Assembly (NCBI RefSeq): GCF_900187365.1
Contig: NZ_FYDG01000001.1
Location: forward strand, 372,001-436,000
DNA length: 64,000 nucleotides
Source of the DNA: Rhodoblastus acidophilus
GTDB taxonomy: Bacteria > Pseudomonadota > Alphaproteobacteria > Rhizobiales > Beijerinckiaceae
Reading direction: 5' to 3'
The notes beneath the pieces are model-generated. The model did not search any database and was not told the DNA's origin. It saw nothing but the letters and a program-made list of their open reading frames with translations. Position numbers and translations under genes: made by a program. Shown here in pieces: positions 1 through 64,000 of the stretch (its first letter is position 1; each line of letters begins with the position of its first letter).

Positions 1-413
1 TCGACATGATAGCCGAACACGGTGGCGCCGGCGCCGCGTTCGCGGGCGCGCTGCAGCGCCGCGCGCAGGCCGGCGCCGAAGAAAATGTTATCGCCGAGCA
101 CCAGACAGACCGGATCGGTCCCGACGAAATCGGCGCCGATGACGAAGGCCTGCGCCAGCCCCTCGGGCCGGGGCTGCACCTTGTAGGAAATCTGCAGGCC
201 GAACTGTTCGCCCGTGCCGAACAGCCGCTGGTAATTTTCGATATATTCCGGCGACGAGATGATCAGAATCTCGCGTATGCCCGCCAGCATCAGCACCGAG
301 ATCGGATAATAGATCATCGGCTTGTCGTAAATCGGCAGCAATTGCTTGTTGATCGCCAGAGTCGCCGGGTGCAGGCGCGTGCCCGAGCCGCCCGCCAGGA
401 CAATGCCTTTCAT
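1..413 (-). CDS. rfbA: Glucose-1-phosphate thymidylyltransferase, N-terminal part (runs off the window)
   Basis: This enzyme joins glucose-1-phosphate to dTTP to make dTDP-glucose, the first step towards dTDP-rhamnose. The first 137 codons are present. The protein begins [16 protein letters not shown], the nucleotide-binding signature of the family, and continues with [15 protein letters not shown], typical of RfbA; the gene leaves the window at base 1. The ATG at 413 follows a good ribosome binding site (GGGGAGGC). It lies 27 bp after rfbC on the same strand, so the two form one dTDP-rhamnose transcription unit; rfbB and rfbD are presumably beyond the window edge. Identification is firm. Confidence 0.95.
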
Positions 414-440
414 TCGATGCCTCCCCGCAACAGACTGGAT

Positions 441-995
441 TCAGGCGAAACAGGCCGGCAGGTCGCGCAAGGATGGATGGTTTCTGTCCTTGGGCGATAG
501 CAGGTACTCGCCAGCCGGCTTGGGCCAGACGATGCCGAGGGCGGGATCGTCGAAGGCGAGGCCGCGGTCGCAGTCCGGCGCATAATATTCAGTGACCTTG
601 TAAACCACTTCGGTGTCTGGTTCGAGCGTGCAGAAGCCATGGGCGAAGCCCACGGGAATCCAGAACTGGCTCCAGTTCTGCGCGCTCAACATCACCGAGA
701 CATGTTGGCCGAATGTGGGCGAGGAGCGGCGCAAATCGACCGCGACGTCGAAGATCGCGCCGCGCACCACCCGCACCAGCTTGCCCTGCGCCATCGGGTC
801 GATCTGGAAATGCAGGCCGCGCAAAGTGCCGACAGGCCCGGACAGCGATTGATTGTCCTGAACGAAGCGCTGCGCCCCGATCAGCGGCGCGAACGCGCGC
901 TCGTTATAGGTTTCAGAAAAAAAGCCGCGCGCGTCGCCGAATTTTTTCGGGGTCAGCAAAACAGGGCCGGCAATCTCAAAGGTCTGGTGTTCCAT
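441..995 (-). CDS. rfbC: dTDP-4-dehydrorhamnose 3,5-epimerase
   Basis: It epimerises dTDP-4-keto-6-deoxyglucose at C3 and C5 in dTDP-L-rhamnose synthesis. The 184-residue product is the usual family length. Visible family features are FGDARGFFSETYNE near the N-terminus, the catalytic-His segment RGLHFQ, the basic KLVRVVRG strand and FWIPVGFAHGFCTLE of the cupin barrel. The frame is open upstream to 1082, but the ATG at 995 gives the standard N-terminus (MEHQTFEIAGPVLL) and is preferred. It precedes rfbA by 27 bp on the minus strand. The roughly 145 bp upstream separates it from an unknown gene, so it may have its own promoter. Confidence 0.95.
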   Translation of the reverse strand: MEHQTFEIAGPVLLTPKKFGDARGFFSETYNERAFAPLIGAQRFVQDNQSLSGPVGTLRGLHFQIDPMAQGKLVRVVRGAIFDVAVDLRRSSPTFGQHVSVMLSAQNWSQFWIPVGFAHGFCTLEPDTEVVYKVTEYYAPDCDRGLAFDDPALGIVWPKPAGEYLLSPKDRNHPSLRDLPACFA

Positions 996-1139
996 CGCAG
1001 GCTCCACCGCTTCACCGGGTCGTCGCGCAAATTTACGCGGGTCAATGCCTAATTTAGTAGAGGCGCGGCTTGAGCGAGTCAATTGCAGTCCTCGCCCGCG
1101 AATTCGCTGAAAATACGCCGTTTTGGGCCTGCCGTTACG

Positions 1140-1721
1140 TCATCGGCCGTCCGCATGCGCGGGACGCCGCGTTCTCGCCCCGAGATAGGCGACGATCATG
1201 TCGTCGCCTTCCACGGCGACCTGCGGGAACAGGGCCAGCGATTCCGCCACGGCGGCGGCGGCGCGCTCGTCGCTGACCATCTGGCGGACGACGCGCAGGC
1301 GCGCGGCCTCGCCTTCGCCCGTCGGCGCGGCGGCGACGATTCGCGCCGTCCACAGCACATAGGCGCCGGGGAACTCGCGCCAGCGCGTGAAATCCGGCTC
1401 GATGGCGGCGAAGCTTTCGACGTCCTCGCGCACGACGAGCTTGTGGAAATCGGCCAGCGCGGCCATCGTCTCCAACAGGTCCGGCCCGCTGCGGCTGGCG
1501 GAGGCCACGTCGAGCGCGCGGGCGCGCGCCGGAGCGCCGTTGACGATGTCGCCCGGCTCGGCTTCCGCCGGCTTGGGCTTGAACTTGCGCCGGAACGACT
1601 GGTGGAAATAGGACGGGTCGATCTTGAGATGATCGACGAGCTCCTGCGGCGCGAAATCTGGCTTCGCCGTCTCGGTCAGGCGACGGGGAAACCTGAAACT
1701 GGCGAGCGTGGTCGTCTCCAT
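1140..1721 (-). CDS. Uncharacterised 193-residue protein in the polysaccharide cluster
   Basis: I do not recognise this family. The protein is soluble, with no signal peptide or membrane segment. It starts METTTLASFRFPRR, has a basic segment around residues 35-55 (FHQSFRRKFKPKP), then an alternating helix/strand pattern and a basic tail. The ATG at 1721 is chosen because the reading frame above it only continues as antisense of the upstream glycosyltransferase. It lies 71 bp downstream of the large glycosyltransferase and upstream of rfbC on the same strand, which suggests a role in the same surface-glycan pathway, but nothing in the sequence states the function. Confidence 0.6.
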   Translation of the reverse strand: METTTLASFRFPRRLTETAKPDFAPQELVDHLKIDPSYFHQSFRRKFKPKPAEAEPGDIVNGAPARARALDVASASRSGPDLLETMAALADFHKLVVREDVESFAAIEPDFTRWREFPGAYVLWTARIVAAAPTGEGEAARLRVVRQMVSDERAAAAVAESLALFPQVAVEGDDMIVAYLGARTRRPAHADGR

Positions 1722-1792
1722 GACGGGCCTTTCCTGTTCTGGCCGGATTGTCGGTCTTGCGCCCAAACGAGCAAGACCGGCGCCGGAAAGCT

Positions 1793-4700
1793 TCAACCTT
1801 CGACGAGGCTCGCCTGGCGCGCCTCCACGATCTTTTTCGCGCGCCCCCGCACGTTCTCCCCGGGCCGCAGCCGGCGCGCGCGGTCGAACACGTCGGCGTA
1901 AAGCTGACGATAGCGCGACGCCATGGCGTGGGTGGAATATTGCCGTCCCGGCCCCTGCTGCCAACGCGCGACTTCGGCGATTTTGCCGGCCAATGCGCCG
2001 GGATCGGCGAGAATGCCGCGCGCCAGCGCCAGCACGGCGTCGGCCGAGGCCGCGGCCTCCGGCGCGATCAGCCAGCCGCCGCCATGCGCCGCGATCCGCT
2101 CGCCGACCGCGCCGATGTCGACGCCGATCGCCGGCAGGCCGAACGCCCACATTTCGGTGAGCGTGTGGCAATAGGTTTCCGGCCAGATCGAAAACACCGC
2201 CCCGACATGCGCCTGGATGGCGCGCGCCTTGTGCGAAAATTCCTCGCGGTCGTAGCGCCCGTGCAGCGCGAGGCCGGGCTGCGCCTTCAGGCGTCCGAAA
2301 TCCCCCAGCACATGAAATTCGACGGTGCGGCCCTGATCCTGCGCCACGATGGCGGCGATCAGGCCCGCGCCCTTGGCGGTGGAAATATTGCCGGGAACCA
2401 GGATTCGCAGCGGTCCCGCCGCTTGGACCGGCGCGGCGTAGAGGCCCATGTCCGAAAAATCGCGGCCGTGGGGAATCACCCGGAAGTCGCGGTCCGCCAG
2501 CGCGGGATAGCGCCGCAGGAAAATCTCGCGCGCCTGGGGCGAGGTGGTCACCAGCGCGTCGGCGCGGCCGAGCAGGCGCCCGAAAGTCGCCTGCCATTTG
2601 GCGACGAACTGGTTCTTGAGCGGCGGGAAGCTGACGCGGTCCCACAGTTCCACGGCGCATTCGCCCGGCGTGGGCGTGCAGGCGCCGCCGCAATGCGTGT
2701 TGTTTTCGTCGAGCAATTTCACTGAGGGACATATTGTGTAGAAATCGTGCAGCGACAAGATCCAGGGGATGCCGATCCGCTCGCACACCGCCTGAATCCC
2801 CAACCCGTGCCAGCCGAGATGCCGGATGTGGACGAGTTCGAAGGCATGCCGGGTGAGGATGTCGAACAGCGCGATATCGTATTCTTCCGAGCGATGGATC
2901 AGCGGCTCCAACGGAACCTTCAGCCTGATGGCCTCGATTTCGACGTCTCCGTCCGCCTCTACCCGCCACAGCTTGATCTCGCGCCCGTCGCAGCGCAGCA
3001 GCCACGGCTCGAAATGATCGCGCAGGGCGCGCATCAGGTCGCGGTTGGTCTGCGGCGTGCCGCCGGTTTCTGTGGAGATGACGAACAGGGCGCGCGGGCG
3101 CGGCCGCTCCGCCGCCTGCAGCGCGCGCCGCAGCCGCCAGCGCACGCCGAGAATTTCCGCCGACTCGGCGAACACCGCCGTCAGCCGGGAATATTCGGGA
3201 TAGCGCGCCTTCAGCGCCGCCATGCCCGCCTCGTAATGCGCGAGGCGGGACGCGCCGAAACTGGCGGAGCGCCGGTGATAGACATAGGTGCGGTCGTCCA
3301 TCACATGCTCGAAGCCGGCATGCAGGGCGCGCATGCAAAAATCGTTTTCCTCGCCATAGCCGACCGGAAACGCCTGTTCGTCGAGCGCGCCGATTTCGTC
3401 GAGGCACGCGCGGCGGATGTACAGGCAATAGCCGTTGCCGGTCGGCACGCGCGGATAGGCGCTCAGCGCGCAGTGCTGAACCAGCCGCGCCATGCCCTCG
3501 ACGCCAAGTTCGGCGGGGATATGGTTGGCGCCGTTCATTTCCGGCGCGGAGAAAACCCCGGCGTTGTTGGACAAAGGCGTCGCCGTGGCCACGCGCGGCG
3601 AACTATAGGCGGCGGCGCGCAAGCCCTGCAGCCACAGCGGCGTCAGCGCCGTGTCGGAATTCAGCAGCACCACGTCGTCCTCGCCCGCCAGCGCGACGCC
3701 GCGATTCACGGTTCGGGTAAAGCCGAGATTGACCGCGTTGCGATGGATTTCGATTCCCGCGATCCCCTCATGCCGGCGCAGGATTTCGCCGATGCGCGGG
3801 TCGGTGCTGGCGTCGTCGATCAGGATCGCGCGACAGGGAAAGGTGGTCCAGTCGCACAGCGACTTCAGGCAGATCTCCAGATCGTCGGCGGCGTTGTGAA
3901 TGGGTATGACGATGGAGACGCCGCGCGATTTCTCCGCCAGCGACACTGCATAGGCGCTGTGGACATAAGGCCCCGCCGGCGGCGGCGACGTCGCCTGGTC
4001 GGAGCCGAGCACGCCGCCGGTCTGGAACGCCGGATGGACCGAGACGACCAGATGCTCGTCGCAGGGGCTGGGGTTGGCGATGTCGAGCTGAAAGCCTCCG
4101 CCCCGCGTGACGATGTTCTTCTCGATCAGATCGGCGCGCGGACGGTCGGCGCAAACGGTCGCATAGCGGATTCCGTTGAGATAGACGTCGGCTTCCGCCG
4201 GAATTTCGGGATGACCGGCCAGCCAGCCGGAAATGCTGCGGTTGGACACGCGCTCCAGCCGGCCCTGGTGCGGCGACAACAAGGCGCCGGCGCCGGAGAC
4301 CACCGCCGCGCCGCGCCGATGCAGGGTCGCGGTGAAAATGTGTTCGGGCGGGAAGGCGGCGGCGCCCGCCGCCCGCAACGCGTTCAGGATCGACGCCGCG
4401 CCAACGCAATATTCGGTCGGCGCCACGCCCGCCGCGCTCCAAACCCGGTTGGCGTCCTTCGCGCCTTTCAGCTCGACGGGAAAGCAGACGTCGCCGATGC
4501 GCAGCTCAAAGCCGGCGCCGGGTCCCTCATCCGGGAAACCCACGACTTCGCCGAACACGCCGACGCCCGCTTGCACGGTCAGGGTCGCCTTGGGAAAGCC
4601 GGGCGATCGCTGCGCGCTGTCGAGCGCGGCCATCCCCACGCAGCCGTCGCCGGCGACGCGCAGCGTTTGCGGCGTCCCGGCGCCGGGTTCGCAATGGAAC

Positions 4701-5596
4701 AGCGCCCGAAAACCGCCCTGCCCGCCCGCGATCCCCGCCTGCGCCAGATCGGGCCGGTCGTCCAGCGACAGCACAGCGACCGGGGCGGCGCCCTCGACGG
4801 AAAATGTCAGCGGCGGCGCCGCGGCGCTGGCGTCGGCGCCGGCGACCCAGCCCGACACGAACAGATGCGCGCCGGATTGGACCCGTTCCTCCATCACCAC
4901 CGTCAATTCGCCGACGGCGGCGGTTTTCGGCTGAATCGCGGCGGGCGGCGCCGCGCCGCCGTCCAGGGCCGGCAGGCGCGCGCGCGCGACGACGCGCTCG
5001 CCCGCCATCAGCTCGATTTCGGTGGGGTCGGCCGGATGCGCCAGCCGCCAGTCGCGCAGCGCGGCGGTCGCGACATGGAAGCCGAACAGGGGGTCGTCGC
5101 CGCCAAAGTCGATGGCGAGATCGTCGCGCCGCAGGTTCAGGCGCACCGGCAATTCATGGCGGCCGTCGATGCGCAGGCGCGCGGCGCCCGCGTCCTCCGC
5201 GACCAGGCCGGGATCGACCAGCCAGCCGGACAGGTCCTGCTCATCGGCGAGGTCGAGCGCGCCGCGCGGCTCGAATGGGACAAAGCGCGTGCCGGCGCCG
5301 ACCAGCGGGACCGCGCCGCCGGGGGTGATCGCGTGGATCGCCGGCCTCTCCGGGGCCTCCCCCATGGTCAGGATCACACGTTCAAAGCCGGCATAGCCGC
5401 CGGCGATGCCCGCCGCCGCCAGATCCGGCCGGAAATGGAACCGCGTGATCGACGCCTCGCCGACGCCCTCGATCGTCAGCAACAGGCGCCGCAGCCGCTC
5501 TTTTTCGGCGGTGGCGGCCCATCCGGACACCACGATATAGCCCGGCCCCGAGGCGCAGGTCTCGACAAAGCCAATCAACGCGATGTTGCCGTTCAT
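1793..5596 (-). CDS. Large two-domain glycosyltransferase (GT2 plus GT4) with N-terminal SGW repeats
   Basis: This 1267-residue protein probably builds a surface glycan at the cytoplasmic face. The first ~540 residues contain four beta-rich modules marked by SGW (near residues 24, 123, 248 and 456), two of which share RPDLAxAGIAGG and GGF(E/R). Residues ~558-790 are a GT2 domain (VSIVIPIHNAADDLE, then the LLNSDTAL metal-binding region and GYGEENDFCMR). Residues ~855-1240 are a GT4 domain (ISTETGGTPQTNRDL, SIWPETYCHTLTEMWAFGLP). The ATG at 5596 is chosen because the frame upstream lies antisense to the gene at 5684. No membrane segment is seen. The two transferase domains could add two sugars in succession; the SGW modules may bind glycan or partners, which is inference. 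Confidence 0.85.
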   Translation of the reverse strand: MNGNIALIGFVETCASGPGYIVVSGWAATAEKERLRRLLLTIEGVGEASITRFHFRPDLAAAGIAGGYAGFERVILTMGEAPERPAIHAITPGGAVPLVGAGTRFVPFEPRGALDLADEQDLSGWLVDPGLVAEDAGAARLRIDGRHELPVRLNLRRDDLAIDFGGDDPLFGFHVATAALRDWRLAHPADPTEIELMAGERVVARARLPALDGGAAPPAAIQPKTAAVGELTVVMEERVQSGAHLFVSGWVAGADASAAAPPLTFSVEGAAPVAVLSLDDRPDLAQAGIAGGQGGFRALFHCEPGAGTPQTLRVAGDGCVGMAALDSAQRSPGFPKATLTVQAGVGVFGEVVGFPDEGPGAGFELRIGDVCFPVELKGAKDANRVWSAAGVAPTEYCVGAASILNALRAAGAAAFPPEHIFTATLHRRGAAVVSGAGALLSPHQGRLERVSNRSISGWLAGHPEIPAEADVYLNGIRYATVCADRPRADLIEKNIVTRGGGFQLDIANPSPCDEHLVVSVHPAFQTGGVLGSDQATSPPPAGPYVHSAYAVSLAEKSRGVSIVIPIHNAADDLEICLKSLCDWTTFPCRAILIDDASTDPRIGEILRRHEGIAGIEIHRNAVNLGFTRTVNRGVALAGEDDVVLLNSDTALTPLWLQGLRAAAYSSPRVATATPLSNNAGVFSAPEMNGANHIPAELGVEGMARLVQHCALSAYPRVPTGNGYCLYIRRACLDEIGALDEQAFPVGYGEENDFCMRALHAGFEHVMDDRTYVYHRRSASFGASRLAHYEAGMAALKARYPEYSRLTAVFAESAEILGVRWRLRRALQAAERPRPRALFVISTETGGTPQTNRDLMRALRDHFEPWLLRCDGREIKLWRVEADGDVEIEAIRLKVPLEPLIHRSEEYDIALFDILTRHAFELVHIRHLGWHGLGIQAVCERIGIPWILSLHDFYTICPSVKLLDENNTHCGGACTPTPGECAVELWDRVSFPPLKNQFVAKWQATFGRLLGRADALVTTSPQAREIFLRRYPALADRDFRVIPHGRDFSDMGLYAAPVQAAGPLRILVPGNISTAKGAGLIAAIVAQDQGRTVEFHVLGDFGRLKAQPGLALHGRYDREEFSHKARAIQAHVGAVFSIWPETYCHTLTEMWAFGLPAIGVDIGAVGERIAAHGGGWLIAPEAAASADAVLALARGILADPGALAGKIAEVARWQQGPGRQYSTHAMASRYRQLYADVFDRARRLRPGENVRGRAKKIVEARQASLVEG

Positions 5597-5683
5597 TCCA
5601 GCGACGCTTTCCGAGGCGCTCCCGACCCAACGCCCCCGTCCCGTTTCGAGACGTTGCGCGGCGCCGGATGAAGGTTTCACATT

Positions 5684-6613
5684 ATGCGGCGGCGGCACAA
5701 GCCCAAAGCTCCCATTCTGCTTGACGCGCGGAATGAAATCCAAAAAAGTCCGGCCATGCTCGTCGCCAGCGGATTTGAAATGGCCAGCATCGAGCGCGTT
5801 TCGGCGTGCGTTCTCGACGCGCTTGACGCCCAAAAACCGTTCAGCCTCATTCGGTTGGGCGATGGCGAAGCCGTTCTGCTCGGTTATCCAGATCTCATTC
5901 ATCCGACCCGCTTCGCGCATTGGATGGGCAATTTCTTCGGCCCCCACGCCAAGCCGACGCATGGGTTCGACACTTTGCGGGCCTATCTCGTCCACGCGAT
6001 CCGCAACGCCGACGTGGTCGGGCTTTCCCCCCGAAAATGGAGCGATCTCGACGACGCCCGCGCACGCCTGTCGCGGCTGGGCGCCAAGGGCGGGCGCCTG
6101 ACCCAGGCCGAGAAGGAGGCGATCAGCGCGGTCGAATGGGGCGTGCTCGCCCATCTGGCCGCGCCCCTGCTGGCGCCGGGGCAAATCCTCGCCACCACCG
6201 CCGTGCATGGCGAACTGGAGACGGCCGGGGTTCTCAAGCAATGCGTGTCGCGCGCCGCGCAGGTCAACATCATCAGCGGCAACGATCTTCAGGCGCGGTT
6301 CGCCGCGCGTTTTCCCGACAAGTTTTTGCGGGTCCGGCGCGTGCCCACCGAATACAAGTTCGCCGCCGAACGCGACGGCTGGGAGCGGCGGCCGCCGCAT
6401 TTTCCCGACGTGTTCGAGGCGGTGCTGGAGGAAATCCACCGGGGCGATTTCGCCGGGCTGAGTCTGGTGGGCGCCGGCCCGTGCGGCAAGGCCTATTGCG
6501 ACGCCATCCGCGCCGCCGGAGGCGTGGCGCTGGACATCGGCTCGATCATGGACCTCTGGGCGGAACGGCGCACCCGCAGCTATTTGGCCGAAATGAAAAG
6601 CGTCACACTTTAG
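5684..6613 (+). CDS. GT-D fold glycosyltransferase (DUF1792-like)
   Basis: The 309-residue product carries [14 protein letters not shown] near residue 50, the (F/I)R-GDGE signature of GT-D type transferases, whose DGE supplies the DxE metal-binding motif. The C-terminal DIGSIMDLW is also typical of that group. Members add sugars during protein O-glycosylation or surface-glycan assembly. It is transcribed away from the large glycosyltransferase, with an 87-bp shared control region. The ATG at 5684 has a GAAGG about 9 bp upstream; a second in-frame ATG at residue 25 is possible. There is no signal peptide or membrane segment, so it should act in the cytoplasm. Confidence 0.75.
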
Positions 6614-6810
6614 AAGGAGTTAAGGCGGATTCGGGTGAACCGGAGCGCGTCCCCGGCGTTATTGACGCAAGCGAAAGAAGGCGGGACGGCGCTCACGCGA
6701 CGCGACGATCCCGCCACGCGAACGCCGGGGCCTTTCTCATCCGCATATGGGCGCCGCAGCTTGAACCTGCTTTCCCGCCCGCCGCCGGCGTCAACCCTGG
6801 GGAGGCGCAT

Positions 6811-8661
6811 GTGACTAAGCTGCTGGCCGTTTCGACTTCCATCCTGGCGCTTTGCGCGACGCAAGGCGTATGGGCGCAAGAAACGAAACAAGAGACGAAA
6901 CAAGAAACAAAACAAGACTCCAAACAGTCGATAGAACAGATGAGCCGCGATTCCAGCCAATGGGTCATGCCGGCGAAAGACTACGCCAATACGCGCTATT
7001 CCACGCTCAAGCAGATCAACACGAGCAACGCCAACCGGCTCGCGCCGGTGTGGAGCTTCTCGACCGGCGTGCTGCGCGGGCATGAGGGCGCGCCGCTGGT
7101 GATCGGGGACGTGATGTATGTCCACACCCCCTTCCCCAATATCGTTTACGCGCTCGACCTCAACAATGACGGCAAGATCCTGTGGAAATACGAGCCGAAA
7201 CAGGACGCCAACGTCATTCCCGTGATGTGTTGCGACACCGTCAATCGCGGCCTCGCCTTCAGCGACGGCAAGATCTTCCTCTATCAGGCCGACACCACGC
7301 TGGTCGCGCTCGACGCCAAGTCCGGCAAGCAGGTCTGGTCGGCGAAAAACGGCGACCCCGCCAAGGGCGAGACCGGCACCGCCGCGCCGCTGGTGATCAA
7401 GGACAAGGTGTTCGTCGGCAATTCCGGCGGCGAGTTCGGCGTGCGCGGCGCGATCACCGCCTATGACGTCAATTCGGGCAAGCAGATCTGGCGCGCCTAT
7501 TCGACCGGCCCGGACAAGGACATGCTGGTCGATCCCGAAAAGACCACCATGCTGGGCAAGCCGATCGGCAAGGATTCCAGCCTGAAGACCTGGGAAGGCG
7601 ACCAGTGGAAGATCGGCGGCGGCGCCGTCTGGGGCTGGTTCTCTTACGATCCGCAGGTCAACCTGATCTATTACGGCACCAGCAATCCCTCGACCTGGAA
7701 CCCGAAGCAGCGGCCCGGCGACAACAAATGGTCGACCTCGATCTTCGCGCGCGACGCCGACACCGGCGAGGCCAAATGGGTCTATCAGCTCACCCCGCAC
7801 GACCAATGGGACTATGACGCGGTCAACGAGAGCATTCTCGCCGATCAGGACATGGGCGGAAAGACCGTCAAGACCCTGGTGCATTTCGACCGCAACGGTT
7901 TCGGCTACACGCTCGACCGGACCAACGGCGAATTGCTGGTGGCGGAAAAATTCGACCCCTCCGTCAACTGGGCGACCAAGGTCGAGATGGACAAGAGCAG
8001 CCCCAATTACGGACGGCCCGAGGGGGTGAAGCAATATTCCACCGAAGCGAACGGGGAAGACGCCAACACCAAGGGCGTCTGCCCGGCGGCGCTCGGCTCC
8101 AAGGACCAGCAGCCGGCGGCGTGGTCGCCGGAAACCAAGCTGTTCTACGTGCCGACAAACCATGTCTGCATGGATTACGAGCCGTTCCGGGTGGCGTACA
8201 CGCCGGGGCAGCCCTATGTCGGCGCGACCCTGTCGATGTATCCGCCCGAGGGCCAGGCGAACATGGGCAATTTCATCGCCTGGGACGCGACCAAGGGCAA
8301 GATCGTCTGGTCCAATCCCGAACGCTTCTCGGTCTGGTCCGGGGCGCTGGCCACCGCCGGGGATCTGGTGTTCTACGGCACGCTGGAAGGCTATCTGAAG
8401 GCGGTGGACGCCAAGACCGGCAAGGAGCTGTACAAGTACAAGACCCCGTCGGGCATTATCGGCAATGTGATGACCTATCAGCACAAGGGCCGGCAATATG
8501 TGGCGGTGCTGTCGGGAATCGGCGGCTGGGCCGGCATCGGCCTCGCCGCCGGGCTGGCCGATCCCCATGCGGGTCTCGGCGCGGTCGGCGGCTACGCGGC
8601 CTTGAGCAACTACACCTCGCTCGGCGGCAGCCTCACCGTGTTCGCCGTCGAGCAGGAATGA
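6811..8661 (+). CDS. xoxF: Lanthanide-dependent PQQ methanol dehydrogenase XoxF
   Basis: This periplasmic enzyme oxidises methanol with pyrroloquinoline quinone. The 616-residue protein has a signal peptide ending VWA (cleavage after residue 22), then the eight-bladed propeller of quinoprotein dehydrogenases. The vicinal disulfide is C140-C141 ([10 protein letters not shown]). The catalytic Asp334 is followed by Asp336 (QWDYDAVNE); that second Asp is the marker that separates lanthanide XoxF from calcium MxaF. The start is the GTG at 6811 behind GGGGAGG. Mature residues 24-39 are an odd [16 protein letters not shown] repeat. No xoxG cytochrome or xoxJ gene follows, so the electron acceptor is encoded elsewhere. 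Confidence 0.95.
6880..6927 (+). repeat. 12-bp tandem repeat at the mature N-terminus of xoxF
   Basis: Four 12-bp units encode [12 protein letters not shown] and DSKQ directly after the predicted signal-peptide cleavage site. The units differ at only a few bases. Being a multiple of 3, copy-number change would keep the reading frame. Confidence 0.8.
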
Positions 8662-8673
8662 CCACGTTCCCAA

Positions 8674-8700
8674 GGAGACGCGCGGCGGTCGCGCGTCTCC
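8674..8700 (+). other. Perfect 11-bp hairpin between xoxF and the small secreted protein
   Basis: GGAGACGCGCG and CGCGCGTCTCC are exact inverted repeats separated by 5 nt. The hairpin lies 12 bp after the xoxF stop and 18 bp before the next ATG. No T tract follows, so it looks more like a processing or RNA-stabilising element (or a leaky terminator) than a full intrinsic terminator. Confidence 0.6.
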
Positions 8701-8718
8701 CTTCGCCGCGAGGCGCTC

Positions 8719-8934
8719 ATGCTGTCCATCGTGATCCTGATCTGCTCGATCGCCACCGCGCCCGCCGATTGCCGGGAAACCAACGCCCTTCAGGTGGTGA
8801 ACGGCGGGCAGGCGCGCACGGCGAACAATTGCGGCGCGCTGGCGCAGGAGGCGCTGGCGCGCAACGCGCTCAAGCCGGCGCCGGATCGCGAATACGCCAA
8901 GGTGGCCTGCCTGCACAGTAAGGAGGCGCGCTAG
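8719..8934 (+). CDS. Small secreted cysteine-containing protein downstream of xoxF
   Basis: This 71-residue protein starts MLSIVILICSIATAPADC, a short hydrophobic export signal, and has four cysteines (residues ~9, 18, 38 and 64), three of them in or near the mature part. I know similar small conserved proteins of unknown function but no assigned role. It sits 57 bp after xoxF behind a hairpin, in the same direction, so co-transcription is likely and a periplasmic role alongside methanol dehydrogenase is possible. It ends 4 bp before the convergent porin gene. Confidence 0.65.
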   Translation: MLSIVILICSIATAPADCRETNALQVVNGGQARTANNCGALAQEALARNALKPAPDREYAKVACLHSKEAR

Positions 8935-8938
8935 ACCT

Positions 8939-9658
8939 TCACGGCCCGCCGAACTTGTACATCAGGCCGAACATGGCCGAATTGGAATCGTAGCGCACCT
9001 TGTCGGACACGCCGGTCGCAGCGTTCGTGGTCGTCGCCGTTCCCAGATCCGTGAAGCGATATTCGGCGCGGCCGATGACATGGTCGGTGAAGGCGTATTC
9101 CACGCCGCCGCCGAGGGTCCAGCCGACGCGGTTGGCGTTGGCGTTCATCATGGTCGGGGCGGCGCCGGTCATGGTGGTCTTGACGTCGCCGAAGGCGACG
9201 CCGCCCGCCGCGAAGATCAGCGCGCGGTCGAGGGCGAAGCCGAGCCGTCCCCGCAGATCGGCGTCATAGTTGTGCCGCGCGTTGACGCCGTAGACGGCGC
9301 CCGTCGCGTCCCTGACATTGGTCGTGCGCGATCCGCCGATCACGCCGTCGCCATTGGCCTCGACGCCGACCACCATCGGGCCGAGTTGCTGATTGTAGCC
9401 GATCATGCCGCCGAGCGCGCCGCCGACGCCGTTCATGCGGTACGGCGTGGTGGTCGCCAGCGCCGGATTGGTCACGACGCCCTGCCGGCGCATGAAATCG
9501 GCGCCGCCCTCGACGCCGGCGTAAAATCCGGTCCAGCTGAAGACCACGGGCGCGGAGGTGAACGCCGGCGGCGGCGGCGCCTTGTTCGACGGCAGGTCGG
9601 CCGCCTGGGCCTGTCCGACGCCAAACAGGCAAAGGGCGGAAACGAGCATTTTTCGCAT
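8939..9658 (-). CDS. Outer-membrane beta-barrel protein (Omp25/31-like porin family)
   Basis: The 239-residue protein begins with a signal peptide (MRKMLVSALCLFGVGQAQAA), then a Pro-rich linker and FSWTGFYAGVEGG, the N-terminal signature of alphaproteobacterial Omp25/Omp31 immunogenic outer-membrane proteins. Alternating strands with Gly-rich turns follow, including RAEYRFTDLG, and the end is GLMYKFGGP. It should form an 8-strand barrel in the outer membrane. The ATG at 9658 follows GAGAGGAC; the open frame upstream adds nothing credible. The gene is monocistronic by appearance and converges on the small protein at 8934. Confidence 0.9.
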   Translation of the reverse strand: MRKMLVSALCLFGVGQAQAADLPSNKAPPPPAFTSAPVVFSWTGFYAGVEGGADFMRRQGVVTNPALATTTPYRMNGVGGALGGMIGYNQQLGPMVVGVEANGDGVIGGSRTTNVRDATGAVYGVNARHNYDADLRGRLGFALDRALIFAAGGVAFGDVKTTMTGAAPTMMNANANRVGWTLGGGVEYAFTDHVIGRAEYRFTDLGTATTTNAATGVSDKVRYDSNSAMFGLMYKFGGP

Positions 9659-9828
9659 GAGGTCCTCTCTTTTGACCGCTTGAGCGACGCCCGAGCCGCG
9701 CGAAAGCGGGATCGAGCCGCCGCGCGCGGCGTCGGGCGCATCGCAAGCCATAGAGAGGGGCTTTGGCGAAATTTAGGATTTTTATCAGAAGGTTACACGT
9801 AATTTAGCCGGGTTTTCGCCTTGATGGT

Positions 9829-11499
9829 TCAGCGCGGCGCCGCCCGCGTCAGGATCGCGTCGAGATCGGCGTCCGCCGCCAGGGCGCCGTAAAGCCGGCC
9901 GCCGGCGTTGCCGAGGCGGGACCGGCAAAAGGCCTGCGCCACGGCGGAAGGCGCGCCGCGCAGCATCAGGCTGGCCTGCAACGCGCAGGCGAGTCGCTCG
10001 GCCACGGCGCGGGCCTGGCCTTCGGGGCAAGCGGCCCAGGCGGCGAACTCCGCCCGCAGCGCCGCCGCCTCGCGGTCGAAGCCGCCGTCCACGCCGCGCG
10101 CCTGTTCGATCTCGCCGAGCAGCGCCTCCGCCGTCTCGGGCTGGCGGGAGAAGGCGCGCAGCAGGTCGAGGCACTGGATGTTGCCGCTGCCCTCCCAGAT
10201 CGCATTGACCGGCGCCTCGCGATAGAGGCGCGGCATCGGGCCGTCCTCGATGAAGCCGGAGCCGCCGATACATTCCATCGCCTCGGACGCGAGGCCGGGG
10301 GCGCGCTTGCACAGCCAATATTTGCCGAGCGGAACGGCGGCGCGCGCCAGCGCCGCCTCGGCGGGATTGTCGGAGGCGTCGAGCGCCCGCGCCACGCGCA
10401 AAACCAGCGCGAGCGCCGCTTCGGCTTCCAGAGCGAGATCGGCGAGCGTGACGGCCATCAGCGGCTGGTCCGCCAGCGCGCGGCCGAACGCCATGCGCTG
10501 GCGGCAATGATCGAGCGCCTGCGCCAGCGCCGCGCGCATGCCCGCGGCGGAGCCGACCATGCAATCGAACCGCGTCATCGCCACCGCGCCGAGAATGGCG
10601 GCGAGGCCGCGCCCTTCGGCGCCGATGCGCCACGCCAGCGCGCCGCGCAGCTCGATTTCGGCGGTGGCGTTGGACACATTGCCCATTTTCGGCTTGAGCC
10701 GCACGATTTCGAAAAAATTGCGCGTCTCCTCCAGCCAGCGCGGCATCAGGAAACAGGTGAGGCCCCCGGCCGAGCCGCCCGCCGGCTCGGCTTGCGCCAG
10801 CACCAGAAACGCATCGCTCATCGGCGCGGAGACGAAGTATTTGTGCCCGACCAGCCGCCAGCTCTCGCCGTCGCCGGTCGGCGTGGCCGTGGTGGCGTTG
10901 GCGCGGACGTCGGAGCCGCCCTGCTTCTCGGTGATCGCCATGCCGACGGTCGCGCCATGCTTTTGCGACAGCGGCAGGTCGCGGGCGTCATAGCGGTCGG
11001 ACAGGATTTTCGGCAGCCACAGCGCCGCCAGCCCCGGCTCCCGCGCGATCACCGGCACGCAGGCGAACGTCATGGTGATCGGGCAGAGATGGCCCGCCTC
11101 GACCTGGGTCTGCACGTAGAAGCGCGCGGCGCGCGCGACATGGGCGCCGGGGCCGGGCGCGCGCCAGGGCGCGGCGTGCAGGCCGGCTTCGATCGCGCCG
11201 CGCATCAGCGCGTGATAGGCCGGGTGATAGCTGACGACGTCGATGCGCTGGCCATAGCGGTCGTGGGTGGCGAGCTGCGGCGGGATGGCGTTGGCCAGCC
11301 GGCCCAGTTCGAGGCGCGCCTCGCTTCCGCAGGCGGCGCCGAACGCCTCCATTTCGGCCAGCCCCGCCGCCGCGCCCTCGCGGGCGACGCCCTCGCGCAG
11401 CGCGGAATCGCCGGAGAACAGGTTGACGTCGGCCAGCGGCGCCGGCTGATTGGTCACCTCATGGGTGGCGAAGTTCCAAACGTCCGGCGCTTGCGACAT
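9829..11499 (-). CDS. aidB: AidB-type acyl-CoA dehydrogenase family protein
   Basis: The 556-residue product matches AidB in length (about 540 in E. coli) and layout: an N-terminal extension, then the flavin-binding acyl-CoA dehydrogenase core. Family segments include PLSQKHGATVGMAITEKQGGSDVRANAT, seen here as two parts (GATVGMAITEKQGGSDVRA and preceding residues), and ECIGGSGFIEDGPMPRLYRE plus NAIWEGSGNIQ near the C-terminus. AidB binds DNA and is part of the adaptive response to alkylation in E. coli; its enzymatic role is uncertain. The ATG at 11499 follows an AGGGAGGGG ribosome binding site. It appears to be a stand-alone gene downstream of the damaged exopolysaccharide operon. Confidence 0.9.
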   Translation of the reverse strand: MSQAPDVWNFATHEVTNQPAPLADVNLFSGDSALREGVAREGAAAGLAEMEAFGAACGSEARLELGRLANAIPPQLATHDRYGQRIDVVSYHPAYHALMRGAIEAGLHAAPWRAPGPGAHVARAARFYVQTQVEAGHLCPITMTFACVPVIAREPGLAALWLPKILSDRYDARDLPLSQKHGATVGMAITEKQGGSDVRANATTATPTGDGESWRLVGHKYFVSAPMSDAFLVLAQAEPAGGSAGGLTCFLMPRWLEETRNFFEIVRLKPKMGNVSNATAEIELRGALAWRIGAEGRGLAAILGAVAMTRFDCMVGSAAGMRAALAQALDHCRQRMAFGRALADQPLMAVTLADLALEAEAALALVLRVARALDASDNPAEAALARAAVPLGKYWLCKRAPGLASEAMECIGGSGFIEDGPMPRLYREAPVNAIWEGSGNIQCLDLLRAFSRQPETAEALLGEIEQARGVDGGFDREAAALRAEFAAWAACPEGQARAVAERLACALQASLMLRGAPSAVAQAFCRSRLGNAGGRLYGALAADADLDAILTRAAPR

Positions 11500-11555
11500 C
11501 GCGCCCCTCCCTGGGCCACTTAACGCGCTGGAACGCCATAAGGCTCTTGCGCGTA

Positions 11556-11873
11556 TTAACGTTGTTGGGCCGCGCGAGGACGGCGGCCGGGCGGGGCGCC
11601 GGAATGGGCCGCGTCGTCCGCCTCGATGACGACGCGATCGCAGCCGACCGCCCGCAGCAGCCGCGCGACATGGGCCGGGGAGACGTCGTCCCTCGCCTCT
11701 TCCCCCGCCTCGCCGGCGCGGCGCAGACAGGGGGCGATGACCACGATCCGGCGCGCCGACGACATTTTTAGCGCGCCCGTGAAGATCACCAGCCAGGCCA
11801 GGCTATCGCGCATGTCGGCGCCCGCGTTCGGATCGAGGAAGACATAGACGTCGCGGCCCCGCGCCCCGGCCAT
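11556..11873 (-). pseudogene. Remnant of a PRPP-synthetase-like gene fused behind the truncated GNAT gene
   Basis: This frame resembles an internal piece of ribose-phosphate pyrophosphokinase: RGRDVYVFLDPNAG matches the V-G-D-V-(F/Y)-V strand, ALKMSSARRIVVIAPC matches ALKRASA-RIT-VIPY, and VSPAHVARLLRAVGCDRVV matches ISAKLVADLLEAAGADRVL. The catalytic loop and PRPP-binding C-terminal half are absent, and a different basic tail runs to the stop at 11556. It begins exactly where the GNAT similarity ends and is in a different frame. I read it as a leftover from a deletion that joined two genes. Confidence 0.6.
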
Positions 11874-12658
11874 CCCGTCAGGACCAAAGTCTCGTAGAAC
11901 CGCGCGAAGCGCCGGATGCGGAGCAGGTCGCGCCGACCCTGCCGTCGGAACCGTTCGGCGCGCATCGCCTTGAGCGCGCGATAGAACGCCTGCGCCTGCT
12001 CGCGCGTCGCCGCCTCGACCAGTTGCAATTCGCCGAGCCGTTCGACGAGATTGCGCCGCTTGCGCTTGTGCTCCTTGCGGTCCTTGGCCTTGAGCGACTG
12101 GGAGTCGTAGAGCGCGCGGCTGGCCGGCAATTCGAGGGTCCAGCAGCGCAGGTCGATCGGCGCCATCCAGCCGAGACGGGCGAACGGAACCGGCCGGCCG
12201 TACAGCGCCTCCGGCATTTTGTCGAACCAGAACACATCCACGCCGGGGACCGCGTCGCGCACGCCAACCCACAGCGCCGCCAGCTCCGCGTCGGTCACGG
12301 CGAGATCGGGCGCGCAGATCGGCATGTTGTAGTCGCTGACGCCAAAATCGGGAAATTCGGCGATCCGCACGCCCCAGCGCCGCCGCACACACAGGACGAA
12401 AAACGCCACCGGCCGCCCGGTGGCGCGGGCGCGCGCCGTCACGAACAAAGGTTCGGCGCCGCTCGGGACGCCCAGCGTCATGAACCAGGGCTTGATCCAC
12501 TCCTGCGTCTGGAACGCCGAGCCGGCGGGATCGAGCTCGGACCAGACCGGGGCCGCGATGGCGAAATCGCGGGTGGCCTGCACCACGAACGGCGAGGGAT
12601 CGGCGGGCCGGATGGCCTGCGACGCAAGGCCGTCCAGCGGAACCGAGGGCGCGCTCAC
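11786..12658 (-). pseudogene. Truncated GNAT/CelD-like N-acetyltransferase gene
   Basis: The first ~260 residues look like the acetyltransferase group found in exopolysaccharide clusters (CelD/BioF2-like): FQTQEWIKPWF near the N-terminus, then FDKMPEALYGRPVP, and KDRKEHKRKRRNL before ARFYETLVLTG. The second GNAT half that should follow is missing; after ~residue 262 the frame reads a 30-residue junk tail to 11786, while the neighbouring frame holds a PRPP-synthetase-like piece. The GTG at 12658 overlaps the upstream stop as GTGA, showing original translational coupling. It is probably non-functional. Confidence 0.65.
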
Positions 12659-13607
12659 GCGTTCACCCGCCGAAGGCAAGCGTCAGGGTCGGCGCGTCGC
12701 AACCAGTCTTCGCGCCAGTAATAATAGGGCGCGCGGGGGCAAAACAGCCGCGACCTTTTGCCGAGTCCCGTGCAGTAGAGCCCGTCGAGAATGACGCATC
12801 CATTGCGGAACGTCAGCATGCGCCCGGTGTTTTCGTCGATTTGCCGGCGAACGCGGCCGAGCACGCGAAACTGGCCGCCGCAATATTTCAGCATTTCGCG
12901 CTCGAACACCAGACCGCGATTTTTCCAGTCGCGGTTCAGCGTCCGCATGATGTCCTCGGCGGGCCGCACCTCCACCAGTTCGCCGGGCTGCAAGCCGAGC
13001 GGTTCATAGCTGGCCGGAGCCGGCGCCGGCTCGGCCGCGGCGGGGCATCGCCGCGGGGCGAGAGGCGCTTGAGCATTCCGGTCAGGGCGGCGACGGAGAC
13101 GCGGGCGCCGACCTGAGCGGCGCTGGCGTTGCCGGTGGCGATGTCGTCCAGATATTGATTGAGCCGCGTCGGCGACAGCGGCGTCGTCGCCGGCGCGATC
13201 TCGGTCGATTGGCAACGGAAGCGCGGCGAGCCGTCCGGGAAGGCCGGGGCGCGGGCGCCCTCCATCAGCAGCCCGATCGCGCCGGCCTCGGCGCGGGCGG
13301 CCCCCGCGTCAAGCCCGGCGGGCTTCAGCCAGGCCTCCTTCCAGAAGATCAGGCAGCGCGCTTCGCAGCCGCCATGCGCCTCGCCGCTACAGCGCATTTC
13401 GCCATGCACGGCGTCCTTCATGCGGCGCATGTCCGTGGCGCCGGTGGGATCGCAGGTCTTGTGCGCCGACTTCCAGACGGTGAAGCGCGTCCCGCAATAC
13501 CGGACCATTTCCGGCATGAAGGGCAAGGCCTCCAGACTGGCCCGGCTGTCGAGCGTCGCAAGGATTTCGTGCAGGGGCCGCACCTCGACCCAGTCTCCAG
13601 CTTTCAT
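12655..13607 (-). pseudogene. Frameshifted two-copy cysteine-rich protein of the exopolysaccharide cluster
   Basis: Two homologous ~95-residue halves lie in different frames. The first (start ATG 13607) has GDWVEVRPLHEILATL, MVRYCGTRFTVWK and LIFWKEAWLK; the second has GELVEVRPAEDIMRTL, MLKYCGGQFRVLG and YYYWREDWLRR and ends at 12657-12655. The frames would join if one C were removed from the CCCC run near 13046, which lies in a CCGCGGCG/CGCCGCGG hairpin. Each half keeps several cysteines, suggesting metal or disulfide sites. The family is uncharacterised but I know it from polysaccharide gene clusters. It could be a true frameshift or a base-call error at the hairpin. Confidence 0.65.
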
Positions 13608-13616
13608 GGGAGCGCC

Positions 13617-15049
13617 TCACTCTCTCAAGGGCCGCGCCGCCGACCGGACGGGTCCGCGCCGCGCGAAATCCAGGCGGAGGCTTGCGCCGCCTCCGCCCCG
13701 TCGGGCGCGCGCGCCGCGCCAGAGCGCCGCCGCCTTGAGCGAATGCGCGGAGCCGTCGACGCATTCCAGCCAGCCGGCGCGATTGAGCGTGTGCAGCCGC
13801 CGGCCGGGCCACAGCGGGCCGGGGCGCAGGATCGTCTCGACCCGCTGCTCGAAGCCTTGCGCGTCCAGCCGCGTGACGACCGCGAGAGCGAGCGCCGCGC
13901 CATAGCCGGCGCGGCAATCCTGCACCGGCCGGATCAGCCGCCCGCCGCGCTCGACCATTCGGCCCGCCGGGCGCGCGGCGCCGGCGTCGATCAGCACCGG
14001 ATTGCGCCGATGCGGCGTCCACGGCCCCTGCGGCCTCGGCGCCGACCACAGATGCAGCGAGTCGGAAAACGACCCGCCGTCGGCGCGCACGGTCGCCATC
14101 ATCCACCAGAGATCGCCGCGCCGGAACAGCGTGGCGTCGCTCGCCACCACATCGGCGACCAGCCGGGCCTCGCAGCGCCATCCAAAGGGGAAGTTTTCGG
14201 CGCGAAACAGGTCGATGCAGCGCGCGGCGCCGGATTCGGGAACCATCCAGACCTCGCCCTCATGCTCGAACACGAAGGGATAGGACAGATGCGTGGCGGC
14301 GCTCAGGACCGGCTGCGGCGCCGATCTCGGCCCGGACCTGTCGAATTCCGCGACCGAGATCACGCCGCGCCCGACGCGGTGGTCGTAATCCTCGACGAAC
14401 AGAAAGGCGCGGCCGCGCCAGATGAACGGAAACGGGTCGGCGCAGAAATGGAAGCCGTCGTCCGGCAGGTCGGTCCAACCCGTCGCGGGATGGGCGCGCA
14501 GGTCGATGACGTCGGGGCCGTCCGCCACCCGCCAGCCGACGCGCCAATGCGGCGCGTAATGGGTGATGTGGTAGAGGCGGCGGCGCAGGCCGCGCGCCAG
14601 CTCGGCCGAAACGAAGCGGGCGACCCGCAGGCAGCCGGCGCGCGGGACCGCAGCGCGCTCCAGCGCCGACGACGATCCCCGCCCCGCGACCGCCGCCGCG
14701 ATCAGCGCGCCGGTTTGGGAGAGCACGTTTTCCAACGCGGCGCGCAGCGATCCCGCCATGTCGCAGCCGACGCGCGCCGACGCGATCAGGCGGTTGGCGG
14801 CGACGTCGATGATCTCGATCGCGGGCGACGCTTCGCCGAGCAGCGCGTCGAGCGCCGCCGCCTCGCCGAACGCGCCGTCATAGGTCTCGAAACCGCCATG
14901 GGTGGCGGGGACGCCGCGAATGCCCAAAACAGCTGGCTCGGGCGCGAGACCCGCGCCGTCCGCTCGCTCGACGACCGATCGGGGCCGTCCCAGGCGCGCA
15001 GCGACGGTTCGACGACGAGGCGCGAGCTGTCGATGGATTGGATTGTCAT
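13617..15049 (-). pseudogene. Chimeric remnant: DUF1972-type glycosyltransferase start joined to a GINT1-N-like gene
   Basis: Three pieces follow each other. The ATG at 15049 opens a ~38-codon unknown N-terminus. Near 14932 the other frame gives VLGIRGVPATHGGFET, the start motif of DUF1972/GT4 rhamnosyltransferases. Right after it comes YDGAFGEAAALDALLGE and a long, intact-looking domain of the glucosamine inositolphosphorylceramide transferase N-terminal type ([86 protein letters not shown]) to the stop at 13617. No good start serves the last domain. I infer two deletions that fused three genes. Confidence 0.6.
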
Positions 15050-15112
15050 GGGCGAGCTCCGTGACGGCCGCGCGCAAAAAGCGCGCGGACGATGGCGGTT
15101 CCGGGCGTGTCG

Positions 15113-15691
15113 TCAGAGGGGCGAGACGGCGTCCTGCACCAGATCGAGCGGGATTTTCCGGTGCGCCATGTCCAGCAACACCCGCACCCGCTCGTGGCTC
15201 GACAGGCGTTCGAGCACGGCGACCTGTTCGGCGAAGGGGCCGGTGAGCACGCGCACCTGCTGGCCGGGGCGCAGATCGAAAAAGCGCACGATCTCGTCGG
15301 GGCCGCTGCGCGCCAGCAGCGCATCGACGATGTCGGAGGCGATCGCGGCGGGCGCGCCATCCTGCGTCAACAGGCAGGTCACGCCGCGCGTGCAATTGAT
15401 GGCGCGCCACGGGCGGAAGCCGGGGTCGAAGGCGACGAACAGATAGCGCGGGAACAGCGGCGCATACACTTTGCGGACCTGACGCGCGTGCCGCACGTTT
15501 TTGACGAAGCGCGGCAGAAAGGCCTTGAAGCCTTGCTCTTGCAGATGGCGGCGCGCCATCGCCTCGGCATGGGCCTGCGTATAGACCACATGCCAGCGGT
15601 CGGCGCGGTCGGCCGCAAGCGGATCGGGACAGTCGCAAAGCGGCGCGGTGGATGCGTTGCGAAACTGAATTAAATCGGAAGGTTTCGTCAT
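15113..15691 (-). CDS. NusG/RfaH-like transcription antiterminator
   Basis: The 192-residue protein has an NGN domain (RWHVVYTQAHAEAMARRHL, GFKAFLPRF, YLFVAFDPGFRPWRAIN) and a C-terminal KOW segment (LRPGQQVRVLTGPFAEQVAVL). Proteins of this type bind RNA polymerase and promote read-through of long surface-polysaccharide operons. It is much more divergent than housekeeping NusG and is the first gene of the 15691-11556 operon, the classic position for such a specialised regulator. Downstream genes are damaged, so its present target may be gone or elsewhere. The start is the ATG at 15691 behind AAGAGCC. Confidence 0.85.
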   Translation of the reverse strand: MTKPSDLIQFRNASTAPLCDCPDPLAADRADRWHVVYTQAHAEAMARRHLQEQGFKAFLPRFVKNVRHARQVRKVYAPLFPRYLFVAFDPGFRPWRAINCTRGVTCLLTQDGAPAAIASDIVDALLARSGPDEIVRFFDLRPGQQVRVLTGPFAEQVAVLERLSSHERVRVLLDMAHRKIPLDLVQDAVSPL

Positions 15692-16102
15692 CCAGTGGCT
15701 CTTGCGCTGCGGTGACGGGGAATTTGGCCTTGGCGGCCCGACGCAAATAAAGCGCGTAAGCTGCCGCAGTCCTGGTGACCAAAGCCACCGGTTCAGTATT
15801 TAATTTCCATCAATTTAAATAGCGGGGAATAAATTGTCAAGAATCGGCTAATTTAATTTACATTATTCTCCGACCTCCCGAGCAGCTTGCGCGCGGGCGC
15901 AGCGTCATTCCACGGAAACCGGATCGGAAACACTCGCATTTTTGGCGCGGACGCTGCGGCGCGCCTCCGCATGACTACGCAAGCGGCCTGGAGACGGGCG
16001 CGCGGCCCGCCGCATAAGCTTGGCAAGTCTTCGGCAGATGAAATGTGTGCGGCGCAACATTCGGGGCGGAGCACGGGCCGCCCCGATTCGGGATTCGCGC
16101 GG
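15692..16102. other. Intergenic region upstream of the NusG-like gene
   Basis: This 411-bp gap holds no credible gene. Bases ~15790-15870 are strikingly AT-rich for this genome and contain the minus-strand promoter listed separately. The remainder (15870-16102), between that promoter and the sohB stop, shows no clear terminator. Confidence 0.6.
15812..15840 (-). promoter_or_regulatory. Sigma-70-type promoter of the NusG-like/exopolysaccharide operon
   Basis: On the minus strand TTGACA (15840-15835) and TAAATT (15817-15812) are separated by exactly 17 bp inside an AT-rich patch. It lies ~120 bp upstream of the ATG at 15691, leaving a long leader that could carry a recruitment site for the antiterminator. 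Confidence 0.6.
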
Positions 16103-17164
16103 TCAGCCGCGCCGCGCCGCGCCGAAAGCCTGGGCCAGCGCGCCGGCGATCGCCGCCCCCTGCGGGGCCAGCGCCGAGGCCTCGTCGAAACCGAGCCGGC
16201 CGAGCGCCTGTTGCAGCAGCGTCTTGCGCGCGGCGATCGTCACCTCGAACAGGCGCGCTTCGTCCTTCAAACCGAACAGCCATTCGTCGCCGGTGGCGAG
16301 CGCGTCCACCAGGCCGAGGCCCACGGCCTCGCCGCCCAGCCACACGTCGCCATTGGCGACCTTGGCCAGATCGACGCCCGGCCGGCGCGACGCGACGAAA
16401 GCCTTGAAGGCCGCGTGGATGTCGTCGATCTTGCCGATGGCGTGCTCGCGGCCAGCCGGCGTGATCTCGCCGAACACCGAAATGGAGCGCTTGAATTCGC
16501 CCGCCGTCAGCTCCTCGTAGTCGATGTCGTTTTTCTTGAGAAAGCGGTGGAGATTGGGCGTCTGCGCCACCACGCCGATGGAGCCGACCAGCGCGAACGG
16601 CGCCGCGACGATCCTGTCGCCGGCGCAAGCCATCATGTAGCCGCCGCTCGCCGCCACCTGATCGACGCAGACGGTGACCTTGATTTTGCGCGCGCGGAAC
16701 CGGCCGATTTCGGCGGCGGCGAGGCCGTAGCCGGTGACCGTGCCGCCGGGGCTGTTGAGGCGCAGCACGACTTCGTCGGTCTCCGGCCGGGCGACGGTGA
16801 GCACGGCGTCGATTTCCTGCGAGAGGCGCTCGACCGAGGTCGCCATCGGGTCGCCCTTGAAGGCCAGAACGAAGATGCGCTTCTTGTCGGCGTTTTCCGC
16901 GCCGGACGCCGCGCGCTTGCGGGCGTTGGCCTCGCGCTTGCGGGCTTTGGCGAGGGCTTTTCGCTCCTTCTTGTCGAGGATTTCCTCGTCGAGATCGTCG
17001 CGCATCCGATCGTAGCGCGCGTTGAGCGAGCGGACCTCGATCTCGCAATCGCGCGCGGAATCGCGGCGCTTCAGCGAGGCGACGAGGCCGACGACGGCGC
17101 CGAACGCCGCGACGATGAGAAGGGCCTTCAAGGCGAAGGCCGCGATGTCCAACCAGAAGGTCAT
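16103..17164 (-). CDS. sohB: SohB-type signal peptide peptidase (S49 family serine protease)
   Basis: The 353-residue protein is anchored by an N-terminal membrane helix (residues ~5-30), followed by a charged, coiled segment rich in Lys/Arg/Glu, then the S49 peptidase core. The nucleophile Ser lies in VAASGGYMMAC, and the catalytic Lys is in the VGSIGVVAQTPNLHRFLKKNDI region; LRLNSPGGTVTGYG is the oxyanion-hole region. It probably degrades membrane peptides or misfolded envelope proteins from the periplasmic side. The ATG at 17164 follows AGGAGCC. It is a single gene between the histidine kinase and the polysaccharide region. Confidence 0.9.
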   Translation of the reverse strand: MTFWLDIAAFALKALLIVAAFGAVVGLVASLKRRDSARDCEIEVRSLNARYDRMRDDLDEEILDKKERKALAKARKREANARKRAASGAENADKKRIFVLAFKGDPMATSVERLSQEIDAVLTVARPETDEVVLRLNSPGGTVTGYGLAAAEIGRFRARKIKVTVCVDQVAASGGYMMACAGDRIVAAPFALVGSIGVVAQTPNLHRFLKKNDIDYEELTAGEFKRSISVFGEITPAGREHAIGKIDDIHAAFKAFVASRRPGVDLAKVANGDVWLGGEAVGLGLVDALATGDEWLFGLKDEARLFEVTIAARKTLLQQALGRLGFDEASALAPQGAAIAGALAQAFGAARRG

Positions 17165-17269
17165 GCAATGGCTCCTGCGCGCAATAGCTTGCGTGGCGTC
17201 ATTCCACGGCGGCGGCGAGAAGGCAAGCCGCCGCCGTCTTCGCCCGCTTGATCGCGCCGCGCCGGCGGT

Positions 17270-20200
17270 TCACGACAGAGCGCGGCATGGGCTTCGCGCC
17301 CTGTGTCCCGAGCGGGCTTGGCCCGAGGACAACGACGCCAGGATTTCCAGCAGTTCGTCGGGATCGGCCGGCTTGTGCAGCATGACGAAGTCGGTGGCGG
17401 CGACCTCCAGAATCGGCTCGACCGCCGTGTCGCCGGTCAGAATCACGGTGGGAATGGCGAAGCCGGCGCGGCGGGAGATTTCCGTCGCGGTCTCCGTGCC
17501 GGTCAAGCCGGCGCCAAGCCGGTAATCGGCGAGAATGGCGTCGAATCTCCACTGTTCCCGTTCGGCCAGCGCCAGCGCCCTTTCGCCGGTGTCGGCGCTG
17601 CGGACCTCGTAGCCCATACATTGCAGCAAGATTTCATGCGCCTCGCGCACCGCCTCGTCGTCGTCGATGACGAGAATGCGGCCGCCCGGACCGACGACAG
17701 CCCGCCGGGCTTCGACGGCGGCCGGCGTGGTCCGCTCCAGCGGCAGCAAAAGCGAAAAGCGCGTGCCGCGCCCGAGGCGCGAGCTGACGGCCACCTCCAC
17801 GTCGAGCAGCCTGGCGAGGCGCGCGACGATGGCGAGGCCCAGGCCCAGGCCCCGGCTGGCGTCGCGCCCGGGATTGTTGAGCTGATGGAATTCCTGGAAA
17901 ATCTCGCCTTGCTTGTCGGCGGGAATTCCGACGCCGGTGTCGATGACGTCAAGCCGGACATGGGCGCCGCGGCGGCGCAGGCCAATGAGAACGCCGCCGG
18001 AGCGGGTGTAGCGCAGCGCATTCTCGATCAGGTTGCGAACGATCCGCTCCAACAAAGTGGGGTCGGTGTGGATGCGCAGGGCGCGGGGCGCAAAGCGCAG
18101 CGCGAGGCCGGTTTCCGCCGCGCGGGCGCCGTACTCGTCCGCCAGCCGCGTCAGCATTTCACGCAGATCGACGCTGGTCTTGACGGGTTCGACGACGCCG
18201 GCGTCGAGCCGGGCGATGTCGAGAATCCCCCGCAACAGGCCGTTCAGGCTGTTCACGGCGTCCTGCGCCTTCTCCATGGCGCGGTTGGGGGCCTGCCGGT
18301 TGGCGATCTGCACCTCGATGACGCGCAGCAACGCCGTGAGCGATTGCAGCGGCTGACGCAAGTCATGGCTGGCGGCGGCGAGGAATTTCGACTTGGCGAT
18401 ATTGGCGCGCTCGGCTTCGGCCTTGGCGAGAACCAGCGCCTCCTGGGCCTGCCTGCGCTCGGTGATGTCGACGACGAAGGACACGCCGTCGTATCGCGAC
18501 TCGTCGAGCATGGCGGCGGCGATCAGGACGGGAAGACGCGAGCCGTCCTTGCGGACATATTCCTGTTCGAACGGCGCGGAATTGGCGCCGAGCGCCATAA
18601 GTTCCGCATAGGACTGCTCGTTGAGGTTTTCGAACTCCGGCGGAACCATGCGCCGCCAATCGATCCGTCCGGCCGCCAGATCGCCGCGCTGGTAACCGGT
18701 CATCTCCAGGAACTTGTCGTTGGCGTCGACGACCAGGCCGTTCCTGTTCCAGTAGAACAGACCCAGCAGCCCCGAATTATAGAAACGCTGCAACCGCTGT
18801 TCGCTCTTGCGCAGCGCCGCTTCGGCCTCGACGCGCGCGGCGATGTCCACGCCGAGGCCGCCGACATAGCGCCGCCCCGACGAATCCAGATAGGTGAATT
18901 TGTTGTTGAGCCACCAGCCGAGGCTGCCGTCGGCTTTCGGCATGGCTTCGAGCGATTCGATCGGCGCTTCCGCCGCGAGGGCCGCAAGATCGCTTGCCTT
19001 GCAGGCTTCGGCGACGGCGGGCGGGAACAGGTCGAAATCGGTCTTGTCGAGGGCGTCTTCCAGCCGCAGCCCGGCATGCCGTCGAAAATTTTCGCTCATG
19101 AAGACGTAACGGCCGTTTTCGTCCTTGAGCCAGGCGACCAGGGCGCTGTTGTCGAGGAACGCCTTCAGCCGTTTTTCGCTCGACTGCAAGGCGTCTTCCG
19201 CCTGCTTGCGCTCGGTGATGTCGTCGAAGATCGCCACGAAATGATCGGGGCCGGGGCAGCAAACGGAGATATTGAGCCAACGCGCGGTCGGCTTGAACTC
19301 GATGGTGAACCGCTCCGGCCGCCCGCTCCGCGCGACCCGGCCGAAGGTTTCGATCAGCCTCGGCAAGGCCTCGCGCATTTGCGGCAGCGCTTGCGTCACG
19401 CGTTTGCCGACGACGCTGTCCACGCCGCTCTGCCGGTCGAAGGCGGAGTTGGCGGCGAGCGGAATGAAATCGACGGGTTGGCCGGTTTCGTCATAAACCA
19501 TCCGGCCATAGGCGCACCCGTCCGGCATGGTTTCGAATAACGCCTGGAACCGTTCCTCGCTCTCGCGCAGCGCCGCCTCCGCCCGCTTGCGTTCGGCGAC
19601 GTCGACCGCCCGCTTGCGCTCGGTGATGTCGAGGACGATGCCGATATAGCGTTCCGGCTTGCCGCCGGCGCCCATCAGCGGGCGCCCGCGCGACAGCAGC
19701 CAGCGTTCCGGCGCGCCGGCGGGCGTGTTGACCCGCCACGACGTCTCGAACTCCCGGCCCGCCGCCGCCTCGGCGCCGATCAATTGCGCGACCCGCGCGC
19801 GGTCGTCGGGATGGACCGATTGCTCCCACAGCTCATAGGACGCCTCTCGGCCCGTCGCTTCGAGATCGAACAGGCCCCAGACGTTGTCCGACCAGACGTT
19901 GCGGCCAGTCGCGAGGGTCCATTCCCAGATCCCGGATTCGGTGGCTTCCAGAGCGAGCTGCATCCGCGCTTCGGCGGCCTCGCGTTCGACAATTTGCTTC
20001 GACAGTTCAAGCGTGCGTTCCGCGACCAGCCGTTCAAGCTCGACGCGCCGGACGTCCTCGACGCGCCGCCGCTTCAGTTGCGACTGCTGAACTTTTTCGG
20101 CGCCCCAGGACACGAGAAAGCCGTTGACGACGAAGATCGCCACCCCCAGCCCGTTGAACGGCGGCGGCGCGATCAGCGCCCCGACCGGCTCGATCCAGAA

Positions 20201-20449
20201 AGCGCCGGCGATGGCCACCGATAGAATGGTCGCCAGCAGTCCCGCAAGCATGCCGCCGGACAGCGCCGCCAGCATGACGGCGGGGTAGAAGGTCACGAAG
20301 ACGAAGGGCATCCCCAGGGCGGACAGAATCAGTCGCAGCACGGCGGCGGCGAGGACGAGGGCGACCGCCATGTCGTAGCGACGCGGGCCGATCTCCGGCT
20401 CGAAACAGGGGCTCGGCTGAAGGGACGGCGCCGTTTCGCTCAGACTCAT
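17270..20449 (-). CDS. Membrane-bound multi-PAS hybrid histidine kinase
   Basis: This 1059-residue sensor has an N-terminal membrane module of about four hydrophobic segments (residues ~28-115), then a coiled stretch, then four PAS/PAC units (WIWEW-type start near 165; repeated DITERK/DITERR ends). The HisKA box is AAASHDLRQPLQSL (His ~697), followed by an ATPase domain with NLIENALRYT and GLGLGLAIVARL. A C-terminal receiver begins ILVIDDDEAVREA (~923) with the phospho-acceptor in ILADYRLG (~973). It should sense an unknown signal and auto-phosphorylate. No separate response regulator is adjacent, so it is an orphan hybrid kinase. Confidence 0.9.
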   Translation of the reverse strand: MSLSETAPSLQPSPCFEPEIGPRRYDMAVALVLAAAVLRLILSALGMPFVFVTFYPAVMLAALSGGMLAGLLATILSVAIAGAFWIEPVGALIAPPPFNGLGVAIFVVNGFLVSWGAEKVQQSQLKRRRVEDVRRVELERLVAERTLELSKQIVEREAAEARMQLALEATESGIWEWTLATGRNVWSDNVWGLFDLEATGREASYELWEQSVHPDDRARVAQLIGAEAAAGREFETSWRVNTPAGAPERWLLSRGRPLMGAGGKPERYIGIVLDITERKRAVDVAERKRAEAALRESEERFQALFETMPDGCAYGRMVYDETGQPVDFIPLAANSAFDRQSGVDSVVGKRVTQALPQMREALPRLIETFGRVARSGRPERFTIEFKPTARWLNISVCCPGPDHFVAIFDDITERKQAEDALQSSEKRLKAFLDNSALVAWLKDENGRYVFMSENFRRHAGLRLEDALDKTDFDLFPPAVAEACKASDLAALAAEAPIESLEAMPKADGSLGWWLNNKFTYLDSSGRRYVGGLGVDIAARVEAEAALRKSEQRLQRFYNSGLLGLFYWNRNGLVVDANDKFLEMTGYQRGDLAAGRIDWRRMVPPEFENLNEQSYAELMALGANSAPFEQEYVRKDGSRLPVLIAAAMLDESRYDGVSFVVDITERRQAQEALVLAKAEAERANIAKSKFLAAASHDLRQPLQSLTALLRVIEVQIANRQAPNRAMEKAQDAVNSLNGLLRGILDIARLDAGVVEPVKTSVDLREMLTRLADEYGARAAETGLALRFAPRALRIHTDPTLLERIVRNLIENALRYTRSGGVLIGLRRRGAHVRLDVIDTGVGIPADKQGEIFQEFHQLNNPGRDASRGLGLGLAIVARLARLLDVEVAVSSRLGRGTRFSLLLPLERTTPAAVEARRAVVGPGGRILVIDDDEAVREAHEILLQCMGYEVRSADTGERALALAEREQWRFDAILADYRLGAGLTGTETATEISRRAGFAIPTVILTGDTAVEPILEVAATDFVMLHKPADPDELLEILASLSSGQARSGHRARSPCRALS

Positions 20450-21063
20450 CTGGACATTCCTGGTTTCAAACCAACCCGGGCCAGGGCGGCGACAGCCTCC
20501 CGGGCGGGGCGCGGTTCAAGGTCGAGAGTTGAAAACACCACAAGCATCGCTTTGAAAAAGCTCCGCAAAGTAAAGCGAGGCCCGGCGACGCTCAAGACGT
20601 CTGAAAGTCAAGACACGCTTACGATTGCGCCGTCTCGTCGCACAGTCTTGACGGGAAAGGCAAGTTTTATGCTCAAATTAATGTCGATAAAGGGAGAGAA
20701 TGGGGAGAAAACTCTGGGGAGGGCGCCCTGAACGAGGCGGCCGTTGCGGACCGGGCCGCCCAATCCGCCGTCGCAAACCGGGAAATCTGGCCGTCCTCCA
20801 CGCATTTTCGCCTGTTTTCGCCGCGCCGCCCCTGCCGATGACGCCTGTCGAGGGCGCCTTTGCGCCGTTTCCCGGCGTGAAACCTTGAGCTTTACATATG
20901 AGAGCCGCCCAAGCGCCGGCGACCTCCCCCTACCTGGTTGCGACGGGGCGCCCCATCGACTAAAACGCGTCCATGTCCGGCGATCTCCCGATCGCGCGCG
21001 GGCGCTGTCGCGGGGACGCATGGCTGCTCTTTCCAACCGTCAAGCCGGCGCTGCGGAGGCCTG
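20450..21063. other. Intergenic region between the histidine kinase and ubiB
   Basis: No convincing gene is seen in these 614 bp; the open frames have shadow-like composition. An inverted repeat GTCAAGAC (20607-20614) / GTCTTGAC (20645-20652) with a 30-bp spacer may be an operator or part of a promoter. The divergent genes at either side must take their promoters from here. Confidence 0.5.
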
Positions 21064-22737
21064 ATGCTTCTCGATGTTCTCGGCGCGGCGCAAGACCTCG
21101 GACGGGTGCAGGACCTCACCTCGCTGCTGATCCGCTACGGGTTCGGCGATCTCGCACGGCGCCTCGGGCTGGGGCGGGCGCTGGAGAACGCGGGCCGCCT
21201 GCTGCACTGGGCCGAGCCGGAGGAACTGGCGCGGCTGGAGCCGCCGCAGCGCATCCGCCGCCTGCTGGAGGACATGGGACCGAGCTTCGTCAAGCTCGGG
21301 CAAATCCTGGCGACGCGCATCGACCTGCTGCCGCAGGACTATATCGACGAATTCTGCAAGCTGCAGGACCGGGCGCCGCCGCTGCCGTTCGACACGTTAA
21401 AAGCCGTGCTCGAACAGGATTTGGGCGCGCCGCTTGAAGAGCTGTTCGCCGAGGTCGATCCCACGCCGGTCGGCGCCGCGTCGCTGTCGCAGGTGCATCT
21501 GGCGCGGCTGAAAACCGGCGCGCGCGTGGTGCTGAAGATCAGGCGCCCCGGCGTGCGGAAGGTGGTGGAGGCCGACCTGCGCCTGCTGAAGCGCCTCGCC
21601 GAAATCGCGGAGTCGCGCATCGACGAAGTCCGCCGTTACCGTCCCATCGAAATCGCCGCGCAGTTTTCGCGCACCATGCGCCGCGAACTCGACCTCGCCG
21701 CCGAATGTCGCAACGCCGAGCGCGTCGCCGAAAATTTCGCCGACGACCCCACCATCGTCGTGCCCAAGGTCTATTGGCGCTGGACCTCGGAGCGGCTCAA
21801 CGTCCAGCAATTCATCGACGGCATTCCCGGCCGCGATCTCGCTTCCGTCGAAGCCAGCGGGCTCGACCGCAAGCTGCTCGCCCGGCGCGGCGGCGCGGCG
21901 GTGCTGAAAATGGTGTTCGAGGACGGTTTCTTTCACGCCGACCCGCACCAGGGCAACGTGTTCTTCCTGCCCGGAAACCGCGTCGCCTTCATTGATTTCG
22001 GCATGGTCGGCCGGCTGTCGGAAGCGCGGCGGCGCGAACTGGTCGACCTGCTGCAAGGGTTTGTCGAGCGCAACCCGGGCCGCGCCGTCGACATCCTGCT
22101 GCAATGGGCCAAGCATGACGTCGTGGACGAGGAGGCGCTCACCACCGACGTCGACGCGCTGATCGACAGCGTCCATTCCGTCCCGCTGAAATCGCTCAAC
22201 CTGCCGCGATTGATCAACGATCTCGTGGCGCTGTTGCGCGAACACAATCTGGCGCTGCCGTCCGATCTCGCCCTGCTGACCAAGGCGTTCATTTCGCTCG
22301 AAGGCATGGGCCGCCAGCTCGACCCGGATTTCGACATGATGGCGACGGCGGAGCCGTTCCTGAAAGACCTGATTTTGGCGCGCTATTCGCCGAAAACGCT
22401 GGCGCGGCGGAGCCGGCAGGGCCTTGGCGACATGATCGAGGTGATGAGCGGCCTGCCCGCCGATTTGCGCAAGCTGGTCAAGCAGGCGCAATCCAGCAAT
22501 CTGAAGCTGCGTCTCGACGTCGAGAAGCTCGGCGAGGTCGGCGACAAGATCGAGCGCGGCGCGGCGCGGCTTGCGCTGGCTCTGGTCACCTCCGCGCTGA
22601 TCCTGGGTTCCTCGATCGCGATGACCGCCTCCGGCGGCCGGTTGCCGGTGGACGTGTCCTATTTCGCCATGTTCGGCTTTTTGGGCGCGATGCTGGGCGG
22701 GGTGTGGATCATCCTGTCGATCTGGCGCGGGCGGTGA
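21064..22737 (+). CDS. ubiB: UbiB/AarF-type atypical kinase-like protein
   Basis: This 557-residue membrane protein of the ABC1/UbiB family supports ubiquinone biosynthesis. Family features are the N-terminal GPSFVKLGQILATRIDLLP (KxGQ motif), PTPVGAASLSQVHLARL (the Ala-rich loop), VVLKIRRPGV, the catalytic-loop segment FHADPHQGNVFF and FIDFGMVGRL. Two hydrophobic helices close the C-terminus (residues ~500-555). The ATG at 21064 follows CGGAGG with 5 bp spacing; a longer frame upstream lacks family sequence. ubiE is not adjacent. The tRNA-Glu gene lies downstream on the other strand. Confidence 0.9.
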   Translation: MLLDVLGAAQDLGRVQDLTSLLIRYGFGDLARRLGLGRALENAGRLLHWAEPEELARLEPPQRIRRLLEDMGPSFVKLGQILATRIDLLPQDYIDEFCKLQDRAPPLPFDTLKAVLEQDLGAPLEELFAEVDPTPVGAASLSQVHLARLKTGARVVLKIRRPGVRKVVEADLRLLKRLAEIAESRIDEVRRYRPIEIAAQFSRTMRRELDLAAECRNAERVAENFADDPTIVVPKVYWRWTSERLNVQQFIDGIPGRDLASVEASGLDRKLLARRGGAAVLKMVFEDGFFHADPHQGNVFFLPGNRVAFIDFGMVGRLSEARRRELVDLLQGFVERNPGRAVDILLQWAKHDVVDEEALTTDVDALIDSVHSVPLKSLNLPRLINDLVALLREHNLALPSDLALLTKAFISLEGMGRQLDPDFDMMATAEPFLKDLILARYSPKTLARRSRQGLGDMIEVMSGLPADLRKLVKQAQSSNLKLRLDVEKLGEVGDKIERGAARLALALVTSALILGSSIAMTASGGRLPVDVSYFAMFGFLGAMLGGVWIILSIWRGR

Positions 22738-22833
22738 CGGCGTCGCGCGGATGACCCGCAAGACATCGGCGTGAGACCATGCCGCGCCGGACGCAGCTAT
22801 GCCGGGTGGAGGCGATGAGAATGTGCGCCGAAT

Positions 22834-22909
22834 TGGCGCGCCCAAGGGGAATCGAACCCCTGTTTTCGCCGTGAAAGGGCGACGTCCTAGACCGCTAGAC
22901 GATGGGCGC
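22834..22909 (-). tRNA. tRNA-Glu (anticodon UUC)
   Basis: On the minus strand a complete cloverleaf can be drawn: acceptor GCGCCCA/TGGGCGC, anticodon loop CTTTCAC with anticodon TTC, T arm AGGGG-TTCGATT-CCCCT, discriminator G and an encoded CCA (22836-22834). The anticodon assigns it to glutamate. Confidence 0.97.
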
Positions 22910-22941
22910 TTCCGCGCAGCGCTGCCGCGCGAAGTAGGGCG

Positions 22942-22970
22942 TGTATAGATGCGGTTCGGCTCCAGCGCAA
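22942..22970 (-). promoter_or_regulatory. Promoter of the tRNA-Glu gene
   Basis: Minus-strand TTGCGC (22970-22965) and TATACA (22947-22942) are 17 bp apart. The expected start of transcription is about 25 nt upstream of the mature tRNA 5' end, a normal leader for a tRNA. Confidence 0.65.
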
Positions 22971-23001
22971 GCCCCTCAAACCGCTCTTTTCGATTTTTGT
23001 T

Positions 23002-24774
23002 TCACGCCGGCGCCATGTCCACCAGACGCGCCGACACCTTGGGACGCCCGCCCCAATGATCCAGCGACAAAGCGCAGGCCAGATGCGCCCGTCCCCGCGT
23101 TTGCGCCACCGCCTGCCCCAGCGTCGTTTGCGCCGAACGGAAGCTGACCAGCTCCAGCTTCGAGCCGTCGCCCGCCTGCGCCCGCACCCGCAGGTGGTCC
23201 GCGCCGAACGGATTCACTTCCGTGATTCGATGTTCGGGCAGGACGAAAACCGGCTCGGGATTGCCGGAGCCGAACGGACCCGCCTTCTCCATCTCCTCGA
23301 CCAGACGCGGCGCGCAGGCGCCGGCCGTCAGCAGCCCGTCGATCGACAGCCCCGGCCCTTTGCGCGCCTGCGCCACCGGCGCCGCAAGCGCCTCTTCGAG
23401 AAAGGCCTGGAACGCCGGCAGCTTGTCGCGCCGGACCGTGACGCCCGCCGCCATGGCGTGGCCGCCGCCCTTCTCCAGCAGGCCGCGCTCCACCGCCGCC
23501 CGCACGCAGCGGCCGAGATCGACGCCGGGAATCGAACGCGCCGAGCCGGTCGCCAGATCGCCGGAAAACGCCAGTGCAAACGCCGGGCGGCCATAAGCCT
23601 CTTTCAGACGCGAGGCGACCAGGCCGACGATGCCCGGCTGCCAGTCGTCGCCGCCCGCGACCAGCGCCGCCGCCTCCGGATCCAGCGTCAGCTCCGCCTG
23701 CGCCATGGCCTGTTCGACCATGGCCTTTTCCAGCACCTGCCGCTCGCCGTTGAGCCGGTCGAGTTCGGCGGCGATCAGGCCCGCCTGCAGATCGTCGCGC
23801 TCGAGCATGAGCTTGGCGCCCAGGGCCGCGTCGCCGATGCGGCCGCCCGCGTTGATGCGCGGCCCGAGCTGGAAGCCGAGATGCCACGCGCGCGGCGGGC
23901 CGTTGACGCCGGCGACATCGGCCAGGGCGCGCAGGCCGGGACGCGCGCGATTGCGCATCAGCGCGAGGCCCTTGACCACAAAGGCGCGATTGAGGCCGGT
24001 GAGCGGGGCGACGTCGGCCACCGTGGCCAGCGCCACCAGATCGAGGCCAAGCAGCAGGTCGGGCTCGGGATGCTCGCGCCAGTAGCCGCTCTGGCGCAGG
24101 GCGCGGTTGACCGCGACCAGGGTGAGGAACACCACCCCTGCCGCACAAAGCGCCCCCTGCCCGGAGATGTCGTCCTGGCGATTGGGATTGACGACGACGG
24201 CCTCGGGCAGGCTTTCAGGGGCCTGATGATGGTCGAGCGTGAGCGCGTCGAGGCCGAGCTTCTTCGCCTCGATGAACGGTTCGTAGGAGGTGGTTCCGCA
24301 ATCCACGGTGACCAGCAGCTTGGCGCCCTGGCGGGCGAGGCCGCGAATCGCCTCGACATTGGGGCCGTAGCCCTCGGTGATGCGGTCTGGAATGTGCAGC
24401 AGGCGCGGCGTGCCGCAATAATCGAGAAATTCCGCCAGCAGCGCCGCCGAACAGGCGCCGTCCACGTCGTAATCTCCGAAAATCGCCACGGTTTCGCGGC
24501 GCAGGATGGCGGAGACGAGGCGTTCGGTCGCCGCCTCCATGGCGGTGAGCGCGAACGGGTCGGGCAGCAGCGTCCGCAGCGTGGGATCGAGGAAGCCGAG
24601 CGCGTCATCCGGCGCGACGTCGCGGCCGGCGAGAATGCGCGACATCAGGTCCGACAGGCCCGACAATTGGGCGATGGCCAGCGCCCGCGCCCGGCCGGCT
24701 TCGTCGAGACGGTCGCGCCAGATCTTGCCGGTGACGCTGGACTGGACGCCGAGGAAAGGGCGCTCAGGCGTCAT
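23002..24774 (-). CDS. recJ: Single-stranded-DNA-specific exonuclease RecJ
   Basis: RecJ degrades single-stranded DNA 5' to 3' in recombination and repair. The 590-residue protein has all DHH-family motifs: VAIFGDYDVDGACSAAL (motif I), LVTVDCGTTS, LTLDHHQAPE (the DHH motif), DLVALATVADVAPL, then the DHHA1 region with KGGGHAMAAGVTVR and the C-terminal OB-like part. Length is normal. Its ATG at 24774 overlaps the end of the GST gene by 11 bp, so the two genes are co-transcribed and probably translationally linked. Confidence 0.95.
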   Translation of the reverse strand: MTPERPFLGVQSSVTGKIWRDRLDEAGRARALAIAQLSGLSDLMSRILAGRDVAPDDALGFLDPTLRTLLPDPFALTAMEAATERLVSAILRRETVAIFGDYDVDGACSAALLAEFLDYCGTPRLLHIPDRITEGYGPNVEAIRGLARQGAKLLVTVDCGTTSYEPFIEAKKLGLDALTLDHHQAPESLPEAVVVNPNRQDDISGQGALCAAGVVFLTLVAVNRALRQSGYWREHPEPDLLLGLDLVALATVADVAPLTGLNRAFVVKGLALMRNRARPGLRALADVAGVNGPPRAWHLGFQLGPRINAGGRIGDAALGAKLMLERDDLQAGLIAAELDRLNGERQVLEKAMVEQAMAQAELTLDPEAAALVAGGDDWQPGIVGLVASRLKEAYGRPAFALAFSGDLATGSARSIPGVDLGRCVRAAVERGLLEKGGGHAMAAGVTVRRDKLPAFQAFLEEALAAPVAQARKGPGLSIDGLLTAGACAPRLVEEMEKAGPFGSGNPEPVFVLPEHRITEVNPFGADHLRVRAQAGDGSKLELVSFRSAQTTLGQAVAQTRGRAHLACALSLDHWGGRPKVSARLVDMAPA

Positions 24775-25363
24775 GCGAATCGCGCGCGACGGCGCGCAGG
24801 AAAGCGGGACGCGTGCGGCATCGCTCCAGATAGGCGTCGAACGCCGGGCGCGTTTCGAACATTTTCAAGAGTTTTAGGACGTAATTCAGGTTCGAGGCGA
24901 GCATGACGTCGGCGGCGGAAAACGTCTCGCCAAGAATATAAGGCGTCGCGGCGAGCTGCTCCTCGACGACAGCGAAGACCCGCGCGGCCGAGCCCCAGCC
25001 CGCCGCCGTCTCCGGCAGCTTCACCTGCGCCGCCTTTTCGGTCATGGCGGCCTCGATATTGGCGCTGGCGAAGAACAGCCATTGCCAGAATTTTCCGCGC
25101 GACGGGTCGCCGACGGGAGGCGCGAGGCCGGAATCGGGGAATTTTTCCACGAGATAGGCGAAGATCGCGCCGGATTCGGCGACCGTCGCGGCGCCGTCCT
25201 GCAGCGCCGGCACTTTTTCCATAGGGTTGATGGCGTGGAAGGCGGGGGTGTGGTGCGCCCCAGCGCGCAAATCGAGTTTGTGCAGCTCGTAGGGGCGGCC
25301 AATCTCCTCCAGCAGCCAGAGCACGCGCAGGGCGCGGGTTTGCGGAGCCCAATAGAGTTTCAT
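24764..25363 (-). CDS. Glutathione S-transferase family protein
   Basis: The 199-residue protein has an N-terminal thioredoxin-like domain (MKLYWAPQTRALRVLWLLEE, then NPMEKVPALQDG with the cis-Pro and ESGAIFAYL, the glutathione-contacting Glu-Ser) and an all-helical C-terminal domain (YILGETFSAADVMLAS). It should conjugate or reduce small molecules with glutathione in the cytoplasm; the substrate is unknown. The ATG at 25363 is preferred over 25369 because GGGGGAG then has proper spacing. Its 3' end overlaps recJ by 11 bp. The strong terminator at 25424-25454 separates it from the radical SAM gene upstream. Confidence 0.85.
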   Translation of the reverse strand: MKLYWAPQTRALRVLWLLEEIGRPYELHKLDLRAGAHHTPAFHAINPMEKVPALQDGAATVAESGAIFAYLVEKFPDSGLAPPVGDPSRGKFWQWLFFASANIEAAMTEKAAQVKLPETAAGWGSAARVFAVVEEQLAATPYILGETFSAADVMLASNLNYVLKLLKMFETRPAFDAYLERCRTRPAFLRAVARDSHDA

Positions 25364-25423
25364 CGCCATCTCCCCCTAACGCGAACAAATTACGAACACG
25401 CGAGAAAAAGGTCAAGCCGGCGG

Positions 25424-25454
25424 AAAAAAAGGGGCGGCGTTTCCGCGCCGCCCC
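25424..25454 (-). terminator. Rho-independent terminator of the cbpA-cbpB transcript
   Basis: On the minus strand a 9-bp perfect stem (GGGGCGGCG/CGCCGCCCC, 6-nt loop) is followed by seven T residues. It starts 7 bp after the cbpB stop and closes the riboswitch-controlled unit before the GST gene. Confidence 0.9.
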
Positions 25455-25460
25455 AATGGC

Positions 25461-26855
25461 TCAGGCCGCGCCGATGCTGCACGCGGTTTGCGCGCCTTCG
25501 TCCCAGCCGTCCCACAAAAAGTCTTCGTGGCGACCGTCGGCGATCAGGCGCAGGGCGTAGCGGGTCTGCTCCTTGTAGAAGTCGCAGAACGCGCCCTTTT
25601 TCTCCATGCCGCCGTTCATTTCATGCGCTTCGGCCGGACAGGGCGAGCCGCAGAAATGACGAATCGCGCAGGTCGCGCACTCCTCGATGTCCTCGACCTT
25701 GCGGCCGGTCACCAACCGGAACGGCTCGCTATCGAGCACATCGGCGATCTTGTCCGTGTAAAGATTGCCGCCGGCGAAATTCGGCAGGCCGATGAATTCG
25801 CTGCACGGGAACATGTCGCCGCCGGGCGCCAGCGCGAAAAAGCTGCGGCCGCCGCCACAGGGCGAGATGTCGCACATCAGCCGCCGCGCCGTCGGCGCCA
25901 GGATCGCGATCAGGATGTTGGCGAAATTCGCCACCACCATCTTGCGGCCGGTTTCCTTGTAGAGTTCGTGGGTGCGCTCCAGCGCGGCGATGAACGCCTT
26001 GGCGACCTGGGCCTCGCCGCCATTGACCGCGCGCGCGCCCGGCATGGTGCAGCGGGTGACGTTCAACATGCAGGCGGGCACGCGGTGCTCGTGGAAAAAC
26101 TCCACCATTTCCGTCAGATACGGCAGATTCTCCGAGGTCATCGTGCAGATGACGTTATAGCCGGGATAGCCGTCGAGCATCTTCATCGCGCGGATGACAT
26201 GGTCGAACACGCCCTCGCCGCTCCAGCGCTTGCGCGTGCGCTTGGCGACGTCGGGCGCGGGGGCGTCGAGCGACAGGCCGATGCCGACGCCGCGTTCGGT
26301 GAGGAATTTGACGGCGTCTTCATCCAGCAGCGTGGCGTTGGTCTGCACGCCGAAGCGGAACTTGTCCTTAAAAGCGTCGATGCCGGCGAAAATCGCCTCG
26401 CGCGCCAGCATCGGCTCGGCGCCGTGGAAAATCACCTGCGGCAGGCGGTCTTCCGGCATATGGCCGCGGAAATACGTGTGCAGCCGCTCCAGCGCGTCCA
26501 GCACTTCCGCCGTGTCCATCTGCTTGCCGCGCTTGCGCATTTCGCCGGGAATGTAGCAATAGGCGCAGTCGAGGTTGCAGCGCTCGGTGGCGTTGAAATA
26601 GACCGCCGAGGGTTTCAGATGAAACCGCAGCATGTCCATTTCGCGGGCGAATTCCGCGCCTTTTTCGCGCAGGATTTCGACCAAAGGCCCGCCGGTGAGG
26701 CTTTCCGCGAGGTTTTCCTTGCGCACCAGGCCCCAGAAGGCGGTGTCCGCGTTCACCACGGCGATGTGGCTGGGGTGGCCGATGTCAAACGGCTCCAGAG
26801 TCGCAAGAGGGCTCCTTTCGGAGCCCTCCGCGATGACGAGCGCAGGCGCGCTCAA
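25461..26855 (-). CDS. cbpB: Peptide-modifying radical SAM/SPASM enzyme, CbpB type
   Basis: This ~464-residue enzyme should modify the small peptide encoded just upstream by radical chemistry. The 4Fe-4S cluster binding the S-adenosylmethionine is set by CNLDCAYC (CxxxCxxC) in YFNATERCNLDCAYCYIPGE. The barrel continues with QVIFHGAEPML and GLSLDAPAP. The C-terminus is a SPASM domain: CDISPCGGGRSFFAL, MFPCSEF, CATCAIRHFCGSPCPAE and FCDFY bind two auxiliary clusters. I recognise it as the CbpB family that pairs with CbpA. The likely start is TTG 26855, overlapping the cbpA stop (TTGA); no in-frame ATG gives a full N-terminus. A 9-bp hairpin lies just inside the start. Confidence 0.85.
   Translation of the reverse strand: MSAPALVIAEGSERSPLATLEPFDIGHPSHIAVVNADTAFWGLVRKENLAESLTGGPLVEILREKGAEFAREMDMLRFHLKPSAVYFNATERCNLDCAYCYIPGEMRKRGKQMDTAEVLDALERLHTYFRGHMPEDRLPQVIFHGAEPMLAREAIFAGIDAFKDKFRFGVQTNATLLDEDAVKFLTERGVGIGLSLDAPAPDVAKRTRKRWSGEGVFDHVIRAMKMLDGYPGYNVICTMTSENLPYLTEMVEFFHEHRVPACMLNVTRCTMPGARAVNGGEAQVAKAFIAALERTHELYKETGRKMVVANFANILIAILAPTARRLMCDISPCGGGRSFFALAPGGDMFPCSEFIGLPNFAGGNLYTDKIADVLDSEPFRLVTGRKVEDIEECATCAIRHFCGSPCPAEAHEMNGGMEKKGAFCDFYKEQTRYALRLIADGRHEDFLWDGWDEGAQTACSIGAA
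26807..26828 (-). other. 9-bp hairpin at the cbpA/cbpB boundary
   Basis: GAGGGCTCC and GGAGCCCTC flank a 4-nt loop, 24 bp past the cbpA stop. No T tract follows. In peptide-maturase operons such stem-loops often raise precursor levels relative to enzyme by protecting or processing the mRNA; here it also covers the first codons of cbpB if TTG 26855 is the start. Confidence 0.6.
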
Positions 26856-26983
26856 CGCTTCACCTGCTTGTCCATCAGCACGTAATGCGACAGGCCCGTG
26901 CCTTCGGCGTCGCAGGTCTTGCGGATGGCGATTACCGCCGGACGGGCGGGCGTGGCATGTGTCGTGTTGGAAGTCGTGTTCAC
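26852..26983 (-). CDS. cbpA: Modified-peptide precursor, CbpA type
   Basis: The 43-residue peptide starts at GTG 26983, preceded by CGGAG. It has a Thr/Ala/Pro-rich leader, then AIRKTCDAEGTGLSHYVL and MDKQVKR. The single Cys and the C-D-A-E-G-T-G-L-S-H-Y-V-L block are what I recognise as the conserved core of CbpA, the substrate of the CbpB radical SAM enzyme. The upstream cobalamin riboswitch and the overlapping maturase gene support the assignment. No signal peptide or double-Gly leader is visible, and no transporter or peptidase is adjacent, so the final product and its location are unknown. A longer frame upstream (to 27073) runs into the riboswitch and is rejected. Confidence 0.8.
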   Translation of the reverse strand: MNTTSNTTHATPARPAVIAIRKTCDAEGTGLSHYVLMDKQVKR

Positions 26984-26985
26984 GG

Positions 26986-27005
26986 CATTGCTCCGATGCG
27001 CAATG
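26986..27005 (-). promoter_or_regulatory. Hairpin over the cbpA ribosome binding site
   Basis: On the minus strand CATTGC and GCAATG enclose an 8-nt loop, with the CGGAG ribosome binding site in the loop and at the stem edge, ending 2 nt before the GTG start at 26983. It lies downstream of the riboswitch aptamer and could serve as its translational expression platform; this is inference. Confidence 0.45.
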
Positions 27006-27072
27006 AGGAACGTCGGCCAAGCAAAAGCGCCGGCCGAAATCCTTTCCATCGGATTTCGTCCCCCGTTTGTCA

Positions 27073-27242
27073 CATCCAGCAGGTCTTCTGGCTCTCGGAT
27101 CGTCCGAAACGGACGCCTTCCCAGCAGGGTGGACCCCGCCAGTGGCTGGCTCGGCGCCGGAGCGCTTCGCCGTGTCCGTCTCGTCCCCGATTACAGCGGC
27201 GGGACCGCCGCGGATTTGCACCGCGTTCCGGGATACTGGATG
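27073..27242 (-). ncRNA. Cobalamin (B12) riboswitch
   Basis: Minus-strand elements in order: P1 5' arm CATCCAG; GCGGTGCAAATCCGCGG; GGTCCCGCCGCTGTAATCGG; GCCAGCCACTGGC region; CTGCTGGGAAGGCG; and the B12 box GAGCCAGAAGACCTGC (27094-27079). The 3' arm CTGGATG (pairing with CATCCAG) closes P1 over exactly 27242-27073. This is the full adenosylcobalamin-class aptamer. It lies 90 bp upstream of cbpA and points at it. Classical members lower expression when B12 is plentiful, so the peptide system is predicted to be made under cobalamin shortage. Confidence 0.95.
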
Positions 27243-27349
27243 AAATGTCGGTAGGACCGGCGCGCCGGACTGTCAAGGGGCGGGCGGGACGGCGCGGATG
27301 TCGTGCGAGAGCTTTCCTGAGGACGCCGAGGCCAACGCCCCTGCCCTCT

Positions 27350-27365
27350 CCCCGCTTCGGCGGGG
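27350..27365. other. Small GC-rich hairpin downstream of gyrA
   Basis: CCCCGC-TTCG-GCGGGG forms a 6-bp stem with a stable UUCG-type loop 27 bp after the gyrA stop; flanks CCCT and AAAGGG could extend it with mismatches. It may end gyrA transcription, but there is no T tract. Confidence 0.35.
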
Positions 27366-27391
27366 AAAGGGGGCCGCCGGCGCCTCGGCCC

Positions 27392-30127
<2,736 letters not shown>

Positions 30128-30310
30128 GATCGACTCTGGGTTGTTCTCTGATTTTGCCGTTCTTCTATGCGATTCTCGCGGAAAACGCCAATTTGCCCCG
30201 CGGCGGCGTTTGCGGCGGAGACGCCCCGATTTCAGCGGCTTGCCGAAGCGTTTCTCGCGGCGGCCGCGAACGGATGAAAGAAAAACGACAAATTACGGCC
30301 GGCGCGCGGC

Positions 30311-30339
30311 TTGCAGGCGCCGGACGCGGGGACTAGCTT
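30311..30339 (+). promoter_or_regulatory. Possible cysK promoter
   Basis: TTGCAG (30311-30316) and TAGCTT (30334-30339) are 17 bp apart, placing the transcript start roughly 20 nt before the ATG at 30367. Both boxes are imperfect. Confidence 0.4.
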
Positions 30340-30366
30340 CGGCCCGAAAAGTTGATGGGATTGATC

Positions 30367-31368
30367 ATGAAAGTCACGGAATCGGCGCTGGACGCGATCG
30401 GAAACACGCCGCTGGTGAAACTGCGCGCGGCGTCGGAGGCCACCGGCTGCGCCATCTACGGCAAGGCGGAGTTCATGAATCCCGGCGGCTCCGTCAAGGA
30501 CCGCGCCGCCCTCGCCATCATCCGCGACGCCGAGGCGACCGGCGCGCTAAAACCCGGCGGCACCATCGTCGAAGGCACGGCGGGCAATACGGGAATCGGG
30601 CTGGCGATGGTCGCCAATGCGCTGGGCTATCGCACGGTGATCGTGATTCCGGACACGCAGTCGGACGAGAAAAAGAGCATGTTGCGGCTGCAGGGGGCCG
30701 AACTGATCGAAGTGCCGGCGGTCCCCTATTCCAACCCCGACAATTACGTCAAATATTCCGGGCGGCTGGCGCAGCAATTGAACGCCAGGGAGCCGAACGG
30801 CGCGGTCTGGGCCAACCAGTTCGACAATGTCGCCAATCTGCGGGGACACGAGGAGACCACCGGGCCGGAGATTTACCAGCAGCTCGGCGGGCAGGTGGAC
30901 GGATTCGTCTGCGCCGCGGGGACCGGAGGCACGCTGGCCGGCGTGGGGCGGGCGCTGAAAAGCCGCAAGCCCGACGTGAAGATCGCGCTAGCCGATCCGA
31001 TGGGCGCGGCGCTTTATTCCTATTATACGACCGGGGAGCTGAAGTCCTCGGGCTCGTCGATCACCGAAGGCATCGGCCAGGGGCGGATCACCGCCAATCT
31101 GGCGCAGGCGCCGGTGGATTTCGCCTATCAGATCCCCGACGAGGAGGCGCTGCCGATCGTGTTCGATCTCGCCGCGAAGGAGGGCCTGCTGCTTGGCGGC
31201 TCCTCGGCGATCAACATCGCCGGGGCGATCCGGCTGGCGAAGCAGCTGGGGCCGGGCAAGACCATTGTGACCGTGCTGTGCGACAGCGGGGCGCGCTATG
31301 CGTCGAAACTGTATAATCCCGCGTTCTTGCGCGAGAAGGGCCTGCCGGTTCCGGGCTGGCTGGCGTAA
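30367..31368 (+). CDS. cysK: Cysteine synthase A (O-acetylserine sulfhydrylase)
   Basis: This PLP enzyme makes cysteine from O-acetylserine and sulfide. The 333-residue product begins MKVTESALDAIGNTPLVKL as in CysK; the PLP-binding Lys44 is in NPGGSVKDRAA, TAGNTGIGLA is the substrate (Asn) loop, and AAGTGGTLAGVGRAL is the phosphate-binding loop. GSSITEGIGQGRI follows. The ATG at 30367 is preferred because it gives the standard N-terminus; an in-frame ATG at 30355 is possible. It is followed after 118 bp by the sulfurtransferase gene sseA on the same strand, a sulfur-metabolism pair. Confidence 0.93.
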   Translation: MKVTESALDAIGNTPLVKLRAASEATGCAIYGKAEFMNPGGSVKDRAALAIIRDAEATGALKPGGTIVEGTAGNTGIGLAMVANALGYRTVIVIPDTQSDEKKSMLRLQGAELIEVPAVPYSNPDNYVKYSGRLAQQLNAREPNGAVWANQFDNVANLRGHEETTGPEIYQQLGGQVDGFVCAAGTGGTLAGVGRALKSRKPDVKIALADPMGAALYSYYTTGELKSSGSSITEGIGQGRITANLAQAPVDFAYQIPDEEALPIVFDLAAKEGLLLGGSSAINIAGAIRLAKQLGPGKTIVTVLCDSGARYASKLYNPAFLREKGLPVPGWLA

Positions 31369-31486
31369 GAGGGCGGCGGCGCGGCGCCTGACGAGGCGCG
31401 GCGCGGCGCCAAACTGCGGCGCGTCTTTCGAAAGGGCTTCAATCCGCGCGCCGTTGCGCTAACTTGTCGCCGCAAGGGAGACGCGC

Positions 31487-32341
31487 ATGACCGGTTTGAA
31501 TCAAGATTTGCTGGTGTCCACCGATTGGCTTGCGAAGCGCCTGGGCTCGCCGGGCCTCGCCATCGTCGACGCCTCCTGGCATTTGCCCAGCGCCAACCGC
31601 GACGCTCACGCCGAGTTCCTGCGCCAGCACATTCCGCATGCGGTGCATTTCGACATCGACGCCATCGCGGACAAATCCACCAATCTGCCGCACATGCTGC
31701 CCGACGCCGTCGCCTTTTCCAGCGCGGCGCGCAAGCTTGGCGTCGGCGACGGCATGAAGATCGTGGTCTACGACTCGCTCGGGCTGTTTTCCGCGCCGCG
31801 CGTGTGGTGGACGTTCCGGGTTTTCGGCGCGCGCGACGTCGTGATCCTCGACGGCGGCCTGCCCAAATGGCTCGCCGAGGGACGCCCGGTCGCGGACGGC
31901 CCCGCCCTGCCGCAGCCGCGCCATTTCACCGCGCGGCTCGACCATTCGCTGGTGGCCTCGCTCGACGACATCCGCGCGGCCTCTGAGAAGAAGACGACGC
32001 AAATCCTCGACGCCCGCTCCGCCGCCCGCTTCCAGGGCGACGAAATCGAGCCGCGGCCGGGCCTGCGCTCCGGCCATATTCCCGGCGCGCGCAACCTGCC
32101 CTGGACCGACCTGCTGCACGAGGGCCGGTTGCGTCCGCGCGAGGATCTCGAGGCCGCTTTCGCAAAGGCGGGCATCGATCCGGCGCGGCCGACGCTGACC
32201 ACCTGCGGCTCCGGCGTATCTGCCTCAATTTTATCCTTCGCCCTCGCCAACGCCGGCCATGACATCGCGCCGGTTTATGACGGCTCGTGGTCGGAATGGG
32301 GGCAGGTCTCGGATCGACCGGTCGCCATCGGCCCCGCCTGA
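31487..32341 (+). CDS. sseA: 3-mercaptopyruvate sulfurtransferase
   Basis: It transfers sulfur from 3-mercaptopyruvate to thiols or cyanide. The 284-residue protein has two rhodanese domains. The first holds VDASWHLP and GARDVVILDGGLPKWLAEG; the second begins QILDARSAARF and carries the active-site Cys240 in TTCGSGVSAS, the CG(S/T)GV(T/S)A loop that distinguishes mercaptopyruvate sulfurtransferases from thiosulfate rhodaneses. The ATG at 31487 follows AAGGGAGAC. No signal peptide is present, so it is cytoplasmic. It lies between cysK and glnB in the same direction, with 230 bp before glnB. Confidence 0.93.
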   Translation: MTGLNQDLLVSTDWLAKRLGSPGLAIVDASWHLPSANRDAHAEFLRQHIPHAVHFDIDAIADKSTNLPHMLPDAVAFSSAARKLGVGDGMKIVVYDSLGLFSAPRVWWTFRVFGARDVVILDGGLPKWLAEGRPVADGPALPQPRHFTARLDHSLVASLDDIRAASEKKTTQILDARSAARFQGDEIEPRPGLRSGHIPGARNLPWTDLLHEGRLRPREDLEAAFAKAGIDPARPTLTTCGSGVSASILSFALANAGHDIAPVYDGSWSEWGQVSDRPVAIGPA

Positions 32342-32367
32342 GGCGAAAAACGCGCCGGAGCGCGTGA

Positions 32368-32910
<543 letters not shown>

Positions 32911-32952
32911 TCTTCCCCCTCCCAAAAACGTCATCTTCTCAAGAGGCGCAAA

Positions 32953-34362
32953 ATGACGACTGCCAAGGACGTGCTTAAAAAAATCAAGGACGAAGACATC
33001 AAGTATGTCGACCTCCGCTTCACCGATCCGAAGGGCAAGTGGCAGCACGTCACCTTCGACATCACCATGGTCGACGAGGACTTCTTCGCCGAAGGCCAGA
33101 TGTTCGACGGCTCCTCGATCGCCGGCTGGAAGGCGATCAACGAATCCGACATGAAGCTGATGCCCGATCCGGCCACCGCCTGCATCGACCCCTTCTTCTC
33201 CGCCTCCACCCTGTCGATCGTCTGCGACATTCTCGACCCGATGACCGGCGAGCCCTACAACCGCGACCCGCGCGGCATCGCCAAGAAGGCCGAGGCCTAT
33301 CTCAAGTCCACCGGCATCGGCGACACCGCCTTCTTCGGCCCGGAAGCCGAATTCTTCGTCTTCGACGACGTCCGTTTCAAGGCCGACCCCTACAACACGG
33401 GCTTCGTGCTCGACCACGTCGAACTGCCGACCAACTCCGACACCCCCTATGAGGGCGGCAACCTCGGCCACCGCGTCCGCACCAAGGGCGGCTATTTCCC
33501 GGTCCCGCCGGTCGATTCCTGCCAGGACATGCGCGGCGAGATGCTGGCGGCCATGGCGGCCATGGGCGCCAAGGTCGAAAAGCACCATCACGAAGTGGCC
33601 TCGGCCCAGCATGAGCTCGGCCTCAAGTTCGGCACGCTGACCACGATGGCCGACCACCTGCAGATCTACAAGTACGCGATCCATCAGGTCGCGAACTCGT
33701 ATGGCAAGACCGCGACCTTCATGCCGAAGCCGATCTTTGGCGACAACGGCTCGGGCATGCACGTCCACCAGTCGATCTGGAAGGCCGGCAAGCCGGTGAT
33801 GGCTGGCGACAAATACGCCGACCTGTCGCAGGAATGCCTGTACTACATCGGCGGCATCATCCGTCACGCCAAGGCGCTCAACGCCTTCACCAACCCGTCG
33901 ACCAACTCCTACAAGCGTCTGGTCCCCGGCTTCGAAGCTCCGGTGCTGCTGGCCTATTCCGCCCGCAACCGTTCGGCCTCCTGCCGTATTCCGTGGACGA
34001 ACAGCCCGAAGGCCAAGCGCGTGGAAGTTCGCTTCCCCGATCCGACCGCCAATCCGTACCTGGCCTTCGCGGCCATGCTGATGGCCGGCCTCGACGGCAT
34101 CCAGAACAAGATCGATCCGGGCGCCGCGATGGACAAGGATCTGTACGATCTGCCGCCGCGTGAGCTGAAGAAGATCCCGACCGTGTGCGGCTCGCTGCGC
34201 CAGGCTCTGGAATCGCTGGACAAGGACCGCACCTTCCTCAAGGCCGGCGACGTGTTCAACGACGACTTCATCGACAGCTACATCGAGCTGAAAATGCAGG
34301 AAGTCTATCGCACCGACATGACCCCGCATCCGGTCGAATACGACATGTACTATTCGGTCTGA
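32953..34362 (+). CDS. glnA: Glutamine synthetase type I
   Basis: It forms glutamine from glutamate, ammonia and ATP in a dodecamer. The 469-residue protein has the family blocks [47 protein letters not shown] (ATP/metal), [17 protein letters not shown] and [10 protein letters not shown]. Tyr398 in [11 protein letters not shown] is the adenylylation site used by GlnE, so activity is switched off in nitrogen-rich cells. The ATG at 32953 follows AAGAGGCG. It is the second gene of the glnBA operon and is followed by a strong terminator. Codon use is more biased towards GC-ending and highly expressed codons than its neighbours. Confidence 0.98.
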
Positions 34363-34411
34363 TCCGTTAGGATCGACCTCGGGCGGGCGCAGCCCGCTCG
34401 ACAAGACACAG

Positions 34412-34444
34412 AAGACCGCCCGTTTCGGGCGGTCTTTTTCTTTT
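34412..34444 (+). terminator. Intrinsic terminator of glnBA
   Basis: AAGACCGCCCG-TTTC-CGGGCGGTCTT-like stem (about 10-11 bp) followed by TTTTCTTTT. It ends on the last base of the convergent gene and may terminate both transcripts. Confidence 0.9.
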
Positions 34445-36171
34445 CAGGCCGGACGGCGCGCGCGCGCGACCGCCGGCGCGGTATAGCGTCGCTCGATCGC
34501 CGCCTTGACGCTGGCGCGGCTTGTCTTGGCGTCGTTTTTGCCGGCGTCTTCCGCCGCCGCGATCTCGTCGGCGAGCGCATCATCCTTGATGGCCCCGCGC
34601 GCCCAGGCGGAATAATCGTGGCGGCGCAGATGGTGCAGCCAGGTTTCGTCGTCCACGCCCTCGGCGAGCTGCAAAAAGACCGTCAAATTCTGCGCGCGCA
34701 GATTGAGCGCGCCGCGCGGGCCGCGAAAGAAAAAACTCTTGTCCGGCCCCAGCTCGCCCTCGGCATATTTGCGCACGTGACGCTCGATCTTCTTTTGCGG
34801 CGCGCGCAGCGAAACCAGCCGCGCGCCGCCGCCCCGGCGCCAGTGCAACGCCTGCCCCGGCGACGGCGCGGCTGGAACAGATGGCGGCGCCTCGCCGACA
34901 GCCGCACAGAAGGCGCGCAAGACGCTCTCGGCCTCCGCGCCCAATGCAAACAGATTTTCGACCGCGGCGAGCGCCGACGGCGAGACGCAACCGGGATCGA
35001 CGGTCAGCAGGATCGCCCCGGGCCATCGCTGCGGCAGGGCGAGCGCATGGGCCGGGCGCTCGCACGGCAGCAGATGATGCGCCTCGTCGATCAGAATCCA
35101 GTGGGGCCGCCCCGTTTCGGCGCGTAAGACGGCGAGTTGCGCCATGATGCCGGAAAACAACGCGGGCCGGTCGGCGGCGTCCAGGGCGAGCAGATTGACG
35201 ACGACATTGACATCCGGAGATCGCAACTGGTCCAGAACCGCCTGAGCGCGCGGCGCGGTTTGCGGATCGCCAAGCGCCACCGTCCCAGCGAGATCGACAT
35301 GGTCGCCTTCCGGGTCGAACACGCAAACCTGAAAGCCCTGGCCGACAATCTGTTCGGCCAGCGCCGCCGCCGTGGTGGATTTGCCGCCGCCCGACGCCCC
35401 GGCGATCAGGACGGCGCCGCCGGCGGGCGACAGCGTCACCCTGTCCTCCCCCTCGCCCTCGACGCCGATCTCGATCCGCTCGCGCTCGGGCACGGCGAAG
35501 GCGTCGATATCGCGCGCCAAAATCGCCTCGATCAATTCGACCACGCCGGCGCCCTGCCGCGCCTCGGTCACGAGATCGGCCCCGGCCTTCAGCATGGGCA
35601 GCGCATTGGCGACCGCGACCGCGAAGCCGCTGGCGCGCAAGAAGGCGTGGTCGTTTTCGGCGTCGCCGACCGCCGCCACATTGTGGGCGGACAGGCCGAG
35701 ATCGTCGAGCGCGGCGGCGAAGCCCGAGGCTTTGTTGACGCCCGCCGGCAGGACCATCACGGCGCCCTTGTTGAAAATGATCTGCAATTCGAGCCCGAGG
35801 TCGCGGATCGCGCGCAGCACGGTCTCCTCATGCGGCTCCCACGTGGCGACAATGGTCTGCCCCACCGACAGCGGCGTCACGCCTTTTTCCCGCAACGCCG
35901 CCACCAGACGTTCGGGCGGCGGCGGCGCCAGCGGTCTTCGCCATCCGCCGGCCGGATCGACCAGCACCCCGCCATTTTCCGCGACCACCCGGTCGAACAC
36001 GGCGAGATGCGGAAAGACTCGCTCCAGATCGGGCGTTTCTCGGCCTGTGACCAGGATCAGCTTGCGCCCTGACGCCTTGAAACGCTTCATCGCGGCAAGC
36101 GTCGCGTCATCCACGCGGCTGTCATGCGCGAGGGTGCCATCATAATCGGTGGCGAGGCCAAGAATATACAT
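34444..36171 (-). CDS. Fusion protein: HAD-IIB phosphatase plus P-loop ATPase
   Basis: The 575-residue protein joins two activities. Residues ~1-245 are a HAD type IIB phosphatase (LATDYDGTLAHDS motif I, LVTGR motif II, NKASGFAAAL with its Lys, AAVGDAENDHAFL motif IV). Residues ~280-540 are a P-loop ATPase of HerA/DUF87 flavour: Walker A GASGGGKSTTAAAL, the FDPEGDH segment and Walker B WILIDEAHHLLP; a C-terminal helical region contains WLHHLRRHDYSAWARG. Sugar- or phosphosugar-phosphatase activity is plausible for the first half; the ATPase's role is unknown. ATG 36171 follows CGGAGCC; the frame upstream is not credible. It converges on glnA at the shared terminator. Confidence 0.8.
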   Translation of the reverse strand: MYILGLATDYDGTLAHDSRVDDATLAAMKRFKASGRKLILVTGRETPDLERVFPHLAVFDRVVAENGGVLVDPAGGWRRPLAPPPPERLVAALREKGVTPLSVGQTIVATWEPHEETVLRAIRDLGLELQIIFNKGAVMVLPAGVNKASGFAAALDDLGLSAHNVAAVGDAENDHAFLRASGFAVAVANALPMLKAGADLVTEARQGAGVVELIEAILARDIDAFAVPERERIEIGVEGEGEDRVTLSPAGGAVLIAGASGGGKSTTAAALAEQIVGQGFQVCVFDPEGDHVDLAGTVALGDPQTAPRAQAVLDQLRSPDVNVVVNLLALDAADRPALFSGIMAQLAVLRAETGRPHWILIDEAHHLLPCERPAHALALPQRWPGAILLTVDPGCVSPSALAAVENLFALGAEAESVLRAFCAAVGEAPPSVPAAPSPGQALHWRRGGGARLVSLRAPQKKIERHVRKYAEGELGPDKSFFFRGPRGALNLRAQNLTVFLQLAEGVDDETWLHHLRRHDYSAWARGAIKDDALADEIAAAEDAGKNDAKTSRASVKAAIERRYTAPAVARARRPA

Positions 36172-36316
36172 GCCGGCTCCGGGCAGGAATCGACAAGGCA
36201 ACGCCGCAGGCCCCGCCGCCGTTCCGGTCACGCCCCCACGCCAGCAGGGCGAGCCTGAGCCCGACGCGGCCGACAAGCCCCCGAACCGCCGCCAGCGCGG
36301 CCTCAGGCGCCGTGCG

Positions 36317-36526
36317 TCACTTGCGGCGTTTTTTTGGCGCGGCCTCTTTGCGGGGACGCGGCCACAGAGCGGCGGCCATTTTTTCCGCTTCGCGCGTCAT
36401 GGCGCGCTGCTGTTGGCGGGCGGCGGCGGTCATCAGGCCGCGCGCGGCGCTCGTCGCCTTGCCCATGACGCTGTTGGCGCCGCTCAACCAAAGACTCATC
36501 ATCGGGTTCTTTCGGTAGATTCGCAT
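36317..36526 (-). CDS. Small basic conserved-type protein (69 residues)
   Basis: The ATG at 36526 has an excellent AGGAGACC site upstream. The protein reads MMSLWLSGANSVMGKA early, then an Ala/Gln/Arg amphipathic helix (MTAAARQQQRAMTREAEKM) and a Lys/Arg tail. The MSLWLSxAN opening resembles small proteins I associate with phasin or polyhydroxyalkanoate loci, but the match is by memory and weak. It is alone between the HAD-ATPase gene and the TPR glycosyltransferase. Confidence 0.55.
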   Translation of the reverse strand: MRIYRKNPMMSLWLSGANSVMGKATSAARGLMTAAARQQQRAMTREAEKMAAALWPRPRKEAAPKKRRK

Positions 36527-36580
36527 GCCGGTCTCCTGTCCGCTGGTAACGCGCAGGAGGCCGGTTCGGCGCCGACGCGA

Positions 36581-39500
36581 TCAGTCCGCGTCCGGTTGCG
36601 GCGAAAAGCTCGCCAGCAAATCGCGCGGAACGTCGCCGAACGTCGTGCGGGTCCAATGCTTGCGCGAGAACTTGTAGGCGGCGACGCAACGCGTGGCGTC
36701 GAAATGCCCCAGTTCGAACCCGTCGAGCACCAGGGTTTTTGCCAACGCGTTGGCGTCGTCCGCAAAATAAAAGGCGGCGCTCCGGGTTATCAGGCCCGGC
36801 CCGGTGGAGAGCCAGACCATGTCGGAATCGCCGTTCTCGACCGCCTCCGTCGCCGCCGCCAGCGCGGCGGCGATCAGCGGATGCCGGGGCGCGGCGGCGA
36901 GGAAATTATTGCCGATCGAGCCTATATCTTCCTGAGACAGGATCAGATCGTAAGGCGCGCTGTCGAGATGGGACAGCGGCGCGACGCAGCGGTCGTCGGC
37001 GTCGGCCCAGTAGCCCCCGCACGCATAGAGAAAGGCCAGCCGGAACAGATCGGCCTTCATCGCCGGCTCCCAGGCGCGGTCATAGGCCCCCAGAACGCGC
37101 GTCATGTCGTGGCGCCTCAGAAACTCCCGGGCTTCGATGGACGAAAACAGCCGATAGGCGCAATCCGGGTTGAGGCTGCGCCAACTGTCGCAATAGACGG
37201 CCACATCGGCCGGAAGCGATTGGTCCCAAAACTGGGCGATATTGGCGGGGATGGCGCCGCGCGCGGCCCCGGCGCCAAAGCGCGGCTTGGCGAAGCGCCG
37301 GGCGCGGCGCAAGGCGACGACGAATAGCAGGGCGGTCGGCGTATGGTCGGGATTGTCCCGCGCCAGGACGGCGAGCCGCTGCGCCGCGTCGGGTCCGATG
37401 TTCGCCGCCGCGATCTGCTCCAGCAAACCGCAATCCAGGCGGAATTCGTCGAGAATCTGCCCCGTCATGGTCTGCGTGGCGCGGCCCTCGCCACGGTTGC
37501 GCAGGCGATGCCCGACGTTCCGCTGCGCGGAGGCGCGGAGATGACGCTGCGCCAGAGCCACATCCGGCAACAGCATAGCCGCGCGGGCCGCTTGTTCGTT
37601 CAGCCCGGCGTCGCCGCCATCGAGCGCGAGCGCCTCGTCGAAACAGCCGCGCGCCTCGCGCGGACGCCAGCGGGCCAGGGCCAGCAGCCCGCGCCAACCG
37701 GCGAGGCGCGCCCGCTCCCGCGCGTTGAGGGAATCGCGCGCCGCCAGTTCACTCTCCGCTTCGACAAAACGGCCAAGCGCGATCAAAAGCCCGATCCGTC
37801 GCGACGCGATTTCAAACTCGTCGGGAAAATGCGCTTGCGCCGCGTCCAAAATTTTCAGCGCGACCGTCGGTTCGCCGCGATCGCGGGCGATGTCGGCGCG
37901 GCTCATCGCCAGCGCGGGCGTCGCCCCGAAATTCCGCTCGCCGCGCGCCAAAGCCTGTTCGGCGTCCGCGACGCGGCCCAGCCGGACGAGGCAAAAAGCC
38001 AGGGCTATATGCGAGCCGGGATTGCCGGCGTCCAACGCCAGCGCCCGCAGCCGCAAGTCCGCCGCCGTGGCGAAATCGTCGAAGACCTGCGCAAAAAAGG
38101 CCATCGTCTCCAACGGCGCCGGATGCCGTGGAAAGTCGGCGATGGCGCGGCGCACGCGTTCGAGCGCCGATGCGGCGTCGCCACGGCTGAACTCGCACAT
38201 CGCCCGCTCGGTCGCCGCCTGAACCACGGAAGGGTCCGCCTCGGCGGCCGCCGCAAAAGCGGCTTCGGCGGCGGCGAAATCGCCGAGGGCGCGCGCATTG
38301 GCGCCAAGCCGCATGTGAAGATAGGCCGAACCGGGCTGGCGCGCGATCGCCTGTCGCAGGCGACGCTCGGATTCCTCAAGGCGACCGGCCTCGAAATCCA
38401 GCCGCGCCAATTCGACCAGCGCCTGGACCGGGGCGCCCGGCGCCGCGGCGGCGCGGCCGAAACAGTCCCGCGCCAGATCGCCCTGCCCCATGCGCGCCGC
38501 GATCTGGCCCTTGCCGATCAAAGCCGCGACATGGGCGCCGTCGAGCGCGAGAATGGCGTCGAACTGTTCGGCGGCGGCGGCGAGCTTTCCCTTGGAGGCC
38601 AGATGGTTCGCCAGCGCCCGCCGCGCGTGAACGCAATCCGGCTCAGCCTGAACGGCGCGGCGATGGAGCGCGGCGATGTCCTCGTCGGACGCGTGGCCTC
38701 GGGACAGGTCGGCCACGACCGTCCAGGCGAGCCCCAAATTTTCATGGGCCTCCGCGAACGCGCGCGCAAAATCCTCGGCTTCGTCGCGCCGGCCGAGATC
38801 GCGCAGCGTGAAGGCGACATCCTGCGCCATCCAGACATTGTCCGGTTCGGCGGCGTGGGCGGCGCGGAAATGATCGAGCGCCGGTTCGGGCGCGCGGCGC
38901 TGGCGGGCGATCTGGCCAAGGGCCTGCCACGCCCGCGCGAGATCGGGTTTGTGGGCGATGAGGGTGCGGAACACCTCCTCCGCGTCGTCCAGTCGCCCGG
39001 TCTCCCTCAGGGCATAGGCGAGATCGAGACCGATCCAGACGTTGTCGGGCTCGCCGGCGCGCGCGGCGCGCAAATGCGCCAGCGCCTCCTCCCACTCGCC
39101 GCGCTGCCGAACGATCTGGCCAAGGGCCTGCCACGCCCGCGCGAAATCGGGTTTTTGGCCAATGAGCGCGCGAAAGATCGCCTCGGCGTCGTCGAGTTGG
39201 CCGCATTCCCTGAGACTCTGGCCGAGTTCGTTGGCGATCCAGACATTGTCCGGCTCACAGGCCAGCGCCTGACGCAAATGCGCCAGCGCCGCTTCCCAGT
39301 CGCCGCGTTGCCGGGCGATCTGGCCGAGGGCCTGCCAGCCCCGTGAAAAATCGGGTTTTTGGGCGACAAGGCCGCGAAACACCGACTCGGCCTCGTCGAG
39401 ACGCCCATTCTCCCGCAAAGCGCGGCCCAAATCCTGGCCGATCCAGATGTTGTCGGGTTCTTGAGCGGCGGCGGCGCGCGCATGGGCCAGCGCCTCGTCC

Positions 39501-40321
39501 CAGGCGCCGCGCTGGCTGGCGATCTGCCCGAGCGCCTGCCAGGCGCGGGCGAAATCCGGCGCGCTCGCGACGATGTCGCGGAACGCTTTCTCCGCGTCAT
39601 CGAGGCGCCCCGCCTCGCGCAAGGCCTGCCCCAAAGCATTTGCGATCCAGACATTGCCAGGTTCGCAGGCCAAAGCCCGGCGAAAATGACCCAGCGCCTC
39701 CTCATGCGCCCCGCGCGCCGCCGCCATTTGGCCGAGCGCCTGCCAGCCGCGCGAAAAATCCGGTTGTTTGGCGATCACCTCGCGATAAACCGCCTCCGCC
39801 TGCTCGATCCGGCCGGCCTCCCGCAATTCATGGCCAAAGTCGTGGCCAATCCAGATATTTTCGGCGTCGAGGCTCCAGGCTGCGCGAAATAGGTCGAGCG
39901 CTTCGGCCCGCGCGCCGCGTTGGCGCAGGATCTGGCCGAGCGCCTGCCGCCAGCGGGCGAAATCCGGCATCTTGTCGACCAACCCGCGATAGACCGCCTC
40001 CGCCTCCTCAAGCTGGCCGGCCTCACGCAATTCATGGCCATAGTCGTGGCCGATCCAGACGTTCTCAGGCTCGCGCGCGAAAGCCTCGCGGAAATGCGCG
40101 AGCGCCTCGGTCCGCGCCCCGCGCTCGCGCGCGATCAGGCCGAGGCCATGCCAGACCCGCGAAAACTCCGGATTCAGGGCGAGGCTGCGCGTAAATAGCG
40201 CGACGGCTTCATCGTCGCGCCCCTCCTCCCTGGCGCGACGCCCCAATTCATAAAGCGCATGGGGGTCCGTCGCGTCGCCGCTCTCGACGGCATGTTCGCA
40301 ATTCGCGTCCAAAATGGTCAA
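36581..40321 (-). CDS. TPR-repeat protein with C-terminal DXD sugar transferase domain
   Basis: This 1246-residue cytoplasmic protein has ~1000 residues of tetratricopeptide repeats followed by a glycosyltransferase domain of the sugar-binding DXD family (PF04488-like). The TPRs include seven near-identical 68-residue double units (RxWQALGQIARQRG...EPDNVWI...LREAGRLDDAEAVFR) from ~residue 56 to ~530. The transferase part (from ~1020) has IPANIAQFWDQSLP, MKADLFRLAFLYACGGYWADADD with the DXD metal site, and WLSTGPGLITRSA. The start appears to be TTG 40321, since no ATG or GTG gives the full first repeat; this is uncertain. The product probably glycosylates a protein or surface polymer held by the TPR scaffold. 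Confidence 0.85.
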   Translation of the reverse strand: MTILDANCEHAVESGDATDPHALYELGRRAREEGRDDEAVALFTRSLALNPEFSRVWHGLGLIARERGARTEALAHFREAFAREPENVWIGHDYGHELREAGQLEEAEAVYRGLVDKMPDFARWRQALGQILRQRGARAEALDLFRAAWSLDAENIWIGHDFGHELREAGRIEQAEAVYREVIAKQPDFSRGWQALGQMAAARGAHEEALGHFRRALACEPGNVWIANALGQALREAGRLDDAEKAFRDIVASAPDFARAWQALGQIASQRGAWDEALAHARAAAAQEPDNIWIGQDLGRALRENGRLDEAESVFRGLVAQKPDFSRGWQALGQIARQRGDWEAALAHLRQALACEPDNVWIANELGQSLRECGQLDDAEAIFRALIGQKPDFARAWQALGQIVRQRGEWEEALAHLRAARAGEPDNVWIGLDLAYALRETGRLDDAEEVFRTLIAHKPDLARAWQALGQIARQRRAPEPALDHFRAAHAAEPDNVWMAQDVAFTLRDLGRRDEAEDFARAFAEAHENLGLAWTVVADLSRGHASDEDIAALHRRAVQAEPDCVHARRALANHLASKGKLAAAAEQFDAILALDGAHVAALIGKGQIAARMGQGDLARDCFGRAAAAPGAPVQALVELARLDFEAGRLEESERRLRQAIARQPGSAYLHMRLGANARALGDFAAAEAAFAAAAEADPSVVQAATERAMCEFSRGDAASALERVRRAIADFPRHPAPLETMAFFAQVFDDFATAADLRLRALALDAGNPGSHIALAFCLVRLGRVADAEQALARGERNFGATPALAMSRADIARDRGEPTVALKILDAAQAHFPDEFEIASRRIGLLIALGRFVEAESELAARDSLNARERARLAGWRGLLALARWRPREARGCFDEALALDGGDAGLNEQAARAAMLLPDVALAQRHLRASAQRNVGHRLRNRGEGRATQTMTGQILDEFRLDCGLLEQIAAANIGPDAAQRLAVLARDNPDHTPTALLFVVALRRARRFAKPRFGAGAARGAIPANIAQFWDQSLPADVAVYCDSWRSLNPDCAYRLFSSIEAREFLRRHDMTRVLGAYDRAWEPAMKADLFRLAFLYACGGYWADADDRCVAPLSHLDSAPYDLILSQEDIGSIGNNFLAAAPRHPLIAAALAAATEAVENGDSDMVWLSTGPGLITRSAAFYFADDANALAKTLVLDGFELGHFDATRCVAAYKFSRKHWTRTTFGDVPRDLLASFSPQPDAD
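38730..40160 (-). repeat. Seven tandem 204-bp coding repeats
   Basis: Within the TPR gene a 204-bp (68-codon) unit recurs about seven times. Long stretches are nearly identical at DNA level, for example around 38915, 39119 and 39323, each 204 bp apart, containing CTGGCCAAGGGCCTGCCA or close variants. Length change by recombination would stay in frame. Confidence 0.85.
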
Positions 40322-40368
40322 TCCGTTTTCAATCGTTCCAACCCCGCTTCCGCGCCGACCGCCTTCGA

Positions 40369-41232
40369 CTAGACGGAAGGATCGAACGCCGGCGGCGGCG
40401 CCCCCGCGACATCCGCCTCCATCGCAAACAGTCCGCCCCCGTCGCCGGCCTCGTCGCGCGCGCTGGTCACGAACACAGTCGTCCCCCGCGCGCCGCCGAA
40501 AGCCGGCATGGTCGGACGCGCGGTCGGAACCGGATAGGAGGCGATGAGATCGCCGTCGGGACTATAGCGATGCACCCGGCCGCCATCGTAAAGCGCGGTC
40601 CAGTAGCAGCCCTGCGCATCGACCGCCGCGCCGTCGGGCCGCGCCCGCCCGGTGACCGCCGGATCGAGTTGCACGAACATTCGGCGGTTCGCAACGGCGC
40701 CGGTCTCCGGATCGTAATCGTAGCGATCGACCCGATAACGCGGCGTGTCGGCGTGATACAGCGTGCGGCCGTCGGGCGAGAAGGCGAGTCCGTTCGAGGT
40801 CAGCAGTCCCTGGGCGATCCGCGTCAGCCCGCGCGCGTCGTAGCGATAGAGGCCCGCGGCGCCGCCCGCCTTGGGTTCGTCCACCGTGCCGGCCAGATAG
40901 CGCCCGCGCGGATCGACCCGGCCATCGTTGAACCGACTGGTCGCATGGTCTTCCGGATTGGCCGCCAACAGCCGGAGCTTGCTCCCGTCCCGCCGCAGCA
41001 GCCACAGCCCGCTGCGAAGGCCGGCGATCAGCCCGCCGTCCCGAACCGGCGCGACGCAGCCGATCTCCTCATCCACCGCGACCGCCTCATGCGCCCCCGT
41101 CTCCGGCGCGAAACGATGAAGGCGCCGCCCCTTGATATCGACAAACAGCAGCGCCTGCGCATCGGCGAGCCAGACCGGGGATTCGCCGAGCTGGCAACGA
41201 CAATCGAGCGCAAGGGCGAACACGCCGGCCAT
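40369..41232 (-). CDS. SMP-30/gluconolactonase family sugar lactonase
   Basis: The 287-residue six-bladed propeller carries CQLGESPVWLADAQALLFVDI with the metal-binding Glu, SRFNDGRVDPRGRYLAGT (the Asn-Asp metal/substrate site), LLTSNGLAFSPDGRTLYHADT and RPDGAAVDAQGCYWTALYDGGRV with the catalytic Asp. Such enzymes hydrolyse sugar-acid lactones, for example glucono- or arabinono-lactone. The N-terminus has no export signal. It reads in the same direction as the TPR transferase, 47 bp upstream of it, and is divergent from the IMPase gene, with a 96-bp shared control region. Confidence 0.9.
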   Translation of the reverse strand: MAGVFALALDCRCQLGESPVWLADAQALLFVDIKGRRLHRFAPETGAHEAVAVDEEIGCVAPVRDGGLIAGLRSGLWLLRRDGSKLRLLAANPEDHATSRFNDGRVDPRGRYLAGTVDEPKAGGAAGLYRYDARGLTRIAQGLLTSNGLAFSPDGRTLYHADTPRYRVDRYDYDPETGAVANRRMFVQLDPAVTGRARPDGAAVDAQGCYWTALYDGGRVHRYSPDGDLIASYPVPTARPTMPAFGGARGTTVFVTSARDEAGDGGGLFAMEADVAGAPPPAFDPSV

Positions 41233-41328
41233 GGGCGAAGGACTCCGAAGTGGAAACCAAAACCTGACTATAAAGCTCGAACGCGGCCGAAAACAGTGCT
41301 AAGACGACCGCATCATCGCCGGAACGCC

Positions 41329-42045
41329 ATGAACCCGATCGAGATCGCCGCCGAAGCCGCCCGCGCCGCCGGGTTCCTTTTGCAACCGGGCCGCGCCCAT
41401 GTCGCCTCCCAACTGGGGCGCGACATCAAGCTCGCCGAAGACGCCGCCTGCGAAGCGGCCATCCGCGCCGCGCTCTCCGCGCGAAGCCCCTACCCCATTC
41501 TCGGCGAAGAAACCGGTTGGGGCGAGACATCGCCGACCGACGGGCCGCATTGGGTGATCGACCCGCTCGACGGCTCGTTCAATTTTTCCCGCGGCATCCC
41601 GTTGTTCGCGGTCTCGATCGCGCTGTGCGACGGCCCCCCCGCCGCCCCGCGCGCGCGTTTGGGCGTGATCTACGATCCCTCGCGCGACGAAATGATCGCG
41701 GGCGGCGAGGACGCGCCTTTAACCCTCAACGGCGCGCCCTGTTCCGGCCTCGTGGCGGCCAGACGGCAGATCCTCGCCACCGGCTACCCCTCCAAATCCG
41801 ATCCCGCCGCTGTCACCGCGCGGCTCGGCGCCGCCACGCGCGACTACACCAAAATCCGCATGATCGGCTCAGCCGCCCTGTCGCTGGCCTGGCTGGCGCT
41901 GGGCCGGCTCGACGGCTATGAGGAGCAGAACATCATGTGGTGGGACGTCGCCGCCGGCCTGGCGCTGGCCAGAGCCGCAGGCGCCCGCCGCATCGACTGC
42001 GCGCCGCGCGACGGCTACGCAATGGACGTCGCCGTGGCGGCGTGA
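41329..42045 (+). CDS. Inositol monophosphatase family phosphatase
   Basis: The 238-residue protein shows the lithium-sensitive phosphatase signature: the metal ligands in ILGEETGWG (Glu) and WVIDPLDGSFNFSRGIP (DPLDG), and the C-terminal WWDVAAGLALARAAG. Substrate could be an inositol or sugar phosphate or 3'-phosphoadenosine 5'-phosphate (CysQ type); the CysQ role would fit with the sulfotransferase-like gene at 55564 because PAP is its by-product, but that is inference. The ATG at 41329 is preferred to the longer open frame upstream, which is antisense to the lactonase. It is followed 11 bp later by the oxidoreductase gene. Confidence 0.85.
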   Translation: MNPIEIAAEAARAAGFLLQPGRAHVASQLGRDIKLAEDAACEAAIRAALSARSPYPILGEETGWGETSPTDGPHWVIDPLDGSFNFSRGIPLFAVSIALCDGPPAAPRARLGVIYDPSRDEMIAGGEDAPLTLNGAPCSGLVAARRQILATGYPSKSDPAAVTARLGAATRDYTKIRMIGSAALSLAWLALGRLDGYEEQNIMWWDVAAGLALARAAGARRIDCAPRDGYAMDVAVAA

Positions 42046-42056
42046 GAGGAACAATA

Positions 42057-43109
42057 ATGAACGCGCAAGCTGCGAAATCCGTCGGCATTGTCGGCTTCGG
42101 CAAGATGGGCCAGATCCGCGCCCAGGCGCTGGAGGAGGACGGACGCGCGACCGTTGTGAAAATCTTCGACCCGTTGCCGATTGACGCGCCGAAATATCCG
42201 GTCGCGGCCAGCGCGCAGGAAATCATCAACGATCCCGAGATCGGCAGCATTTTCATCTGCGGCGTCAACGACGCCAATATGCCGCTGACGCAAGCCGCCC
42301 TGCGCGCCGGCAAGCATGTGTTCTGCGAGAAGCCGCCAGCCTTCAACGCCGCGCAGGTTCGCGAGATCATGGAGGTCGAGCGCGCCTGCGGCAAGGTGTT
42401 GATGTACGGCTTCAACCACCGCCACCACGGCGGCGTGCGCAAGATGAAGGACGTGATCGCCAGCGGCGTTTACGGCCGCGTGCTGTGGATGCGCGGCCGC
42501 TACGGCAAGAGCGTGGACGAGAACTATCTGCACACCTGGCGCGCCGATTCCGCGCGCGCCGGCGGCGGCATCCTGCTCGACCAGGGCATCCACATGCTCG
42601 ACCTGTTCCTGCACATGGGCGACGTTCCCTTCGACGAGGTCCACGCCTTCGTCTCCTCGCGCTACTGGAACATTCCAGGCATTGAGGACAACGTGTTCGC
42701 CATCATGCGCAACCGCGACACCGGCATCGAAGTGTCGTTCCACTCCACCATGACGCAATGGCGGCACTTGTTCTCGCTGGAGGTGTTTTTGGAGCGCGGC
42801 TATCTTGTGCTCAACGGATTGAAAACATCGTCGGGCACGTATGGCGAGGAGCAGCTCTCAATCGCCAAGAACCGCAGCATCGCGCCGGCGGCGTGCTGGG
42901 AAAACGAGGAAAAGCTGCATTTCCGGGTGGACACCTCCTGGCGCAGCGAGGCCGAGCATTTTATGGACGCCGTGACGCTCGGCATGCCGGTCACGTATGG
43001 CACGTCGGAACAGGCGCTGGAGGTGATGAGCCTGATCGACCGGATTTATGAAAACGATCACCGGATCGGTGATGACCTGCATGAGAAATTGCAGGTGGTG
43101 GGGGAATAG
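42057..43109 (+). CDS. Gfo/Idh/MocA family NAD(P)-dependent oxidoreductase
   Basis: The 350-residue protein has an N-terminal Rossmann fold (SVGIVGFGKMGQIRAQAL), the family signature GKHVFCEKPPAFN with the EKP catalytic Lys, and a C-terminal alpha/beta domain with AGGGILLDQGIHMLDLFLHM. These enzymes oxidise or reduce sugar derivatives such as UDP-sugars or inositols. The start is the ATG at 42057, 11 bp after the IMPase stop. The pair looks like an operon making or modifying a sugar for the glycan island; the GH26 gene follows 2 bp later. Confidence 0.9.
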   Translation: MNAQAAKSVGIVGFGKMGQIRAQALEEDGRATVVKIFDPLPIDAPKYPVAASAQEIINDPEIGSIFICGVNDANMPLTQAALRAGKHVFCEKPPAFNAAQVREIMEVERACGKVLMYGFNHRHHGGVRKMKDVIASGVYGRVLWMRGRYGKSVDENYLHTWRADSARAGGGILLDQGIHMLDLFLHMGDVPFDEVHAFVSSRYWNIPGIEDNVFAIMRNRDTGIEVSFHSTMTQWRHLFSLEVFLERGYLVLNGLKTSSGTYGEEQLSIAKNRSIAPAACWENEEKLHFRVDTSWRSEAEHFMDAVTLGMPVTYGTSEQALEVMSLIDRIYENDHRIGDDLHEKLQVVGE

Positions 43110-43111
43110 CA

Positions 43112-44314
43112 ATGGATGGGCGGCATCGGCGTTCTAAGGCGAACTGCGCCGCACTGATACAATTATTGATCGCTCAGATGCTTCCGGTGATCTTTGGCAT
43201 CGTCGTATCTGGCTCAATGGCGAGCGCACAGACAGCGAATCCGAACGCCACAACAGATGCACGCCATCTTTTAGCATTTTTGGCCGACTTACCTTTTCGT
43301 TCGGATCATCCAATTATCTCAGGCCAGATGCTGGGCTCCATCGAGGGATTTGGCAACGGTCCAGACGACAATATGTCAGCTGGCTACCGAAATTATGTTG
43401 AAAAACTGCGCGCACAAACAGGCAAGACCATTGGCGTGGCGGGAGTCAATTTCGGCAGGTTAACGGGTTGCTCAATCGATAACCCTCTTATGTCCGGCCA
43501 TAAGAGTCCTCTTATGAATTGTGATGGATCTCCACCTGATTATCGAATCGATGTGGACATACTGACCCAACATTGGCGCGCAGGTGGTTTGATTTCTGTA
43601 ATGTGGCACGCCCCAAATCCATGGACAGGCGGCGGAGCGCACGACGTGAGAATCCTTGGGAATTTTTCCGACCTTTATACGCCGAGAAGCGCTCTTTACG
43701 CGACATGGCGCAAAATGCTCGACGACGTTGCTGTTGGTTTGAAGTTACTGCAAGATAACGGTGTGATCGTTTTGTTTCGGCCTCTTCATGAACAGAACGG
43801 CAATTGGTTCTGGTGGGGTGACCATGGCGCCAACGCGCACCCCTCAAATGAGGAGTTTGTCACACTCTGGCGCGATATGTTCAATTATTTCACGAATGAA
43901 AAACACCTCAACAACCTATTATGGGTATTTAGTCCAAACAGGAATGACTCGCAGCAACAGAACATAATGCGCTTCGCTCCGGGGCCGCAATTCTATGATA
44001 TTGTTGGTCTCGACTATTATGAAGACGAGCGCGAAAAGCCGGTAGATTTTTCTACCCTCATAGCCGCAGGCAAGCCTATCGCCATCGCCGAGTTCGGACC
44101 GCTCGATTCGTTTTCCAGCAACCCCTCCACCACACATCAATACGATTTCCTTAGGATCATTCGATTGAGAGAGAGATTTCCACGCTTTTCTTATTTCATG
44201 GCATGGCATGGCACGCATTCTCCGCAAGCAATCATACAAAACAGGAATTGCGAGGAGCTGCTGACAAGAAGCGACGTCCTCTCTGTTGGTAACATAACAT
44301 GGAAAAAGCATTGA
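43112..44314 (+). CDS. Secreted glycoside hydrolase family 26 (beta-mannanase-like)
   Basis: The 400-residue protein has a signal peptide (hydrophobic residues ~15-37, ending MASAQ) and a GH26 (beta/alpha)8 barrel. The acid/base Glu227 lies in LFRPLHEQNGNWFWWG and the nucleophile Glu327 in IAIAEFGPLDS; the aromatic sugar-binding IVGLDYYED and SYFMAWHGTHS are also typical. It should cut beta-mannan or beta-1,3/1,4 glycans in the periplasm or outside, perhaps trimming the polymer made by this island. The ATG at 43112 follows GTGGGGGA. Base composition is clearly AT-richer than the upstream operon, a sign of transfer. Confidence 0.88.
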   Translation: MDGRHRRSKANCAALIQLLIAQMLPVIFGIVVSGSMASAQTANPNATTDARHLLAFLADLPFRSDHPIISGQMLGSIEGFGNGPDDNMSAGYRNYVEKLRAQTGKTIGVAGVNFGRLTGCSIDNPLMSGHKSPLMNCDGSPPDYRIDVDILTQHWRAGGLISVMWHAPNPWTGGGAHDVRILGNFSDLYTPRSALYATWRKMLDDVAVGLKLLQDNGVIVLFRPLHEQNGNWFWWGDHGANAHPSNEEFVTLWRDMFNYFTNEKHLNNLLWVFSPNRNDSQQQNIMRFAPGPQFYDIVGLDYYEDEREKPVDFSTLIAAGKPIAIAEFGPLDSFSSNPSTTHQYDFLRIIRLRERFPRFSYFMAWHGTHSPQAIIQNRNCEELLTRSDVLSVGNITWKKH

Positions 44315-44420
44315 AGCTCGTTTAGCGTTGCAAACGCTTCGTTTGAAACCTATGATCCATTTCTTGCTCAATTGAGCGTGACACCCATTAGTACTCTGGA
44401 GGCAAGCAGCGTCGCTTGAC

Positions 44421-45893
44421 ATGAGAATGACTGATAATCCCGTCGTCAATTCGGCCGCAACGACTGCAAATTTCTCAGAACAGCAGCGGCGTTTAAATGC
44501 CTCAATCCACAAAGCTCACGACCCTTTGCCGCCTTGTCTGGCGGAAGCAAACAAGTTTCGTGGATTCGATAGAAAATTCCGCACCGATGCAATCATCGCG
44601 TGGCTGGATCAGGAAGAGGCTGCAAACCCCAGCTTTGACAGGCTTTCGTTTTTGCAAATGCATAGCAGCAGCGCGTCGACTGACCCTGCAGTATTCGTTG
44701 CACTAGCTCTGGAATATAAAGCCGCCGGTCTCAAAGAGGAGGCATTGTCGGCAATCAATCGTGCAATGGCTTTGCACCAGACTGATCTTCATTCGCAGAG
44801 AGTTTTTATGGACATACGTTTTTGGGCCGATCCATCGGCCCAAAATCCTAAGGAACTTGATGCTTATTTGGCTGAGCATTTTTGTGCGTACCCGTTTGAA
44901 CATTTCGAGACCGTACCTGATGGTAATATATTTGTTTGCTGTCCTTCTTACTTACCAGTCCCAATTGGTAACCTAAAAAAAGAAACGGCGGAAAGAATCT
45001 GGGCAGGCGATGCCGCACAATTGTTGCGGGAATCGATATTGGACGGCTCGTTCCGCTACTGTAGCCGCCTGCATTGCGGAAGAATCTCAAACCGCACACT
45101 GAATTTAGCTAAATCTCATTCAGCACATTCGATAAAAATCAAAGGGGGCAAGCAAGAGCCAGAAGAGCAAGATTTAGCACTTCCCAAGGTGCTAGTTTTG
45201 TCGCACGATCGCTCTTGCAATCTGGCGTGCCCCTCCTGCCGAAAAGACTTTATCATTGCAAAAAAGGAGGAGCAGACTGCTCTGAATATATTCTTAGAGG
45301 AATCAATAATTCCTATTTTGAGCAATGCACGTCTAATAAATATAACCGGCTCGGGCGACCCTTTCGGCAGCAATCATTTTAGGGCACTATTAAAGATTTT
45401 GAATCGAGACAAATATCCGCATTTGCAAGTCGACCTGCATACAAATGGCCAACTGTTTGACGAGCGCGCTTGGGCCGAGTTGAGCTTGCATGGAATGGTT
45501 CGAAATGTGGAGATATCAATTGACGCCGCTAAGGCCGAGACATATGCGGTTGTCCGGCGAGGAGGAAGTTTCGATCGTTTGCTGCGAAATCTAAAGTTCA
45601 TATCGAACCTCAGAAAAGCCGGCGAGATCAAGCAGCTTGCCTTTTCATTTGTCGCGCAGGCTTTGAATTTCGAAGAGATGCCGGCATTCGTTCGCATGGC
45701 AGAATACTATGGCGTGGATCGTGTTGAATTCAACATGATCCGGAATTGGGGAACTTTTTCCGCGGAAGAGTTTTCTGCGGAATTTATTGGAAGTAAGTTC
45801 CACCCACTCTATGAAAGGTTTCTGGAAATATTAGAATCAGAAGAAATGAGCAGAGAAATTGTGTCTCGCGGAAACCTAACTCTTTACCAATAA
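44421..45893 (+). CDS. Radical SAM protein with an N-terminal SPASM-like cluster domain
   Basis: The 490-residue protein has the domains in reversed order. Residues ~60-135 are helical (TPR-like: ALALEYKAAGLKEEALSAINRAM). Residues ~153-215 look like a SPASM region (EHFCAYPFEHFE, IFVCCPSY, FRYCSRLHCGRI). The radical SAM core starts at ~260 with DRSCNLACPSCRKDF (CxxxCxxC), followed by INITGSGDPFGSNHF and VEISIDAAKAETYA. Usually SPASM follows the core. The substrate is unknown; a sugar, peptide or surface component is possible given the location. The ATG at 44421 has only a distant GGAGG; 44427 is an alternative. The gene is AT-rich like GH26. Confidence 0.75.
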   Translation: MRMTDNPVVNSAATTANFSEQQRRLNASIHKAHDPLPPCLAEANKFRGFDRKFRTDAIIAWLDQEEAANPSFDRLSFLQMHSSSASTDPAVFVALALEYKAAGLKEEALSAINRAMALHQTDLHSQRVFMDIRFWADPSAQNPKELDAYLAEHFCAYPFEHFETVPDGNIFVCCPSYLPVPIGNLKKETAERIWAGDAAQLLRESILDGSFRYCSRLHCGRISNRTLNLAKSHSAHSIKIKGGKQEPEEQDLALPKVLVLSHDRSCNLACPSCRKDFIIAKKEEQTALNIFLEESIIPILSNARLINITGSGDPFGSNHFRALLKILNRDKYPHLQVDLHTNGQLFDERAWAELSLHGMVRNVEISIDAAKAETYAVVRRGGSFDRLLRNLKFISNLRKAGEIKQLAFSFVAQALNFEEMPAFVRMAEYYGVDRVEFNMIRNWGTFSAEEFSAEFIGSKFHPLYERFLEILESEEMSREIVSRGNLTLYQ

Positions 45894-45900
45894 GAAAAGC

Positions 45901-45940
45901 GGTTGAGTAGCTCCATTCATTTGCAGGGAGTTACTCAACC
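45901..45940. terminator. Inverted repeat between convergent genes, probable bidirectional terminator
   Basis: GGTTGAGTA-GCTCC and GGGAG-TTACTCAACC pair over about 13 of 14 positions around an 11-nt loop. The right arm contains the stop codon of the acyltransferase gene. It sits 8 bp after the radical SAM stop. Confidence 0.6.
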
Positions 45941-46518
45941 CACTTAACACCAGTTCTCAAAACTCTTGCAGGAGACCCCACAGCGAGGCATTGCGCGGGA
46001 ACGGTGCTTGTTACCGTAGATCGGGCACCAATAATGCTACCCCGGCCCACGGTAGCCCCCTTTAACATCAAAACGTCCTCTGCGATCCACACGCCATCTT
46101 CAACAATGATGTCGCCGGGTGGGTTGAGCCGCTCGTTTGTGGCGATATCAATGATCTTGTGAGAGTCGGACGTGCGAAAGCGCACAGACGCAAGCAGACA
46201 ATCGGCGCCTATCGCGACTTGCGTGTCCCGTTCTGCGAGATTCATCCATATATACGAGTTCGTGCGCGTGCGCGCCCCAATTGTCACCTTGGTATTTGGC
46301 GCCGTCAGATGAATCTGACCGCGCAGGGCATTCTGACCAGAAATGAATACTTTCTGGTTCGGGCGCTGAAAATTAATCTCAAAACCATCGAGCCGGCAGT
46401 CGGGACCGATAAAAAGCTCACAATTCTCAGACGCAAAGTTGACGACGGCGTTACCCGCTACATCGCCCTGAACTTCACATTTATTTTTGTCGAGGCTTCC
46501 GTTGAAAACAATCGGCAT
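45931..46518 (-). CDS. Hexapeptide-repeat (left-handed beta-helix) acyltransferase
   Basis: The 195-residue protein has irregular hexapeptide turns throughout (VKVTIGARTRTNSYIWMNL, TQVAIGADCLLASVRFRTSD) and the C-terminal cap VWIAEDVLMLKGATVGRGSIIGARSTV and AVGSPARVLR, typical of serine/sugar O-acetyltransferases with the catalytic His in a DSHK segment. It probably acetylates a sugar of the surface glycan from acetyl-CoA in the cytoplasm. It ends the long minus-strand operon, 20 bp after the SIS gene. It is AT-richer than the operon genes before it, which suggests later acquisition. Confidence 0.85.
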   Translation of the reverse strand: MPIVFNGSLDKNKCEVQGDVAGNAVVNFASENCELFIGPDCRLDGFEINFQRPNQKVFISGQNALRGQIHLTAPNTKVTIGARTRTNSYIWMNLAERDTQVAIGADCLLASVRFRTSDSHKIIDIATNERLNPPGDIIVEDGVWIAEDVLMLKGATVGRGSIIGARSTVTSTVPAQCLAVGSPARVLRTGVKWVE

Positions 46519-46538
46519 CTGCTATTTCCTAAGATAAA

Positions 46539-47102
46539 CTACGCCACCGCATATTCCGCCTTACCCACCAGCATATCCACCACGGCCATCAGCCACATCA
46601 TGTGGATACATTCCACCACGTTATACGCTTTGGAGTTGAGCCAGAAATCCAGGTCGGACAGGCCGCGCAGCGGGTTTTCGGGCGCCGAGCCGGTGAAGCT
46701 CACCACCTTGAGGCCCCGCTCCCGCGCGCATTCCGCCGCCTTCACCACATTCGGCGAGCGGCCCGACACCGAAATCAGCACCAGAACGTCGCCCGGGTCG
46801 GCGTAAAACTCCACCGCCTTGGCCAGCGCGTTCTCGAAGCCATAATCGTTGGAAAAACAGGTGAGCAGGTTCGGCTCGTTGAAATCCACCGACCGCACCC
46901 GCCCCTGCTTGGTGAAATCCACCGCGCAATGCGAGGCGATCGAGGCGCTGGCGCCGTTGCCGGCGAACATCAGCTTGCGCCCCGCCGCCCGCGTCTCCGC
47001 CGCCAGATCGTGAAAGGCGACCAGCTTGGCCACCGGCGTCTCGTCGGCCAGCGCGGTCTTGTAGCGGTGGAAGTAATCGCTCAGCCAGGGCGTCCATGTC
47101 AT
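46539..47102 (-). CDS. SIS-domain phosphosugar isomerase (GmhA-like)
   Basis: The 187-residue protein is a single SIS domain like sedoheptulose-7-phosphate isomerase GmhA: KLMFAGNGASASIASHCAVDFTKQ (phosphate-binding Ser-rich turn), NLLTCFSNDYGFENALAKAVEFY, VLVLISVSGRSPNVVKAA (second phosphosugar loop) and VVSFTGSAPENPL. It should isomerise a phosphosugar used for heptose or another capsular sugar. The ATG at 47102 follows AGAGG. It is 31 bp after the giant glycosyltransferase gene. No kinase/adenylyltransferase partner for heptose is in the window. Confidence 0.85.
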   Translation of the reverse strand: MTWTPWLSDYFHRYKTALADETPVAKLVAFHDLAAETRAAGRKLMFAGNGASASIASHCAVDFTKQGRVRSVDFNEPNLLTCFSNDYGFENALAKAVEFYADPGDVLVLISVSGRSPNVVKAAECARERGLKVVSFTGSAPENPLRGLSDLDFWLNSKAYNVVECIHMMWLMAVVDMLVGKAEYAVA

Positions 47103-47133
47103 CGAAACAAACCTCTTGCAAGTACGCCGCCGC

Positions 47134-50100
47134 TCATGGAGCGGCTTCGATCAGAAAGCCGATCAGCCGCAGCGGCGCCGACAGCGGGGCGTCGCCGGCG
47201 ATGCCGAGGCCGAACTGGGCGAAGCCCGATGCAAAGACGGAGAAATCCGCCGCGAGCGTCACGGTCTGGATGCGCGGGCCGTCGGCGCGCAGCGTGACCT
47301 CGGCCTTTTCGTGCTCCAGATGCGCCCGCAGCACGATGTCGCGGGCGTTCTCCGTGCGATCGAGGTCGAGCGCGAGGCGGATGCGGCGCGACTCGCGATG
47401 CGGCGCCGCCATTAGCAGCGCGCCGGTTCCCGAGCGCAAGGCCAGGGCGCCGTCGCTCTCCACCGCGAAACCGCTGTGGATCAGCGCCCCCCGGCGGGCG
47501 TCGCAGACGATATAGGCGCCGAGTTCGTTCGGCTGACTCTCGATGGCGCGCCAGCGCGCCGCCGCGTCCGGGCGGTCGGCGGCGAGCAGCTCGACCAGCG
47601 ACGTTTTCAGCGGCGCGTCGCCCGGACAGGCGAGCAGGCCGTGCTGCAGGGCGGTCAGCGCCTCCTCCTTCTGGCCCAGCGCGGTCAGGGCGCGCGCCAT
47701 CAGGGCGTAACCGGCGGCCAAAGTCGGGCGCTGCGCCGTGACGGCGCCGGCGTAACAGGCGGCGCGCCAATTCTCCTTGCGGGTCAAGGCCACTTCCGCC
47801 GCGCGCGAAAAAACGCGCCAGTCGCCGCGCCGCGCCTCGGCGATCTTCTCGACCATCGGCCAGCCAAGATCGCCCTGCCCCGTCCCGGACATGCGCACGC
47901 CGAGGCTGAACTGCGCCGCCGCGTCATTGGAATCGGCTTCGAGGCGCGCGATGGGATTCTCCACCTCCTCCAGCGTGTCCTCGGCCGGCGCGGGGGCGGC
48001 GACGACCGGCGGCGGCGCGCGCCAGCCCATGGCGTCGTCGAGGGCGGCATAAACCGCTTCGGCCGAAAACCGCCGTTCCGCCGTCGCCAGCGCGCCCTTG
48101 TGCAGCCGCGCCCAACTCTCGAAATTGGTGAGCAGTTCGACGCAGCCGGCGACAAACCCGGCGCTGTCCGCCGCGATGCGCGCGAATTCGGGCGCGTCGT
48201 CCTCCAGCCCGTCCACGGCGGTCGGCAGGCACACCGCCGGCAGGCCGAGGCAGACGGTCTCGACGGTCTTGATCTTCAGGCCCGTGCCGGCGACGCAGGG
48301 GTTGATCGCCACGCTCGCCGCCGCACATTTGGCCAGCATGGCGTCGCGCGGCAGCTCCTTGAAGATTTCGATCCGCTCGTCCTCCGGCCGCCACACCGCG
48401 CCAATGCCGCCGCACACCACCAGCTTGGCGTCGGGCACGGCGGCGACGATCTCGCTCCAGCATTCGTCAAAGAACCAGCTCATGCCGGCGACATTCATCG
48501 GATTGGCGCTGCCGTGGAAAATCAGCGTGCGCCGGGAGAAGGCGACCTCGGCGACGCGATGCGGCGCCATTTCCTCGGCGGCGTCATATTCGGTCACCAC
48601 AATCGGGTTCTGGACGCCGATCTCGCGGAAATAATCGGCCTCGCTGCGGGAGATGGCGACGATCACGGCGTCGCGCACGCTGTTGAGGGCGTCGCGCTCC
48701 AGTTCCGGCGAGGCGGCGCGGCAGCCGAGGTCGAGCTTCACCCCCGCATGGCTGCGCGGCAGGCGCGACAGCGCGTCATGGGTCAGAACCGCCGTCGGCG
48801 GCAGCGGGCGCAGCGCGTTCAATTCGGCGGCGACGCGCATCATGTGGGTGTAGTTGCACACGACGACGTCATAGGCGTGCTGCGCGTAAAGCGTGCGCGC
48901 CAGATCGACGGTTTCGTCGCGCACGTTGAAAAACGGGTGATAGGTGTCGGCCTCGAACTGCAAGGCTTCGCCGATCCGCTGGTCCAGGCCTTGCAGGCTT
49001 TGCGCCGCCGCGGCGATTTCGCGGCGCTTGGCGGCGGCGGGCGACTTGTCCCATTCGGGATAGCTGGAAACGAAAAACCGCGCGGCCGATCCGAATTCCT
49101 CCGCCGTGGCGGCGGCGTCCACCCAGTTCTGCACCAGCACGTCGCAATGATAGCCGAGGCCGATCAGGCGGCGGATCAGATTGCGGGTGACCACCCGGTT
49201 GCCCTGATTGGCGGGACAGGGGGCGACCGAGGAAAGCACCAGCGCCCGGCGCTGCGGCGAGATCTGCGGCCGCGAGGCAGGCAGAGCCGCCCCGCGCCGC
49301 GCGGCCTCCTGGCCGAGGGTGCGGAACAGCGGATCTTTCGCCGGCAGTTCGCTGTCCGGGAACAGATAGGACGGCGAGGCGCCATCCGGGTAATCGCATT
49401 CGTCAGCGACGCAGACGCGGCCGCACGGCTGGATCGTCCGGTCGAGCACGACGCGCAGCGCCGCGCCGTCGGGCGCCGCCGAAAGGACGCGCACGACCTC
49501 GTCGCCACATTCCAGCAGGTCGCCGCGCCGGATGTCGTCGGGTCCGGCCACGACCAGCAGGGTGCGGCCGACGGGATCGCCCGCCTTGGGAGCGGCGAGA
49601 ACGCCGCCCGGCCAGCCTTCGGCGGCGCGGGTCGGGTCGAGCGCGAAGCCGGGGCGCTCGGCCGGCGCGGCCGCCAGCTGGATCGGGTTGGGCGCGCCGT
49701 CGCCGAACGGCTTGATCACATCGTCGAGCCAGACGCGGGAATCGCGCTCGTTGCCGTCGATCTCGACGATGACGCGCCATCCGCTGGCGGCGAAGCGCAA
49801 CCGGGCGCCGACCTCCAGGCCGAGTTCGCGCGCGAGCGCGGTCTTGATCGAAAAGCCGCGCCGGAACCGCTCGTTGTTGACGTTCCACACGCCGCGCCGC
49901 CAGCGGCGGTCGCTGAAATCGTGCAGGATGAAGCTGCGCTCGGCGCGCGGGCTCCACAGCGCCTCATGCACGGCGACCTTGGCCGGGTGCTGCGCGCCGC
50001 TCGGGGCGAGGAAGCCGTCGAGCTCCGCCAGCACATGATGGTCCTTCGCTTCGACGCGCGTCACGCGCCGGGCGGCGCCATTGGCGAAGCGCAGCACGAC

Positions 50101-52224
50101 GCCGGGCGCGATCCGCTCGGCGGCGCCGCCCTTGCGGATCAGCACGGCGCCGAGCTTTTCGCGCCCGCCCGTCCGCGCGACGCCGCCGCGCCAGTTCGGA
50201 TCGGTCTGGTTGACCAGTTCGACCTCGCCAATTTTCGGACGCCGCGGCCCTGGCCGCGCGGTCTGGCGCGGCGCCGACGGAGCCGCCGCCGGCGCTTGCG
50301 CCTGGGCTTGCGCGACGGCGTTGGCCGCGAACCATGGTTTTGGGGCCGGCGGCCAGCCGGTCATCGCGTCAATGGCGCGGCCCGCCTTGGCGCCGCCCGC
50401 GAGGCAAATCAGCAGGGCGCGATCGCGGTCCGGCTCCGGCTTCGCGCTCGTTTCGGCGCGGAATTCGCACAGCGCGGTCGCATAGGCCGGATATTTGGCG
50501 GCGATGTCGTTGCGCCGGCCCTCGACGGCGATCTTGCTCCATTGCGCGCCATCGGCGGCGAGATAAAGCGAGGTCGCCTGATCCCGCGCCAGAACCCAGC
50601 CGCGCAGCCGGCGCGAATCCTGCTCGACCGCGTTCTCGCTGACGCCCAGCATGATCGGGCGAAGCGGATTGGCCGGCGCGATGCGGTCGACCTGCATTTC
50701 AATCAGTTCGCATACAGATCCGTCGGCGTCGAGAACCGACAGCGCGATGCGGCGACCGGCGATCTCCTTCGGCGCCAGCAGGTAGAAGCGGATTTCGCGC
50801 AAGCCGTCGCGCGCTTCGCCCGCCGCTTCCCAGGCGACCGGCAGCTTCAGGTCACTTTGGACCACGGTGGCCTCGATGCGGCGCAGGCCCTCCGCCAGCC
50901 AGGCGCGACCGGTGATCAGGGCTTCGCCCGCCGTGGTCGCCACCGCCGAAACGATGGTGGGCGGGAACGGCGCCACCGGGGCGTCGCGCCGCACCAGTTG
51001 CGGCGGCAGCGGCGGCGTGCGCTGGAACGGGCCGACGGCGACGCGGAAACGCCGCGCCGGCGGCAACGCCACGCGGTCGGCGCTGCGCAGCAGGATATCG
51101 CCCAACCGCCACGCGCAATGATGGAAATCGGCGATGCCGAACACGGCGCGCCGCAAAGCCTGGCGGCGCTCCGGCGCGGCCAGCGCGGCGGCCAATGCGG
51201 TTTCGAAGCCGGCGAGATCGGCGGTCGGCGCGAAATGCGCGACGGCGCCCACGGTCTCCTTCAGCACCGCAAGGGGAAACGCCACGGATTCGGCGCCGGC
51301 GTAGGCCGCCTCGACCGGCGGATAGCCATAGCCTTCGAACCGGCTGGGAAACAGCACCGCCTGGGCCGCCGACAGCAGCCGGAACTTGTGGTTGTCGCTG
51401 ACGCGGCAGTGAAACGCCGCGCGGGCGTTTTTGGCGCGCGCCATCGTGTCGTCAATCGCCTGACGGAAGTCGTCGGGGAGATCGCGCCCGGACACCAGAT
51501 GCAGGGTGCGGCCGGCGAGCAGCGCCGGGTCGAGCTTGGTCAGCAGCCCCGCGCCCTTGTGGCCGTCCTGCGGCCGGACGAAAGCCACCAGCGAGCCATC
51601 CTTCTCGATGGCGTCGAACCGCCGCGCCGCCACGGAATTGACCGGCGGCTGCCAGACCTCGAAGCGCAGATCGCCCTCGATGCGCTGGTAAAAACCGCGC
51701 GCCCAACGGTCGGATTCCCGCGCGGAGGACAGCACCAGCCCGCCGCTGGCGAGCAGGCGGCGCCAATAATCCCACAGGCGGGGATCGCGCGGTTCGGGCG
51801 CGAGCGCGTTGAACCAGTCGCCCGATTCGAAATTGACCAGCGCCAGCCGCGCGCCGGAGCGCGCCGCGAAATCCAGGCAGGATTCGTAATAGTCCGGCAG
51901 GAAAATGCCGGTGGGGATCACGATCACCCAATCGAACTTTTCATCGGGCAGCCCCGAGGAAAAGTCGCGGGTGAGGTGGACCGTGACCGGCGCCGCGCTC
52001 AACGGCTCGAAATCGGCGAAGAACCCCGGCGTGTGGTCGGTGACGAGATGCGCGTCCCAGCCGATGGCCGCCACGGCGAAAGCCAGCATCAGCGCATGAT
52101 AGCGCCCGCCCGACACATTGCGCGGATCGTTGGTGCCGATCACCGCCACCCGCCGCGCCTCGCCGGGCGCGATCTGCGCCGCGCAGTCGGAAAAAGCGCG
52201 CTCGGGCCTTGCGTTCACGTTCAT
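47134..52224 (-). CDS. Giant double-GT4 glycosyltransferase with repeated beta modules
   Basis: This 1696-residue protein has an N-terminal GT4 domain (RNVSGGRYHALMLAFAV, FPSRFEGYGYPPVEAAYAG), a beta-rich region to ~640, then three related ~85-residue modules of unknown type at ~668, ~763 and ~858 (NWRGGV, RWRRGV, GWPGGV, each ending in a V-LD--I-P strand). A second GT4 domain follows (~990-1390: VAPCPANQGNRVVTRNLIRRL, FHGSANPMNVAGMSWFF, VAGTGLKIKTVETVCLGLPAV), then TPR-like helices and a C-terminal beta-sandwich. ATG 52224 overlaps the upstream stop (ATGA). It likely adds two different sugars; the modules may recognise the acceptor. Confidence 0.85.
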   Translation of the reverse strand: MNVNARPERAFSDCAAQIAPGEARRVAVIGTNDPRNVSGGRYHALMLAFAVAAIGWDAHLVTDHTPGFFADFEPLSAAPVTVHLTRDFSSGLPDEKFDWVIVIPTGIFLPDYYESCLDFAARSGARLALVNFESGDWFNALAPEPRDPRLWDYWRRLLASGGLVLSSARESDRWARGFYQRIEGDLRFEVWQPPVNSVAARRFDAIEKDGSLVAFVRPQDGHKGAGLLTKLDPALLAGRTLHLVSGRDLPDDFRQAIDDTMARAKNARAAFHCRVSDNHKFRLLSAAQAVLFPSRFEGYGYPPVEAAYAGAESVAFPLAVLKETVGAVAHFAPTADLAGFETALAAALAAPERRQALRRAVFGIADFHHCAWRLGDILLRSADRVALPPARRFRVAVGPFQRTPPLPPQLVRRDAPVAPFPPTIVSAVATTAGEALITGRAWLAEGLRRIEATVVQSDLKLPVAWEAAGEARDGLREIRFYLLAPKEIAGRRIALSVLDADGSVCELIEMQVDRIAPANPLRPIMLGVSENAVEQDSRRLRGWVLARDQATSLYLAADGAQWSKIAVEGRRNDIAAKYPAYATALCEFRAETSAKPEPDRDRALLICLAGGAKAGRAIDAMTGWPPAPKPWFAANAVAQAQAQAPAAAPSAPRQTARPGPRRPKIGEVELVNQTDPNWRGGVARTGGREKLGAVLIRKGGAAERIAPGVVLRFANGAARRVTRVEAKDHHVLAELDGFLAPSGAQHPAKVAVHEALWSPRAERSFILHDFSDRRWRRGVWNVNNERFRRGFSIKTALARELGLEVGARLRFAASGWRVIVEIDGNERDSRVWLDDVIKPFGDGAPNPIQLAAAPAERPGFALDPTRAAEGWPGGVLAAPKAGDPVGRTLLVVAGPDDIRRGDLLECGDEVVRVLSAAPDGAALRVVLDRTIQPCGRVCVADECDYPDGASPSYLFPDSELPAKDPLFRTLGQEAARRGAALPASRPQISPQRRALVLSSVAPCPANQGNRVVTRNLIRRLIGLGYHCDVLVQNWVDAAATAEEFGSAARFFVSSYPEWDKSPAAAKRREIAAAAQSLQGLDQRIGEALQFEADTYHPFFNVRDETVDLARTLYAQHAYDVVVCNYTHMMRVAAELNALRPLPPTAVLTHDALSRLPRSHAGVKLDLGCRAASPELERDALNSVRDAVIVAISRSEADYFREIGVQNPIVVTEYDAAEEMAPHRVAEVAFSRRTLIFHGSANPMNVAGMSWFFDECWSEIVAAVPDAKLVVCGGIGAVWRPEDERIEIFKELPRDAMLAKCAAASVAINPCVAGTGLKIKTVETVCLGLPAVCLPTAVDGLEDDAPEFARIAADSAGFVAGCVELLTNFESWARLHKGALATAERRFSAEAVYAALDDAMGWRAPPPVVAAPAPAEDTLEEVENPIARLEADSNDAAAQFSLGVRMSGTGQGDLGWPMVEKIAEARRGDWRVFSRAAEVALTRKENWRAACYAGAVTAQRPTLAAGYALMARALTALGQKEEALTALQHGLLACPGDAPLKTSLVELLAADRPDAAARWRAIESQPNELGAYIVCDARRGALIHSGFAVESDGALALRSGTGALLMAAPHRESRRIRLALDLDRTENARDIVLRAHLEHEKAEVTLRADGPRIQTVTLAADFSVFASGFAQFGLGIAGDAPLSAPLRLIGFLIEAAP

Positions 52225-54770
52225 CGGTCGCTCTCCAGGGCGCGGTCGAAATCCTCGCGTTCAAAGATTTCCAGCGCGCCGCCGCGCGTGACATTGTGGA
52301 TGAAGCCGCCCTCGGCCTCCGCCAGCAGGCGCGCGGCGTAGAACGCCTTGCCGATGTCGCGCAGGCTGGGCGGACACCACGGTTTTCCCGCGCGATAATT
52401 GGCGATGAAATGGTTGCCCTCGCCGCGTGCGCAGCGGAAGGCGTCGCCGCCGGCCGGGCCGGGATCGAAACGGAAGGAGAAATCGGCGCCGTAGAAGTTG
52501 AACTTGCGCACGCCCATGTACCAGGCGAGCTGCATGGCCACGAACGGCGTCGATCCGCCCGGCGACAGCACCAGACCGGGATCGCGCGAAAACAGCGGCG
52601 GAAAGACGGAGGCCTGCCGCAGCCAGATATAATCGCCGACCAGATCCGGCGCCGAATGATGGGCGACGAACACCTGTCCGCCGCTGTCATCGACGATCTG
52701 CTGGCCGAAATCCTCGATCATCTGCTTGTCGCCGGTCAGCGTATAGGCGGCGCGCAGCCGGGTCTTGTCATGGGCGAGATGAAAGCGGTTGAAGCAGAAC
52801 GTCAGCCGTCCCGCGAGCCGGTCGAGATCCTCGATCCGCACCGACGGCCCGTTGCCGATCAGCCAGGCGGTCTCGCCCTTGTGCTTGTCCTTCAGCCGCC
52901 GCAGCCGCGCCGATGTCGGCGCCTGCGCGCCGATCCATTCGGCCAGGAAGTTGAACGCCTGCCCGGCGCCCTCAGCGGGGCTGACGCCAACCGACGCCCT
53001 CGCGCCGGGAAAACGCGCGCGCAGCAGCGTCACGCCGGCGCTGTCGGAACGGCCGAGCGTCTCGACCTCGGCGTCATCGGGCGAAAAGGCGGCGTCGCCG
53101 TCGAGCGACCACGCCTGAGCTTCCAGCCCCTCGCCGCGCTTGTCGAGCGTCAGCAGGCCGGCCTTCTCCTCCACCGGATCGGCGGGCGGCGGGGTGACGT
53201 CGACGTCGCGGCCCCAGGCGCGCACAGCGATGCGCGCCTCGGACGGCTCGACATGCGCCGGCAGGATCGCAGTGGCTTCGAGCAGAACACGGCCGGGCGA
53301 CCGCCGCTTGACCTGAACGAAGGCGTTGGCCATCGGCTCCGCGCCCGTCGCGGCGAAATGCGCGGAAATATTGGTGTGATCCACCGCCGCGCTCCATTCG
53401 ACGCGCCAGTCGAGCAGGCGGGTGGCGGGATGGTAGAGCGCGGTTTCCTTGACGACTTTCGCGCCGAGATTGCGCGCCAGCGCCCGCGCGGTCGGGCCGC
53501 CCTGAACGAGGCCGAGATCGCGCAAGGCCGCGCCGACCTGCTCCAGCAGGGCCTCGTGGCTGTAGCGTTCGCGCGCCAGTTCCCAGCCCGCCAGCCCGAT
53601 CCGGGCGGCGCGGTCAGGATCTCCGAGCAATTCGGCGATCCGCTCGGGAAACAGCGCCAGGTCCGGCTCGATGACGGCGCTGACGCCATTTTCGGCCTCG
53701 ATCCCCTCAATGCCAATCGGCGTGGACAGCACGGGTCTCGCGCGCGAAAGGGCTTCGAGAATCTTGAGACGCGTGCCGCCGCCCAAGGTCAGGGCGATCG
53801 GCGCGACGGCGGCGGATTCGATATAGGGCAGGACGGAATCGACCTCGCCGACAATATCGACCGAAGGCGAGGAGGCCGCCGCGCGCCGGACGTCGTCGCC
53901 GATCCGGCCGACGATGCGCATGCGATGCGCCACTTTCTTCCTGTCGAGTTCGCGGCTGATCTCGAACAGGCGGCGGATGGCGTCCTCGTTGGGGTAATAA
54001 TTGGCCTGACCGATGAACACCAGATCGCGCGCGCCCTCCGGCGGCGGCGTCGGCGCGCCGAGATCGTAGACGTTGGGGATCAGCCGGATGTTTTCGGGCG
54101 CGGCCAGACCGGCCTCGGCGAAACGCGTCGCATCCTCGTGCGAGCAGACCCAGAGCTGCGTCACATGCGGCGCCATCAGCCGCTCCGCCGCGTCGAACGC
54201 CTGAGCGGCCAGCGCATTCCACTGGCGCAGGCGTTCGTTCGGTGCATTGGCCGACATCGAGGCGTAGAGCGCGCTGTCGTAATTGTGCGGGCCGGCGACG
54301 ACGGGCACGCCGAGCGCCCGGACATGCGGTGCCAGAATCGCCAGCGTCGTGTCGCAGAGATAGACGAGATCGGGCCGAATCCGCCGCAATTCCGCCAGCA
54401 GCCGTTCGATCCGAGCCGGATTGAGGCCGTGCCGCATCAGGGCGTCCGGCGTCGTCAATTGCGCGGCCAGCGATCCCAGATTGTCTTCCCCGAGCGCCTC
54501 CCACAGGCCGGGTGTGGCGATCTTGCCCTCGCTCGCCAGCGCCCGCGCGAAATCCTCGCGGCGATAGCGGCGGCGCGGATAAAAACGGCCCGAGGCCAGC
54601 CGGATCATGCCGCGCCAGGCCGGCGGCGGCGCGTCGCCGATGACGATGGGCGTCACATCGGCGAAGGCGCTCATCGCGCGCCACAGATGATGGGCGCGAA
54701 TCCGGCCGCCGCGATTGATCGGATAGATCGCGTTGGGCGTGAGATAGGCGATCCGGGGCGGCCTGCTCAT
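52221..54770 (-). CDS. GT4 glycosyltransferase fused to a DUF115/MptE-like domain
   Basis: Residues 1-~400 of this 849-residue protein are a GT4 glycosyltransferase (MSRPPRIAYLTPNAIYPINR; VVAGPHNYDSALYASM; PIALTLGGGTRLKILEALS). A beta-rich linker (~415-560) leads to a domain at ~622-849 like DUF115/6-hydroxymethylpterin diphosphokinase MptE and flagellin-glycosylating Maf proteins: KHKGETAWLIGNGPSVRIED, TPFVAMQLAWYMGVRKF and NFYGADFSFRF. Maf proteins transfer nonulosonic acids from CMP-sugars, which suits the CMP-sugar synthetase in this operon. ATGA overlaps are present at both ends, showing translational coupling. Confidence 0.85.
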   Translation of the reverse strand: MSRPPRIAYLTPNAIYPINRGGRIRAHHLWRAMSAFADVTPIVIGDAPPPAWRGMIRLASGRFYPRRRYRREDFARALASEGKIATPGLWEALGEDNLGSLAAQLTTPDALMRHGLNPARIERLLAELRRIRPDLVYLCDTTLAILAPHVRALGVPVVAGPHNYDSALYASMSANAPNERLRQWNALAAQAFDAAERLMAPHVTQLWVCSHEDATRFAEAGLAAPENIRLIPNVYDLGAPTPPPEGARDLVFIGQANYYPNEDAIRRLFEISRELDRKKVAHRMRIVGRIGDDVRRAAASSPSVDIVGEVDSVLPYIESAAVAPIALTLGGGTRLKILEALSRARPVLSTPIGIEGIEAENGVSAVIEPDLALFPERIAELLGDPDRAARIGLAGWELARERYSHEALLEQVGAALRDLGLVQGGPTARALARNLGAKVVKETALYHPATRLLDWRVEWSAAVDHTNISAHFAATGAEPMANAFVQVKRRSPGRVLLEATAILPAHVEPSEARIAVRAWGRDVDVTPPPADPVEEKAGLLTLDKRGEGLEAQAWSLDGDAAFSPDDAEVETLGRSDSAGVTLLRARFPGARASVGVSPAEGAGQAFNFLAEWIGAQAPTSARLRRLKDKHKGETAWLIGNGPSVRIEDLDRLAGRLTFCFNRFHLAHDKTRLRAAYTLTGDKQMIEDFGQQIVDDSGGQVFVAHHSAPDLVGDYIWLRQASVFPPLFSRDPGLVLSPGGSTPFVAMQLAWYMGVRKFNFYGADFSFRFDPGPAGGDAFRCARGEGNHFIANYRAGKPWCPPSLRDIGKAFYAARLLAEAEGGFIHNVTRGGALEIFEREDFDRALESDR

Positions 54771-55507
54771 GCCTCGCCGTTCTCCATCTGCTCGAGATCG
54801 ACGCCGTAAATGGCGATCCCGAGCAGGCGCGTGTCGCCGCCCTCGGGGCTGGCCGTCCTGATGCAGTCGATATCGACCCGCGTGGTCGAAGTCGCCGGCG
54901 CGGCGCCGCGCCGGGGCGTCGCGGTCAGCTTGAGGACGCCGTCGTCGCGTTCGGCGACGACGCCGGTCCATTCGCCGCCATCGACGCAGACCCGCGTTTC
55001 GTCGAGCGGCACGCCGTCGAAGGCTTTCATGGCGCGGATGACGACGCGGACCGGCCCGTCAATGCGCGGCAGATAGACGCTGGCGAGCGGATCGGGACCC
55101 AGCCAGCGGAACGACCGGCCGCTCGGCAGGTTCTCGTGGTGGTAAAACCCTGTTTGGACGACATTTTCGTCCATATCGACCGAAACCGCGCGCGGCTCGA
55201 ACACAACCTCGGACTCGACGCCGGCCGCCGCCGCTTCGGGCGTCGCGGCGGGGGCCGCGTCCCCGCCCAACAGCGCCGCCTGAAGAACCGCGAGGCTCGC
55301 CTCGATGCGGGCCATGCGCCGCATCAGCCATTGCAGCCCGTCCGGCCCGCTCAGACCGCTGATCTCATCCTGGTAGCTCTCCAGCGCCGCCCGCTCCAGC
55401 CGCCGATACAGCAAGGACGAAGCGCCGAAATCGTCGGACAGGTCGAGACGCCGCAAGGACGCCGTCCGCAAAGCTTCAATGATGCTTTTGAAATCGCTGG
55501 TGGTCAT
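54767..55507 (-). CDS. Uncharacterised 246-residue operon protein with C-terminal beta domain
   Basis: I do not recognise this family. The N-terminal ~95 residues are helical (SIIEALRTASLRRLDLSDDF; GLQWLMRRMARIEASL, which could coil), followed by an Ala-rich linker and a beta-sandwich-like half (FEPRAVSVDMDENVVQTGFY, RVVIRAMKAFDGVPLDET) reminiscent of the accessory beta domains in the neighbouring transferases. No export signal. Its stop overlaps the start of the GT4-DUF115 gene (ATGA), so it is coupled to it and may be an assembly or acceptor-binding partner. This is inference from position only. Confidence 0.6.
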   Translation of the reverse strand: MTTSDFKSIIEALRTASLRRLDLSDDFGASSLLYRRLERAALESYQDEISGLSGPDGLQWLMRRMARIEASLAVLQAALLGGDAAPAATPEAAAAGVESEVVFEPRAVSVDMDENVVQTGFYHHENLPSGRSFRWLGPDPLASVYLPRIDGPVRVVIRAMKAFDGVPLDETRVCVDGGEWTGVVAERDDGVLKLTATPRRGAAPATSTTRVDIDCIRTASPEGGDTRLLGIAIYGVDLEQMENGEA

Positions 55508-55563
55508 ATGAGTCTCGGAAGCCTTTGTGCGAGGTCGGCGCGAAATTCTCCGGCGCGAAATTT

Positions 55564-56631
55564 TCAGGCGGTTGACAGGCTGGCGCGTTCGATGGCGAAC
55601 GCGCCGCCGCCGTCATGAACCGCCCGCGCGATGGTCAGGTCGATCAGGCCGCCATGCGGCGGCAGCAGCCGCGCCAGATTCAATTCGGCGCCGCCGGACA
55701 GCGCCAGTCTCTCGACGCACAGCGGCTTGCGGGTGAGGCTTTCGACGATTTCGAACTGCGCCTCGCCCTCGCCCTCCAGCGCCTTCAAACACAGACGCGC
55801 CATGCGGCGGCCGCCCGCCTCAATGGAGAACAGCCGCAACGCCTCCGGCTGCGCGGACGCCGCGTCGCTCCGGCGGGGGAAGCGCACCACGGCCGCCCCG
55901 CCGCGCGCTTCGGCCGGCTCGATCCGCACGCCCTGCGGGCTGGCGCGGTCCAGCAAAGCCTGCCGAAGGTCGATCGGACGCCGCGACTCGGCGGCGCGCA
56001 GCAGCGCGGCGCTCTCGCCGGGATGGCTCTCCGCCCCGCAGATCGACAGAAAAAGTTCGACCTCGGCCATGGACCAGCCGGTCTGCGCCGGATTGTCCAC
56101 GGCGGCGCCCATCATGGCCGCGCTGCGGCCGGGCCGCGCCGCCGCCAGCGTTCGGGCGGCGGCGGACGCCGAGAACTCCGGCGCGCCGAGAAACCGGCGC
56201 ATTTCCTCGGCCACAGTCTGCGGCTCGGCGAGCAGGCGGCGTTGCTCGACCGCCAGAACACGCCCCGCATGGCGTTCCGCCAAGTCGCGCGCGGCCCGCT
56301 GCGCCCGCGTCCACAGCACGCAATGATCGATGAAGTCGGCGCCCGGGCGGGCGCGCAGCCGGCTGTTGACGAAATCGACGGCGGAGCGCCACACCACCAG
56401 CGCGCGCGCCTCCGGCAAGGCGTCGAGCCAGGCCGGCGCCGCCCGCAACTGGGCGATGTCCGGGGCGTCGTCGCCAGCGCACAGCAGGCGGATTTTTCCC
56501 GCCGCGGCGGGGAGCGCCTGCGGCGACAGGCCGCGCGCATCGACGCGTTCGGCGCCGCAAGCCGCGACAAGGCTTTGCGCCGTCGCCGACAGGCCGGACC
56601 GCGCCGCGCCGAGCAGCAGAATGTCGCTCAT
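55564..56631 (-). CDS. Sulfotransferase-like P-loop protein
   Basis: The 355-residue protein opens MSDILLLGAARSGLSATAQ, the 5'-phosphosulfate-binding loop pattern of PAPS sulfotransferases, and has VVWRSAVDFVNSRLRARPG where the 3'-phosphate-binding R-x7-S is expected. Later parts hold a helical region (RFLGAPEFSASAAA, as in sulfotransferase tails) and a C-terminal beta domain from ~240. It would sulfate a glycan using PAPS; with weak motifs, a non-catalytic P-loop protein is also possible. The start ATG 56631 overlaps the CMP-sugar synthetase stop (ATGA), so it is tightly coupled. Confidence 0.6.
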   Translation of the reverse strand: MSDILLLGAARSGLSATAQSLVAACGAERVDARGLSPQALPAAAGKIRLLCAGDDAPDIAQLRAAPAWLDALPEARALVVWRSAVDFVNSRLRARPGADFIDHCVLWTRAQRAARDLAERHAGRVLAVEQRRLLAEPQTVAEEMRRFLGAPEFSASAAARTLAAARPGRSAAMMGAAVDNPAQTGWSMAEVELFLSICGAESHPGESAALLRAAESRRPIDLRQALLDRASPQGVRIEPAEARGGAAVVRFPRRSDAASAQPEALRLFSIEAGGRRMARLCLKALEGEGEAQFEIVESLTRKPLCVERLALSGGAELNLARLLPPHGGLIDLTIARAVHDGGGAFAIERASLSTA

Positions 56632-57302
56632 GACGCCGCTCCATGCGCGAGGGGGTAGAGCGCCTCCGCGATGGCGAGATCCTCGGCGGTCTTGACCACG
56701 TGACCGGCGAGGCGGCCGACGCTGAACAGGCCGATACGGCCCGCATAGGTGGCGCAGCGGCCGGCGCGCGCGGCTTCGAGAAACGTGTCGCGCCGCCAGC
56801 CGGTGACCGCCCAGCAGATGCGCCGGATCTGATCGAGCTCCTGGCTGTTGGTCTTGCGTTCGAGCGAGAAATTGACCGGCTCGCCCTTGCAGAAGGCTTC
56901 GAGCGGCTCGTCCACCACCGACAGCAGCGCATCGACCTCCTGCGCCTGCATGGCGTGGACGAAATCCTTGAGGCAATCCAGCGTCAGCAGCGGCGCGATG
57001 GAATGGACCTGGAACAGCAGGTCGCAGGGATGCGTCTCCAGGAACTCGGCGACGAAATCCTCGCTGGTGGCGACATTGTTGGCGAGCGCCTCGGGGCGGC
57101 GATGAAAGCGCGCGCCCTCCCGCTCCGCGATCTCGGCGAAGGCGTCATGCTCGGAATTGACCCAGACCTCGTCAAAAGCCTGGGATTGCAGGCACTTGCG
57201 GATGGCGTGGACGATCAGCGGCTCGCCGCGCAGGGGCATGAGGTTTTTCTGCTTCAGCCGCTGGCTGCCCATCCGCGCCGGAATCATCGCCAAGGATTTC
57301 AC
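56628..57302 (-). CDS. CMP-sugar synthetase (acylneuraminate cytidylyltransferase family)
   Basis: The 224-residue protein begins MKSLAMIPARMGSQRLKQKN, the CTP-binding signature of NeuA/KdsB-type enzymes, followed by PLIVHAIRKCLQS and the substrate segment LLFQVHSIAPLLT in place of the usual LQPTSPL. It should activate a 2-keto sugar acid (sialic, legionaminic, pseudaminic or KDO-like) with CTP. The start is the GTG at 57302 behind the excellent AAGGAGAAG site. It lies 24 bp after the dehydrogenase and overlaps the sulfotransferase-like gene. No NeuB-type synthase is in the window, so the exact sugar cannot be stated. Confidence 0.85.
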   Translation of the reverse strand: MKSLAMIPARMGSQRLKQKNLMPLRGEPLIVHAIRKCLQSQAFDEVWVNSEHDAFAEIAEREGARFHRRPEALANNVATSEDFVAEFLETHPCDLLFQVHSIAPLLTLDCLKDFVHAMQAQEVDALLSVVDEPLEAFCKGEPVNFSLERKTNSQELDQIRRICWAVTGWRRDTFLEAARAGRCATYAGRIGLFSVGRLAGHVVKTAEDLAIAEALYPLAHGAAS

Positions 57303-57326
57303 GTTTCTTCTCCTTCGACGCGCGGC

Positions 57327-58292
57327 CTAGATCGGCCAGTCCGGAATGAAAGCCAGCGCGTCGCGCGCTTCGGACAGGCCCTGAATGGCGGCGCGGCCCA
57401 TCGCCAGTTGCGCCTCGCGGGCGCTGCCGCCGATATGGGACGTCCCCAAAAACCCCGGCGTGCCGAACAGCGGCGCGGCGGATGGCGGCTCGACCGCGAA
57501 CACGTCGAGGCACAGCCCCGCCAGCCGTCCGTCGAGCAGCGCCGCGCGCGCCGCTTCTTCGTCGATCAGGCCGCCGCGCGCCGTATTGACCAGCACCGCG
57601 CCCGGCCGCATCCGCGCGAGGCGGTCGGCGTCGATCAGGCCGGCGGTGAGCCGCGTCAGCGGCACATGCAGCGACACCACGTCGCTGCGCGCCAGCAATT
57701 CGTCGAGGCTGACGAGTTCGACGCCAAGACCCGAAGCCGCCTGCGAGAGATCGCGGATGTCGTGCGCGAGCACGCGCGTGCCGAACGCCCGCAGCAGCCC
57801 GGCCAGATCCTGCCCGACCGCGCCAAAGCCCACCAGCCCGACGGTGACGTCGGACAATTGGCGCCCGACATATTGCCGCCAGACGCCGTTGAGAATTTCC
57901 GCCTGGCAATGGCCGAGGCCGCGCAGGCCGGCGATCATGAACGACAGCGCGAGTTCCGACACGGAACGGCGATTGACGCCGCCGCGCCAGCCGACCTTGA
58001 CGCCGCGCCGCGCCGCCGCATGAAGATCGACATTATCGAGGCCGACGCCATATTTGCTGATGATCTTCAGGCGCGGCAGCGCCGAAAACAGCGCCTCGTC
58101 GAATTTCTCCAGCGCGACGATGGCGGCGTCGTGCGGCGCAAGGAAGGCGATCAGTTCGTCGCCGGCCAGGGTGCGGCCGCTGTCGTTGAAAACGGCGCCG
58201 GGATAGCGCGCCAGCGTTTCCGGACGCAAAATCTCATGCCGCGAAAACGAGCGTGACAAAACCGCCAGACTGCCGATCGACGAAGACTCCAT
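57327..58292 (-). CDS. D-isomer-specific 2-hydroxyacid dehydrogenase
   Basis: The 321-residue protein is of the 3-phosphoglycerate dehydrogenase type: KIISKYGVGLDNVDL, the NAD-binding VTVGLVGFGAVGQDLAGLL, HDIRD, VVSLHVPLT, the catalytic Arg in NTARGGLIDEEA, and the Glu/His pair in DVFAVEPP and TSHIGGS. It interconverts a 2-hydroxy acid and a 2-keto acid. In this operon it may act on a sugar acid rather than in serine synthesis; the short form lacks an ACT domain. The ATG at 58292 is chosen; GTG codons at 58301 and 58298 are alternatives. Confidence 0.88.
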   Translation of the reverse strand: MESSSIGSLAVLSRSFSRHEILRPETLARYPGAVFNDSGRTLAGDELIAFLAPHDAAIVALEKFDEALFSALPRLKIISKYGVGLDNVDLHAAARRGVKVGWRGGVNRRSVSELALSFMIAGLRGLGHCQAEILNGVWRQYVGRQLSDVTVGLVGFGAVGQDLAGLLRAFGTRVLAHDIRDLSQAASGLGVELVSLDELLARSDVVSLHVPLTRLTAGLIDADRLARMRPGAVLVNTARGGLIDEEAARAALLDGRLAGLCLDVFAVEPPSAAPLFGTPGFLGTSHIGGSAREAQLAMGRAAIQGLSEARDALAFIPDWPI

Positions 58293-58367
58293 TTTCACCA
58301 CACCCGCCTCGCGTTGGAGCCGGGCCGACGCGTCCCTGCGCGCCGAAGCGGCTCCCGCTCCTTGTAT

Positions 58368-59195
58368 TCAGGCATTTTTTTCAAGATTTCCTGATTTGTT
58401 TCGTTCAAAAGCGTCGGAACCCATCCGCAAACGAACGCCCGTCCCCAGCGCGTCGAAAGACGCGACGACCTCCGCGCCGGGCGGGGCGATCACGTAGCCG
58501 GTGCAACTGCCGGTGACGATCACCTGACCGGCGCGCGGCGCGTAGCCGCGCGCGAAGGCGGCGGCGAGAAAGCCGCGCACGGGAGGAAGCGCGCCGCCAT
58601 CGAGAGCTTCCGCGCTTCCGACCGCCGCTTCGCGTCCGTCGATTGACAACCGAACCGGCGCGCGGGTGAGCGCGGCGGGATCGCCGAGCGGCGCCCCCGG
58701 GCCAACCACGAGCGCGCCCGCGGCGCCGAAATCCGCGACCAGCCCCAGGCCGCCATAGGCGCCGAGCGAGGAAAAGCGCGCGCCGGGAATCTCGATCGCG
58801 GGATGAACGCTGGCGAACAGCGTCAGGAAATCGGAATCGCTCAAACCCGCATCGTCGGGCCGCGCATCGCGCGCCAGCTTGAAGCCATATTCACATTCGA
58901 CGCCGCGCAACCCCGCCGCCGCGCCCGTCAGCGTCGCGCCATCGGCGAACACGCGCCGTTCGGGAAGCGGACCGAAAAATGGAGAGTCGAGCCGCAAAAC
59001 TTCGCGGCCGGCGCGCGTGGTCGCGCCGAGCTTCCAGGCCGCCACGAGACCGAGCGCGCGGCTCGCCTCCTCGCACACGGCTTCCGCTTCGGCGCGACAG
59101 GAAAAAACCCTGCCGCTCTCGAGAACGACGGGTTCCAAAGTGTCGAAGGACGCCGCGAGGCGCTGCGATAGATTGTTCATCTTAATCTTGAGCAT
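58368..59195 (-). CDS. 2-keto-4-pentenoate hydratase/fumarylacetoacetate hydrolase-like protein
   Basis: The ~275-residue protein resembles MhpD-type hydratases: VAAWKLGATTRAGREVL, SPFFGPLPERRVFADGATL, the metal-ligand stretch RGVECEYGFKLARD (E-x-E), HPAIEIPGARF and GQVIVTGSCTGYV near the C-terminus. Members hydrate or decarboxylate 2-keto acids. It is the first gene of the minus-strand operon, 75 bp before the dehydrogenase, so the two may handle the same keto acid. The ATG at 59195 is preferred (AGG upstream); 59180 is possible, and the frame extends to 59240. Confidence 0.78.
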   Translation of the reverse strand: MLKIKMNNLSQRLAASFDTLEPVVLESGRVFSCRAEAEAVCEEASRALGLVAAWKLGATTRAGREVLRLDSPFFGPLPERRVFADGATLTGAAAGLRGVECEYGFKLARDARPDDAGLSDSDFLTLFASVHPAIEIPGARFSSLGAYGGLGLVADFGAAGALVVGPGAPLGDPAALTRAPVRLSIDGREAAVGSAEALDGGALPPVRGFLAAAFARGYAPRAGQVIVTGSCTGYVIAPPGAEVVASFDALGTGVRLRMGSDAFERNKSGNLEKNA

Positions 59196-59522
59196 CAACC
59201 TGAAGCTGTGCGTTTTATGACACCGCTTCCCTTTGGTCAACGCTCTCGCCTACGTAACGTCCGCCGAGAACTCAACCGTCTGAATTCCCTACAAGCGCGA
59301 CGATAACTTTCTGTTTTATTTAAAAAATTAGTCAAATGCACGCCAAGCGGCCAAGGCCGGCGGCGACACGTCACGGCGGCGCGGCGAACACCGCCGTGCT
59401 GTTTTGGCGCCCCAATTTTTGCCTTGGATACAAGGAGGTTAGGCGCACAAATTCGCGCCGGGAGACCCGCCCTTGAAAATTTTGGGAAAATGGAGGCGGC
59501 GGAACCGCCGCCTCACAACCGA
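59196..59522. other. Intergenic region upstream of the glycan operon and downstream of katG
   Basis: No gene is seen in these 327 bp. The part at 59290-59345 is AT-rich, for example around TTTATTTAAAAAATTAG, and is the natural place for the operon promoter on the minus strand. The katG-side end holds the hairpin terminator listed separately. Confidence 0.5.
59493..59514 (-). terminator. Hairpin terminator of katG
   Basis: A perfect 10-bp stem (GAGGCGGCGG/CCGCCGCCTC) with a 2-nt loop lies 9 bp after the katG stop and is followed on the minus strand by CATTTTCCC, a weak T stretch. Confidence 0.65.
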
Positions 59523-63030
<3,508 letters not shown>

Positions 63031-63034
<4 letters not shown>

Positions 63035-63711
63035 AACGTCGCCAGCACGCCAAACGTCAGGGCGCGGCTGTCCTCCAGCACCAGCTCGGCCTCGCTCAAA
63101 TCGTCCTGGGCGCAATAGGCCGAGCGCACGGCGATCGTCCGCAGCCCCGCCGCCCGGGCGGCGCGCACGCCGTTGCGGGAATCCTCGATGGCGACGCAGG
63201 CTTGCGCCGGAAGATCCAATTGGCTCAGGGCGAGCTGATACACATCGGGCGCCGGCTTTTTCTGCGCCACCATGTCGCCCGCCGCCAGCGCGGAAAACCG
63301 CCCGCGCCAATTCTCGCCCAAGGCCGACGACAGCAGCGCCTCGATATTGGGCAGGCTGGTGGTGGTGGCGATGGCCAGCAGAATCCCCGCCTGCGTCAAG
63401 GCGTCGAGAAGCGACGCCACGCCCGGCCGCAGCAAAATTTCGCCGCTCTCGGCCATGGCGGTGTAGGCGGCGGTCTTGGCCTTGTGCAGCGCTGCGATCT
63501 GCTCCGCCGTCAGCCGGGGGCCGCCCGAGATTTCCAGAAAATGCGCGATGCGCTCCTTGCCGCCGGTCACTTTGAGCAGGCGGCGATACAAATCCTCGTC
63601 CCAACGCCAGTCCAGCCCGGCTTCGGCGAAGGCGCGGTTGAAGGCGATCCGGTGGACCTCCTCGGTTTCGGCCAGGGTTCCATCGACATCGAAAATCACG
63701 GCTTTGATCAT
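63031..63711 (-). CDS. HAD superfamily phosphatase (CbbY/phosphoglycolate phosphatase-like)
   Basis: The 226-residue protein is a HAD hydrolase with a C1 cap: KAVIFDVDGTLAETEEVH (nucleophile Asp), a helical cap (residues ~16-85), IATTTSLPNIEALL (motif II Thr), AQKKPAPDVYQLAL (motif III Lys) and CVAIEDSRNGVRAA (motif IV). TLAETEEVHR is typical of CbbY-type enzymes linked to the Calvin cycle, which act on xylulose-1,5-bisphosphate or phosphoglycolate; the exact substrate is inferred. ATG 63711 is chosen over 63723. It is convergent with the PepSY-like gene. Confidence 0.85.
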
Positions 63712-63791
63712 GGCGCCTCCCACGCCACGATGCGGCAGCGTGAGCCCAAGCGGTAGTTTAAAAGTTTCAAGCGCCCTTCAGAAAATCTGAA

Positions 63792-64000
63792 TTACTGCGA
63801 GGGCGCCCCATCCATCGGAATCACCCCGAAAATCTTGCGCAAAAAACCCGGCGCGATTGCGGACAGCGGATTGACCGACAGCACCGGCGCCCCGGGCCGC
63901 CCGGTGACGCGGAAATTGACGCCGATCAGCCCTTCCTTGTCGCCGCCGCCGAGAATCAGGCCGACCACCGGCAATTGCCCGAAAAGATTGTTGACGCCAT
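63792..64000 (-). CDS. C-terminal end of an AsmA-like protein (runs off the window)
   Basis: The last ~69 codons of a minus-strand gene are present. The segment LPVVGLILGGGDKEGLIGVNF and then RVTGRPGAPVLSVNPLSA and APGFLRKIFGV is the characteristic end of alphaproteobacterial AsmA-like/DUF3971 proteins, large envelope proteins thought to move phospholipid between membranes. The start lies outside the window. Confidence 0.7.
   Translation of the reverse strand, partial: GVNNLFGQLPVVGLILGGGDKEGLIGVNFRVTGRPGAPVLSVNPLSAIAPGFLRKIFGVIPMDGAPSQ

Follow-up and report, generated by a model that had tools for sequence, protein, structure and literature searches.

A Riboswitch-Headed CbpA/CbpB Peptide-Modification Cassette in Rhodoblastus acidophilus, Predicted to Be Induced by Corrinoids

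The DNA analyzed here is a stretch of 64,000 nucleotides from Rhodoblastus acidophilus, which we refer to as the window. It contains a Cobalamin riboswitch followed by the gene of a short peptide, cbpA, and the gene of a radical SAM enzyme, cbpB, and a comparison of its sequence with those of related loci suggests that the locus is probably a corrinoid-induced peptide-modification cassette. CbpA and CbpB were known before as a named pair; what is new here is the sign of the switch. Across the cbpA family, the layout of the leaders gives good reason to expect that a corrinoid turns cbpAB on, while for the window itself an activating switch is the reading toward which we lean, with less assurance.

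Organization of the Cassette

All parts of the cassette lie on the minus strand, in the order riboswitch, cbpA, cbpB, and terminator. The positions of these parts and of the smaller elements of the leader are as follows:

27271..27276, minus strand: possible -35 element TTGACA, 5' of the aptamer, read by eye
27061..27255, minus strand: Cobalamin riboswitch aptamer (RF00174), 79.7 bits, E 5.4e-18, model positions 1-189 of 189
27035..27058, minus strand: P13/L13 hairpin, 8 perfect pairs, loop GATGGAAA at 27050-27043
27006..27043, minus strand: putative H2 hairpin, which has the P13 3' strand in common with P13 and resembles the relatives' terminator minus the U-run
26992..26998, minus strand: CATCGGA, overlapping the Shine-Dalgarno sequence CGGAG (26995-26991); complement of TCCGATG in P13/L13
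26852..26983, minus strand: cbpA, 43 codons, GTG start, core VIAIRKTCDAEGTGLSHYVLMDKQ; TIGR04164, 60.3 bits
25461..26855, minus strand: cbpB, 464 codons, TTG start; radical SAM/SPASM; TIGR04163, 708.9 bits
25424..25454, minus strand: intrinsic terminator, stem 25454-25431, 9 G-C pairs, T7 tail

The components named in the initial annotation are all borne out by model searches. The complete cobalamin aptamer that it described corresponds to a full-length RF00174 match, whose score exceeds the gathering score of 31.5 bits. The 43-codon peptide gene is CbpA, well over the curated TIGR04164 cut-off of 35 bits, and the overlapping radical SAM/SPASM gene is CbpB, far over the curated TIGR04163 cut-off of 375 bits and with PF04055 and PF13186 also over threshold; the overlap of the two genes is 4 nt, TTGA. 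The strong terminator proposed after cbpB was likewise found, and a terminator scan of the region gave 4 terminator-like sites versus a mean of 2.2 in shuffles. The cassette is compact, as had been described: in the window, riboswitch and terminator enclose no other gene besides the pair, and neither an exporter nor a peptidase gene occurs in this interval. A promoter scan of the region returned no promoter-like site, so the -35 candidate TTGACA is unproven. The genome harboring the window is a 4.7 Mb draft with eight Cobalamin riboswitches.

The product and purpose of the pair had also been called undescribed, and among the papers listed in searches of the open literature none is about the pair by title; the passages checked in PMC5682303 and PMC9600662 belong to reference lists. 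The names of the two families, TIGR04164 and TIGR04163, are silent on the sign of the switch.

The CbpA Peptide and the CbpB Enzyme

Scanning a single genome for each species yielded 58 related loci. As query served six short peptide words taken from the protein in the window, which biases the set toward close relatives, and the 58 loci do not equal 58 genomes, since L051 and L088 belong to the same MAG. CbpA immediately precedes CbpB in 51 of them, which is the gene order of the window. The seven loci without CbpA (L072, L085, L087, L088, L090, L091, and L095) leave no room for it, because the contig stops inside cbpB or at most 142 nt from its match. CbpA ORFs were sought by the motif GxGLSH[YF], and each locus with room yielded one.

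The conserved core of CbpA reads RK-x-C-x-x-x-G-x-GLSHY. Its R and the G, G, L, S, and H of GxGLSH are identical in 53/53 cores (51 loci, with L063 counted twice, and the window), the Y is found in 52/53 and the C in 51/53. An apparently missing C in L086 is a one-residue shift, and the core Cys is truly absent from the Chlorobaculum peptide L074, which shows that this Cys is not a universal site. The CbpA of Sedimenticola (L063) carries two complete cores, each with a VxAxRK segment, and this doubling defines the extent of the repeated unit.

CbpB is a SPASM-domain radical SAM enzyme. TIGR04163 is matched by 48 of the 48 aligned CbpB relatives, and the radical SAM motif CX3CX2C as well as eight more Cys are invariant in the 48 aligned rows. 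Outside the nearest kin, identity to the window protein is 50-66%. An AlphaFold2 model of CbpB (mean pLDDT 88.3) was compared with known structures by Foldseek, which returned CteB (5why), anSME (4k37), and ChlB (9gm3) with E values of 9e-21 to 1e-16 and identities of 17-22%. The modeled CbpB would thus have the same fold as these SPASM maturases, in addition to its CX3CX2C and eight invariant Cys. CbpB differs from these enzymes in that its scores with the SCIFF maturase model and the anaerobic sulfatase maturase model stay below the curated cut-offs. It reaches 90.9 bits with TIGR03974 (cut-off 425), and among the 25 of 76 NCBIfam matches listed, 0 of the 24 families other than TIGR04163 were over cut-off. 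CbpB is probably the enzyme that modifies CbpA, and the putative modification would fall on the conserved core RK-x-C-x-x-x-G-x-GLSHY.

PqqA and MftA are precursors of small redox cofactors, and CbpA could be a precursor in the same manner, for a B12-linked enzyme. The very conserved short core, with 6 invariant positions across 31 CbpA peptides, is consistent with this, as is the predicted SPASM fold of CbpB. On the other hand, the recurrent neighbors that were annotated include no peptidase; the single candidate tailoring gene, an asparagine-synthase-like gene before cbpA, occurs in only three loci (L077, L079, and L096); and the double core of L063 suits a repeated functional unit equally well. 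We consider a cofactor precursor rather unlikely.

Sign of the Switch in the Relatives

Passages of PMC10653944 describe how corrinoid riboswitches act. Upon ligand binding, the loop L13 of hairpin P13 kisses L5, and in a repressing switch the absence of P13 goes along with the formation of a separate antiterminator. The cobT switch of Alkalihalobacillus halodurans is shown there to be activating: P13 itself is the antiterminator, through a strand that it shares with the terminator. No second activating corrinoid riboswitch was found in the open literature searched, mostly by title and abstract opening. The idea of an activating layout before cbpA was formulated prior to the comparison with the cobT proof.

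Among 43 cbpA leaders examined, all except L078, L080, and L093 (40 leaders) have a hairpin with an L13-type loop, usually like GATGGNAA, 3' of the aptamer. Where the 3' strand of this P13 is common to the hairpin and the terminator, the two structures are mutually exclusive. By a blind rule, P13 and terminator share at least 3 bases in 33 of the 37 terminator-bearing cbpA leaders. The blind rule chose a different hairpin in L046 and L074, and a rule based on the L13 motif corrects both; with it, the strand is shared in 35/35 cbpA leaders that have both elements, equal to 35/37 of those with a terminator, which are not independent cases because the leaders share ancestry. The two leaders with a terminator and without a shared strand are L078 and L080. 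As controls we used 49 leaders, 40 of them non-cbpA leaders picked from the genome-wide RF00174 survey before their platforms were seen and 9 taken from the related loci, whose sequence had been seen beforehand. A terminator is present in 23 of the 49, and the shared strand in 1 of these 23 non-cbpA B12 leaders, 7 of which offered the rule no scorable hairpin, or in 1 of the 16 where both elements were found. Control L145 scored exclusive and was left in the count.

The shared strand pairs with both of its partners despite sequence changes, e.g., from A-T-A to G-C-G, as the tabulated paired positions show. L5 reads NCCCG in 40 of 42 leaders, these being the 40 where L5 was found. Comparably to the A. 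halodurans cobT layout, the L13 of most cbpA leaders would face this NCCCG with a GG (often TGG); the GG itself is part of the search rule, and complementarity is partial, as the base after it can pair with the first L5 base in 20/36 leaders and is mismatched in 16/36. The exact platform motif was matched 12 times across 54 whole genomes; 11 of these matches stand before cbpA, and the reversed control gave 0. In 398 phylum genomes there were 3 matches, one at cbpA and two judged to be chance. The exact motif is present in part of the cbpA leaders, yet almost limited to them.

Most cbpA leaders therefore resemble the cobT switch, compared via its published description (PMC10653944), in that P13 and terminator exclude each other. 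Such a layout has been proven to activate in A. halodurans, and on this basis we predict activation for the cbpA family. A corrinoid in the aptamer would let L5 kiss L13 and stabilize the P13 hairpin, a mechanism known for the class; because in most relatives the P13 3' strand is the terminator 5' arm, P13 would act as the antiterminator and cbpAB would be transcribed when a corrinoid is present. Unlike the A. halodurans cobT switch, the cbpA leaders govern a peptide-modification pair in many phyla, and the window version has no terminator. The repressing switches of P. megaterium metE and E. coli btuB, as PMC10653944 presents them, have the aptamer class and the L5-L13 kissing in common with the cbpA leaders, but their P13 promotes a terminator or an RBS-hiding hairpin, whereas P13 of most cbpA leaders overlaps the terminator.

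The cbpA switch could instead repress like most cobalamin riboswitches, in which case CbpA would be made in B12 scarcity and would spare or scavenge B12. Precedent favors this, as a single exception is reported among the known corrinoid riboswitches, which otherwise repress (PMC10653944), and so do the Omnitrophota loci (L077-L080), where cbpAB lies in operons with cob/btu genes behind a different platform without the shared strand. These operons, with their uptake and loop-assembly genes and other platform, argue against one rule for all leaders, and their platform may repress cbpAB. The exclusivity of P13 and terminator in 35/37 relatives, versus 1/23 controls, argues against repression as the family's rule. 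The initial annotation held that the peptide is made when cobalamin is scarce; this activating layout predicts the reverse, and it also weakens the B12-sparing role that had been offered for the product.

In L044 and L045 a cob operon diverges from cbpA and has its own riboswitch, in which a separate P13, antiterminator, and terminator were read by eye. By the blind rule the terminators of these cob leaders were found, and no P13.

The Leader of the Window

No terminator lies between the aptamer and cbpA in the window, and P13-terminator exclusivity is absent there; without a terminator, its leader is not classed as a transcriptional activating member. In the window and four close relatives (L039-L042), P13 is kept and the U-run is gone. 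The H2 hairpin is proposed from folding and from the reading of five Rhodoblastus-type leaders. In 5/5 of these the Shine-Dalgarno sequence lies 38-39 nt past P13 (39 nt in the window), and in 5/5 it is complementary to TCCGATG of P13/L13, with one G-U pair in L042. In these Rhodoblastus-type leaders, the window's among them, P13 may act at the level of translation, where it would withhold TCCGATG from the Shine-Dalgarno sequence and allow ribosomes to start, a step that we put forward less firmly than the transcriptional one.

The anti-Shine-Dalgarno pairing is the minimum fold in L039, L040, and L042; for the window and L041, a fold with this pairing is less stable than the minimum by 1.7 kcal/mol. 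In the window, the Shine-Dalgarno sequence has a predicted accessibility of 0.65 free versus 0.67 with P13 forced; forcing P13 raises the value clearly for L040 and L041 and slightly for L039, and lowers it for L042. The free minimum fold of the window retains the upper P13 alongside H2. Given the mixed accessibility and the weak support from folding, we infer the activating sign for the window from the family.

The missing terminator, on which the activating argument is based, leaves more room for a repressing switch here, against which the distance of the Shine-Dalgarno sequence from P13 speaks. The genome of the window has seven further riboswitches, and in 6/7 an SD-like sequence overlaps the predicted hairpin or is no more than about 10 nt away from it; this repressing layout is clear in L001-L004, and the hairpins of L006 and L007 are less certain (L005 is outside the six). 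Taking relatives and window together, we regard repression with a B12-sparing or scavenging peptide as fairly unlikely, and activation as the preferred reading.

Association with B12 Genes

It is very likely that the cassette has a B12-linked role. The Rfam search covered 53 of the 58 loci (the omitted L087, L088, L090, L091, and L095 are each cut inside cbpB), and RF00174 was found directly 5' of cbpA, at a distance of at most about 280 nt, in 41 of the 51 CbpA loci. In nine of the remaining ten, the locus also contains B12 genes or a riboswitch farther away. L089 has a cbpA-type riboswitch 1.9 kb 5' of cbpA, with an IS6-like transposase gene in between. L077 and L079 are operons headed by a Cobalamin riboswitch, with cobC, cobU, cobT, cobS, and BtuF-like genes, and L096 is a similar operon on a cut contig. 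cbiC stands directly before cbpA in L060 and L065 (L066 appears alike by eye) and bluB in L094, while the B12 genes of L062 lie at least 1.9 kb 5' of the cassette. In L070 we saw no B12 link, and there was no Rfam match 5' of cbpA.

Neighbor genes in the whole set extend the association. cobT adjoins the cassette in L048 (riboswitch-cbpA-cbpB-cobT), and a BtuF-like gene in L047. At least one of the 15 B12 genes searched for is present in the available flank in 22/58 loci, and none in 36/58. A Diphthami_syn_2/DUF71 gene is directly 3' of cbpB in L079 and L096 (Pfam was run for L079); the DUF71-B12 salvage proteins described in part of PMC3541065 are thus neighbors of cbpB and not homologous to the cassette. 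The BtuF, BtuC, and DUF71 labels rest on scores under the NCBIfam cut-offs. A genome-wide RF00174 survey covered 50 of the 58 loci. In 6 of these 50 draft genomes (G444, G450, G464, G466, G469, and G474) the sole RF00174 match found is the one of cbpA, a count obtained with strict filters and including L080, whose leader is of the other platform type.

The cobT and bluB neighbors (L048 and L094) raise the question of whether the cassette supplies or replaces the B12 lower ligand, as an alternative to BluB. We set this aside as very improbable: BluB is over cut-off in 18/52 distinct cbpAB genomes (57 minus three without cbpAB minus two duplicates), and likewise in Rhodoblastus genomes, whether or not they carry cbpAB. 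The BtuF-like and BtuC-like neighbors at some loci would in turn suit a cobalt or corrinoid "metallophore", a modified peptide exported to capture cobalt or B12. This too is improbable, if less so, because exporter and peptidase genes are absent from the riboswitch-terminator interval of the window, L074 lacks the core Cys, and activation by corrinoids would be the wrong sign for scavenging.

Proposed Role

The cassette often accompanies genes of B12 uptake, nucleotide-loop assembly, and biosynthesis, and for this reason we favor an intracellular corrinoid role among the functions considered. The modified peptide might act on corrinoids inside the cell as a carrier, a buffer, or a helper in salvage or remodeling; corrinoid handling as the purpose of the cassette is offered tentatively. 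The A. halodurans cobT switch responds to cobinamide, according to the passages on it in PMC10653944, and together with the cbpA-cbpB-cobT order of L048 this makes a response to incoming or incomplete corrinoids a natural guess.

If the activating sign is correct, a conserved family of some 35 leaders predicted to activate, spread over many phyla, would make a class out of a lone exception, and their sequences are ready for testing. A peptide made when a corrinoid is present would point to handling rather than sparing, and the purpose of CbpA/CbpB would become directly testable. More speculatively still, the cbpAB leaders could be the first natural family of riboswitches activated by corrinoids that is widespread, and modified CbpA a corrinoid-induced, ribosomally made handling factor and a new component of B12 metabolism.

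Distribution

The distribution of cbpB is rare and patchy. In a partial sampling of 289 class, 149 family, and 398 phylum genomes, CbpB was over cut-off in 1/289 class genomes, the window's own, and CbpA was found in 4/149 family genomes and, among the same-genus genomes listed, in 3 of 6. The phyla named for the 58 loci include Pseudomonadota, Thermodesulfobacteriota, Planctomycetota, Verrucomicrobiota, Lentisphaerota, Omnitrophota, Chlorobiota, Chloroflexota, and others. The Methylovirgula copy is on a 278 kb plasmid, near pqqA, pqqD, and pqqE, and has no Rfam match, riboswitch included, 5' of cbpA. In the tree, Pseudomonadota form a single group and Thermodesulfobacteriota require six changes.

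Riboswitch platforms and cbpAB genes found separately

A cbpA-type platform was also found upstream of a second, non-cbpA operon in a genome that carries cbpAB (locus L157, G445:C417). The genes of this operon encode, in order, a zinc alcohol dehydrogenase, a TrpD-like phosphoribosyltransferase and an AMP-binding ligase.

4792-4975, minus strand, riboswitch of L157
4760-3, minus strand, operon genes of L157

On the Methylovirgula plasmid pHY1, cbpAB (L101, 11831-13410) lies close to pqqA, pqqD and pqqE, and no riboswitch match was found for this copy. Its Shine-Dalgarno context, GCATCGGAG, is identical to that in the window and is perhaps a remnant. In another locus (L089, 5666-7789) an IS6-like transposase gene separates the cbpA-type riboswitch from cbpA.

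Variation in cbpA loci and B12 riboswitch leaders

In the Omnitrophota locus L077 an asparagine-synthase-like ORF (6629-7684) runs in frame into cbpA, and genes similar to this ORF likewise precede cbpA in L079, also from Omnitrophota, and L096 (Pfam on L079 only). The single CbpA precursor of Sedimenticola (L063, 7699-7941) holds two complete cores. The CbpA of Chlorobaculum (L074, 7794-7928) lacks the core Cys that is near-invariant elsewhere.

Several B12 riboswitch leaders (L119, L124, L134, L135, L139, L078 and L079) have in common, 3' of the aptamer, an antiterminator-like stretch, recognized by eye, with GGGTGCAAYCC or a close variant at its centre.

Two other genes were located in the window, the second immediately 3' of the cassette terminator:

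22837-22909, minus strand, tRNA gene (RF00005, 64.8 bits)
24764-25369, minus strand, glutathione S-transferase-like gene
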